This document shows positions 1 through 48,883 of a stretch of 48,883 nucleotides of DNA, piece by piece. The position numbers were made by a program, and so were the translations under genes. Source of the stretch: Bacteroidota bacterium (lineage in GTDB: Bacteria > Bacteroidota > Bacteroidia > JABEUT01); NCBI GenBank assembly GCA_013289165.1, contig JABDAL010000012.1:1-48883 (forward strand), given 5' to 3'. The notes under the pieces are model-generated. The model did not search any database, was not told the origin of the DNA, and saw only the letters and a list, made by a program, of their open reading frames with translations. How positions within the stretch are numbered: the first letter of the stretch is position 1; each line of letters opens with the position of its first letter.

Positions 1-158
1 TAAAATGTTTGAGAATAGCCGTATTAGTTGACCGTAACCATACCTTGTTTCCAATTAAAGCTGATTATATAGGTTTATCTGTTGCTACTACCTTGCAGGA
101 ACATATCCAGGTAAGCATGCAAACAAAAGGAAAGGAATCGGTAATACTGAAGGATTAG
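1..158 (+). CDS. pyrR: PyrR-like bifunctional pyrimidine operon regulator/uracil phosphoribosyltransferase, C-terminal part (5' end outside window)
   Basis: Frame starting at nt 3 reads KCLRIAVLVDRNHTLFPIKADYIGLSVATTLQEHIQVSMQTKGKESVILKD*, matching the PyrR C-terminal pattern (AVLVDRxHxxxPIxxDYxGxxVxT); absent from the ORF track because it is partial. Confidence 0.8.
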   Translation, partial: KCLRIAVLVDRNHTLFPIKADYIGLSVATTLQEHIQVSMQTKGKESVILKD

Positions 159-166
159 TTTGTTTT

Positions 167-1297
167 ATGCAGTTGGTAGAAGTAAAAGATAAAAAGACAA
201 TAAACGATTTTCATCAGCTCCCTTTTAAAATTTATAAAGGAGATGCTAATTGGATACCTCATTTAAAGCAGGAAGTAGAGACCGTATTTAATAAAAAAAC
301 AAACTCCTACTTTTCGTATGGTGAAGCAATACGATGGGTATTATATAACAATAAAAATGAGCCTATAGGAAGAGTTGCAGCTTTTATTAATAAAAGAACG
401 GCTTTTACCTTTGAACAACCTACGGGAGGCATGGGTTTTTTTGAATGTATAGATGACCGGACTGCAGCATTTCTGATGTTCGATGCCTGCAAAAAATGGC
501 TTGCGGAGAGAGATATGAAGGCTATGGATGGCCCTATCAATTTTGGGGAGAAGGACCGTTATTGGGGCTTGCTTTCAGAAGGTGCGGATAAGCCCGCCAT
601 TTACGCTATGAACCATAATCCCGATTACTATAACCGGTTTTTTGAAGAATATGGTTTCATCAAACTGTATGAGCAAATAATTTACTACCGCAGTGCAATT
701 GATCCACCACATCCACGCCTCAATGCAGTGGCAGAAAGGGTAACAAGAAATAAAGAATATCGTTTTGAGCGATTTCGTAAAAGTGAGGGAGCTAAATATG
801 CCGAAGATTTCCGCACCATCTATAACAAAGCCTGGAAAGCCGAGAGAAGCGATTTTGAAGAAGTGACGAGTGCCCGTGCCCAGAAAATAATGAAGAAAAT
901 GCGGCCAATTATTGATGAAGATACTTGTTGGTATGTTTATCATAATAACGAGCCGGTGGGCGTATATATTTCTATTCCGGAATTAAATGAGGTGTTTAAA
1001 TATGTTCATGGAAACCTGGGCATATTCGGAAAGCTTAAATTCCTGTGGTATATGAAAACAAAGCCTCCACGTACTACTATGGGTATTGTTTTTGGCATTG
1101 TGCCCGAATATCAGGGCAAGGGTTTGGAAGCCGGATTATTTACCGAACTAGGTAGAGTAATTCAGCCAAAGAAAACGTACGATCATATTTTAGTAAACTG
1201 GATAGGCGATTTTAATGATAAAATGATTCATCTTTTGGTTGCACTTTTGCAAGTTGTACCTTATAAAAAATTTATCACCTACCGAAAGATATTCTAA
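167..1297 (+). CDS. GNAT-superfamily-like protein, function unknown
   Basis: 376 aa ORF, ATG start; C-terminal 'GIVPEYQGKGLEAGLFTELGRVIQ' resembles the GNAT acetyl-CoA-binding motif. Confidence 0.6.
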   Translation: MQLVEVKDKKTINDFHQLPFKIYKGDANWIPHLKQEVETVFNKKTNSYFSYGEAIRWVLYNNKNEPIGRVAAFINKRTAFTFEQPTGGMGFFECIDDRTAAFLMFDACKKWLAERDMKAMDGPINFGEKDRYWGLLSEGADKPAIYAMNHNPDYYNRFFEEYGFIKLYEQIIYYRSAIDPPHPRLNAVAERVTRNKEYRFERFRKSEGAKYAEDFRTIYNKAWKAERSDFEEVTSARAQKIMKKMRPIIDEDTCWYVYHNNEPVGVYISIPELNEVFKYVHGNLGIFGKLKFLWYMKTKPPRTTMGIVFGIVPEYQGKGLEAGLFTELGRVIQPKKTYDHILVNWIGDFNDKMIHLLVALLQVVPYKKFITYRKIF

Positions 1298-1306
1298 CTA
1301 TAATAC

Positions 1307-3925
1307 ATGAACGAGATTTCAAAAATATACGAGCCTCAAAAGTGTGAAGAGAAGTGGTATTCCTATTGGCTGGAAAAGGGTTATTTTCATTCTGAGCCGG
1401 ATGAGCGCGAGCCATACACTATGGTTATTCCTCCGCCTAATGTAACTGGTATGCTTCACATGGGCCATGTGTTGAATAACACTATACAGGATGTGCTTGT
1501 ACGCAGGGCAAGGATGAAAGGTAAAAATACCTGCTGGGTTCCGGGCACAGACCATGCATCTATTGCGACCGAAGCAAAGGTAGTGGGAATGTTGAAAGAA
1601 AAGGGTATTAAGAAAAGTGATTTAACCCGCGAGGAGTTTCTTAAATATGCCTGGGAATGGAAAGAAAAATATGGAGGAATAATAGTAGAGCAAGTAAAAA
1701 AATTAGGGTGTTCGTGCGACTGGGACAGGCTACGTTTCACTATGGAGAAGGATTTGAACGATGCCGTAATTCATGTGTTTGTAGACTTATATAAAAAAGG
1801 ATGTATATACCGGGGCGTACGGATGATAAACTGGGACCCGAAAGGGCTTACTGCCGTTTCGGATGAAGAGGTTAACTATAAAGAGGTGGATTCAAAATTA
1901 TATTATGTAAAATATAAAGTTGAAAACACTGCCGATGAATGGATAACCATTGCCACTACCCGTCCTGAAACCATACTGGGCGATACGGCAGTTTGTGTTC
2001 ATCCCAATGATGCACGCTACAAGAATCTAGTTGGGAAACATGCTATCATTCCTATAGTAAATCGTTCTGTGCCTATTATTGCGGATGAATATATAACTAT
2101 GGAGTTTGGCACTGGCGCGCTCAAAGTAACTCCTGCCCACGACATCAATGACTATAATCTTGGATTAAAACACAATCTTCCCATTATAGATACTATTAAT
2201 CCGGATGGAACAATGAGTAAGGAAGCCGGATTTTATATAGGTGAGGATCGTTTTGTAGTGAGAGAAAAAATTGCAAAGGACCTTGCTGCAATGGGGCAGG
2301 TAGTAAAGGTTGAAAATATCCACAACAAAGTCGGTTTTTCAGAACGTACGGATGCTGTAATTGAGCCAAAGCTATCACTGCAGTGGTTCTTAAAAATGGA
2401 TAAGCTTTCCAGGCCAGCATTAGAAAATGTGCTTAACGGGACCATAAAACTTATTCCCGATAAGTTTTTAAATACCTACCGCCATTGGATGGAGAACGTT
2501 CATGACTGGTGTATATCACGACAACTTTGGTGGGGACAACAAATACCTGCATGGTATTGCAAGGATGCGAAGAAGCCCGAATGCCGCGAAACTATAGTTT
2601 CAGAAATGGCTCCAACCAGCTGCCCTCATTGTGGTTCTAAAAATCTGGTGCAGGATGAAGATGTTTTAGATACATGGTTCTCATCCTGGTTATGGCCTAT
2701 AAGTGTTTTTGATGGTTTTAAATATCCCAATAATAAAGACATAAGTTATTACTATCCTACCAACGATTTAGTAACTGCCCCTGAAATACTTTTCTTTTGG
2801 GTAGCACGGATGATTATTGCGGGATATGAATACATGGGTAGGGAACCATTCACGAACGTATACCTAACAGGTATTGTGCGCGATAAAATAGGCAGGAAAA
2901 TGAGCAAGTCGCTGGGCAATTCCCCTGACCCGATTGACCTTTTTGCCCAATATGGTGCTGATGGAGTTCGGGTGGGAATTTTGCTTTGCTCACCTGCCGG
3001 AAATGACTTAACTTTTGATGAATCACTGTGTGAACAAGGAAGAAATTTTGCCAATAAACTATGGAATTCATTCCGGCTTATAAGTACATGGAATCCTGCG
3101 GAAATTAAACCCACTGAAGATGCTTTGCAAAATATAGTTTGGTTTAAAAATAAATTGGACGAAGAGATAGAAATCATTGAACAGGATTTTTCATCCTACC
3201 GTATTTCAGAAGCATTTATGGCAACCTATAAATTAATATGGGATGATTTTTGCTCGGATTACCTGGAAAGAATTAAGATCTCTTGCAGGGATGGAGTGCC
3301 TCAACAAATTTATGATGTTACTGTTAGTTATCTCGAAGCACTTTTAAAATTGACTCATCCGTTTATGCCTTTCATTACAGAAGAAATATGGGATAATATA
3401 AAAGCGAGAACCGATAAAGAAAGGATCATTATTGCTTCTTACCCCGTAGCTGAAATACATGATAAAATTCTATTGGGTCATTTTGAAGACATACGAAAAT
3501 CATTTGTAAGAAATGGTCGCAGCTTGCACCAACAAATAAATGTGCCACTTAAGAACAGGCTCATTTTAGTGTCTCCCAATCCTTCTGCCGTTGGGTTGGC
3601 AAGTTCAGATTTGGAATTGGCCGGTGTGGAATACAATCCCAATTTTAAAAATACAACAACTGATAAACTAAGCTTTGTATTGAAAGATTTTGAATTTTCG
3701 TTTTATCTCCCTGAAGGTGTGGTTTTAAATAAAGATGAGGAAAAGGAAAAATTAAAAAAGGAGTTAGAATATTATCAAGGTTTTCTAAAATCAGTTGAAA
3801 CTAAGCTTGCTAACCAGAAGTTTGTCAATAATGCAAAGCCGGAGATAATTCAGAATGAAAGAAACAAAAAGGCTGATGCAGAATCAAAAATCGCCGCTTT
3901 GCAAAAACAATTGGGAAGTTTCTAA
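1307..3925 (+). CDS. valS: Valine--tRNA ligase
   Basis: 872 aa; class I HIGH-type motif PPPNVTGMLHMGHVLNNT, GRKMSKSLGNSPDP (KMSKS), editing-domain TTRPETILGDTAVCVHP, C-terminal coiled-coil arm. Confidence 0.97.
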   Translation: MNEISKIYEPQKCEEKWYSYWLEKGYFHSEPDEREPYTMVIPPPNVTGMLHMGHVLNNTIQDVLVRRARMKGKNTCWVPGTDHASIATEAKVVGMLKEKGIKKSDLTREEFLKYAWEWKEKYGGIIVEQVKKLGCSCDWDRLRFTMEKDLNDAVIHVFVDLYKKGCIYRGVRMINWDPKGLTAVSDEEVNYKEVDSKLYYVKYKVENTADEWITIATTRPETILGDTAVCVHPNDARYKNLVGKHAIIPIVNRSVPIIADEYITMEFGTGALKVTPAHDINDYNLGLKHNLPIIDTINPDGTMSKEAGFYIGEDRFVVREKIAKDLAAMGQVVKVENIHNKVGFSERTDAVIEPKLSLQWFLKMDKLSRPALENVLNGTIKLIPDKFLNTYRHWMENVHDWCISRQLWWGQQIPAWYCKDAKKPECRETIVSEMAPTSCPHCGSKNLVQDEDVLDTWFSSWLWPISVFDGFKYPNNKDISYYYPTNDLVTAPEILFFWVARMIIAGYEYMGREPFTNVYLTGIVRDKIGRKMSKSLGNSPDPIDLFAQYGADGVRVGILLCSPAGNDLTFDESLCEQGRNFANKLWNSFRLISTWNPAEIKPTEDALQNIVWFKNKLDEEIEIIEQDFSSYRISEAFMATYKLIWDDFCSDYLERIKISCRDGVPQQIYDVTVSYLEALLKLTHPFMPFITEEIWDNIKARTDKERIIIASYPVAEIHDKILLGHFEDIRKSFVRNGRSLHQQINVPLKNRLILVSPNPSAVGLASSDLELAGVEYNPNFKNTTTDKLSFVLKDFEFSFYLPEGVVLNKDEEKEKLKKELEYYQGFLKSVETKLANQKFVNNAKPEIIQNERNKKADAESKIAALQKQLGSF

Positions 3926-3929
3926 TAGA

Positions 3930-6900
3930 TTATTTAGAACTGCTGGTGGTTTGACTGGCCTTTGGTTTCCCGCCAAAAATTTTGTGCCATATTTCAGTCC
4001 ATGAATTGAAGCTTTCCTTATAGGAAAGTCCTGCACCTTGTGTGTAGGGAGCATTCAGAGCATTGAGTGTAGTATTGTCATTAGCTTTATTAAAAACTTT
4101 TAACTGTAATTTGCCGCTTTTGTTTAATCTGTATTCAGCATCAAGTTCCCCAATAAGGTTAGTGTTTGTGTTAGTAGTTTGTGTATTTGAAGGTATTCCG
4201 CTTGTTGTGCCAACATCGGTTGTAACATTAAGCCTTCCATTAAAAAGAGCTGTTGACAGGGCCACTTTATATTCGGCAGGTGTAATTCCGGTGCTGGGAT
4301 TGTAATCCACGGCAATATTAAAAGACTTGTTAAGATTGTTAAATAGATTTGTTAATTGGCTGGAAAGTATGGCTGCTGAATTGGCACTTCCTATCTGTCC
4401 CCCTCCAATCGCACTTCCCAAACCCGACCCTGCAGAAACTGACATAAAGTTGTTTATAATAAGCAGCGTAAATACTTGGGTTGTCAATTCGCCGGGATCA
4501 CTTAAATAGCTTTCCACAACCTGCTTTGTATCATTATCAGAATTCGGAAGATCTATTTTAAAACTAATATCAGGCGAGGTTAATTTTCCAGAAAGGTCAA
4601 GGTCACAATCAACAGGAACCCGCTTGTTATAAACACCCGTAATATCGTATGGGAAGAAGGCCTCTAAAGATGCCCGTGTTTCATATTGGGTAGTTAGATT
4701 AATGTCTGCATTATATGGGTCTCCATTCCAAGCTATTGTTCCGCCCGGCTGCAGAATAAATTTTTTATTGATAATGTTTTGCAATACAAAATTGTAACTT
4801 CCTCCGGTAACCACATACTTGCCATCCATATAGATGTCTCCAATATTGTCCATAGAAAATTGTATTGTTCCCGAACCTTTTCCTGAAAGCACTTCCCCTT
4901 TGTTGGAGAATAAAATGTTGGCTGTAGCATCAGGTGTAACATGAACGATAAAATATAATTGCAAGCCACTAAGGTTAACCTTGTAGCCCGGTGTCTTTTG
5001 TTTGCTTTTTCCCTTACTGGTGAATTGAATGTAGTCAACCTGGTCAATCTCTGAAGTGCCTTCTAAAGGAATATTGAACACTGTATTTTTATCAGTAGTT
5101 ATATTGGCATCAATGTGAAGGGCATCTAAAAGCCCATAAATCCTCAGATTTCCGGTTACGTATGCCTTTCCGAAATAGGAACTATTTTGCATTTCATTCG
5201 TATTAAGGCATAAAAATTTATTTGCATCTAAATAAAAGTCCATATGCAAATCCTTAAAATTATGATGTGTGAAAGTACCTGTATACTTTGCTGTATCCCC
5301 CTTTTCATCCAGCAAAACAGATGGCAGAATTTGGAATGTATCGGGGAGGATTTTAATATTTATTCCGGGGGAATGACAGGATATATTCAAATAATCAAAT
5401 TTCATTTTTGTTAAAGCTGCTGTAACGTTCCCGTAGATGAGTGGTTTGGCAGGAGTGCCTGATATGTGAACTTGGCCCATCAGAGAACCATCAAGAACTG
5501 AACAGACATCTTTGAGGTAAGGCTGGAATAATGCGCTCGGAAAATTTACCAGGTAAGCATCTATGTTTAAATTGTTGGTGCTTAATCCAGGCGTGTATTT
5601 TCCTGTAATCGAAAGTACCGGTGTACCATGATATAAATAGTGGCCATCTAATGAAATAGATTGCGAAGTGGTATCCCAACTACTGTTTATAGTTCCGCTA
5701 CCCAGGTATTCTTTGTTAAAGACAAGCCCTGAAAAGGAAAGAGCGCTCGTAAAAAATGGACGTCCAAACAAGTTGGAGATGGAGGCTGTACCATTGATCT
5801 CGCCTTCCAATTGTGAACTTCCAAGATTCAGGCTGGCAAGGTTTATATCATGCAGGGCAATATCGAGTTTGTCTACGTACTTGCTTCCTGCTATCCCTTG
5901 CAGGGAGATGGAGGAGTGTTTACTATTAGAAATAATAAATGATTTTACTTCCCACCGGGAAGAATCGTAAACAATAAGGTTTTCATCATTTATTTTCCAT
6001 GCGGAATCAACAATACTTATCACCGGGTGCAAGAACTTAAACACGATTTTAGATTTATCAGGAAATCCCACATATCCGGGTATACTGGCATAGTTGGCAG
6101 AATCATTACTCCATTTGATGGCATAATGTATAGTGTCTTTAGCTATGTTTCCATTCAGAGTAAAAGCCGCCGTGTAGAGACTATCGCTAACATATAAAGT
6201 ATCGCATCGGGAAGTAAAAACTAAGGATGACTTATTGCTGGTCGCATGTATGTTCCAGTTTTTTAATTTTTTTGAAGCAATATCTATCTCGTTAGATTTT
6301 CCATCCAGGACAAAATTATCCGAGGCTTCATTATAGGAACCTTTTAATGTAGTTCCCGTAGCAATTTTTAATCCGGGAATAAACAGGTTAGTGAGTGAGG
6401 TGTTTTCATTAAATTGTAGAGCGAGAGCATAATCTTGTGGGTTTCTTTCATCTCTTGATTGTTTTTCTTTGGAAAAAACAGAAGGCAAGTATGCAGACAT
6501 AAGATTTTGCAGGCACTCTGGTGCATCTGAAAGACGAAAATGCCCGGAAAGTTCACCATTGGCATAATCAGACGTAAGGTTAATTTTATGGTAGTCTCCC
6601 CTGGCGGAAGAAGTAAGCATAAGATGGTCTATATGGTAAGCTTCTTTTCGTATGGCAAATGAGGTACTGTCAATATACAAACTTCCCTGCATATCATCCA
6701 TATTATCGCCGGTTGCATTTACCTTTATATGGCCTGAAAGCATACCATAAGCCGCACTATCCTTAATAATATGCAAGGCCGTTAAATTGGCTTTAGCAAT
6801 GTGCGATTCAAACTGAAAAACACTATTTTCGGAAGAGAGATTGATTTTCCCATTGAAATCCATAAGCAGGTGCGGGTCAATAACCTTAACATAGCCTGAA

Positions 6901-8378
6901 AAAAATCCTTTCTTTAGCTCTCCTTTTACGGCTGTATTCTGGTAGGTATATTTTCGATAGGTGATATTTTGAATAGTTCCGGAAAGGCTGGCATCTGCAT
7001 TTTCTTTTTTCAATCCAATTCCACTTATTGAAACGGAGGAAGTAACATTACCCAATCCTTCCACCTGCCAGTAATAGCCTAGGTTGAAGTTTTTTGTTTG
7101 CAGCATTCCTGTGTAGTATGCTTCATGGCTGCCTGGCAGTTCCCATAGATGCAAATTGGCCGATATATCACCAATATCGGTTGAAACAGAGCCGCCGGCT
7201 TTAAATGATCTGATAGCACCTTCGAAAAAGCCGTTAAAATGTATGGTATTTAATTTGCTTATGTTGTCCGGTAAGCGGATATGATTTTCCTTATCAAAAG
7301 GAGGAGCGGGCAAACCCTCAATTTCAGACTTTGAAGTGGTAAGATTGGTGATAGTTACTTTTATAAATGCCGAATCAAGGTTCGTAATATTATCTAACTG
7401 GGCTTCTCCTTCCAGGTTGGAGAATTTACCCCAACCTATGTTCATATTATGCGCTTTTAGGTGATTTACAGTACCCTTGTATTCCCCAGACAAGGTGAAG
7501 CAGTTGTGTACTGCTTTCAATGCATGAGCGAAATATCCAATATCGTCGAAGCAAACCTTGCTTTTGTGAAAAATAGCTTTCATATCTACTTTGTTGGTAA
7601 AGTCGCCGAAATCAGAAAATCCATTGTATTTAAAAACCAAGTCAGTGGAGATATCAGAGTTTAAGGTTTGTATTTTTAGAGCATCCAATTCCATTCCGCG
7701 AGGGCACAGGCTTACGTAACATGAAAGTTTATTTAATACGAAACCGCTTTGTTCTTTAGCTGAAAGTTTATCTATAGTCGCTCGTACCGTATCGCCCATA
7801 AATTGAATAGTATTTATAGTACCATATATTTCATGTACATGAAGATTAGAAGTGTTTATTCCATAATCATCTGTAACAGTATCGTGCTGGTTCTGCAAGC
7901 TGAAATCAAGATTATTTAAAGTGAGCTTTCCCAGCGCAAATTTCCAGGGGGAGCCTGTGCTTTTGGTAGTATCACGGGACGCAAATGCATCAATCAAAAA
8001 TTGCAGGTTAAGGCTATGCTCATTCTTATAAGTAATAAGATGTAATTTTGCTTTATCAACGGAAGTATTGCTTAAAAATACTTCATGATTTTTAAAACTT
8101 ACTTGTCCTATATCAAGTTTTAAATCATTAGCATAAAACAATGTATCGGCATGTAAGTCTTGTATGAAAACATCCCGTAATACAAGTTTTTTAAAAAATT
8201 CAAAGTCCACTTTCCCAATATGTACTTTTACATGAAATTTTCTCGAATAGTAGTTTGCCACAGTATGTGTAAGTACAGTTTGCACAAAGGGAAAATTGAG
8301 CACAAGATTGAGAAGAAGTAGTAGGGATGCTATTACTGTCAGGAATATAGATAATATTTTCCGCAGTTTTTTAATAAT
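3930..8378 (-). CDS. TamB-like (DUF490) translocation/assembly module protein; probable non-ATG start upstream of the ORF-track start
   Basis: ~1480 aa, long beta-rich AsmA/TamB-like repeats; C-terminal region 'GGSYNFVLQNIINKKFILQPGGTIAWNGDPYNADINLTTQYETRASL' typical of the TamB C-terminus. Frame stays open upstream of the GTG at 8303 and encodes a hydrophobic N-terminal anchor. Confidence 0.85.
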   Translation of the reverse strand: MIKKLRKILSIFLTVIASLLLLLNLVLNFPFVQTVLTHTVANYYSRKFHVKVHIGKVDFEFFKKLVLRDVFIQDLHADTLFYANDLKLDIGQVSFKNHEVFLSNTSVDKAKLHLITYKNEHSLNLQFLIDAFASRDTTKSTGSPWKFALGKLTLNNLDFSLQNQHDTVTDDYGINTSNLHVHEIYGTINTIQFMGDTVRATIDKLSAKEQSGFVLNKLSCYVSLCPRGMELDALKIQTLNSDISTDLVFKYNGFSDFGDFTNKVDMKAIFHKSKVCFDDIGYFAHALKAVHNCFTLSGEYKGTVNHLKAHNMNIGWGKFSNLEGEAQLDNITNLDSAFIKVTITNLTTSKSEIEGLPAPPFDKENHIRLPDNISKLNTIHFNGFFEGAIRSFKAGGSVSTDIGDISANLHLWELPGSHEAYYTGMLQTKNFNLGYYWQVEGLGNVTSSVSISGIGLKKENADASLSGTIQNITYRKYTYQNTAVKGELKKGFFSGYVKVIDPHLLMDFNGKINLSSENSVFQFESHIAKANLTALHIIKDSAAYGMLSGHIKVNATGDNMDDMQGSLYIDSTSFAIRKEAYHIDHLMLTSSARGDYHKINLTSDYANGELSGHFRLSDAPECLQNLMSAYLPSVFSKEKQSRDERNPQDYALALQFNENTSLTNLFIPGLKIATGTTLKGSYNEASDNFVLDGKSNEIDIASKKLKNWNIHATSNKSSLVFTSRCDTLYVSDSLYTAAFTLNGNIAKDTIHYAIKWSNDSANYASIPGYVGFPDKSKIVFKFLHPVISIVDSAWKINDENLIVYDSSRWEVKSFIISNSKHSSISLQGIAGSKYVDKLDIALHDINLASLNLGSSQLEGEINGTASISNLFGRPFFTSALSFSGLVFNKEYLGSGTINSSWDTTSQSISLDGHYLYHGTPVLSITGKYTPGLSTNNLNIDAYLVNFPSALFQPYLKDVCSVLDGSLMGQVHISGTPAKPLIYGNVTAALTKMKFDYLNISCHSPGINIKILPDTFQILPSVLLDEKGDTAKYTGTFTHHNFKDLHMDFYLDANKFLCLNTNEMQNSSYFGKAYVTGNLRIYGLLDALHIDANITTDKNTVFNIPLEGTSEIDQVDYIQFTSKGKSKQKTPGYKVNLSGLQLYFIVHVTPDATANILFSNKGEVLSGKGSGTIQFSMDNIGDIYMDGKYVVTGGSYNFVLQNIINKKFILQPGGTIAWNGDPYNADINLTTQYETRASLEAFFPYDITGVYNKRVPVDCDLDLSGKLTSPDISFKIDLPNSDNDTKQVVESYLSDPGELTTQVFTLLIINNFMSVSAGSGLGSAIGGGQIGSANSAAILSSQLTNLFNNLNKSFNIAVDYNPSTGITPAEYKVALSTALFNGRLNVTTDVGTTSGIPSNTQTTNTNTNLIGELDAEYRLNKSGKLQLKVFNKANDNTTLNALNAPYTQGAGLSYKESFNSWTEIWHKIFGGKPKASQTTSSSK

Positions 8379-8412
8379 TTCGACCTTTGATTAACTTACA
8401 AAAATAGAAATA

Positions 8413-9450
8413 ATGGATGAGCGCGAGGTGAAGATTTTAGGAATAGAGTCCTCTTGTGATGATACTTGTGCCGCTGTATTGTCAGGCAATGCCCTACTTT
8501 CAAACATAGTGGCGGGCCAACAGGTACATTACGAATATGGGGGAGTGGTGCCGGAACTGGCTTCACGGGCTCACCAGCAAAATATAGTACCCGTTGTGGA
8601 TACGGCCCTAAAAAAGGCAGGAATAGAAAAAGAAGAAATAGATGCTATTGCACTCACCAGGGGGCCCGGACTTATGGGTTCTTTACTTGTAGGTGTTTCT
8701 TTTGCTAAGTCTCTGAGCTTAGGTTTGAATAAGCCACTAATTGAGGTTAACCACATGCAGGCTCACATACTTGCTCATTTCATTCAAACTCCCGGCAAAC
8801 AATATGCCCCTCCTGCTTTTCCATTTCTGTGTCTTACTGTTTCGGGCGGGCATACCCAAATTGTGTTGGTGAAAGACTATTTCGATATGGAAGTTTTAGG
8901 CCAAACCCTTGATGATGCTGCGGGTGAGGCATTTGATAAGGCGGCAAAAATTATGAATCTTCCCTACCCCGGCGGACCGCTAGTTGATAAATTTGCAACA
9001 CAAGGAAATCCTGAGGCATTTTCTTTTCCTGTTCCTAATATTCCTGCCTTAGATTTTAGTTTTAGCGGTTTAAAAACATCTTTTCTCTATCTTGTTCGGG
9101 ATGGAAAAGCAAGCAGCCCTGATTTTGTAGAGGAACATAAAAATGACCTTTGTGCCTCATTTCAACATAGAGTCGTTTCGGTATTGATAGATAAAATTGC
9201 AAAAGCATCCCTGCAAACAGGGGTGAAAGAAATTGCTATTGCAGGTGGAGTTGCTGCTAACTCTGGCTTGCGAAAAGCGCTTGAACAGGAGGCAGCAAAG
9301 TATAGCTGGAAGACGCATATACCCCTTATGCAATATTGTACCGACAATGCTGCAATGATTGCGATTACGGGATATTATAAATTTCTTCGTAAAGAATTTG
9401 CAGAATACGATTTGATACCTAAAGCTAGGTTTGGATTTGCGAAACAGTAA
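8413..9450 (+). CDS. tsaD: tRNA N6-adenosine threonylcarbamoyltransferase TsaD
   Basis: 345 aa; ILGIESSCDDTCAAV, NHMQAHILAH, GGVAANSGLR motifs. Confidence 0.97.
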   Translation: MDEREVKILGIESSCDDTCAAVLSGNALLSNIVAGQQVHYEYGGVVPELASRAHQQNIVPVVDTALKKAGIEKEEIDAIALTRGPGLMGSLLVGVSFAKSLSLGLNKPLIEVNHMQAHILAHFIQTPGKQYAPPAFPFLCLTVSGGHTQIVLVKDYFDMEVLGQTLDDAAGEAFDKAAKIMNLPYPGGPLVDKFATQGNPEAFSFPVPNIPALDFSFSGLKTSFLYLVRDGKASSPDFVEEHKNDLCASFQHRVVSVLIDKIAKASLQTGVKEIAIAGGVAANSGLRKALEQEAAKYSWKTHIPLMQYCTDNAAMIAITGYYKFLRKEFAEYDLIPKARFGFAKQ

Positions 9451-9578
9451 GTGTATTCAATAATGTCTATATTTGTGAAGGAATAGTCAAAATATTCACT
9501 TATAGAATAACACAAATACTTCTTACCCGTTCTTTATACCCCTGAGAAAAATAGGTTTGATTTTAAAACCCTTTTTGT

Positions 9579-12500
9579 ATGAGAAAATTACAATTAGCTT
9601 TTTTGGTTTTATTAAGTAACCTTTTCTTAAATACTCCTTCGAGGGGGCAATCTATTAATACTAATCAGGGCAAAGACTTTTGGTTTGGATATACTCTGAC
9701 GAGCGATGGGGTAAATGCTGCTTATGTGGTATATATGAATACCTTTAAAACTACTAGCGGAACTATCTCAATTCCCGGAGCTGCATGGTCCCAAACCTTT
9801 ACGGTGGTGGCAGGGGTGAGTACCCGTATTGTTCTGCCTTCTGTGGATGTGGTAGTTGCATCATTTAATGCACCTACAAGCCAGGCAGTGCACGTTGTTG
9901 CTGATAGTAATATTTTTGTATTTGCAGCTATAGAAAATTCGGCACGTTGCGATAATACCTGTGTATTGCCTGTTCCGCTCTTGGGGAATCAATACTATAT
10001 AATGGACTATGATTTATGCCAGAGTTTTTCCGAATTTATGATTGCTGCCCAGGATTGTAAAGACAGTGTCGAAATAATACCTACACACAGTATTACCGTG
10101 GGTGGAAATCATCTGGGCGGAGTTCCCTATACAGAAGTATTGCAACCCGGCCAAGTATTTGTAGTGCAATGCGATAGTGACCTTACAGGGAGCATGGTAA
10201 TGTCACTTAATCATGCTGAAACCGGGGTATTTGCCGGTGCAAATTGGAATTGTGTTTATTGTAGTGGTACTTCGAATCCTTTTTATGAAGAGATGTTACC
10301 TATAAATACCTGGGGAACGGATTATGTTTTTCTTCCTACCTGGCAGGCACAGGACCAATGCCGGGTTCTGTCTGAACAGAATGGAACAGTAGTAACTTTT
10401 CATACAGGGCTAGGTTTAAATATCCAGACTCTTAATGCCGGACAATTTTATGATACGACGGTTCTCTATGCAACCCCTGTCTACATTAGCGCAACCAACC
10501 CCATTTCTGTCGGCAGGTATATGAGAACAGATGCCTGTAATAACTATTATGTCAATAATCCGGGTGGTATAGGAGACCCCGCAGAGGTGATATTAAATTC
10601 TAATAGCCAGATGTATTTGGATTCTATTGCTTTTTATGTTAGCCACACACCAGATATAGATAGTACATATATAGGAATTGTAACCCGTACTGCCGACAGA
10701 AATGCTATTTACCTTGATGGGGTTGATGTTGGAGCTTTGTTTAATGTATTGGGTCCTAACCCTACTTATGCATACGCTTCGTTTAATGTTTTGCAGGGGT
10801 CACACAAAATAACCAGTACCGGGCAGGGTTTTCTTGCATATAGCTGTGGTTTGGGTCAGATAGACGCCACTGCTTGCGATGCAGGCGTTTTTCTGCAGGA
10901 AATTAATATTAATGTAACTTCTACGGTGCCAAGTAGTTGCGGAGCAAGTGATGCCACTGCAACGGCTTTTCCTACAGGAATATCACCCTTTAAGTATTTA
11001 TGGAGTAATGGACAGACTGCTCAAACAGCCACGGGGCTTAAAGCAGGTATTTATTCTGTAACTGTGTCCGATTCGGATTGTGTACCGCATAAAGCTACCG
11101 CTACGGTAAATATAACCAGTAAGGTTGGATACACTGCTTCGGTGGTTGATACAAACCCCAGTTGCCGGGCAAGAGGCAGTAGTATGGCTAATCCCAGCGG
11201 AGGAACTTCTCCTTATACCTATAGCTGGAGCAATGGAGCCACTAGCCAAAAGGATACAGGGCTTATTCCAGGGACCTATACATGTGTGATAACCGATCAT
11301 GTGGGATGTAAATACTTTTTTACTACCACTATTTCCAATACACCACCTCCTACGTTGGGTTTCTTCCCTTCTCACGACAGTATATGTCAGGGGAATACAA
11401 CCGTATTGCATGTTTACGGAGTAAATGCAAATAAATACAGTTGGACTCCGAATAAGGGCTTAAGTTGCTATAATTGTGATGAACCTACTGCCGGGCCTAA
11501 CAGTACAACTACTTATACTGTTTCGGGAATTGATTCTGATGGGTGCAGTGCATCTGCAAGTATTACTATATTTATTTATCCTTCCCCTAAACCGATAATA
11601 ACCGGTAAAGATTCCATCTGCCCGGGATATCCGGATACATTAAATGTTAAGGGGGCTTCAACTTATTCCTGGTCGAATGCTGCTACTACCACTACTATAA
11701 TTGTATCTCCTGCAAATATGGAAACATTTACGGTTACAGGCTCTGACGCTGACCAATGCCCTTCTCATGACACCACTTTTACCATTTCTGTTATTCCTCC
11801 TGCATTTGCAAAAATTAATCCTCTTTCAGATTCTCTATGCAAAGGCGATAGTGTACAACTTATAGCAAGTGGGGGACTCTCGTATAAATGGGATAATGGC
11901 AAAACTACGGCCGGTATATGGGTTCTGCCTGATACAACACTAGTTTATACAGTACATGCTTTTTCCGGTGCCTGCTCCGATTCCACGAGTGCAACCGTTT
12001 ATGTGAGGCCACGGGCAACAGTTTCTCTATATGCCTTGCACGATAGCATTTGTCCGCACGATACCACTACACTTATTGCAAAAGGTGCCGGTGGGCAGTT
12101 AACCTATAAATGGAATACGGGTGCCACTACTTCCTCCATACAGGTAAACGATACTACAAATACTACATATACAGCAACTGTTTATGGAAAATGTAATACG
12201 GCACAAAATAGTATTGGTGTGACCGTAATTCCACTCCCAAAACCTCTAATTACGGGAGATTCACAAAGATGCCATGGAAATAAGGATACGTTAATAGTGA
12301 GCGGAGGCACCTCATATAAATGGAATAACGGACAAACAGGGTCTACATATATAACCGGTAAAATCAATGCCGACTCCATTGTATATGTGAATGTTAAAAA
12401 CAGTATAGGTTGTGCTGTTAAGGATAGTTTTGAAATTAATATTAAAGCCCCGCCTGTTGATAGCGTTACCCCTCCTAATTTGGCTTGTGTAGGTACCTCC

Positions 12501-13193
12501 GTCATGATAAAAGCAACTGGAAAAGGTAATGGGCCTTTTACTTATCGCTGGTCCCCCGGCGGACAGACAAGTGACAGTATAATGGTAATAGATACAACTT
12601 CAACCTATACCGTTAGTATTTCTAACGGCTGTGTTACAATTAAAACTATTGCGGTAACACCCGATAATCCCTTTATGCTTGCCTGTTGCAATACCGTTAT
12701 TTTTAAAGGGGACGATACAACTATTGTAGTTAATGGAACCGGTATAGTGAAGTATAAATGGAGGGACTCGAATGAGGTGGTTTGTCTGAACCCACCTTGT
12801 GATTCAGTAAAAGTTACACCAACGGTAACAACTACCTATACTGTGATTGGTACAGATGCGTTAGGGTGTGAGACGGAACAAATAGTTACGATAGTGGTTG
12901 ATTTACCTTGTCTTGATTTTTCGGTACCTAACGTATTTACACCCAATTATGCCGGGCCGTACGGAACAGATAATATATTTTACATCAATGCTCCGAACGT
13001 GGTTCTATGGTCTATTGTAATATATGACCGGTGGGGCAAGGAAATGTTTTCTTCAACTAATCCCTTGCAACACTGGGATGGTAATACCGAGGGGGGCAGC
13101 AAAGCTCCGGATGGAGTATATTACTATATCATAACAGGCTCCTGCCTTAATAAAACATACAAGAAGGAAGGATTCGTGCAGCTTATCCGCTAA
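9579..13193 (+). CDS. Large secreted protein with IgGFc-binding-like N-terminal region, PKD/SprB-like repeats and gliding-motility-type (CHU_C, T9SS type B) C-terminal domain
   Basis: Signal peptide; repeated 'xYxWSNGxTxxxxxxLxxGTYxVxVxD' units; C-terminus 'IFYINAPNVVLWSIVIYDRWGKEMFSSTNPLQHWDGNTEGGSKAPDGVYYYIITG...KKEGFVQLIR'. Confidence 0.88.
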   Translation: MRKLQLAFLVLLSNLFLNTPSRGQSINTNQGKDFWFGYTLTSDGVNAAYVVYMNTFKTTSGTISIPGAAWSQTFTVVAGVSTRIVLPSVDVVVASFNAPTSQAVHVVADSNIFVFAAIENSARCDNTCVLPVPLLGNQYYIMDYDLCQSFSEFMIAAQDCKDSVEIIPTHSITVGGNHLGGVPYTEVLQPGQVFVVQCDSDLTGSMVMSLNHAETGVFAGANWNCVYCSGTSNPFYEEMLPINTWGTDYVFLPTWQAQDQCRVLSEQNGTVVTFHTGLGLNIQTLNAGQFYDTTVLYATPVYISATNPISVGRYMRTDACNNYYVNNPGGIGDPAEVILNSNSQMYLDSIAFYVSHTPDIDSTYIGIVTRTADRNAIYLDGVDVGALFNVLGPNPTYAYASFNVLQGSHKITSTGQGFLAYSCGLGQIDATACDAGVFLQEININVTSTVPSSCGASDATATAFPTGISPFKYLWSNGQTAQTATGLKAGIYSVTVSDSDCVPHKATATVNITSKVGYTASVVDTNPSCRARGSSMANPSGGTSPYTYSWSNGATSQKDTGLIPGTYTCVITDHVGCKYFFTTTISNTPPPTLGFFPSHDSICQGNTTVLHVYGVNANKYSWTPNKGLSCYNCDEPTAGPNSTTTYTVSGIDSDGCSASASITIFIYPSPKPIITGKDSICPGYPDTLNVKGASTYSWSNAATTTTIIVSPANMETFTVTGSDADQCPSHDTTFTISVIPPAFAKINPLSDSLCKGDSVQLIASGGLSYKWDNGKTTAGIWVLPDTTLVYTVHAFSGACSDSTSATVYVRPRATVSLYALHDSICPHDTTTLIAKGAGGQLTYKWNTGATTSSIQVNDTTNTTYTATVYGKCNTAQNSIGVTVIPLPKPLITGDSQRCHGNKDTLIVSGGTSYKWNNGQTGSTYITGKINADSIVYVNVKNSIGCAVKDSFEINIKAPPVDSVTPPNLACVGTSVMIKATGKGNGPFTYRWSPGGQTSDSIMVIDTTSTYTVSISNGCVTIKTIAVTPDNPFMLACCNTVIFKGDDTTIVVNGTGIVKYKWRDSNEVVCLNPPCDSVKVTPTVTTTYTVIGTDALGCETEQIVTIVVDLPCLDFSVPNVFTPNYAGPYGTDNIFYINAPNVVLWSIVIYDRWGKEMFSSTNPLQHWDGNTEGGSKAPDGVYYYIITGSCLNKTYKKEGFVQLIR

Positions 13194-13201
13194 ATAAAGC
13201 C

Positions 13202-15505
13202 CTATTCTATTATCAGCCTGCCGGTGGATACGGCCGAACCGGCTTCGGAGAATATTCTGTAAATATAAACTCCCTTTGGTTGAGCTTCCAGGTTGATTGA
13301 TAACTGGGAGTTTACAATAGCCGGATGTGAGGAATATATTTTTTCTCCCAGAACATTAAAAATCTCAATATCTACTTCATTGTTCAATGCCCATTGTCCA
13401 CCAAAAATGAAGTTGAATTCTCCATTGTTTGGATTAGGATATACTTTAACAGAAGAGGCTGAAGAAATGTTTTGAATGTCGGTGGCTTGCTTAGGAGGGC
13501 CTGGAATGTTAATATTATCAATATAAAGCGGGGAGCCATTACCGGAACGGTTTTCAAATGAAAACATCACGCTGGAAACTCCTGCAATTGCCGGAATATG
13601 AATGGTGTCAGTTCTCCAGTTATTCTTTAACGGAAGAAAACATCCCGATTTATTAGTGTCTGCTCCATTTGTAACATAAGTACCGGCAGTCCCAAGGGTT
13701 AGTCCTCCTTTTGAATAAATTAGCTGGAAAGTTGCTCCACAATCTGTCGAATAATAGATATTTAGTGTATCGCTAAATGTTGTACTATAAGGAGCATAAG
13801 CCACATCAAAATAAATCTCCGGTTTAGTTACAGCAGTAAAATTGTATTCAGGAGTATATATCTGTTGTCTCTGTCCAATTATATCTAATCCGGCTTTACC
13901 GGGAGGGGCATAGTCATCGTAGCCCTGGCAGTTATTAAAATACATGGACTGGGTGCTATTTCCAAAGCCTCCTACGGCTGTATTCAACTGCCAAACATAA
14001 CTGGAATTATTCGGATTATTAATCACCCATCCCTTGGTAGGAAAAGTGTCTGATTGAAAACCTTGCGCAAGGGGCAAAGTTGCAACTGATGTTACGGATA
14101 TATATGCCTGCCGTGTAAGAGTGTCTGTACCCTTGGAATCGCTTATTATTTCGCTAACATTATAAGTTCCGGGGGTACTATATTTAACGCTGGGGTTAGT
14201 ATCCGTAGAAGTAGATGGATTACCACCCGGGAATAACCATTTACGCGAAGTAATAGGTAAATTAGAAACAGTAATGCTTCTATCCGTAAATTGTACCGTC
14301 ATACCACTGCATCCAAAAGTAGGTGTAGCAGTAAAATAAGGAGATGCAGCCGGAGGTTCTATTCCAAGCAGGACTTCGTCCCACCAGTTGAATTGATATC
14401 CTCCTCCATTTAAAGCGGTAAGGGAATAGTATCCATTATCAGCTCCACCCCAACCCCAGTTCATATCAAATTGCGCACTTGCATTATATCCGTCGCACAC
14501 CCAGGTATGGCCCGAAGAACTATTAGGGGAAATGGAGTCCCATCCTACATATTGAACCGGGCGCCCATTATTTAATTCATTTTGTATAAGGGACTGCCAG
14601 TTTGCAAGAGTATATTTTGAGTTATATAATCCTTGAATAGTAGATGGATTATATCCAAAATATTTTACATAAGATATTTGGGAACATACAGGATAGTCGC
14701 CTGTAATTACCCACGCTCCGCTTTCAAACGGGCTGTAATCCATATCTACGCTTATCCCGCAATCGTACATTAGTTTTGCTACCTGGCTGTTGTTTGAACT
14801 TAGGTTAGTAGGCATGGCCGACCATATATATTTTGCAGTATCATAATTTGCCTTCAGGTAACCAAAATTTTGTTGATATCCGTACGGTGCAGAATCCCAA
14901 TAAGAGCTGCTTCCATGTCCATGTGGAGGATATGCCCAATATTTCATAATTTGTGCCATAGCTGTAGCTACACATCCGGTAACAGAGCTACCCGGACACA
15001 TAGCATTATAATAAGGAGACTGGTCCCAGGTAGTTTGCAACAAAGGGCTTACTGCCTGAATGGCGGCTGGAGCATGGCTTTCCAAAGTTGTGTTATTAAT
15101 ATAGGCTGTCCATTCGTTAGTAATATCAGAGGTTGCTAACATGTTATTAGTTCTTGCATAGGCTATTTCCTGCTTGCGGCAATTCATCCACCAGGCAACA
15201 TTGTTATTATCCTTCGGAATAACATAAGGCCCTTTATTCGAATACCCAAGAATAGGGTGAGCAGCATCTTCGGCAGATACGATAACAAAGCCCTCGCTTG
15301 TATTTACATTAAATACATAATAAGCAGGCTGCCCGTTACCGGTAAGCTCTGTATAGGCAAGGGTAAGGGTGGGATTTACGGAATGGAGGGTACGGCTATA
15401 AAAATTAGTAGCAACGGTTTGTGCAATTTCTTTACTAACTGGTTTTGCATTTACAACTCCTGTAAAAAGAAATAAAGCAATAGTAATGTAACTGATTCTT
15501 TTCAT
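13202..15505 (-). CDS. C10-family (streptopain/SpeB-like) cysteine peptidase with PKD-like region and T9SS type A sorting domain
   Basis: Signal peptide MKRISYITIALFLFTGVVNA; catalytic Cys in 'TGCVATAMAQIMKYWAYP'; His region 'SSGHTWVCDGYN...FDMNWGWGGADNGYYSL'; C-terminal 'VKVYPNPNNGEFNF...GVYIYRIFSEAGSAVSTGRLIIE'. ATG at 15505. Confidence 0.92.
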   Translation of the reverse strand: MKRISYITIALFLFTGVVNAKPVSKEIAQTVATNFYSRTLHSVNPTLTLAYTELTGNGQPAYYVFNVNTSEGFVIVSAEDAAHPILGYSNKGPYVIPKDNNNVAWWMNCRKQEIAYARTNNMLATSDITNEWTAYINNTTLESHAPAAIQAVSPLLQTTWDQSPYYNAMCPGSSVTGCVATAMAQIMKYWAYPPHGHGSSSYWDSAPYGYQQNFGYLKANYDTAKYIWSAMPTNLSSNNSQVAKLMYDCGISVDMDYSPFESGAWVITGDYPVCSQISYVKYFGYNPSTIQGLYNSKYTLANWQSLIQNELNNGRPVQYVGWDSISPNSSSGHTWVCDGYNASAQFDMNWGWGGADNGYYSLTALNGGGYQFNWWDEVLLGIEPPAASPYFTATPTFGCSGMTVQFTDRSITVSNLPITSRKWLFPGGNPSTSTDTNPSVKYSTPGTYNVSEIISDSKGTDTLTRQAYISVTSVATLPLAQGFQSDTFPTKGWVINNPNNSSYVWQLNTAVGGFGNSTQSMYFNNCQGYDDYAPPGKAGLDIIGQRQQIYTPEYNFTAVTKPEIYFDVAYAPYSTTFSDTLNIYYSTDCGATFQLIYSKGGLTLGTAGTYVTNGADTNKSGCFLPLKNNWRTDTIHIPAIAGVSSVMFSFENRSGNGSPLYIDNINIPGPPKQATDIQNISSASSVKVYPNPNNGEFNFIFGGQWALNNEVDIEIFNVLGEKIYSSHPAIVNSQLSINLEAQPKGVYIYRIFSEAGSAVSTGRLIIE

Positions 15506-15681
15506 GCTGCTATATACGGAATACATTTAACACTAAGATGCAAATATACGAAAAAGGAGGGGAATATCCGGAAGAATTTGTAATAGAGTTAAGTATATAT
15601 TAAGTGTATGACATATAAAATAGCGGCGCTTTTACAAGGTATTTTATATTTTTGCATTTGAATAATTTAACTTATCAGTTT

Positions 15682-16152
15682 ATGAAAAAATGGTATTTTC
15701 TGGCAATACTTGCAGTTGCAACAATAGCTACCCTCGGAGCATTTTCAAACCCATCTGCTAATGATAAGAAACAGGGAGGCGGGTATACCAACCTAAAGAT
15801 TTTACCTAAAGATATTAGCGATGAGGCACTGCACTCCATAATGAGAGAGTTTAGCATTTCATTGGGCGTGAGGTGTGGTTTCTGCCATGCCCGTTACACT
15901 GATACTACCAAAAGAGGGCTCGATTTTGCCAGTGATGCAAAAGATGAAAAGAATATTGCCCGTAAAATGTACCAGATGACGGCCTATCTTAATGCCAATT
16001 ACTTTAACTGGAATAAGTCCACAAGGCCTGATACTATTCATTATGTGGTTTGCTATACCTGCCACCGGGGTACTCATGAACCCGATGCAAAAGTATTCTT
16101 GGCACGAATTGACTCTATTGCAGCTGCCGCGCAAAAGAATCGTGGCAAATAG
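15682..16152 (+). CDS. c-type cytochrome (reaction-centre cytochrome c subunit-like family), two CxxCH haem sites
   Basis: Signal peptide MKKWYFLAILAVATIATLGAF; CGFCH and CYTCH haem-binding motifs; TATTTTTG promoter-like box at 15647-15654. Confidence 0.88.
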   Translation: MKKWYFLAILAVATIATLGAFSNPSANDKKQGGGYTNLKILPKDISDEALHSIMREFSISLGVRCGFCHARYTDTTKRGLDFASDAKDEKNIARKMYQMTAYLNANYFNWNKSTRPDTIHYVVCYTCHRGTHEPDAKVFLARIDSIAAAAQKNRGK

Positions 16153-16239
16153 ATTTTCTGCTGAAAAGTAATTTAGTATTTTCGTTCTTTATAATTTCTT
16201 GCAAACCTTAAACGTAGTTTTATTTAAGGGCACTTTTGT

Positions 16240-18330
16240 ATGAGTTTTATCAACCGGAAATATCTGTTACTTGTTCTTCTTCCTGCAATTTATTTACTAT
16301 ATTCAGGAGTATTTTTTGTACCTTGGAAACCATTTTACAGGATAGGTCCTGACCCGGTATATATTTATTTATTGAATGGGACAACCCTTGCAAGTGGAAA
16401 CATAGCGATTGCCTATGTGGATAATCCGGGTGTTCCCGTACAATGCTTTTCAGCCGTTGTTATTTATATCAAACACCTTTTCAATTATAACGTTCCGCTA
16501 TACCATGATGTTCTATTGCATCCCGAAAGTTACCTGTATGCTATTTGTACGACAATTAGTGTGCTTTTCTCATTAATAGTAGTATACACCGGGTATTATG
16601 TTTTTAAAAAAACCTCTAACCTCGCTATGGCATTGCTGTTTCAGCTCACGCCCTTAATAGGTAAGGAGTTCTTAATAGGTTTTGCCCCGTCGCCTGAAGC
16701 ATTTATTGTAATGTTCGGGATGTCCTTCATAGCATATATTTACTGTAATTCTATTTTTATAAACACACAATTCCCCCACAAAATATCTTTCCGGAATATT
16801 TTAATATATGCGGTATATATGGGTTTTCTTGTCAGTTGTAAATACACTTGTTTCCCATTATTGTTTTTGATTTTATTTTTATTGCCTACGTTCCGGTCAA
16901 GGATTATATATATTAGGTTATTTATTCTGTTTTTTATTTGTTTTATTTTTCCTGCTCTCCCCGCGTGGAGGCGTATGGTACAATGGATTTCAGGTATAGC
17001 AACGCATACGGGAGCTTATGGTCAGGGAGATGCCGGCTTTGTCCATACATCAGAATTTGTTGCAAATCTGATAAATATCTTTCATGAAGATATTTATTTT
17101 ACATCGCTCTATATTGCGATGTGCATTTTTTTGCTCATTGCATTTATAAGACGTAAGCAAATGCAACAGAAAAATAGAATTTATTTACGTCTTTTGGCTG
17201 GTATATGGGTTTTGTCATTCGTACTGATCATTTTAGTGGCAAAACATTATTCATTTCATTACCTTGAACCCATTCGGCTTTGTTTCCCATTGATAATCGT
17301 GGGGTCTTATAGTGTATTTAAAGATGCTATTAAAATACAACTACCTAAATATAAGCATATTGTACTTATTTTATTTTACATATTTCTTTCTCTTCGTGCA
17401 TTTACCTGTTTGGAACTATTTTTTGCTTATCCTTCCCGTCGCCCGTCTCATAAAACTTCTGACTTTCTCGATAAATATCATAATACACCTTTAATTATAA
17501 CTTCCGATTACAAGAGTTCGAGAATAGAATCTTCCTTATATTTTGGAGTTGCATATACCGGAGATTTTCGCAATCAATATTTGGGATTTTTAAAAAGAAC
17601 TTATCCCAATTCATATTTATACAAGCAGTCGCAGAATATGATTTTTCAATGGGACCGGGTTCTTTATCCCTTGGAAATATATTCAAAATTCCCCAAAACG
17701 GTAGTGTATTTTAATGATAAAGATTCGAATCAAAGAAAGTCTATTATATCGCATCTTTCCATGTGGGGAAAGGATACAATAGCGCAGTGCAAGCTTGTAT
17801 ATCGCCTGAATGAATACGATGAATATGTATACGAACTGGAAGGAAAGGAGGAGCTTGCAAAGGCATGGATGGCAAAACACTCTGATGTGAATTTTGATTT
17901 TGAAAAGACTATACCCGGCAAGTCAAAGTTTATCTCCATAAAAGGCAAAGACACTATTAAAGGAACGGATGCCTTAAGTAATAAGGAATACCATTCGGGT
18001 AATAATTCTATTTTATTAACCCCATATCACCAGTATGCCATTAATTACCCCATACGGGCCTTCCCCGGGAATATAATAGAAGTAAGTATCTGGAGAAAAT
18101 CAGATGACGGAAAAGCTGATATTGTGCTTTCTTCTAAAAGTTCCGCTGACTTTTATCTATCAGGGAATGTGGTTATAGATTCCGGTGCGGATGGATGGCA
18201 ACAAATAGAAAATAAATGCCTGGTGCCTCCTTCTGTAAAGGATAGTACAATTATAGTCTATCTCTATTATTATGGACATGGATATGCCTATTTTGACGAC
18301 CTGTCAATAAAGGTTTATCCTATGAAATAG
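16240..18330 (+). CDS. Polytopic membrane protein (glycosyltransferase-C-like) with a C-terminal soluble beta-sandwich/CBM-like domain
   Basis: 696 aa, ~10 hydrophobic segments in the first ~400 aa; C-terminal 'YHSGNNSILLTPYHQYAINYPIRAFPGNIIEVSIWRKSDDG...YAYFDDLSIKVY' resembles carbohydrate-binding-like domains. Confidence 0.6.
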   Translation: MSFINRKYLLLVLLPAIYLLYSGVFFVPWKPFYRIGPDPVYIYLLNGTTLASGNIAIAYVDNPGVPVQCFSAVVIYIKHLFNYNVPLYHDVLLHPESYLYAICTTISVLFSLIVVYTGYYVFKKTSNLAMALLFQLTPLIGKEFLIGFAPSPEAFIVMFGMSFIAYIYCNSIFINTQFPHKISFRNILIYAVYMGFLVSCKYTCFPLLFLILFLLPTFRSRIIYIRLFILFFICFIFPALPAWRRMVQWISGIATHTGAYGQGDAGFVHTSEFVANLINIFHEDIYFTSLYIAMCIFLLIAFIRRKQMQQKNRIYLRLLAGIWVLSFVLIILVAKHYSFHYLEPIRLCFPLIIVGSYSVFKDAIKIQLPKYKHIVLILFYIFLSLRAFTCLELFFAYPSRRPSHKTSDFLDKYHNTPLIITSDYKSSRIESSLYFGVAYTGDFRNQYLGFLKRTYPNSYLYKQSQNMIFQWDRVLYPLEIYSKFPKTVVYFNDKDSNQRKSIISHLSMWGKDTIAQCKLVYRLNEYDEYVYELEGKEELAKAWMAKHSDVNFDFEKTIPGKSKFISIKGKDTIKGTDALSNKEYHSGNNSILLTPYHQYAINYPIRAFPGNIIEVSIWRKSDDGKADIVLSSKSSADFYLSGNVVIDSGADGWQQIENKCLVPPSVKDSTIIVYLYYYGHGYAYFDDLSIKVYPMK

Positions 18331-18366
18331 GCAAGCCTAAACTTATAAAACTGCGTATATGGCTTA

Positions 18367-19314
18367 ATGAAACATATAACGATACCTCTATTTTTTAACG
18401 TTTTATTTGCAATTTCTGCTTCAGGACAAAAGGACAGTTTGAAAATAAAAACAAGCAGTAATAGTTTCGTTCGTATAAACTATGAAAACGATTACTTCAC
18501 CCAAACGGATATTTACTATACCCAGGGTATAAAGCTTGAGAGTGTCAGTCCTGTATTTAGGTATTCACCTGTTATGTTATTGCTCCCAAGCTTGAATCAT
18601 TCTATGGTACAGTATGGATTATCAGCAGTGCAAGATTGTTTTACACCAACCAATATCTCAAGCAATGTAATATTGCAAGGTGACCGTCCCTACGCGGGAT
18701 ATATTTACCTGGGGCATTATAAAACCTCATCCGACGATTACAAAAAAAGATTACTTACTTCCGAACTGGATGTAGGCGAAATAGGTTCATGTTCTGAGTG
18801 TGAACAGGAACAGAAGGCAATTCACCGTTGGACAGATAATACCCAGCCCGGTGGATGGCAATATCAAATTGGCTCGGGTATAATGGTAAATTATAAACTC
18901 CGTTATGAAAAAGCCCTCTATTCTGATACCGCTATTGATGTGGATGCTGTCGGACAAGTTAATTTGGGAACTGTCTATGATAATGCATTGGCAGGCTTTA
19001 CCCTGCATTTAGGGAAAATGCAATCGTACTTTAGAGCCAACCATACCTCAATGTTTCAGCTTTATGGAATTATTCAAGGCTGGGTGGAAGGGGTAGGGTA
19101 TAATGGCACTATGCAAGGTGATTTATTTACCAATAATAGTGTGTATACTCTTACGTATAAAGAAATTGAGCCTGTTGTTTTTGGAGATTCTTATGGGATA
19201 TGCCTTTCATGGCATAAAGTTTCCCTTACTTATTCAGTAACCCACATTACCAATGAAATAATCACCGGGACCTATCACGGTTGGGGCCACATTGATATCA
19301 CGATATATTTTTAG
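18367..19314 (+). CDS. Lipid A deacylase LpxR-family (DUF2219) outer-membrane protein
   Basis: Signal peptide; 'INYENDYFTQTDIYYTQGIKLE', 'DRPYAGYIYLGHYKTSSDD', 'LTSELDVGEIG' match the LpxR pattern. Confidence 0.78.
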   Translation: MKHITIPLFFNVLFAISASGQKDSLKIKTSSNSFVRINYENDYFTQTDIYYTQGIKLESVSPVFRYSPVMLLLPSLNHSMVQYGLSAVQDCFTPTNISSNVILQGDRPYAGYIYLGHYKTSSDDYKKRLLTSELDVGEIGSCSECEQEQKAIHRWTDNTQPGGWQYQIGSGIMVNYKLRYEKALYSDTAIDVDAVGQVNLGTVYDNALAGFTLHLGKMQSYFRANHTSMFQLYGIIQGWVEGVGYNGTMQGDLFTNNSVYTLTYKEIEPVVFGDSYGICLSWHKVSLTYSVTHITNEIITGTYHGWGHIDITIYF

Positions 19315-19323
19315 AAAGCCCTA

Positions 19324-19788
19324 TTATTTAGAAGACCGTGACTCATAAGAATAGTCAGGGGAGAAACGGATGAGCCACTGTTTGTTAATATAGTCCATAT
19401 AAAATCCAAAGCCCTTTCTATAGTTATTGTTATATTTAAACCACGCTTTAATATAATATTTGCTAAAATCATAGTGGGGGTCAATATGTTCAACAGTATC
19501 GCATTCCACCTCATCAAACTTCATGTTTTTTGCCAATGCAGTATCGAAAAATTCCTTGAAGCCCAAAAAATTAAGTTCCACTTGTTTCGCATCAAATGAT
19601 TCTGCATGGTAGGGCCACTGCTTATTATCAATAATCCATAATTTAACAAAACCGAGAGTGTCAGAAGTTTTAACACAATTCCAAGCCTTTTCCAGTATCT
19701 GGCGTGCTTCTTTTTTACTAAGTTTCTGTCCGTAAGTAATAACTGTTAAGGATAGGCAAATGCCCAATAATAAGGTTGATTTTTTCAT
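19324..19788 (-). CDS. Hypothetical secreted protein
   Basis: Signal peptide MKKSTLLLGICLSLTVITYG; ATG at 19788 (ORF-track start is further upstream). Confidence 0.6.
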   Translation of the reverse strand: MKKSTLLLGICLSLTVITYGQKLSKKEARQILEKAWNCVKTSDTLGFVKLWIIDNKQWPYHAESFDAKQVELNFLGFKEFFDTALAKNMKFDEVECDTVEHIDPHYDFSKYYIKAWFKYNNNYRKGFGFYMDYINKQWLIRFSPDYSYESRSSK

Positions 19789-19913
19789 GTATTTGATATT
19801 TATAGAAAAGGAATTTCCAAACAAATATATAAAATCAAAAGAAAACAGATAAAGAATACTCCTCTCTTCATAAAAACTCTATTTTAATCTATTATTCTAT
19901 TTTTACATCTTTC

Positions 19914-22826
19914 ATGTCCCTCGGAATGATAAAAAAATACTTTCTATTCGGTTTGCTAACCCTGTTTTGCGGCGTTGCATGGGGGACGAATAATAATGAG
20001 TTTCCTTATGATACTGTGCCGGGAGACCCTTTACATGGGCGTGTTTATCATCTTGCCAATGGGCTTACGGTATTTATAAGCGTTAATAACGCTGAACCGA
20101 AGATACAGACTCTTATAGCGGTAAAAGCAGGTAGTAAATATGACCCGTCCGATGCTACGGGGCTTGCCCATTATTTGGAGCATATGCTTTTTAAAGGAAC
20201 GACACACTATGGCACTTCTGATTATGCAAAAGAAAAACCTCTTTTAGATAAAATAGAAAATCTCTTTGAACTATACCGGCATACTACCGATGAGCATAAA
20301 AGGGAACGTATTTATAGGCAAATTGATAGCGTATCATATGCCGCATCAACATATGCCATACCCAATGAATATAATAAGATGATGAACTTTATCGGTTCAG
20401 AAGGCACTAATGCCGAAACCTCGGAAGATAAAACTATTTTCCAGGAAAATATTCCGTCGAATGAGTTAGATGCCTGGCTGCAAATTGAATCTGACCGTTT
20501 TAAAAATCCTGTAATGCGCTTGTTTCATACGGAATTGGAGGTAGTGTATGAAGAAAAAAATATGCGCATGGATAATGGTTCCGACCTCACATACGAAGCT
20601 CTTATGAATGGTTTGTTCCCCGGGCATCCGTATGGTACACATACTACCATTGGCACGATACATGATTTAAAGAATCCGTCTTTGAAAGATATTATCAGCT
20701 ATTTCCACAAATATTATGTTCCTAACAATATGGTAATTACCTTATGCGGGGATGTTGACCCTGATGAAGCTATTCAAAAAGTAAATGCATGGTTTGGCAG
20801 CTACCTGTCCCATGCCGTCCCCTCTTTCATCTGTCCGAGGGAAGATTCCATTACAAAGCCGGTTGTTAAAACAGTTGTTGACCAACATACCCGGTCAGTG
20901 GAAATTGGGTATGGCTTTGGAGGTGCTGTTACAGAGGAAACAGATATGGTAAGATTAATTCAAAAACTATTATACAATGGAAAAACAGGTTTGCTGGAAC
21001 AGGATATGGCGGGCAAGCTTGATGATGCAAGAGCAAATGTGAAAATTCTGAAAGACCACTCGGTTCTGTTTTTATCTGCAAACCCTAAAGACGATCAAAC
21101 TCTTGAGCAAGTGAAAGACAGCCTTCTTAAAGAGATTCAAAAACTTACTACAGGTAATTTTCCCCAGTGGCTGGTAGAGGGCGCCGTGAATAATATGAGA
21201 GTGGATGAGATGAATGATTTTCATTCGAACATGGAAAGGGGAAAAAGATTTGTTGAAGCTTTTGCAACGGATGAAAGTTGGAGCAGTTCGATAAATAGGA
21301 TAAACCGCATTTCAAAAATTACGAAAGATGATATAATAAAATTTGCAAAAAATAACTTTAAAAATAATTATGTAATTGTTTATAAAAAGAGAGGGCCGGA
21401 AGAACAGGTAGAGAGGATAAAAAAACCACCTATTACCCCGGTGCAGATAAATACCAATTCCGAATCGGATTTTCTGAAAAAAATTGAGGATGAAAAACCA
21501 CAACCCCTGCAACCTGTTTTTGCAGACTATGCCCATAAGGTCAAGCAATATGAGCTTCAACAGGGCATTGACCTGTACTGTGTTAAGAATACGGAGGATA
21601 GCATTTTTGACCTGTCGTATATTTTTGATTTAGGGAACAGTAATAATCGTAATATCAAATATGCATTACAATACTTTTATTATGGCTCTACGTCCTATTT
21701 CAGCTCCTATCAAATTAAGCAGGAGTTTTTCCGCATGGGATGCAGTTTAACTTACCGGGTTGATTATACAACAACAACGGTGGAGTTAAAAGGACTGTCT
21801 AAAAACTTTATCCAGGCTTTTAACCTAATGGAATCTATGTTTAACGATATTATGGTTGGTAAGCAGGGCTGGGACAAGGTAACTAAAAGCATGGTGGAAG
21901 GAAGAGATTATTCAAAAAAGGATTGGAACAGCATATTTTATTCTTTTACCATGTATGCACTTTACGGGGCATCTTCTCCATTTACCTATGTACTGTCCGA
22001 TGAGCAAATTAAAGGATTGGAGCCGGGAAGAATTCAGAATATTATCCGCAAAATCCGCACACGTCCTCACACCATAACCTACTATGGGCCTATGGACGGC
22101 CCCCACTTGATTGCCAGTTTGCAGCAATATCACAGGTTGCCGCCAGATATTATACAACCTGCCAAGCCGGCTACATTTAAAAGCTGGCCGGTAACTAATA
22201 ATGTATACATATATAATACAGACATACGCCAGGCACAGGTACTTATTTATCAGCCTGGAATAAAGTATAGCCTTAAGATGCAACCCGTAATTTCCCTTTA
22301 TAACCAATACTTCAGCGGGTCATTAGAATCTCCTTTTTGGCAAACTTTAAGAGAATCTAAGGCTCTTGCATATTCTGTGAGTTCTACTTATATACAACCT
22401 ACGGAATCTAGTGATACCGGGTATAATTATACAATGTTCTATACACAGGCGGATAAACTGCCTTCTGCTATTAATGTTGCCATGCAATTGCTAAATGATA
22501 CCCTTACGTATAATCCTCAATTGTTGCTTGCAAGCAAAGATGCAGTAATGAAAAGTATATGTTCCGAACGTGTAAACCGTGGAGACTTTTTAACCGGTTA
22601 TTTGAAAGCAGGCAAACTGGGAATAGAGTATGATATCAATAAAGATGTTTTCGAAACAGTCCCAAATTTGACATTTGATGACATAAAGGACTTTCATACT
22701 AAATATATTGCCGGCCAGCTATGCAACATTGTAATAGTGGGTAATGCCCAACTTATGGATTTGAGTATTCTGCGGAAATATGGAAAAATCATTTATCTGA
22801 AACAGGAAGACCTTTTTGGCTTCTGA
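19914..22826 (+). CDS. M16-family (insulinase/pitrilysin) zinc metallopeptidase, secreted
   Basis: 970 aa; HYLEHMLFKGT (HxxEH) followed by a conserved downstream Glu region 'ELEVVYEEKNMRMDN'; two M16-type halves. Confidence 0.92.
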   Translation: MSLGMIKKYFLFGLLTLFCGVAWGTNNNEFPYDTVPGDPLHGRVYHLANGLTVFISVNNAEPKIQTLIAVKAGSKYDPSDATGLAHYLEHMLFKGTTHYGTSDYAKEKPLLDKIENLFELYRHTTDEHKRERIYRQIDSVSYAASTYAIPNEYNKMMNFIGSEGTNAETSEDKTIFQENIPSNELDAWLQIESDRFKNPVMRLFHTELEVVYEEKNMRMDNGSDLTYEALMNGLFPGHPYGTHTTIGTIHDLKNPSLKDIISYFHKYYVPNNMVITLCGDVDPDEAIQKVNAWFGSYLSHAVPSFICPREDSITKPVVKTVVDQHTRSVEIGYGFGGAVTEETDMVRLIQKLLYNGKTGLLEQDMAGKLDDARANVKILKDHSVLFLSANPKDDQTLEQVKDSLLKEIQKLTTGNFPQWLVEGAVNNMRVDEMNDFHSNMERGKRFVEAFATDESWSSSINRINRISKITKDDIIKFAKNNFKNNYVIVYKKRGPEEQVERIKKPPITPVQINTNSESDFLKKIEDEKPQPLQPVFADYAHKVKQYELQQGIDLYCVKNTEDSIFDLSYIFDLGNSNNRNIKYALQYFYYGSTSYFSSYQIKQEFFRMGCSLTYRVDYTTTTVELKGLSKNFIQAFNLMESMFNDIMVGKQGWDKVTKSMVEGRDYSKKDWNSIFYSFTMYALYGASSPFTYVLSDEQIKGLEPGRIQNIIRKIRTRPHTITYYGPMDGPHLIASLQQYHRLPPDIIQPAKPATFKSWPVTNNVYIYNTDIRQAQVLIYQPGIKYSLKMQPVISLYNQYFSGSLESPFWQTLRESKALAYSVSSTYIQPTESSDTGYNYTMFYTQADKLPSAINVAMQLLNDTLTYNPQLLLASKDAVMKSICSERVNRGDFLTGYLKAGKLGIEYDINKDVFETVPNLTFDDIKDFHTKYIAGQLCNIVIVGNAQLMDLSILRKYGKIIYLKQEDLFGF

Positions 22827-22857
22827 AATGGGAGGATATTAATACGCAAGACAATAT

Positions 22858-22890
22858 TTTGTGGTTATTTCTAAAGAATATTTACATTTG
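22858..22890 (+). promoter_or_regulatory. Bacteroidota-type promoter for the lipoprotein ORF at 22914
   Basis: TTTG (22858-22861) - 21 nt - TACATTTG (22883-22890), matching TTTG/TAnnTTTG; start codon 24 nt downstream. Confidence 0.5.
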
Positions 22891-22913
22891 TCGGGTCATT
22901 GTATGTATTACTT

Positions 22914-23444
22914 ATGTCAATGAGTACTTTTTTAAAACATTTCCCCTTTATTACTCTGGCAAGTATTTTTGGCTTGGTTCTTTTTTATTCATGCCAAAAA
23001 GCAGACCCGGCTCCATACAGCACGCCTCCATCCGGCATAACACATGTAACAACTGTTACGACTGCCCCTGACACCACTTCCACTTTTTCAGCGAGAGTAA
23101 ACAATAGTCAAACTGCAACCTCGTTTACACCCGGTAAAAGTACATCTGGCAGCAATACAACTCTTACAGGGGTTTCTAAATACTATACAATTACTATAAC
23201 TTTTCCGAGTTCAAGCGGCCCCGGAGATTATACACTTGGCACTTCCTTTGATCCGGATTATACCGCTACTTTGGTTAATGGTTCATCTACTTACGTCGTA
23301 AATAAAAGGTGGGGGTTGGGAGATTTAAGAATCGACTCCATTTCAGCGAAGGGTAAATATTTCGGGACATTTAGTTTAAGTGCCGAGGATACAACAACTA
23401 ATAATGATATGCAGGCTAACCAGGGCTCTTTTACTTATCTATAG
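22914..23444 (+). CDS. Hypothetical lipoprotein
   Basis: Hydrophobic N-terminus followed by lipobox-like 'LVLFYSC'; alternative ATG at 22920. Confidence 0.6.
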   Translation: MSMSTFLKHFPFITLASIFGLVLFYSCQKADPAPYSTPPSGITHVTTVTTAPDTTSTFSARVNNSQTATSFTPGKSTSGSNTTLTGVSKYYTITITFPSSSGPGDYTLGTSFDPDYTATLVNGSSTYVVNKRWGLGDLRIDSISAKGKYFGTFSLSAEDTTTNNDMQANQGSFTYL

Positions 23445-23454
23445 CTTTTAAACT

Positions 23455-24738
23455 ATGATAATCCTGAAAATAAAAAGAACCTTTAAAATACTCACCCCTA
23501 ATCACCGGGCATGGGCCGCTGTCTTTTTTCTTTTTGTTTTGCCCCTTTATACCTCTGCCCAAAATGATACTACTGCTGATAACCGTATTTATATGCTGGT
23601 TCCCCAGATGCCTACTTTTCCGGGCAACTTGGACAATTATATAAGAGACCATATTAAGCAACCTAAAGCTGCAGTTGATAATACTGTTCAGGGTACTGTT
23701 AATGTTACCTTTGTAATTACCCGGGTTGGCGAAATAAAAGATGTGTCAGTGTTGTCCGGAATTTCTCCTGGTGTGGATAGTGAAGCTGTTCGTATGGTAA
23801 GAGCTATGCCACCCTGGAATCCCGGAATGAAAAATGGGAAAGCTGTTAATGTACAATATAATCTTCCGGTTCATTTTGGATCAAATAATGGAAAGAATGG
23901 ACAATTTCAATTACTCCAAAGTCCACCTAAACCTCTCGATACGATATTCGTCTTGCGAAATGGATTATATGTGGACCCCTATCTTGGATTTGGAGAGGGT
24001 GGACCTCATTCTTCCACTTCCCTTCCGCTTAATATGAGCAGTAATTTTAAATTTGGGGTAGGACTAACTTATATGTTTGCCTCTGGTATTGGCATTTCCG
24101 CCGGATTGCAGATTCAGCAGTATAAATTCGGGTATACGTATTCTAATGTTGTAGCCAGCTATGCTTATAATGATATTATTACCAAAAGTCGTCCCACAGC
24201 GAACGATACCGTAGTTACTGCAGGATATAATGCTACCGTAAATTATTCATTTACCTATGCACAAATTCCATTGTTGTGCCGGTATATTAGCAGCCAGGAA
24301 AATAGGTTGGGATTTTACGCTGAAGCGGGATTAATAATAAATTATTTAATGAGTTCTCAAATTTCGGGCACTGTTGCCCAAACGCAATATGACCTTACAC
24401 AAATGCCCAACACATTTTGGTACACATATAACTCCACTAATTTAAACTCAACAGCAGTAAATGCCACACCCCAAAATCCGGCCAAATTAACGATGGCGAT
24501 ACATGGAGGTGCCGGAATATTAATTCCATTTACAAATAAACTATCGCTTATTGTGGAAGCGTCTTCCGATGTTGGAATTGCCAATGCGGGTGAAGGCTCA
24601 AAAGATGTGGTAAGTTTTGGAACGTCAAAATTTTACCTCTATGGTAATGGAAACTATGGAAGTTTTAACTCCTATCTTTTGGAAGCCAAATTTTTGATAA
24701 AGATGTCCAAAGCTTCAAAGACTATCCATATTAATTAA
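23455..24738 (+). CDS. Energy-transducer TonB C-terminal domain fused to an outer-membrane beta-barrel-like (PorT-type) domain
   Basis: Residues ~60-145 'VQGTVNVTFVITRVGEIKDVSVLSGISPGVDSEAVRMVRAMPPWNPGMKNGKAVNVQYNLPVHF' = TonB C-terminal signature; remainder has alternating barrel strands 'FKFGVGLTYMFASGIGISAGLQIQQYKFGYTYS'. Confidence 0.72.
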   Translation: MIILKIKRTFKILTPNHRAWAAVFFLFVLPLYTSAQNDTTADNRIYMLVPQMPTFPGNLDNYIRDHIKQPKAAVDNTVQGTVNVTFVITRVGEIKDVSVLSGISPGVDSEAVRMVRAMPPWNPGMKNGKAVNVQYNLPVHFGSNNGKNGQFQLLQSPPKPLDTIFVLRNGLYVDPYLGFGEGGPHSSTSLPLNMSSNFKFGVGLTYMFASGIGISAGLQIQQYKFGYTYSNVVASYAYNDIITKSRPTANDTVVTAGYNATVNYSFTYAQIPLLCRYISSQENRLGFYAEAGLIINYLMSSQISGTVAQTQYDLTQMPNTFWYTYNSTNLNSTAVNATPQNPAKLTMAIHGGAGILIPFTNKLSLIVEASSDVGIANAGEGSKDVVSFGTSKFYLYGNGNYGSFNSYLLEAKFLIKMSKASKTIHIN

Positions 24739-24753
24739 ACGAATAAGATACTC

Positions 24754-25587
24754 ATGAAAAAGGTATTCTGTGCACTGTTTCTCTTTTGCTGTTCATCCTA
24801 TGCCTTTTCTCAAACAGTATATGACACCATTTATTCCAATGACGAGCACTTTGCATGTACCATTAAAGAGATTACTCCGGATGCAGTACAGTTTTCATAT
24901 CCCAATGAAGACCTGCTTAATTCTGTTTATAAAACCACTATTCAAAAAATAGTTTTTAAATCGGGCCGCGTGCAGATTTTTGCAGAGGCAACTTCTTATA
25001 AAACTATAAATAGTGCAGACGACTATGAAGATGTTTCATTATCGCAGGTAGAATCGGAAGTTCAGGGGCTTTATAAAATTGGTGATGTGGGAGCCAAAGC
25101 CAGGGGGACTACTATTTATGCCAATATGGAAAAAGTAAGGGAGAGAGGGGTTCTTAAAATGAAAATACAGGCGGCAATGATGGGTGCTAATGTAGTTTAT
25201 ATTACCCAGGAAGCAACTTCAACTAATTTCTACGGCTCGGCAACGGCTACTAATATGTCGGGAGTAGCTTACTCAAACAGATTGCCAAGTTTCGATGGCT
25301 TTACGGCACTGATGAATAATAAAATGAAATATAAACTGATGAAATACGATGTGGATAGATTATCGACAGATGATTATGACCTTGTAAAAATAGCTGATAC
25401 AGGGCAGGTTATTATAAACAGGGTATATAACAGTAATGGGTTTATTATGATGGACGCCCATGTTGACAGCTTTGACAATTCTACCTTCAAGGTAGTGTAT
25501 TATTCAAATGATGGTTTTATTCTCGAATGCACGGATAATTCTGATATATTCGAAAATACAATATACAACATCCGCGTTAAGTTTTAA
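24754..25587 (+). CDS. Hypothetical secreted protein
   Basis: 277 aa, signal peptide MKKVFCALFLFCCSSYAFSQ. Confidence 0.65.
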   Translation: MKKVFCALFLFCCSSYAFSQTVYDTIYSNDEHFACTIKEITPDAVQFSYPNEDLLNSVYKTTIQKIVFKSGRVQIFAEATSYKTINSADDYEDVSLSQVESEVQGLYKIGDVGAKARGTTIYANMEKVRERGVLKMKIQAAMMGANVVYITQEATSTNFYGSATATNMSGVAYSNRLPSFDGFTALMNNKMKYKLMKYDVDRLSTDDYDLVKIADTGQVIINRVYNSNGFIMMDAHVDSFDNSTFKVVYYSNDGFILECTDNSDIFENTIYNIRVKF

Positions 25588-25589
25588 AA

Positions 25590-25625
25590 AAATAAATGCC
25601 CCAATCCAGTTTTGATTGAGGCATT
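25590..25625 (-). terminator. Intrinsic terminator for the minus-strand GloVer gene (possibly bidirectional)
   Basis: Stem AATGCCCCAATC/GATTGAGGCATT (25595-25606 / 25614-25625, one G-U on the minus strand), followed in the minus direction by TTATTTTTTT. Confidence 0.75.
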
Positions 25626-25648
25626 GAAATATATACCGGGAATTTAAT

Positions 25649-27595
25649 TTAGTTGGTCTTTACCAGTTTCTTTTCTCCTACTATGGTTCCACTCTTGTTT
25701 AGTATTCTTAGTAAGTATATCCCACTTGATTGGGTTGATATATCAACCTGGGTTACCGTTTTTGTGGCATTAATGCTCATCACTTTTTCCCCCATATAAT
25801 TGTAAAGTTCTATCACTTGCCCCGGGGTTGCACCTGCAACTGTAAAATGACCCTGGTTCGGGTCAGGATAAATTTGGATAGAGGAAGAATTATTTATATT
25901 TTGTATTTCCGTAACTACAAATGCGCAGTTATTATTTTGGCAGCCATTTTTATCAGTTACCGTACAGCAATAATTTCCATCGCAAAGGCCTTTTATAGTG
26001 CTTGTCGTTTGTCCTCCCGGGCTCCAGGAATAATTATAAGGAGATGTTCCTCCATTGGGCTTTGCTGAAAGGACCCAGTTGCAGCTATCCACATTTTTAT
26101 TAGTAGTTACGGTATCAATGGTAACAACTATAGCCGCCGCCTGGGTAATGGTTGCAGAGGCTGTTACAGTACATCCGTTTGCATCATGTACAGTCACTGT
26201 GTAGCTTCCTGCAGATAATCCATTGCCGGGGTTGTTTGTCGAAGCAGTGCTTGTGCCATTTGACCAGGAGTAAGTAAAGGGAGATACTCCGCCCGTAACA
26301 CTTGCCTGTGCACTTCCTGTGCTGGTGCCATAGCAAAGTACCTCTTGAGTAGTGGTTGCAGAAGCAGCTGTTAGGCTACAGGGAACATGAAGCAAAAGAT
26401 CCCCATTAGGCACCTGTCCATCTTTTCCGCTTCCCAAATTCCATACTACACTTTCTGTATTGTTTGATGGGTTTAATGTAATAATGGTCCCATCGCTGCT
26501 GCTACCACCGCCGGAAGTCATTCCATAGAACAGCCCATTAGTTGCATCGAAAATAAGGTTTCCATCAGGATATTTCCCATCTGTTCCACTTCCCAAATTC
26601 CACACCACACTTTCTGCATTATTAACAGGATTAAGACTAATAATAGTCCCCGAACTATGAGTGCCTCCACCGGCGGTCATTCCGTAAAACAATCCTTTGC
26701 CTGTGTAATAAGTAAGAGAGCCACGGGGAGACTGTCCATCTGTTCCGGTTCCTAAGTTCCACACTACACTGTCCTTATTAGTTATTGGATTGAATTTAAT
26801 AATAGCACCATCGCCCTGGGTTCCCCCGGCACTGGTCATTCCATAGAACAGCCCATTAGTTGCATCATAAACAAGATAACCTTGCGGATTTTGTCCATCC
26901 TTGCCTCTTCCAAAGCTCCAAACAGTATCTTCGGTATTATTGGTAGGATTGAATTTGATAATAGCTCCAGCAAAATTAACCCCGCCATTTGCAGTCAACC
27001 CGTAAAATGATCCGTTAGCAGCAAAATAAACAAGTGGGCCCTGGGGGTTCTGCCCATCTTTTCCTCTTCCAAAGCTCCAAACGGTATCTTCCGTATTATT
27101 GGCAGGATTGAATTTGATAATGGTTCCATGCCCTAAACTTCCACCGGCTGATGTCATTCCATAAAACAACCCGTTATTAGCATCATAAACAAGGCTTCCA
27201 GTGGGAAACTGTCCATCTTTGCCTCTTCCAAAACTCCAAACAGTATCTTCTGTATTCGTAAGAGGATTAAACGCAATAATGGCTCCCACACTTTTACTGC
27301 CACCGTCCGTTGTCATTCCATAAAACAACCCATTGTTAGGATTGGGAACAAGGTTTCCCTGGGGGTTCTGCCCATCTTTTCCTCTTCCAAAACTCCATAC
27401 AGTATCTTCCGTATTATTAAATGTGTTAAAGCTGATAATGGCTCCGTGCCCGCTACTGCCACCATTTTGTGTCATCCCGTACAGAACAGGGCTTTGAGCA
27501 TAACTATTACATATAAAGGAGAAACTAAGAATACTCGCTAACGAGACAATAAATGCCGGTTTTGAGTAAAGGTTTAAAAAATTCATAGATATCAA
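25649..27595 (-). CDS. GloVer tandem-repeat (TIGR03803-like) secreted protein with SprB/PKD-like repeats and T9SS type A sorting domain
   Basis: Seven ~50-aa repeats 'GLFYGMTSAGGSxGHGTIIKFNPxNNTEDTVWSFGRGKDGQNPQG'; C-terminal 'IQIYPDPNQGHFTVAG...GIYLLRILNKSGTIVGEKKLVKTN'. Confidence 0.88.
   Translation of the reverse strand: MISMNFLNLYSKPAFIVSLASILSFSFICNSYAQSPVLYGMTQNGGSSGHGAIISFNTFNNTEDTVWSFGRGKDGQNPQGNLVPNPNNGLFYGMTTDGGSKSVGAIIAFNPLTNTEDTVWSFGRGKDGQFPTGSLVYDANNGLFYGMTSAGGSLGHGTIIKFNPANNTEDTVWSFGRGKDGQNPQGPLVYFAANGSFYGLTANGGVNFAGAIIKFNPTNNTEDTVWSFGRGKDGQNPQGYLVYDATNGLFYGMTSAGGTQGDGAIIKFNPITNKDSVVWNLGTGTDGQSPRGSLTYYTGKGLFYGMTAGGGTHSSGTIISLNPVNNAESVVWNLGSGTDGKYPDGNLIFDATNGLFYGMTSGGGSSSDGTIITLNPSNNTESVVWNLGSGKDGQVPNGDLLLHVPCSLTAASATTTQEVLCYGTSTGSAQASVTGGVSPFTYSWSNGTSTASTNNPGNGLSAGSYTVTVHDANGCTVTASATITQAAAIVVTIDTVTTNKNVDSCNWVLSAKPNGGTSPYNYSWSPGGQTTSTIKGLCDGNYCCTVTDKNGCQNNNCAFVVTEIQNINNSSSIQIYPDPNQGHFTVAGATPGQVIELYNYMGEKVMSINATKTVTQVDISTQSSGIYLLRILNKSGTIVGEKKLVKTN
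26400..27490 (-). repeat. Tandem ~150-bp coding repeats (7 units) within the GloVer gene
   Basis: Near-identical blocks such as 'catctttncctcttccaaanctcca' recur roughly every 150 bp between ~26.9 and ~27.4 kb, with diverged units to ~26.4 kb. Confidence 0.85.
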
Positions 27596-27870
27596 AATGG
27601 TTTAATGGTTAGTATTTCAATGTTATATACCGCAAAATAGCCGAAAATTACACACAAAGCTATAGAAATAAAATAAATAGTGGAGTATTCCCCCTTATTT
27701 GTGTAATAAATTCATTGAAAATGAGTAGTTTCTAATATGTATTATTAATGTAAGCTGGTTGCCCGAGAACCAGCAAATAAAGCAGGTAGAATAAATAATA
27801 TTACCCGGATAAATAAAGTTTACTTACTATTTAAATTTATATATTTGGGAAAAATTAAACTTAATAAACT

Positions 27871-28044
27871 ATGAAAACATTTATACGAATTCTTTATGTT
27901 TTGCCAATTATTGGGGCAATAGTTGGTGGGTGTATAGTAATGCAGCATCCTGAATTCCGGATGGAAAAAGCTGTACTTGCTGTGGCAATGACGGTTATTC
28001 CATTTTGTGCTGTAAGGGCCCTGAAGGAATTAGTAGGGGAATAG
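27871..28044 (+). CDS. Small membrane protein, 57 aa
   Basis: MKTFIRILYVLPIIGAIVGGCIVMQHPEFRMEKAVLAVAMTVIPFCAVRALKELVGE*; two hydrophobic segments; TATATTTG box at 27840-27847; below the ORF-track length cutoff. Confidence 0.6.
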   Translation: MKTFIRILYVLPIIGAIVGGCIVMQHPEFRMEKAVLAVAMTVIPFCAVRALKELVGE

Positions 28045-28304
28045 ACACATTCACTTACAGTAGTATCATTTTATAGTAGGGGTTAAATCCCTTGCACCCC
28101 TGAGTTCTACTTTGTGGGTAATTATCCTTTTAAGCTTTGCTTAATAAGTAAAAATTATTTTTTTGTCACCTCCGAAGCCCGCCCGGCTGAACCGTTCGGA
28201 CAGGTGCAGCTTCGCGGTTACGGGTCCCACAAGCCCCGCGAGTCCCAAATTTATTAAAATAGTTCTATCAAATCCCCGTCCTATTAATTTATACTGAGTT
28301 AAAT

Positions 28305-29342
28305 ATGGGGATAATAAAAGCAATGGGTAAAAACCCAAGGGGAGAAAGATTACGAAAGATTGAAAAATCTTTTAATTATAGAGAAGGAATTTTTCAAAAT
28401 ATAAGTCCCAGCCCCGTGATGGTTGAAAAAGGAGATTTCTTAAAAACATTCAAAAAATTTCTAAAGAAGCCTAAAAATACATTACCTCCCGGCCCGCTAC
28501 CATCCATAAAAACAGATTTGAAAAACTTGCCTGGCGGAAACCCTGTGCTGGTTTGGTTCGGGCATTCATCCTATATTTTAAAAATAGAAGGAAAACATAT
28601 CCTGGTTGATCCGGTATTTAGCGGATATGCTGCTCCGTTTAAATTCAAGTCGGCAAAAAGCTTTGATGGAACCAATGTGTACACGGTAGATGATATGCCA
28701 CCGATAGATATTCTCCTTATCACACACGACCATTATGACCACTTAGACTATAAAACAGTTTCAAAATTAAATCCAAAATATATTGTAACCTCGCTGGGTG
28801 TGGCTTCGCATCTTGAGTACTGGGGCCTTAATATGGATAAGGTTACTGAGCTTGATTGGAATGATAAGACAGAGATAATACCAGGAATAACATTTATTTC
28901 AAAAACAGCCAGGCACTTTTCAGGACGTGGATTTAAACGTGCAAAAACATTATGGGCTTCATTCATACTTAAAACCAAAAATCATTCCATCTACATAGGC
29001 GCTGATAGCGGATATGACAAACATTTTAAAGAAATAGGCGAACAATATGGCGCGTTTGACCTTGCCATCCTGGAATCAGGGCAATATAATGAGGCGTGGA
29101 AAAATATCCACATGATGCCGGAAGAAACCGTTCAGGCTGGCATAGATTTAAAAGCAAGGGTACTGTTGCCTGTGCACTGGGGCAAGTTCTCCTTAGCTCT
29201 GCATCCGTGGAACGAGCCCATTGAACGTGTGATTAAGAAAGCGGAAGAACTTAAAGTAAATATGACTACACCCATGCTTGGCGAACCTGTGATAATAGGT
29301 AAGGACTACCCAACAAACAAATGGTGGAGAGAAGTTATATGA
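28305..29342 (+). CDS. MBL-fold metal-dependent hydrolase (UlaG/NAPE-PLD-like)
   Basis: HDHYDHLD metal-binding motif, 'WFGHSSYILKIEGKHILVDPVFSG', 'LPVHWGKFSLALHPW'. Confidence 0.9.
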   Translation: MGIIKAMGKNPRGERLRKIEKSFNYREGIFQNISPSPVMVEKGDFLKTFKKFLKKPKNTLPPGPLPSIKTDLKNLPGGNPVLVWFGHSSYILKIEGKHILVDPVFSGYAAPFKFKSAKSFDGTNVYTVDDMPPIDILLITHDHYDHLDYKTVSKLNPKYIVTSLGVASHLEYWGLNMDKVTELDWNDKTEIIPGITFISKTARHFSGRGFKRAKTLWASFILKTKNHSIYIGADSGYDKHFKEIGEQYGAFDLAILESGQYNEAWKNIHMMPEETVQAGIDLKARVLLPVHWGKFSLALHPWNEPIERVIKKAEELKVNMTTPMLGEPVIIGKDYPTNKWWREVI

Positions 29343-29398
29343 TTTTATTTGGTTCTAGCAGTATCCATAACCACCCTATCATGAGATAAACAGCAGCA

Positions 29399-30535
29399 AT
29401 GAATACAATAAATAATAAAAAAATAGCTATTGTAGGTGGAGGGCCGGGTGGCTTAACTCTTGCACGGCTTTTACAAATGAAAGGCGCAAATGTAAAAGTG
29501 TATGAACGAGATTTTAATAAAGATGCACGGGTGCAGGGCACAACACTTGACTTGCATGAAGAGTCCGGCTTGAAGGCATTGCGCCAGGCACATTTGTTAG
29601 ATGAGTTTAAAAAGAAGTATCGTCCGGGTGCAGATAAACTGATTATTGTTAATGAAAAGGCAGAAATATTTTTTTCTGACCATGAAGAAAAGCCGGAAGA
29701 AGATTTTGGGAGCGAACATTTCCGCCCCGAAATTGACAGAGGCCCGCTAAGGAAAATGCTGCTCGAATCGTTGCAACCCAATACGGTTATGTGGGATAGC
29801 CAATTTGTTTCAATGGAGAAAGAAGGCGGTGGCTGGCTGTTGCATTTTAAAAACAAAGCTTCGGCTTATGCAGATATTGTTATCGGTGCTGATGGAGCTA
29901 ATTCTAAAATTCGTCCGTACATTACAGGTATAAAACCTTTTTATTCGGGCGTGTCCGGTGTATTGAGCGTAGAAGGGGTATATAATTCTGAAACAACAGT
30001 TCCAAAAATTCATAACCTTTTGAAAGGTGGAAAAATAATGGCTTTTGGTGGCGGAAAATGTTTTACCGTAGCCGCCAAAGGCGATGGAGATTTGGCTTTT
30101 TACGTCTCCTATAAAGTAGATGAAAGTCGGCTGAGAAATGTAGATTTTTCTGATAAAGAACAAGTGCTTGCGTGGTTTAGAAGCGATTTTGCAGAATGGG
30201 ACAATATGTGGCTCGAGCTGTTTGAAAATGCCGAAACCACTTTTATTCCCATCCCGATTTATAGCATGCCCTTAGACCAAACATGGCAGGCTTTGCCCAA
30301 CCTTACCATGCTGGGCGATGCGGCGCATCTAATGCCACCCTTTGCAGGCGAGGGTGTAAATATGGCGATGCTCGATGCATTAGAATTAAGCGATTGTTTG
30401 TACAACGAAAATTTCAGTGATATACAAACTGCTATTGCTTCTTTCGAAAACCAAATGCGAAAAAGAGCTGCAGAGGCAGCACAAGGGTCTTTAGAAAATG
30501 GAGATAAGATGCATAGTGTAACATTGGTAAGATAA
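29399..30535 (+). CDS. FAD-dependent monooxygenase, Tet(X)-like
   Basis: GGGPGGLTLARLLQ Rossmann motif, 'ARVQGTTLDLHEESG', 'EIDRGPLRKMLLESL', 'TMLGDAAHLMPPFAGEGVNMAMLDALELSD' resemble the Tet(X) flavoprotein family. Confidence 0.85.
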   Translation: MNTINNKKIAIVGGGPGGLTLARLLQMKGANVKVYERDFNKDARVQGTTLDLHEESGLKALRQAHLLDEFKKKYRPGADKLIIVNEKAEIFFSDHEEKPEEDFGSEHFRPEIDRGPLRKMLLESLQPNTVMWDSQFVSMEKEGGGWLLHFKNKASAYADIVIGADGANSKIRPYITGIKPFYSGVSGVLSVEGVYNSETTVPKIHNLLKGGKIMAFGGGKCFTVAAKGDGDLAFYVSYKVDESRLRNVDFSDKEQVLAWFRSDFAEWDNMWLELFENAETTFIPIPIYSMPLDQTWQALPNLTMLGDAAHLMPPFAGEGVNMAMLDALELSDCLYNENFSDIQTAIASFENQMRKRAAEAAQGSLENGDKMHSVTLVR

Positions 30536-30595
30536 TTCTGATTGACTATCGGAAACTTTGTACCAAATAAGAGCTAATTTTCCATGGTGACTACG

Positions 30596-30637
30596 CAGTT
30601 GAGACACGTCGGCAGTTTTGTTTCAGTTGAGCCACGT
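30596..30637. repeat. Two 14-bp direct repeats resembling an IS end
   Basis: CAGTTGAGACACGT (30596-30609) and CAGTTGAGCCACGT (30624-30637), 13/14 identical, 28 bp apart. Confidence 0.4.
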
Positions 30638-30666
30638 GCTTAAATGGAAAAATTTCAATATAGAAC

Positions 30667-31596
30667 TTACCCGTTTTTAGCTTTTTGTTGAGCTATATGA
30701 TTTTGAACCAATTTGTGAAACTCCGCACTATTATCATAGATAATCTTGTTATTGGGTATATCAAAATTCGTAATCGGGTCATACAGGTCCTGCACGTTTA
30801 AAATGCCGACGTTTGCTGGCGGAGGTTTACCATACAACGTTTCAATAACAGTAGTTGCTCTTACTGAGATTAAATCAAAACGGTCTAATACTATTGAATT
30901 TACTATTGCTATGTTAGTAACTTCATATTTATTTTGTACACTTGGATACATGATAGCCTCTATTCTTTGCCCTTCTGGACTTTTTGATTTTAAAAGTACT
31001 GACGAAAAATGGGCACTAAACAAGTATTCTCTCGGTTTATCCTTTTGCACAGGTTTTATATATTCTTCAGTTAGGAATTTAAGTATCGAATCGACAATTT
31101 GGGCTAGTATTGGGTCGGTTTTTTCCATCTCAAGTAGATAACCGTCATATGCTTCTTTGGATTCCTTATTAGCGCTTACAACATCTGGATGATGGAAAAT
31201 GCAAGTTCCAAGTAATGATTTGCCAGGTTTTAAATGCCATTCTGTAAGAGTTATAAAATCGTTTTTTACAGGTTTTGTTTCCAAGATTGCTGTTTTAATA
31301 AATAATGAACTATAAAAGACACTTTCTCCTGGGAAGTTACATCTTCCATATGTTGATTTATTTTCAGGTGGACCAAGTAAATCAGAAATTTTTTCTAACC
31401 TGCCATCTCCTTTTTGAGTTGGAATGAATTTATTAAATGATATTCTAAAAAGTTTTGTCGGTTCAATGGGTCTAAAATAGCGGAGACATTCAAAATATCT
31501 AACCAAGTCATCAACGATTTTAAGAGAATAGTAGAATTGACTTACCCTGGATAAAAAGGCTATGTAAGGTAACAAATTTCTTACTCTACTATACAA
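30667..31596 (-). CDS. RES-domain-like protein, probably 5'-truncated
   Basis: 'YGRCNFPGESVFYSSLFIKTAILETKP...FITLTEW' and 'EGQRIEAIMYPSVQ...NIAIVNSIV' resemble RES-family motifs; no ATG start, only TTG at the repeat junction. Confidence 0.45.
   Translation of the reverse strand: MYSRVRNLLPYIAFLSRVSQFYYSLKIVDDLVRYFECLRYFRPIEPTKLFRISFNKFIPTQKGDGRLEKISDLLGPPENKSTYGRCNFPGESVFYSSLFIKTAILETKPVKNDFITLTEWHLKPGKSLLGTCIFHHPDVVSANKESKEAYDGYLLEMEKTDPILAQIVDSILKFLTEEYIKPVQKDKPREYLFSAHFSSVLLKSKSPEGQRIEAIMYPSVQNKYEVTNIAIVNSIVLDRFDLISVRATTVIETLYGKPPPANVGILNVQDLYDPITNFDIPNNKIIYDNSAEFHKLVQNHIAQQKAKNG
31478..31583. repeat. 106-bp direct repeat, copy 1 (within the 5' end of the RES-like ORF)
   Basis: 105/106 identical to 34876-34981 (single a/g difference). 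Confidence 0.95.
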
Positions 31597-31889
31597 AGCG
31601 ATGGCAGCAGTGTTTGGGTACAGGGTGTAACCACTTCAACTGATTTCCCAACACTTAAGCCCACATGCGGATTTTTTCAAGACACATTAGGCGCCGGGGG
31701 ACGGATGTATTTATTTTACAATTCGATACAACAGGGGTGCGCAAATGGGCTACCTATTATGGCGTTGATATTGAGAATGACGGTAGCTATGCCTGGAGCG
31801 ATGGAAAAAACTTATTTGTGGCGGGAGATGCCAGAGATCAGAGATACCCATTAATGAACCCGGGAGGAGGTGTCTATTACTTAGACTAG
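31585..31889 (+). pseudogene. SBBP/beta-propeller-repeat protein fragment with frameshift
   Basis: 'SDGSSVWVQGVTTSTDFPTLKPTCGFFQDTLGAG' in one frame continues as 'TDVFILQFDTTGVRKWATYYGVDIENDGSYAWSDGKNLFVAGDARDQRYPLMNPGGGVYYLD*' in another; both are SBBP-type signatures. Confidence 0.6.
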
Positions 31890-32041
31890 GTAAAATAAAT
31901 AAAATATATTTACTTATGAAAAAGATTATATTTTTTATAATAATTAACTAATTGTTCCAAGAGCGTCCCGACCAACTTTAGTCAGGTAGCCCTCAACCCC
32001 ATATACATGAATACTAACCTTCTTTATTAATACTTAATTTT

Positions 32042-32205
32042 ATGATAATCAAAAAAATTGAGATACAAAAATTTAGAGGTTTCAAAAATGTTGAATTTAA
32101 TCTTGGGATAAACAAACAATTATACAGCCAGCTGAGTTATTAGAAAAAGATGCAACCGAAGCAATTCAAGTAATGTTTCTACTGGCTAAATATAAATTTG
32201 GCTAA
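32042..32205 (+). pseudogene. AAA ATPase remnant: N-terminus joined out of frame to a C-terminal piece (internal deletion)
   Basis: MIIKKIEIQKFRGFKNVEFNLGINKQL (RecF/OLD-like N-terminus before the Walker A) runs into 'IQPAELLEKDATEAIQVMFLLAKYKFG*' in a different frame; Walker A/B absent. Confidence 0.5.
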
Positions 32206-32432
32206 AACTTATCTTGTATGGAATTTTTACCTTTGGGTTTGCCAAATACATAATTACCATAATTAATTTATTCTTTTGTAGTATTACCTTTTCTCCCTTC
32301 TTCCAACAAATACAAATAATTGACATATTGTGCCAATAAATGCATCTTTTTGTGTAACTGTTAGTTTACATTTTATCAGTATGTTTGTACGTAATTTATA
32401 TTAGAATAACACCAATAAATTTTAAGTGAATC

Positions 32433-34436
32433 ATGAATAAATTTTTACAATTCTTTAAAAATTACACATATTCAATTATGTTACTGTTTAGTTGTGTTCT
32501 GTTAGCGCCTGAAGCAGCAGACTGCCAGACCATATTATATGTTACCCCAACAGGTAAAAAAACGAATACGGGGCAAAATTCATGGTCTAACGCGACTACA
32601 TTAACCCAAGCACTTCTTAATGCTCCAGGAATTGGCCCTAATGTTCAAATATGGGTTGCAACAGGCGGAGCAGCAGGAGCTATTTATACGCCAACATCAA
32701 ATGCGGCTTTGGGTTATACCACATTTTCTATTCCGAGCGGAGTAAAATTGTACGGTGGCTTTTCCGGTAATGAAAAATCTATAGCAGGCAGAAAATGCTC
32801 AGGCAATACTTTTGCCTGCACCACAACACTTAGTGCTTCCAATGCTCGCGGGTCTAATATTATTACTATTCAAGGGGAGGGTAATGTTATTAATGGTTTT
32901 ACCCTGCAAGGTCAAAAAAATACTAATACAAGCAGTGCAACGTCAAATACAACATCAGGTGCAATGGTTATAGCTTCGCCCAACAATGTTATTGAGAAAA
33001 ATGATACCGTGGAGAATTGTATTTTCGAAAATAATAATGTATCCTCCAATGCGATTACAGGTGCTAATGCAGGAAGTGCTATTTTATATCTTGTATATGT
33101 TAACGGAGGTGCTATTTATATAGGCCCGTCTATGACTGCTGTTATACTAAATTCAGTTTTTGAAAATAATAAGGCAACACTCGGAGGAGCTATTTATTGT
33201 AAAGGTAATATGAAAGACAGCGGGTGTTATTTCATTCAAGATACCGGTGTTTCCATTCCCAACACTCTATTGTGTCCAGCGGGTCTTACCTACCCTAAAG
33301 GCTTATATGAATCTATCCCCGGCAACGGTGCTGCCATTTATATTAGTGCAGGTTCTACCAAACACCAATTTGTAAATTGTGCTTTTATCCTCAATTCAAG
33401 TACTATTGCAAACAATGTAACTCCCAATACTGAAGGGGGCGCAATTTATTTCAGCGGTGCTACAAATGCCGGAGATTCAATAGTAAATTGTATTTTCTGC
33501 GGTAATCAAGCGCAAACAGGGGGGGCTATTGGTAATGCGGGCTCTAATTTGAATATCTATAATTGTACCTTTTATGCTAACGAAGCTTTATCCAATACTT
33601 TTGCAGGAGGTGCAATATCTATAGCAAATAAGCAAACTGTAAATATTGTCAATAATACATTTTATGATAATGAAAATGGTATTACTACACCCGATGATAT
33701 ATATCCCAATCCTTCCAATCCAACCATTCCGCCCATTCAAAATACAGGCACGTGTAATCTATATAATAATATTTTAGAGTATACAATTAAGCCCTTTCCC
33801 AATGGTAATTTATCTGGCGGGGCTGATTATCTTAATCAGATTTTTGCGAACGCTCCTTTAAACCCAATTTCCTACCCAGCTACTGCTATTCAAAATCTCG
33901 CAGGTTCCACCAATAACTGGGGTGCTCCTGATAATTGTATTTCACTGATGCCCGGTTGCAGCTCGCCGGCCATAGGCGCCGGTACCACCACCACGCCCAC
34001 TTTTACCAATAAGACAGGAGCCACTGTTCCTGTTACAAACGCTATTTCACCCCCATCCATAGATTTTTCAGGAAACAGCCGCAACGGGAGAAATGACATT
34101 GGTGCATTTCAAGATACCATAGCCTGGCACGTTCGTTTAGAAATGTTTACTACACTTCCAGGAAAGCTATCACGAAACTTAACATATACATTTACCGCTT
34201 ATTACAGCACTCCGGGAGCTACAGTAACAAATTTTACGATAGACGGAAAAAAACCTACAATCCCTTGTACTGTTAATACTATATCACCATCCGAGGTTCA
34301 ATACGGTTATTCCCTATCATACCCAGTGTCCCTTCCGTCGGGTCTTCATACCATAACATTTACTCTGACAAGCAACGCCAACTGTGTTAATCCGAAAAAT
34401 TTCAGTAAATCCATAACGGAAAATATTTATTATTAG
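32433..34436 (+). CDS. Secreted right-handed parallel beta-helix (Pmp-like/choice-of-anchor) repeat protein
   Basis: Signal peptide; 'GGAIYIGPSMTAVILNSVFENNKATLGGAIYCKGN', 'SIVNCIFCGNQAQTGGAIGNAGSNLNIYNCTFYAN' repeats. Confidence 0.78.
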   Translation: MNKFLQFFKNYTYSIMLLFSCVLLAPEAADCQTILYVTPTGKKTNTGQNSWSNATTLTQALLNAPGIGPNVQIWVATGGAAGAIYTPTSNAALGYTTFSIPSGVKLYGGFSGNEKSIAGRKCSGNTFACTTTLSASNARGSNIITIQGEGNVINGFTLQGQKNTNTSSATSNTTSGAMVIASPNNVIEKNDTVENCIFENNNVSSNAITGANAGSAILYLVYVNGGAIYIGPSMTAVILNSVFENNKATLGGAIYCKGNMKDSGCYFIQDTGVSIPNTLLCPAGLTYPKGLYESIPGNGAAIYISAGSTKHQFVNCAFILNSSTIANNVTPNTEGGAIYFSGATNAGDSIVNCIFCGNQAQTGGAIGNAGSNLNIYNCTFYANEALSNTFAGGAISIANKQTVNIVNNTFYDNENGITTPDDIYPNPSNPTIPPIQNTGTCNLYNNILEYTIKPFPNGNLSGGADYLNQIFANAPLNPISYPATAIQNLAGSTNNWGAPDNCISLMPGCSSPAIGAGTTTTPTFTNKTGATVPVTNAISPPSIDFSGNSRNGRNDIGAFQDTIAWHVRLEMFTTLPGKLSRNLTYTFTAYYSTPGATVTNFTIDGKKPTIPCTVNTISPSEVQYGYSLSYPVSLPSGLHTITFTLTSNANCVNPKNFSKSITENIYY

Positions 34437-34643
34437 CCTTTTTATATACACAAACAAGAGACAGCCGGGGGGAAATATGCCTAACACTACACAGATAGCG
34501 ACATTACAAGGCATAGCTGATGAATTATACAAACGAGCTTTATCATATCAAGGACAATAACCGGTAGTGTTCCAAAGTATCACCTGAGGGGAAATTAAAA
34601 TGGGTAAGTCTGAAAGACACATGAAAACTATAAAATACTAAGT

Positions 34644-34829
34644 ATGAAACTTCAAAAATCCAAACAAACAAGCACTGTAATTACATTGCTATTTTTAGTT
34701 GCATTTTACATCCGTGCAAATGCCCAGGTGTATTATTACTATGATGATAATGGGAACCGCATTGCATCTTCCGAAACTCCTCCTGAACATGCCCCCAAGC
34801 TAAGCGTGAAACCCTTTTTTAGTCATTGA
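34644..34829 (+). CDS. Short secreted protein, likely the truncated N-terminus of an RHS/T9SS-type protein
   Basis: Signal peptide then 'QVYYYYDDNGNRIASSETPPEHAPKLSVKPFFSH*'; 'YDxNGNRI' is typical of such proteins but the expected C-terminal domain is missing. Confidence 0.4.
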   Translation: MKLQKSKQTSTVITLLFLVAFYIRANAQVYYYYDDNGNRIASSETPPEHAPKLSVKPFFSH

Positions 34830-34875
34830 ATTTGTCAATATAATAGTATAAGTAATTGAATACCATTACTATTTG

Positions 34876-34981
34876 TAGCGGAGACATTCAAAATATCTAA
34901 CCAAGTCATCAACGATTTTAAGAGAATAGTAGAATTGACTTACCCTGGGTAAAAAGGCTATGTAAGGTAACAAATTTCTTA
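34876..34981. repeat. 106-bp direct repeat, copy 2
   Basis: 105/106 identical to 31478-31583. Confidence 0.95.
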
Positions 34982-35019
34982 ATCTTCAGAAAGCCTTGTC
35001 AATAAATATATGGTGTTAG

Positions 35020-35511
35020 TTAAAGATTATTCAGAGAAAGTTTCATCCCCGATAATTTTTGCGCACCCACCCCTTTTTGTTGGATAAGAACTTTTAATTT
35101 ATTTCCCATATCCCTCATAAAGGTATTCATAAAAAATACTTTTTCATGTTTGCTCAGCTTACCGGGGGTGCTTTCTTCCATGTTTCTTAAATATTCATTG
35201 AGTCCGAGGGAAAGCAAAAAATGAACCTGGTTTGTAAATCCGCAATAGTCCAATCCGTATTTCATACCCCAATGATAAATAGCTGAAAAATTCACATGAG
35301 ATGTAATATCCTGTTTACCTATATTGTAATATGGGATATCATTTACAGTATGTTTATTATAACATACCAATGTACCATTCCTTCTATTCTGACTATATAA
35401 TTCCCCGGAACTGTATCCATAATCAATTGTAAGAACAAAAGCTTTTGATATACTTGTAGCAATTTCTTTCATCCATTCCAATACTTTAAGGTTTACTTCT
35501 GTACACTTCAC
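35020..35511 (-). pseudogene. MidA/NDUFAF7-type SAM-dependent methyltransferase (COG1565-like), 5'-truncated
   Basis: 'FVLTIDYGYSSGELYSQNRRNGTLVCYNKHTVNDIPYYNIGKQDITSHVNFSAIYHWGMKYGLDYCGFTNQVHFLLSLGL' matches only the C-terminal half of the family. Confidence 0.7.
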
Positions 35512-35750
35512 TCACAAAATACAGCATAATATTTATTTGCCTTTCAGGCATTGCAACAGGATTATCCTGGATATTTTATTTTAGAGCATTACAAGTAGGA
35601 AAAGTTTCGCAAGTCGCCCCGGTAGATAAGTTAAGTGTCGCACTCGCTATTATCCTGTCAGTTTTATTTCTAAAGGAGGTGCTGACAATTAAAACCGCTG
35701 TTGGAGCCCTATTGATTATTAGCGGAACAATTGTATTGATCCTTAATTGA
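35505..35750 (+). pseudogene. EamA/DMT-family transporter, C-terminal fragment (5'-truncated)
   Basis: In-frame SLTKYSIIFICLSGIATGLSWIFYFRALQVGKVSQVAPVDKLSVALAIILSVLFLKEVLTIKTAVGALLIISGTIVLILN*; no start codon or upstream helices. Confidence 0.8.
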
Positions 35751-35858
35751 GTATGGCTATTATCTTGCATTTGAATGAAGGATAATCTATTATTATCCAT
35801 TATTCTGTGGGCATTAACCTTTATCAACTTTGACCAAGGACTAATGCTTTAACGTTAT

Positions 35859-35883
35859 CCTACTATCCTTATTAACTTCTCCA
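35859..35883. repeat. ~25-bp direct repeat, copy 1
   Basis: CCTACTATCCTTATTAACTTCTCCA; 23/25 identical to 40509-40533. Confidence 0.75.
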
Positions 35884-35930
35884 ATAATGGAGGATGCAAT
35901 AAAGTACATATTTTTGTGAAATACTGCAAG

Positions 35931-36647
35931 ATGAAAGATAACGACATAAAGAGAATTTCACGGCTGGTCGCAATTTTAACTGAATTGCAAACCAAAAGGA
36001 TTTTGACATCCACATTTCTTGCAGAAAAGTTTGGTGTAAGTGTCAGGACTATTTACAGGGATGTTAAGGCATTAGAGCAAGCGGGAGTTCCTATATTAAG
36101 TGAAGACGGGAAAGGATACTCACTAATGGAAGGATACAGGATTCCTCCTGTAATGTTTACTGAAAGTGAAGCAAATGCTTTAGTTACTGCTGAGCAATTG
36201 GTATTGAAAAACAGGGACAGTTCTCTCGTTAAAGAATATGCAATGGCAATAAATAAAATAAAGGCCGTATTGTTGTATTCAACAAAAGAGAAAGTCGAAC
36301 TATTATCAAATAGAATAGGTATCAGTCCGGACCTGCAGAATATAAACACGAGTAGTTCAGTTACTTTACTCCAGAAAGCGCTGACCACTTTTAAAGTGTT
36401 GCGTATTACTTATCATTCTATGAACAAAGACGAAAAGACGGAGCGGGATATAGAACCTTTTGCATTGTATTATAGCATGAAAGAAAGCTGGACACTTATT
36501 GCATATTGCAGGTTAAGAAAAGACTTTAGGATGTTCCGCTTAGACAGAATACAAAAAATTACCCAACTTGAACAAAGCTTTGCGCCACATAAAATGACTT
36601 TGGAAGAATACTTGGATATGAGGCGAAAAGAATTTCAGCACCCCTGA
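35931..36647 (+). CDS. YafY-family (HTH + WYL) transcriptional regulator
   Basis: 'KRILTSTFLAEKFGVSVRTIYRDVKALEQAGVPILSEDGKGYSLMEGYRIPPVMFTESEANAL'; WYL-like 'FALYYSMKESWTLIAYCRLRKDFRMFRLDRI'. TATTTTTG box at 35909-35916 overlaps the ORF-track GTG, favouring the ATG at 35931. Confidence 0.9.
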   Translation: MKDNDIKRISRLVAILTELQTKRILTSTFLAEKFGVSVRTIYRDVKALEQAGVPILSEDGKGYSLMEGYRIPPVMFTESEANALVTAEQLVLKNRDSSLVKEYAMAINKIKAVLLYSTKEKVELLSNRIGISPDLQNINTSSSVTLLQKALTTFKVLRITYHSMNKDEKTERDIEPFALYYSMKESWTLIAYCRLRKDFRMFRLDRIQKITQLEQSFAPHKMTLEEYLDMRRKEFQHP

Positions 36648-36671
36648 CATACTGCTGTCATAATACCATTT

Positions 36672-36679
36672 TACTTTTG
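36672..36679 (+). promoter_or_regulatory. -7 box (TACTTTTG) upstream of the VOC gene
   Basis: Matches TAnnTTTG; 27 nt upstream of the ATG. Confidence 0.4.
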
Positions 36680-36706
36680 TATTGTTAAACATAAACACAT
36701 AACAAT

Positions 36707-37102
36707 ATGAAAGCAGTATCAGTAAGAATTATCACCGATGACATCAAACGTTTAGTTCAATTTCACGAAAAGTCTACGGGTTTTCCGGCTAAGTGGTCTA
36801 CGGAGGATTTTGCAGAGATTGTTGTGAGTTCCTTTACTTTGGCGATAGGGAGCACTCGAACATTAGCCTTCTTTGGAGAAGGGGTTGCGCAGCCAGCTAA
36901 TAACAAAAGCGTGATTATAGAATTTATAGTCGAGAATGTAGACAAGGACTATGAAAGGATTAAAGAGTTAACCAGCGAGATTGTTCAAAAGCCGACAACG
37001 ATGCCCTGGGGGAATCGTTCATTACTATTTCGTGACCCGGACGGTAATTTAATTAACTTCTTTACACCGGTAAGCCCCGAGGCTATCAAGAAATTTTCTT
37101 AA
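36707..37102 (+). CDS. VOC-family (glyoxalase/bleomycin-resistance-like) protein
   Basis: 'ISRIITDDIKRLVQFHEK'-type N-terminus (MKAVSVRIITDDIKRLVQFHEKSTGF) and 'LLFRDPDGNLINFFTP'. Confidence 0.88.
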   Translation: MKAVSVRIITDDIKRLVQFHEKSTGFPAKWSTEDFAEIVVSSFTLAIGSTRTLAFFGEGVAQPANNKSVIIEFIVENVDKDYERIKELTSEIVQKPTTMPWGNRSLLFRDPDGNLINFFTPVSPEAIKKFS

Positions 37103-37149
37103 TGAAAACCCAGGAATATTATTTAATCATCAACACAAAACAGACAATT

Positions 37150-37515
37150 ATGACAACACAAGAAGTAGCCAATCGCTATTATGAATTGATAAAGCAAAAT
37201 AAAAGAGCTGAAATTCAAGAAGAACTATATGGGAAGGATATTGTAAACAGAGAACCTGAACATGCGGCTTCAATGGGTATTCCAATAGTTACCATAGGGC
37301 TTGATGCGGTAAAGGCGAAAGGTAAAGCACGCATGGAAATGATAGAAGCAGTTCACAGTGATTATTGCAGCGAGCCGGTAGTAGGCGGTAACTTCTTTAG
37401 CGTAGCATTTGGCCGTGATATTACTTTGAAGGGGAAACCAAGAATGAAGCTGGAAGAAATAGCTGTTTTCGGAGTAAAGGATGGTAAGATTGTTTCAGAA
37501 CAGTTTTTCTATTAA
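37150..37515 (+). CDS. SnoaL-like/NTF2-fold protein
   Basis: MTTQEVANRYYELIKQNKRAEIQEELYGKDIVNREPEHA...EEIAVFGVKDGKIVSEQFFY; the ORF track begins at 37102, an alternative start overlapping the VOC stop (TAATG). Confidence 0.8.
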   Translation: MTTQEVANRYYELIKQNKRAEIQEELYGKDIVNREPEHAASMGIPIVTIGLDAVKAKGKARMEMIEAVHSDYCSEPVVGGNFFSVAFGRDITLKGKPRMKLEEIAVFGVKDGKIVSEQFFY

Positions 37516-37566
37516 CCGGTACGTCTTATAATCGGCCATAATTAGTAAGGTTTGCATTTTAATTCC

Positions 37567-37929
37567 TTATGTACGGAAGTGTTTGTTGTTTTTTAGTCCC
37601 CAGGTTGCCATAGAATCCAATGCGGGTATAATCTCTTTACCCGGTTTGGTCAATTTATATTCTACATGTGGCGGCATAATAGCCTTAACTTTACGGCTTA
37701 TCAGGTTATCAGCTTCTAATTGCTTTAAATGCTGAATCAGCATTTTCTCCGTTATAGTAGGAATGTCTTTTTTTAGTTCACTGTATCTTTTCTCGCCTTC
37801 CCGCAAATACCATAAAATTAAAGGCTTCCAACGTCCGCCAATTTTATCGAGCGTGTAGTATATAGGGCACTGCTCCATTATTTCCCTTCTATTCTGATTA
37901 TTTGTCGATGCTTCTTTAATTTTTCTCAT
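37567..37929 (-). CDS. HxlR-family winged-helix transcriptional regulator
   Basis: 'CPIYYTLDKIGGRWKPLILWYLREGEKRYSELKKDIPTITEKMLIQHLKQLEADNLISRK'. Confidence 0.93.
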   Translation of the reverse strand: MRKIKEASTNNQNRREIMEQCPIYYTLDKIGGRWKPLILWYLREGEKRYSELKKDIPTITEKMLIQHLKQLEADNLISRKVKAIMPPHVEYKLTKPGKEIIPALDSMATWGLKNNKHFRT

Positions 37930-37930
37930 G

Positions 37931-38000
37931 GTACATACTTTTTGGTAAGTGCTTGTATAAAAGTAAGTACAAAGATACCTTTGTCGCCACAATAACCAAA
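37931..38000. promoter_or_regulatory. Overlapping divergent promoters with inverted-repeat operator between the HxlR and NmrA-like genes
   Basis: Plus: TTG (37953-37955)-N20-TACCTTTG (37976-37983). Minus: TTTG (38000-37997)-N19-TATCTTTG (37977-37970). Inverted repeat GTACATACTT (37931-37940)/AAGTAAGTAC (37961-37970), 9/10 complementary. Confidence 0.6.
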
Positions 38001-38010
38001 AATAAATCTT

Positions 38011-38901
38011 ATGAAAATTACATTAACAGGTTCCCTCGGGAACATAAGTAAACCCCTCGCAGAAATACTGATACGTGCCGGGCATGACGTTACTATTATC
38101 ACGAGTGATGCCGGCAAGAAAACCGCAATTGAGGCGTTGGGTGCAAGAGCGGCCATAGGTTCTCTTACAGACATACCCTTTCTTACTAATTCATTTAAGG
38201 GGACTGATATTGTTTATACTATGGTACCATACAATTTTGGGGCTACCGATTACAGGAAATATGTCTCTGGAATTGGCGGCAATTATGCAGCAGCAATCAA
38301 AGCATCTAAGGTTAAACGAGTAGTGAACCTAAGCAGCATCGGTGCCCATCTTGAAAATGGTACCGGCCCAATTGCAGGACTGCATGATGTAGAGCAAATT
38401 CTAAATCAACTGGATGTTGCAGTGAAACATCTTCGCGCTGCAATGTTCTATATCAATTTTTTCTTTGACATTCCATTGATAAAGGGGCAGAATATCATGG
38501 GTAATAATTACGGTAAAGAAGCAAGACTGGTAATGGTGCATCCCAGGGACATCGCAGAAGTGGCAGCTTATGAATTGCAACAATCCTTTACCGGCAAAAG
38601 TTATCGTTACGTGGCAAGTGAGGAACGGTCCGTATCAGGTATTGTAAAGATATTGGGCAGTGCTGTTGGAAAATCAGAATTGCCATGGGTGCAATTTACT
38701 AATGAACAAACTTTTGCCGGAATGACAGTGTCAGGTATTATGCCTCCTGCTATTGCAAACCTATACGTTGAATTAGGTGCGGCTGTGGATAACGGCATCT
38801 TGTGGGAAGACTATGACAGGAATAAACCTGAAATATTAGGCAAGACTAAATTGGCTGATTTTGCGAAAGAGGCGTTCGCTCCGCTTTATCATTCCCGATA
38901 A
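38011..38901 (+). CDS. NmrA/NAD(P)H-binding oxidoreductase-like protein
   Basis: 'MKITLTGSLGNISKPLAEILIRAGHDVTIIT...AAIGSLTDIPFLTNSFKGTDIVYTMVP' atypical SDR Rossmann pattern. Confidence 0.88.
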   Translation: MKITLTGSLGNISKPLAEILIRAGHDVTIITSDAGKKTAIEALGARAAIGSLTDIPFLTNSFKGTDIVYTMVPYNFGATDYRKYVSGIGGNYAAAIKASKVKRVVNLSSIGAHLENGTGPIAGLHDVEQILNQLDVAVKHLRAAMFYINFFFDIPLIKGQNIMGNNYGKEARLVMVHPRDIAEVAAYELQQSFTGKSYRYVASEERSVSGIVKILGSAVGKSELPWVQFTNEQTFAGMTVSGIMPPAIANLYVELGAAVDNGILWEDYDRNKPEILGKTKLADFAKEAFAPLYHSR

Positions 38902-38926
38902 TTTTAATCTCTCTAAATAATTTGAA

Positions 38927-39352
38927 ATGAAAAAAAATCATCCAGCATTTAATAAGAATGCCGAGCCATTTTATAGCATCATTATGGAAGGGCTGAAAGG
39001 TGAAGTAGACGGAAAGCATTTCTGGGATGCCGTAGCAGAAAATGCAATTTTTGAGTTTCTATATAACTTTCCAGGGTTCACCAATAAAATTGAAGGGCGC
39101 AAAGCATATATGGATTGGTTTGGAGGTTATACCAACATTCTTCATTCAGCCGATAATCTGCGTGTGTACAAATCAATACGCCCAAATAATGTTATCATCT
39201 TAGAATATGAGGTTCATGGTATAGTTCCCCATACCGGGAAAGCTTATGACAACCGCTTTTGTTCCATAATTACAATTGAAGACCGTAAGATAATTCATTG
39301 GCGTGATTACATGGATTCACTTGCAGTAATGCTTTCAAATAATCCTGATTAG
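38927..39352 (+). CDS. SnoaL-like/NTF2-fold protein
   Basis: 141 aa, 'KHFWDAVAENAIFEFLYNFPGFTNKIEGRKAYMDWFGGY...IITIEDRKIIHWRDYMDSLAV'. Confidence 0.82.
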   Translation: MKKNHPAFNKNAEPFYSIIMEGLKGEVDGKHFWDAVAENAIFEFLYNFPGFTNKIEGRKAYMDWFGGYTNILHSADNLRVYKSIRPNNVIILEYEVHGIVPHTGKAYDNRFCSIITIEDRKIIHWRDYMDSLAVMLSNNPD

Positions 39353-39408
39353 TTTTCCGCCTCTAAGTAACAAAAAAACAATAATCTTTGTGGTTTTAAA
39401 ATAGTCCA

Positions 39409-40414
39409 ATGAATATACCAATCAAATTAATTGTTATGAGCACTTTATTGATTAACTCGATTGCTAAAGCACAACAACCCTCTATGAAACCTCTTGATGC
39501 TGACCTGACTGAATACCAATATCCTTACCCGGTGCATTTTATCACACTGACTATTCAGGGTGAAGTTTTAAAAATGGCTTATATGGATGTGAAGCCCGTT
39601 AATCCAAATGGGCATGTAATAATGCTTTTGCATGGAAAAAATTTCAATGGTTTCTATTGGGGAGAAACTGCAAAGGTTTTATCTGATAGTGGCTACAGGG
39701 TTATTATTCCTGATCAGATTGGTTTTGGAAAGTCATCCAAGCCCGAACATATTCAGTACTCGTTTCAGTTGTTGAGTGAAAATACAAAAGCAATATTAGA
39801 TTCGCTGGGTATTAAAAAAGGTTTGCATGTTGGGGCATTCTATGGGTGGCATGGTTGCAACCCGGTTTACATTGATGTACCCCGAAATGGTAGAGAAATT
39901 CATTTTGGAAAACCCTATTGGTCTGGAAGACTGGAAAGTAAAAGTACCTTACCTGTCCGTTGATAAATGGTATCAAATAGAATTAAAAGAGGATTATAAT
40001 TCTTTTAAAAAATATGAACTTGAAAGTTATTTTCATGGTACGTGGAGAGCCGATTATGATAAATTGCTGGAAATTCCGGTAGGATGGACTCTAAGCAAAG
40101 ATTATCCCCGTATTGCATGGAATTCTGCTCTTACGTATGAAATGATTTTTACACAACCAGTGTGCTATGAATTTGAAAATATCAAGGCACCTACATTGTT
40201 AATCATTGGACAGTTAGACAGAACAGCAATGGGTAAGAATCTGGTGAGTGAAGAAGTAGCAAAAAAATCGGGCAATTACCCTGCATTAGGGAAATTGACT
40301 CATGAAAAGATAAAAGGATCAAAGCTTGTTGAACTTGACGGAATAGGCCATGTGCCACACATCGAAGCCTTTGACAGATTTATTCAGCCATTATTGGAGT
40401 TTCTGAAATCATAA
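39409..40414 (+). pseudogene. Alpha/beta hydrolase, split by a +1 nt frameshift
   Basis: N-terminal part 39409-39963 (signal peptide, 'MLLHGKNFNGFYWGETAKVLSDSGYRVIIPDQIGFGKSSKP') and 39827-40414 ('MLGHSMGGMVATRFTLMYPEMVEKFILENPIGL...GIGHVPHIEAFDRF'); frames join at attaaaaaaggtttgcatg (~39810-39828). Confidence 0.85.
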
Positions 40415-40467
40415 TTAGAAGAATCATTAATTTTGTGTCTTAAAGTAATTAGGTGGACCCCAGCCGA

Positions 40468-40500
40468 AAAAGCCCTGCAATTGCAGGGCTTTTCTTTTTG
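40468..40500 (+). terminator. Intrinsic terminator, likely bidirectional
   Basis: Perfect 26-nt palindrome AAAAGCCCTGCAATTGCAGGGCTTTT (40468-40493) followed by CTTTTTG. Confidence 0.85.
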
Positions 40501-40508
40501 TACTTTAA

Positions 40509-40533
40509 CCTACTATCTTTTTTAACTTCTCCA
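40509..40533. repeat. ~25-bp direct repeat, copy 2
   Basis: CCTACTATCTTTTTTAACTTCTCCA; 23/25 identical to 35859-35883. Confidence 0.75.
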
Positions 40534-40535
40534 GG

Positions 40536-40670
40536 TACGAGAGCAATAACCAATCTGAGGTTTCCTTGGTTTATCTCATGGAAATATTTTCGCACTCAAG
40601 TATTGCTACCACAAAACGTTATATAGGTATCACTGAGAAACAGATTGCGGATGTGTATATGAATTTGTAA
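40536..40670 (+). pseudogene. Tyrosine recombinase/phage integrase, C-terminal fragment
   Basis: YESNNQSEVSLVYLMEIFSHSSIATTKRYIGITEKQIADVYMNL*; contains the HSSxxTTxRY catalytic tail motif; no upstream catalytic domain. Confidence 0.72.
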
Positions 40671-40695
40671 TTTATTGAATAATCCTATGCTGTTC

Positions 40696-42093
40696 TTAAT
40701 TACTATTTAAGACTGATGCAATCCTACTTAGGAATGCCTGCTCATTTTTTATCAATTCTTTCATAGAATGTGCTTCTGAAACATAAATGCCATCAACGAT
40801 AAAATTGACCTCATTTTCATTGTTTCCGTAAATGGATTTTGAATGAGCCTTAACTACTTCATTAGGTCTTGATAATGGATAAATCAAACCACTTGCTATT
40901 AAATTATTGCGGTAATATCCCGAATAGGAATGTATTTGATGCAAATCAGACCTGTCCACATCGCCATTTTTCATCTCCATTTTTTTAAATTTGGCATCAA
41001 AAACAACGACCTTACCATTTGCTCTGTGCCTCATTACTATGTCAGGAAACATGCAACGATTATAAAATTGCTGTTGATAAATCCTTATTTCTTCCTGACC
41101 ATTAACAAGCCATTCTGGAAAGCCTCTGCTCAGCAATTTCTCAATATACAATTCATACAGTTCGGCTATATCAAAGAGGTAACCATTAGTTGCCAATCGT
41201 TCACTTTCATTATCTGGTATCAGACCTTTATCCAGTAAAATTATTTCAGCGTAGTCTAATACTTTTTTAAACCCACTGTACATTGGATTATTTATTGATT
41301 GGTGAACTTTTGCTTTCTGAATAGTTTCATAACTTACATAACGACCAGAATAATGCTGTTTAAGCAATTGATTCAACCCCAACAAACGGCTATGAATTTC
41401 CCTGCCGAAAAGTATTTCAAGTTTTCGCAAAGACAAATAGAGCACATCAACAATTTCCTGCACATACAATCGCTCCCTAAAATTGCTCGTTAGTTTTCCC
41501 TTAAACGGAATATCTCTTTTTAGATATTCATTAAAATCAATATTACCCCTTACTTTATGGCTTCTTTCCTGATGCTTTTTGTATTGTTGTGGCAATCCTA
41601 AAACAGCCGCCTTTTCAAGTGACTGAATAAACAAATAAGCAATGATGAATAAAAACTGGTTTTCGGTCTCGTCTCTTTTAGCTTTTATTTGTTCGTTATC
41701 AACATAAATATCATTTACAAAATTGAGCATACGCTTTAGAAACGCATCCCCGTATTTGGTGGTGATATTGATTTTACAGCCTTTATAAAACAAAACACCA
41801 GCATACAAACCTGTTTGAACGAAGTACTCTTTCTCCTTTTCGAGTATTTCGGTTGAATACAATTTTAAAATGAGCCGTTCTTCGTTTTCTTCAAAGCGTC
41901 TACGTTTGAAGTTGAATATTCGTATTTTTTTTAGTTGTTTAGCGCCAAGTTTAAGTTCATAAACCGATGAAAACAATTGTTGTAATTGCTTCTTATCTCC
42001 TGCCTTTTTTACCCCAAAAGATTCGGCCAAATCCGACTCCCGGATAGGTGCTTCTGCGTAAAAATTGTGATTGACAGGTATACTTATTCTCAT
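40696..42093 (-). CDS. mcrC: McrC-family restriction endonuclease subunit
   Basis: 465 aa; PD-(D/E)XK-type 'MFPDIVMRHRANGKVVVFDAKFKKME', adjacent to McrB. Confidence 0.88.
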   Translation of the reverse strand: MRISIPVNHNFYAEAPIRESDLAESFGVKKAGDKKQLQQLFSSVYELKLGAKQLKKIRIFNFKRRRFEENEERLILKLYSTEILEKEKEYFVQTGLYAGVLFYKGCKINITTKYGDAFLKRMLNFVNDIYVDNEQIKAKRDETENQFLFIIAYLFIQSLEKAAVLGLPQQYKKHQERSHKVRGNIDFNEYLKRDIPFKGKLTSNFRERLYVQEIVDVLYLSLRKLEILFGREIHSRLLGLNQLLKQHYSGRYVSYETIQKAKVHQSINNPMYSGFKKVLDYAEIILLDKGLIPDNESERLATNGYLFDIAELYELYIEKLLSRGFPEWLVNGQEEIRIYQQQFYNRCMFPDIVMRHRANGKVVVFDAKFKKMEMKNGDVDRSDLHQIHSYSGYYRNNLIASGLIYPLSRPNEVVKAHSKSIYGNNENEVNFIVDGIYVSEAHSMKELIKNEQAFLSRIASVLNSN

Positions 42094-42094
42094 T

Positions 42095-44212
42095 TTATTG
42101 CATAGGTCTCTTAAATCGGTTCAAAGCTTCATCCAATTTGCTGTCAAGTTTACTTTCAGCAAATACGGCCCTTAAATACTCTTTCAACGTTGGGCGTAGA
42201 TACAAGTTGAACAATGCTTCCAGATTATGTTGACTAATCTCTTTGCGTTTGGCAATGTCACTCATCTTCATGAAAAAGGAATGGCCAAACTCGTAAGATT
42301 TACCTAGCCCCAATTCGTTAGAAATGTAGTTGTTCAGTTTTTCACAAGCCTTTACATATTGCCCCATATTGGTAAACTCCTCTCGTTTTTTAAATCGGGT
42401 TTCTTCTTCTATCACATCATAATCACAATCTTTTCGAATCCATTTGAAACGTCTTCGGAGTGCCAAATCAAACGCATCAATACTTTTATCCACATCGTTC
42501 ATCATACCTATAAAAAACACATTATCGGGCACACCAAATTTTACTTCACCATTGTCAATGATATAGGCAAGGGTTTTGTGTTTTTCATCTTCTTTGATTA
42601 AATCTTCAATGAGTGTAGAATATTGAGTTCTAATCAAATTTTTGCTGCTTTTACTAACGTGGCGATAATCTTTTTCCAACATTGATAAAGTTTCTCCAAA
42701 TACTGTGGACAGATTGGCCCGGTTAATTTCATCTACAACAAAATAAAACTGCTTACCGGGATTGTTTTTTGCCTTGATACAGAAGTTCTTGAAAACTCCA
42801 TTTACCAATTCAAAGCGAATGTTTCCGTCTTTTGAAACACCTTTTGGTTTTATGCCCTCAATAAAATCTTCGTAGGTAAATGATGGGTGAAATTGCAATA
42901 TTTCGTAACGAGAACTATCACCCTGGCAGACAAAATCCAGGCTGTTTATAACCGAATATGTTTTGCCAGTACCTGGAGGACCGTACAAAATAACATTGGG
43001 GCTGCTTGCATCAGCTATGGTTCTTGCATTCACATAACTCCATAAAAAACGCGAAAGCAAAATAAGTTCGCCCTTATCTTGTTCGTTTACTTTTAAAAGC
43101 TTCTTGGCAACTAAACAAACGTGATGGTTTTTCGTAAAGATGCCCTCTGCATCACCATCAATGAAATCGTTGTACAATTCTTCGAGCCATTGTGTAGAGT
43201 AGATATAAAGAAAATCGGCTAAATTGTCTAAAACAGCAATTTTCATCAAAATCTGTTTAGCACTATATGTCGCCTCTTCCACCAGTTGTATTTTCACCAA
43301 AGGATCGGTTTCTGATACAATACTTCTCAATAAACCTTTGATGTTGTCTTTGAAATAGCTCTCTGCTTCTGACTTTGAGGCATTTTGATTGTTTTGTTTT
43401 AAGATGTAATACGTAGCATTATCATTATTCAACTTTACTTCAAAATTAAAAGCCGTTCCCGGTTTGGAAGAACCCAAAACGGTGCGAGTAGTTCGCTCCA
43501 GAAAGTTGCATAAGTACCCACCGGGCATAGTGGCTGTTTTACTGCCAAATATATTGGTATAATCATCCAAAGCCAGCGTGTCGTTAATAATTTTATCCTT
43601 GTATTGCACCCATTGCGTAAGGACGTTTTTAATTTCGCTGTCATTGAAGTTTTTATCTTCCTGTTTGGTTTCGCTTTTGAATTTTTCCCAAAGGACTTTG
43701 ATTTGGTTTTGTCTTTCGGTTGGAAGCTTTATATTATCCATAAGTTTCTTGTAATTAGCTAATTTATACCATTCAACAATAAAATCATTAGTTGCATTGC
43801 TACCATTGCAATAGGTTAATGTGCCCGGAGCCTGAATATGATTTGTACCATAATCACTCAAAATATGATTTAGAAGGATTTTCTCCTCATCACCATAAAA
43901 TCCCAGTACTTCAATTTCCCTTCGCAAAGGAAACCAGTCAAAATCATCATCTATATTCGACTCGACATAAGCTTTATCAATTACTTTTACCAATGCCACC
44001 GGGGTACTCCCATCTCTAACCATCACCACGTCTCTAATTTTCATATCGTCTCTGAACCACTTGGGATCATCGACGGGATTTCCATTTTTGTCATTCCACG
44101 ATTCATCCATGCCGATGACCCGCTTTTCAATCAAAATTGCTTTAATTGTATCAATATCTAACCGCTCATCCGGATGTAACTGTATATGCCAGTAATTTAG
44201 TTTCTGCTGCAT
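42095..44212 (-). CDS. mcrB: McrB-family AAA+ GTPase restriction subunit with a distinctive N-terminal domain
   Basis: Walker A GPPGTGKTYS, 'FHPSFTYEDFIEGIKP', 'FVVDEINRANLSTVFGETLSMLE', 'FFIGMMNDVDKSIDAFDLALRRRF'. ATG at 44212 (MQQKLNYWHIQLHPDERL). Confidence 0.9.
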   Translation of the reverse strand: MQQKLNYWHIQLHPDERLDIDTIKAILIEKRVIGMDESWNDKNGNPVDDPKWFRDDMKIRDVVMVRDGSTPVALVKVIDKAYVESNIDDDFDWFPLRREIEVLGFYGDEEKILLNHILSDYGTNHIQAPGTLTYCNGSNATNDFIVEWYKLANYKKLMDNIKLPTERQNQIKVLWEKFKSETKQEDKNFNDSEIKNVLTQWVQYKDKIINDTLALDDYTNIFGSKTATMPGGYLCNFLERTTRTVLGSSKPGTAFNFEVKLNNDNATYYILKQNNQNASKSEAESYFKDNIKGLLRSIVSETDPLVKIQLVEEATYSAKQILMKIAVLDNLADFLYIYSTQWLEELYNDFIDGDAEGIFTKNHHVCLVAKKLLKVNEQDKGELILLSRFLWSYVNARTIADASSPNVILYGPPGTGKTYSVINSLDFVCQGDSSRYEILQFHPSFTYEDFIEGIKPKGVSKDGNIRFELVNGVFKNFCIKAKNNPGKQFYFVVDEINRANLSTVFGETLSMLEKDYRHVSKSSKNLIRTQYSTLIEDLIKEDEKHKTLAYIIDNGEVKFGVPDNVFFIGMMNDVDKSIDAFDLALRRRFKWIRKDCDYDVIEEETRFKKREEFTNMGQYVKACEKLNNYISNELGLGKSYEFGHSFFMKMSDIAKRKEISQHNLEALFNLYLRPTLKEYLRAVFAESKLDSKLDEALNRFKRPMQ

Positions 44213-44352
44213 GTAGCGAAGATAGGAATAAAAACTTGATGAAGCTGGGGATAAGCAACTTCCATACTGACTATACGGCCATATCAACCACTATTACACA
44301 GAAATATATTAAAAAAAGCCGGTTGTTTTCAGATGTTTATTTAAGTCTGTTA

Positions 44353-44934
44353 TCAGATTAAAGGAGTAGTAAATCTTATGTGGTCGTCGTTTGTGGTAAA
44401 GAACCGTGTTCCCGTACCTGTTCCCTCATAAGGAAATGTAAGTTTATTCATTGTTGCGGAATATAAGTCTATTTTCTCCCGGACTTCATTCTTATAGTCC
44501 TTCCAAAAACGCATTACGAAACCAGAAATCAAATCCGCAATCTGAAGGTAGATATTTGATTGGGAGTCTTGGAAGTATAAATTATTTGCCTCGTTTATGC
44601 TGTATGTTTCATATTTCAATGAGATAATATCGCCTACTAACTCATCAGTATTAAGTTTTTTCATTCTTTCAAAAGCCGACCGATAAATAATGCCATTGTG
44701 TTCCTCCATATCATGAACTATATTGAATTGTCCTGATAGGAAATCGTTACTGTATTTTTGCGCTCTTGCAAGAATGCCTGTAAATGCACTGAAGCCAGTT
44801 AGGAAATGAATAGATTTATTATGAGGATTCTGGTCGGGCAACGGTAGGTAGTTTTTTAGCACACTCTCGCCCCCTTTTGATAGATCTGCTACTAAATCAG
44901 TCTTTGTGTGGATCACATGGTTTTTTAATTCCAC
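44353..44934 (-). CDS. DUF3800-like protein (N-terminal motif not seen, possibly truncated)
   Basis: 'FNIVHDMEEHN...LYFQDSQSNIYLQIADLISGFVMRF' resembles the DUF3800 C-terminal region. Confidence 0.5.
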   Translation of the reverse strand: MELKNHVIHTKTDLVADLSKGGESVLKNYLPLPDQNPHNKSIHFLTGFSAFTGILARAQKYSNDFLSGQFNIVHDMEEHNGIIYRSAFERMKKLNTDELVGDIISLKYETYSINEANNLYFQDSQSNIYLQIADLISGFVMRFWKDYKNEVREKIDLYSATMNKLTFPYEGTGTGTRFFTTNDDHIRFTTPLI

Positions 44935-45005
44935 GTCATTTTGTAATGTGAAATATTCAAATAATCAATAAAATACGTATAAGGTCACATTTCCACAAAA
45001 AGAAA

Positions 45006-45046
45006 CTGCCAAAACATTTTTAAGCTGCCAAAACACTGCCAAAACA
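45006..45046. repeat. Three copies of CTGCCAAAACA
   Basis: 45006-45016, 45025-45035 and 45036-45046, direct orientation. Confidence 0.85.
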
Positions 45047-45138
45047 AAAGTGAGCGGATGTGAGTAGGTGTGAATCCATGTTAGAAGCCCAGTATTTACA
45101 GGTGCAGCCGTGGCTTATTATGAAGCGATATGAACCCC

Positions 45139-45190
45139 AAAGTGAGGTCCCGGGCGGATTTGAACCACTGTACATGTTGAATCCGCACCT
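45139..45190 (-). other. tRNA-3'-end-like sequence (T-arm/acceptor-like), candidate attachment-site remnant
   Basis: Minus strand: GTACAGTGGTTCAAATCCGCCCGGGACCTCACTTT; GGTTCAAATCC T-loop-like core but no complete cloverleaf. Confidence 0.35.
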
Positions 45191-45269
45191 ATCCTTTTAA
45201 TGGTAGAGGAATCAATTGTACTGGGAAATTATGGAGGAGTGAGAATTTTATATCCAGCAACTTAACCCA

Positions 45270-45341
45270 CTATAATATATACTGGGAGTAAGAGAGCGAA
45301 AAAATGAAAATGAAAAATGAAAACAGGAATAACTTCTTCAT
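45270..45341 (-). pseudogene. Orphan signal peptide: 5' relic of a third GloVer paralog
   Basis: MKKLFLFSFFIFIFSLSYSQYIL* aligns with MKKLSLFLFFIFSFSFSYSQYILYGV of the 45393-46850 gene; upstream DNA is also similar. Confidence 0.8.
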
Positions 45342-45392
45342 TTAAGAGCAGTTTCGATGTGTAAATATAGTAATAAAAAAGAGGCGGAAAAC

Positions 45393-46850
45393 CTAACGTT
45401 CCACTCCAAGTTTGCCCTCCCCAGCAAGGCTACCCTCTTGGGTAAGCACCCTGTAAAAATATACCCCTGCCGGTTGATTGCTTAAATTTATTTCTGTAGT
45501 TGTGGAATTTACACTACCCGCATACACCTTTTCCCCAAGCACATCGTATATTTCTATTATGTTTCTGGTTCCCGGTTCGTAATTGCTAATTTGAAGTGTA
45601 AATACCCCCCTGCCCGGGTTGGGGTATGCCTTTACACTGCCTTGTGGAGCATGTATACTATTAACCCCTAAATGAATAGCCGTATCTACCAACGTTAAGC
45701 TACCTACGGGATAAGCTCCATTGGGGCCTGTAAAGTCAAGTAATTTGGTGTAGATATTGGTAGTTATATCATAGCTGAAAAGTACTCCATATCCGGCACT
45801 ACCTCCATTGGAGGTAGTACCATACAGCAACCCGTTATCCGGGTCTTGGACAAGAGAACCATAGGAATTACTGCCATCCGTACCATTAAAGGTTACTAAT
45901 ACTTTTTCGGTATTGTTTGCAGGGTTGAAGCTAAAAAGTACCCCGTCTCTCGCTGCATCTCCTCCTCCATAGGTCATACCATAAAGTAGGCCATTGGATA
46001 ATTGAAGCAATTCATTCGTGTTCGGATAGGCTCCATACTTTCCGCCAAACGAGTAAACCACGTTTACACTACCTGTTTGAGTATTGAACGTATAAATAGC
46101 TCCCGAATCGGCTTTTCCACCTGCTTGGGATGTTCCGTAAAGCAAGCCATTGTTTGCCTTAATAAGCCCGCTGGTTGGTTCATTAGGACTATTATTAAAA
46201 CTAACGTATACACTGTCCTTATTGGTTTTAGGATTAAAGCCATATAGTACTCCGTTCCCAAACTTACCTCCGCCTTCGGTTACTCCATATAGGATACCAC
46301 TTGCCGTATCCTCCCATAATTCCATAAAGCTCCCCCAACCTGTAACTGTATCTACTAAATTATACTGTACACTGTCTTTCCCGGTATGGATGTCATAATT
46401 ATAGATTACCCCTCCACCATATTTTCCACCCTGCCATGATGTTCCATAAATCAGCCCATTTTTAGCCTGCATAAGCTGATTATCGCCATCGTTGGTATAA
46501 CCATTTGTACTGTCGTAGTTAATTACCACATTTTCGGTGTTGGTTTTTAAATTAAAACTGAACACAGTTCCCATACCATTAACTCCTCCTTGAGCTGTCG
46601 TTCCATATACTAGGCTATCCGGAACATAGAGTAATTTTGATACAGGTCCAAATCCATTAGTCCCGTTAAAACTAAAAAGTATGGTTTGTTTTTTGGTTAA
46701 GGGGTTATAGCTGAATATGGTGCCATACTTAGCGGGCTCATTGGGGTCATAATATGCTCCCCCTCCTCCCGTTACTCCATATAATATATACTGGGAGTAA
46801 GAAAATGAAAAGCTGAAAATGAAAAATAAAAATAGTGATAACTTCTTCAT
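45393..46850 (-). CDS. GloVer tandem-repeat (TIGR03803-like) secreted protein with T9SS type A sorting domain
   Basis: Signal peptide; repeats 'GLLYGTxxxGGxxxxGVLFSFN'; C-terminal 'VKAYPNPGRGVFTLQI...GVYFYRVLTQEGSLAGEGKLGVER'. Confidence 0.9.
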   Translation of the reverse strand: MKKLSLFLFFIFSFSFSYSQYILYGVTGGGGAYYDPNEPAKYGTIFSYNPLTKKQTILFSFNGTNGFGPVSKLLYVPDSLVYGTTAQGGVNGMGTVFSFNLKTNTENVVINYDSTNGYTNDGDNQLMQAKNGLIYGTSWQGGKYGGGVIYNYDIHTGKDSVQYNLVDTVTGWGSFMELWEDTASGILYGVTEGGGKFGNGVLYGFNPKTNKDSVYVSFNNSPNEPTSGLIKANNGLLYGTSQAGGKADSGAIYTFNTQTGSVNVVYSFGGKYGAYPNTNELLQLSNGLLYGMTYGGGDAARDGVLFSFNPANNTEKVLVTFNGTDGSNSYGSLVQDPDNGLLYGTTSNGGSAGYGVLFSYDITTNIYTKLLDFTGPNGAYPVGSLTLVDTAIHLGVNSIHAPQGSVKAYPNPGRGVFTLQISNYEPGTRNIIEIYDVLGEKVYAGSVNSTTTEINLSNQPAGVYFYRVLTQEGSLAGEGKLGVER

Positions 46851-46900
46851 TTAAGCACAGTTTCAATATGTAAATATAGGAAATAAAAACGGGCGGAAAC

Positions 46901-48366
46901 TTACCGTTCCACTACAAGTTTGCCCTCTCCAATAAGGCTACCCTCTAGGGTAAGCACCCTGTAAAGATATATCCCATTCGGTTGATTGCTTAAATTTATT
47001 TCTGTAGTTGTAGAATTTACACTGCCCGCATACACTTTCTCCCCAAGCACATCGTATATTTCTATTACATTCTTAGCTTCAGCTCCGTAATTATTGATTT
47101 GAAGTGTAAACACCCCCCTGCCAGGATTAGGGTATACCTTTACACTGCCTTGTGGAACATTTATACTATTAACCCCTGTATGAATAGCCGTATCTACCAA
47201 AGCTAAGCCTATAGGATAAGTTCCATTGGAGCCTGTAAAGTCAAGTAATTTGGTGTAGGTATTGGTAGTTATATCATAGCTGAAAAGAACTCCATATCCG
47301 GCACTCCCTCCATAGGTTGTAGTTCCATATATTAAGCCATTATCAGGGTCCTGAACAAGATTGCCTTGCGGGATTCTGCCATCCGTGCCATTAAAGGTTA
47401 CTAATACTTTTTCGGTATTGTTTGAAGGGTTGAAGCTAAAAAGTACCCCGTCTCCTGCTGCATCCCCTCCTCCCCAAGTCGCACCATAAAGTAAGCCATT
47501 GGATAATTGAAGTAATTCATTCGCATTTGGGTAGCCCCCGTGCATTCCGCTAAACTGGTAAACCATGTTCATAGCACCCGAATGGGTGTTAAACGTATAA
47601 ATAGTTCCTGAATCGGGTTTTCCGCCCGCGTCGGACATCCCGTAAAGCAAGCCATTGCTTGCCCGGATAAGCCCGCCTCTTGGTTGATAAGGCCCATTAT
47701 TAGGAGATAATTTAAAATCAACATATACACTGTCCCGGTTCGTTTTAGGATTAAATCCATACAGCACGCCCTGACCAGCCCCCCCGTCCTCTGTCGTTCC
47801 ATAAAGTATGCCGCTCACCGTATCCTCCCATAATTCCATATAGCATCCCGAACCTGTAACTGTATCTAATAAATTATAACGTACACTGTCTTTCCCGGTA
47901 TGAATATCGTAACTATAGATTACCCCTGCACCATATTTTCCGCCCATCCAGGATGTTCCATAAATTAGCCCGTTTTTTGCCTGCATCAGTTGATTAACGC
48001 CAAGGTTTGTATAACCATTTGCGCTGTCATAATTAATTACCACATTTTCGGTGTTGGTTTTTAAATTAAAACTGAACACAGTTCCCATACTATTAGCTCC
48101 CCCTTGATTAGTGGTTCCATAAACTAAGCTATCCGGAACATACAGTAATCTGCACAAAGGTTCAAATCCATCCGTCCCGTTAAAACTAAAAAGTGTGGTT
48201 TGTTTTTTGGTTAGGGGGTTATAGTTGAATATAGTGCCATACTTAGTGGGATCATTGGGATCATAATATGCTCCCCCCCCCCTGCCGCTACTCCATATAA
48301 TATGTACTGGGAGTAACAAAATGAAAAACTGAAAACGAAAAGTAATAAGATAGTTAGCTTTTTCAT
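46901..48366 (-). CDS. GloVer tandem-repeat secreted protein with T9SS sorting domain, currently out of frame at a G10 tract
   Basis: ATG at 48366 (MKKLTILLLFVFSFSFCYSQYILYGVAAGGG) is in a different frame from the 472-aa body (GGGAYYDPNDPTKYGTIFNYNPL...); frames meet at C10 (48273-48282). Confidence 0.85.
48273..48282 (-). repeat. Homopolymer tract (G)10 on the coding strand
   Basis: ctCCCCCCCCCCtgcc on the plus strand. Confidence 0.95.
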
Positions 48367-48394
48367 TTATAGGAATATATTAATATGTAAATAT

Positions 48395-48433
48395 AGGAAA
48401 TAAAAACGGGCGGAAAAGACTTACGCCCGTTTT
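48395..48433 (-). terminator. Intrinsic terminator for the minus-strand T9SS protein gene
   Basis: Perfect 10-bp stem AAAACGGGCG (48403-48412)/CGCCCGTTTT (48424-48433), followed in the minus direction by TTTTTATTT. Confidence 0.8.
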
Positions 48434-48436
48434 ACC

Positions 48437-48883
48437 TTATCTTTCTATTAATAAATTATCCGTTTTTACAGGTTTTTGGTTATTGTCTATAATCCGATAA
48501 TGGTAGACACCTTGTGCCAATGAACCTACCGGTATAGTGGTCAGGTTACTTGTCAACGAATAAGTGAGGGTTAACTGGCCTAACCCGTTATATAAATATA
48601 TCGTTCCTGTCATTTCCTGCCCAATAAATTCGACATTAAGCAAGGTATTGGCAGGGTTAGGATATACTTTAACTGTCAGGTTCTTATTATCAGGTACAGT
48701 GCTTTGCGTACTTGCCGGTTTCTTTACAGGCCGGTGCGCGTATGCACGCCCATTGCCATATATCTCCTCGCAAGCACTGTAGTAATCGGTGGAGTCTATA
48801 GGGGCTAACAGGGCCCTGGCTAAATACACCCCTGTACCATATTGATAAGGGCATAGTGGTGCATATTGCTGGAGTATGGATTT
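48437..48883 (-). CDS. Secreted protein with T9SS type A sorting domain, C-terminal part (5' end beyond window)
   Basis: Open frame to the window edge 'KSILQQYAPLCPYQYGTGVYLARALLAPIDSTDYYSACEE...VKVYPNPANTLLNVEF...GVYHYRIIDNNQKPVKTDNLLIER'. Confidence 0.85.
   Translation of the reverse strand, partial: KSILQQYAPLCPYQYGTGVYLARALLAPIDSTDYYSACEEIYGNGRAYAHRPVKKPASTQSTVPDNKNLTVKVYPNPANTLLNVEFIGQEMTGTIYLYNGLGQLTLTYSLTSNLTTIPVGSLAQGVYHYRIIDNNQKPVKTDNLLIER

Follow-up and report, generated by a model that had tools for sequence, protein, structure and literature searches.

A pure G10 tract just past the signal peptide makes a T9SS-type GloVer gene of Bacteroidota a candidate slippage-prone OFF allele

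Poly-G switches and the setting of the locus

Switching by slippage in poly-G tracts is textbook knowledge for the contingency (phase-variable) loci of Neisseria, Helicobacter and Campylobacter. The gene described here resembles these poly-G/C loci in that a tract within the range G8 to G12 lies in the frame of a surface gene, where a change in length switches the frame; it differs from them in that those loci are documented to vary between strains or reads, whereas the focal gene is known from one consensus MAG-like assembly and its tract is not conserved. Homopolymeric tracts have also been described as a general gene-inactivation system of prokaryotes, and in that survey the tracts are mainly short poly-A/T runs with a 5' bias, poly-G being generally under-represented (Orsi et al. 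2010, PMC2831843). The focal tract shares with that system a coding homopolymer near the 5' end that would inactivate its gene reversibly, but unlike most of those tracts it is poly-G. Within the Bacteroidota, a putative mechanism of phase variation has been put forward for the FSD adhesins of Ornithobacterium hominis (PMC13183296); these, too, are surface proteins for which phase variation has been suggested, but they belong to a different protein family, and the passages found in the paper's main text do not name the mechanism. By family, repeat and sorting domain, the focal gene is like GloVer (TIGR03803) cargo of T9SS type A. The switching mechanism is of a known kind, and no report of slippage-based switching in T9SS or GloVer cargo was found in open-licence PMC papers.

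The window corresponds to the complete contig C12 (48,883 bases), part of a 70%-complete genome of 2.2 Mb in 116 contigs. Its end carries, on the minus strand, a T9SS surface gene of which only the 3' end is present, followed by the focal GloVer gene and then by a GloVer paralogue in tandem with it (Table 1). The probable terminator of the T9SS gene has an 11-base loop, which exceeds the limits of our hairpin scan, and its repeat was read from the sequence directly. The TATATTT element upstream of the focal ATG is kept in eight of eight aligned copies, two same-genus species among them, and it resembles the TAnnTTTG -7 element of Bacteroidota. Elsewhere in the window, an alpha/beta hydrolase gene (39409-40414, plus strand) is divided at about 39827-39963 into two frames that overlap; no long homopolymer is present there, and the split is an ordinary frameshift or an assembly error.

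Table 1. Features at the end of the window, all on the minus strand.
Feature	Position	Strand	Basis or remark
T9SS surface gene upstream of the focal gene, 3' end only	48437..48883	-	cut by the contig end
Probable terminator of the T9SS gene: inverted repeat ACGGGCG/CGCCCGT, then T-run	48404..48430	-	read directly
TATATTT, promoter -7-like element, 23-29 bases 5' of the focal ATG	48389..48395	-	conserved in aligned copies
Signal peptide region, codons 1-20, ATG frame	48307..48366	-	aligns with paralogue N-termini; signal peptide judged by eye
Pure G10 tract	48273..48282	-	directly after codon 28; shifts GloVer body out of frame
Premature TAA closing the 51-aa product, assembled state	48211..48213	-	read from ATG frame
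GloVer body and T9SS type A sorting domain, 457 codons, other frame	46901..48274	-	TIGR03803 181 bits, Por_Secre_tail
Tandem GloVer/T9SS paralogue, in frame, 485 aa, interrupted G run	45393..46850	-	Kelch-like beta-propeller model

A gene divided between two frames

What does the assembled allele encode? From the ATG at 48366, 28 codons (MKKLTILLLFVFSFSFCYSQYILYGVAA) are followed by exactly ten Gs (48282-48273), and this frame stops after 51 aa; the GloVer body then runs for 457 codons without a stop, from 48274 to 46904, in a frame other than that of the ATG. Both observations bear out the sequence-only reading, which held that a G10 run after the signal peptide throws the gene out of frame and that the body resumes in another. 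The body is in frame only when the tract length equals 2 mod 3, as with G8 or G11. That reading also had G8 giving exactly the length of the tandem paralogue; G8 does reproduce the paralogue's spacing exactly at this site, but indels further along would bring the whole protein to 487 aa against 485. The six GloVer repeats score 181 bits against a curated cut-off of 44, and the gene carries the two ends of a T9SS type A cargo protein, an N-terminal signal peptide (judged by eye) and a C-terminal Por_Secre_tail, which in the assembled allele lie in different frames. Like the signal peptide, the mature N-terminus matches the tandem paralogue.

As in contingency loci, then, a long pure tract sets the reading frame of a gene that is otherwise intact and selected: no further stop or frameshift was found in the 457 codons of the body, and its pairwise dN/dS of 0.23-0.37 against the paralogues points to purifying selection. 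The lesion is therefore either recent or reversible, since the signal peptide, the promoter-like element, the body and the sorting domain have all stayed intact and the body shows this selection.

We propose that the product would be a Sec-exported, T9SS-sorted, Kelch-type beta-propeller protein of the GloVer family, and that a Gly-Gly-Gly stretch past its signal peptide may have been turned into a pure G tract. Such a tract would gain or lose Gs by slipped-strand mispairing during replication; the assembled G10 would be an OFF length, leaving the 51-aa stub and no secreted protein, and G8 or G11 would be ON. We give about an even chance to this account of G10 as a slippage-made OFF state of a GloVer propeller. 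Slippage as the cause of the lesion, and its reversibility in the living population, are inferred. The focal gene is most likely a real, slippage-prone OFF allele that could in principle revert, and adaptive phase variation of this gene is possible.

Sibling copies and an expanding family

Where the focal gene has G10, the tandem paralogue has GGGAGGAGGGGGA and stays in frame, so that the interrupted run ascribed to it is confirmed. The G runs of the paralogues on contig C43 are interrupted likewise. Contingency loci would be expected to keep the tract in orthologues, in different phases; none of the paralogues or relatives examined carries the focal tract, and the similar tracts that the sequence-only reading had proposed to look for in other GloVer genes of the genome and in relatives did not appear in any copy examined.

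C43 carries two further GloVer copies, one of them intact and the other broken, and C93 carries a third, which is broken and has a deletion. The C43 pair (L060, C43:8000-18000) follows a second copy of the upstream T9SS surface gene, 88.8% identical in DNA, and its two GloVer types stand in swapped order with respect to window positions 44900-48883: the focal gene is nearest C43_2 (dS 0.24-0.25) and the tandem paralogue is nearest C43_1 (dS 0.31). The duplicated tandem pair behind a T9SS gene represents a local gene-family expansion with recombination. A scan of genome contigs yielded only three relatives, all of them distant at about 33% identity. The model of the intact paralogue, built from only 5 sequences (mean pLDDT 72), is a beta-propeller with a C-terminal beta domain, and Kelch propellers and designed six-bladed propellers are among its best matches of solved structure; the paralogue therefore probably serves in binding, either at the cell surface or after secretion.

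The breaks in C43_2 and C93 are ordinary lesions away from any G tract, so the GloVer family can simply decay. They favour a recent one-way loss, in which slippage at a chance G tract disabled one copy of an expanded, dispensable family and switching was never selected. Homologues without the tract, and the ordinary tract counts and missing 5' bias reported below, fit such a loss as well, and surface genes would tolerate such tracts because selection on them is weak. Yet the focal body is otherwise intact and bears the mark of past purifying selection, and a pure G10 is still mutable, so that a loss there is not one-way; we consider this explanation rather unlikely.

Long G tracts in the genome and its relatives

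The 2.2 Mb genome contains three G10 tracts, where the decay of shorter runs predicts about 0.5 (P about 0.02-0.03), and GGG makes up 18% of Gly codons, so that GGG-GGG-GGN at a Gly triplet suffices for G8. The tract alone is therefore only mildly unusual; what is informative is that it breaks the frame. The reading frame is broken at 6 of the genome's 15 tracts of at least G8: in the focal gene, a T9SS cargo gene (C18), a YCF48/RHS-type giant gene (C35), a DUF2807 gene (C31), an outer-membrane-like gene (C54) and a D12 methyltransferase remnant (C59). Breaks depend on length, with 0/52 at G6-7 (counted on GC runs in sampled DNA), 2/9 at G8 and 4/6 at G9-10 (Fisher 5e-5). In the 449 kb sample from which the run statistics derive, no genome-wide over-representation of G tracts was found, the run-length decay being near geometric; counts of tracts of at least G9 in the genus show no excess and are ordinary for the class. 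Nor was a 5' bias found among broken genes, whose tracts lie at 0.06-0.65 of gene length; the focal and C18 tracts are early, and most others are not. Features expected of maintained contingency loci (tract conservation, 5' bias, genome-wide excess) are thus missing, and the proposal of a phase-variable locus holds only in part. What stands is an otherwise intact, selected gene turned off at a slippage-prone G10 just past the signal peptide, and a type of break that recurs at tracts of at least G9 in surface genes of the genus but spares every cytoplasmic gene examined; the evidence does not bear out a classic, maintained contingency locus.

A phase-variable DNA methyltransferase at the G8 on C59 was considered and rejected. 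This D12-class gene (L076, about 2771-3375), broken at G8, is a remnant because its N-terminus is absent upstream in every frame.

Could the tract lengths simply be wrong? An assembly or sequencing error in a gene that is truly G8 or G11, and in frame, is improbable, although there is one assembly, long G runs are error-prone, the length-dependent breaks would also fit read or PCR slippage, and the same contig holds a frameshift away from any tract (39827-39963). Scrambled lengths would hit cytoplasmic enzymes equally, but in the same and related assemblies G9-10 tracts break 0/9 non-surface genes against 12/17 surface-type genes (P 7e-4, post hoc), a difference that argues against mere sequencing error; these classes were assigned after the data were seen and partly by eye, so the contrast is supportive rather than proof. 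In the genus alone, 9/13 surface genes are broken against 0/3 non-surface genes (P 0.06). The in-frame genes with G9-10 include methylmalonyl-CoA mutase, DHFR, TrxB, HisF, RodA and others, and the methylmalonyl-CoA mutase of the focal gene's own genome, on contig C9, has an in-frame G10. The contrast is accounted for by selection that purges enzyme alleles once they are broken, whereas surface genes drift or switch.

Poly-G/C runs of 14-15 also occur at contig ends in relatives, at L187 (end of G006:C108) and at the starts of L181 and L186. Beside the run in L187 the translation resembles a known sequencing-adapter peptide, so the relatives' assemblies carry contig-end artefacts, a point in favour of length error; contig-terminal poly-G in relatives was excluded as likely artefact.

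Across 11 same-genus genomes, five tracts of at least G9 break a frame, four of them in T9SS/CHU_C cargo: one T9SS gene each in G004 and G006, and three genes in G008, where G9-10 tracts interrupt an SprB/CHU_C adhesin, a DUF7948/T9SS protein and an RHS protein (L157, L159, L160). No break was found at the G8 tracts examined in these genomes. Three more genes, in other families of the class, are broken at tracts of G10-11: a T9SS gene (L242) and two of surface type (L245, L251). Coding tracts of at least G9 in the genus fall in T9SS genes in 10 of 16 cases, compared with about 12% of the G5-7 runs sampled in the focal gene's own genome, an excess that could stem from relaxed constraint and Gly-rich repeats.

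The shift needed to restore the frame is +1 at eight of eleven broken tracts and -1 at three, that is, in both directions, as slippage predicts. It bears also on programmed -1 ribosomal frameshifting, or RNA-polymerase slippage on the G run, as a source of full protein from the G10 allele. The focal gene does need a -1 shift on a G run, a plausible slippery sequence, but the opposite shift is needed at 8/11 similar tracts, and the paralogues have neither tract nor frameshift there; we hold this explanation very improbable.

A better lead than the focal gene is the set of long G tracts that break surface genes across the genus and class. That they make up an unrecognised poly-G phasome of free-living Bacteroidia, in which T9SS cargo, SprB-type adhesins and RHS proteins, the GloVer gene included, would be switched by slippage, seems to us doubtful. 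If reads showed the tract lengths to be mixed, the classic contingency genes of pathogens would have counterparts in the T9SS surface proteins of uncultured environmental bacteria; many T9SS "pseudogenes" in Bacteroidota assemblies would in that case be OFF states, with consequences for gene calling and for ideas on phage, grazer and surface interactions. Finally, we note that one genome of the same class (G018, family f8) has 164 tracts of at least G9 in 4.0 Mb, far above most relatives, at about 44% GC in the loci seen; its enzyme tracts examined are in frame, and one surface-gene tract is out of frame.
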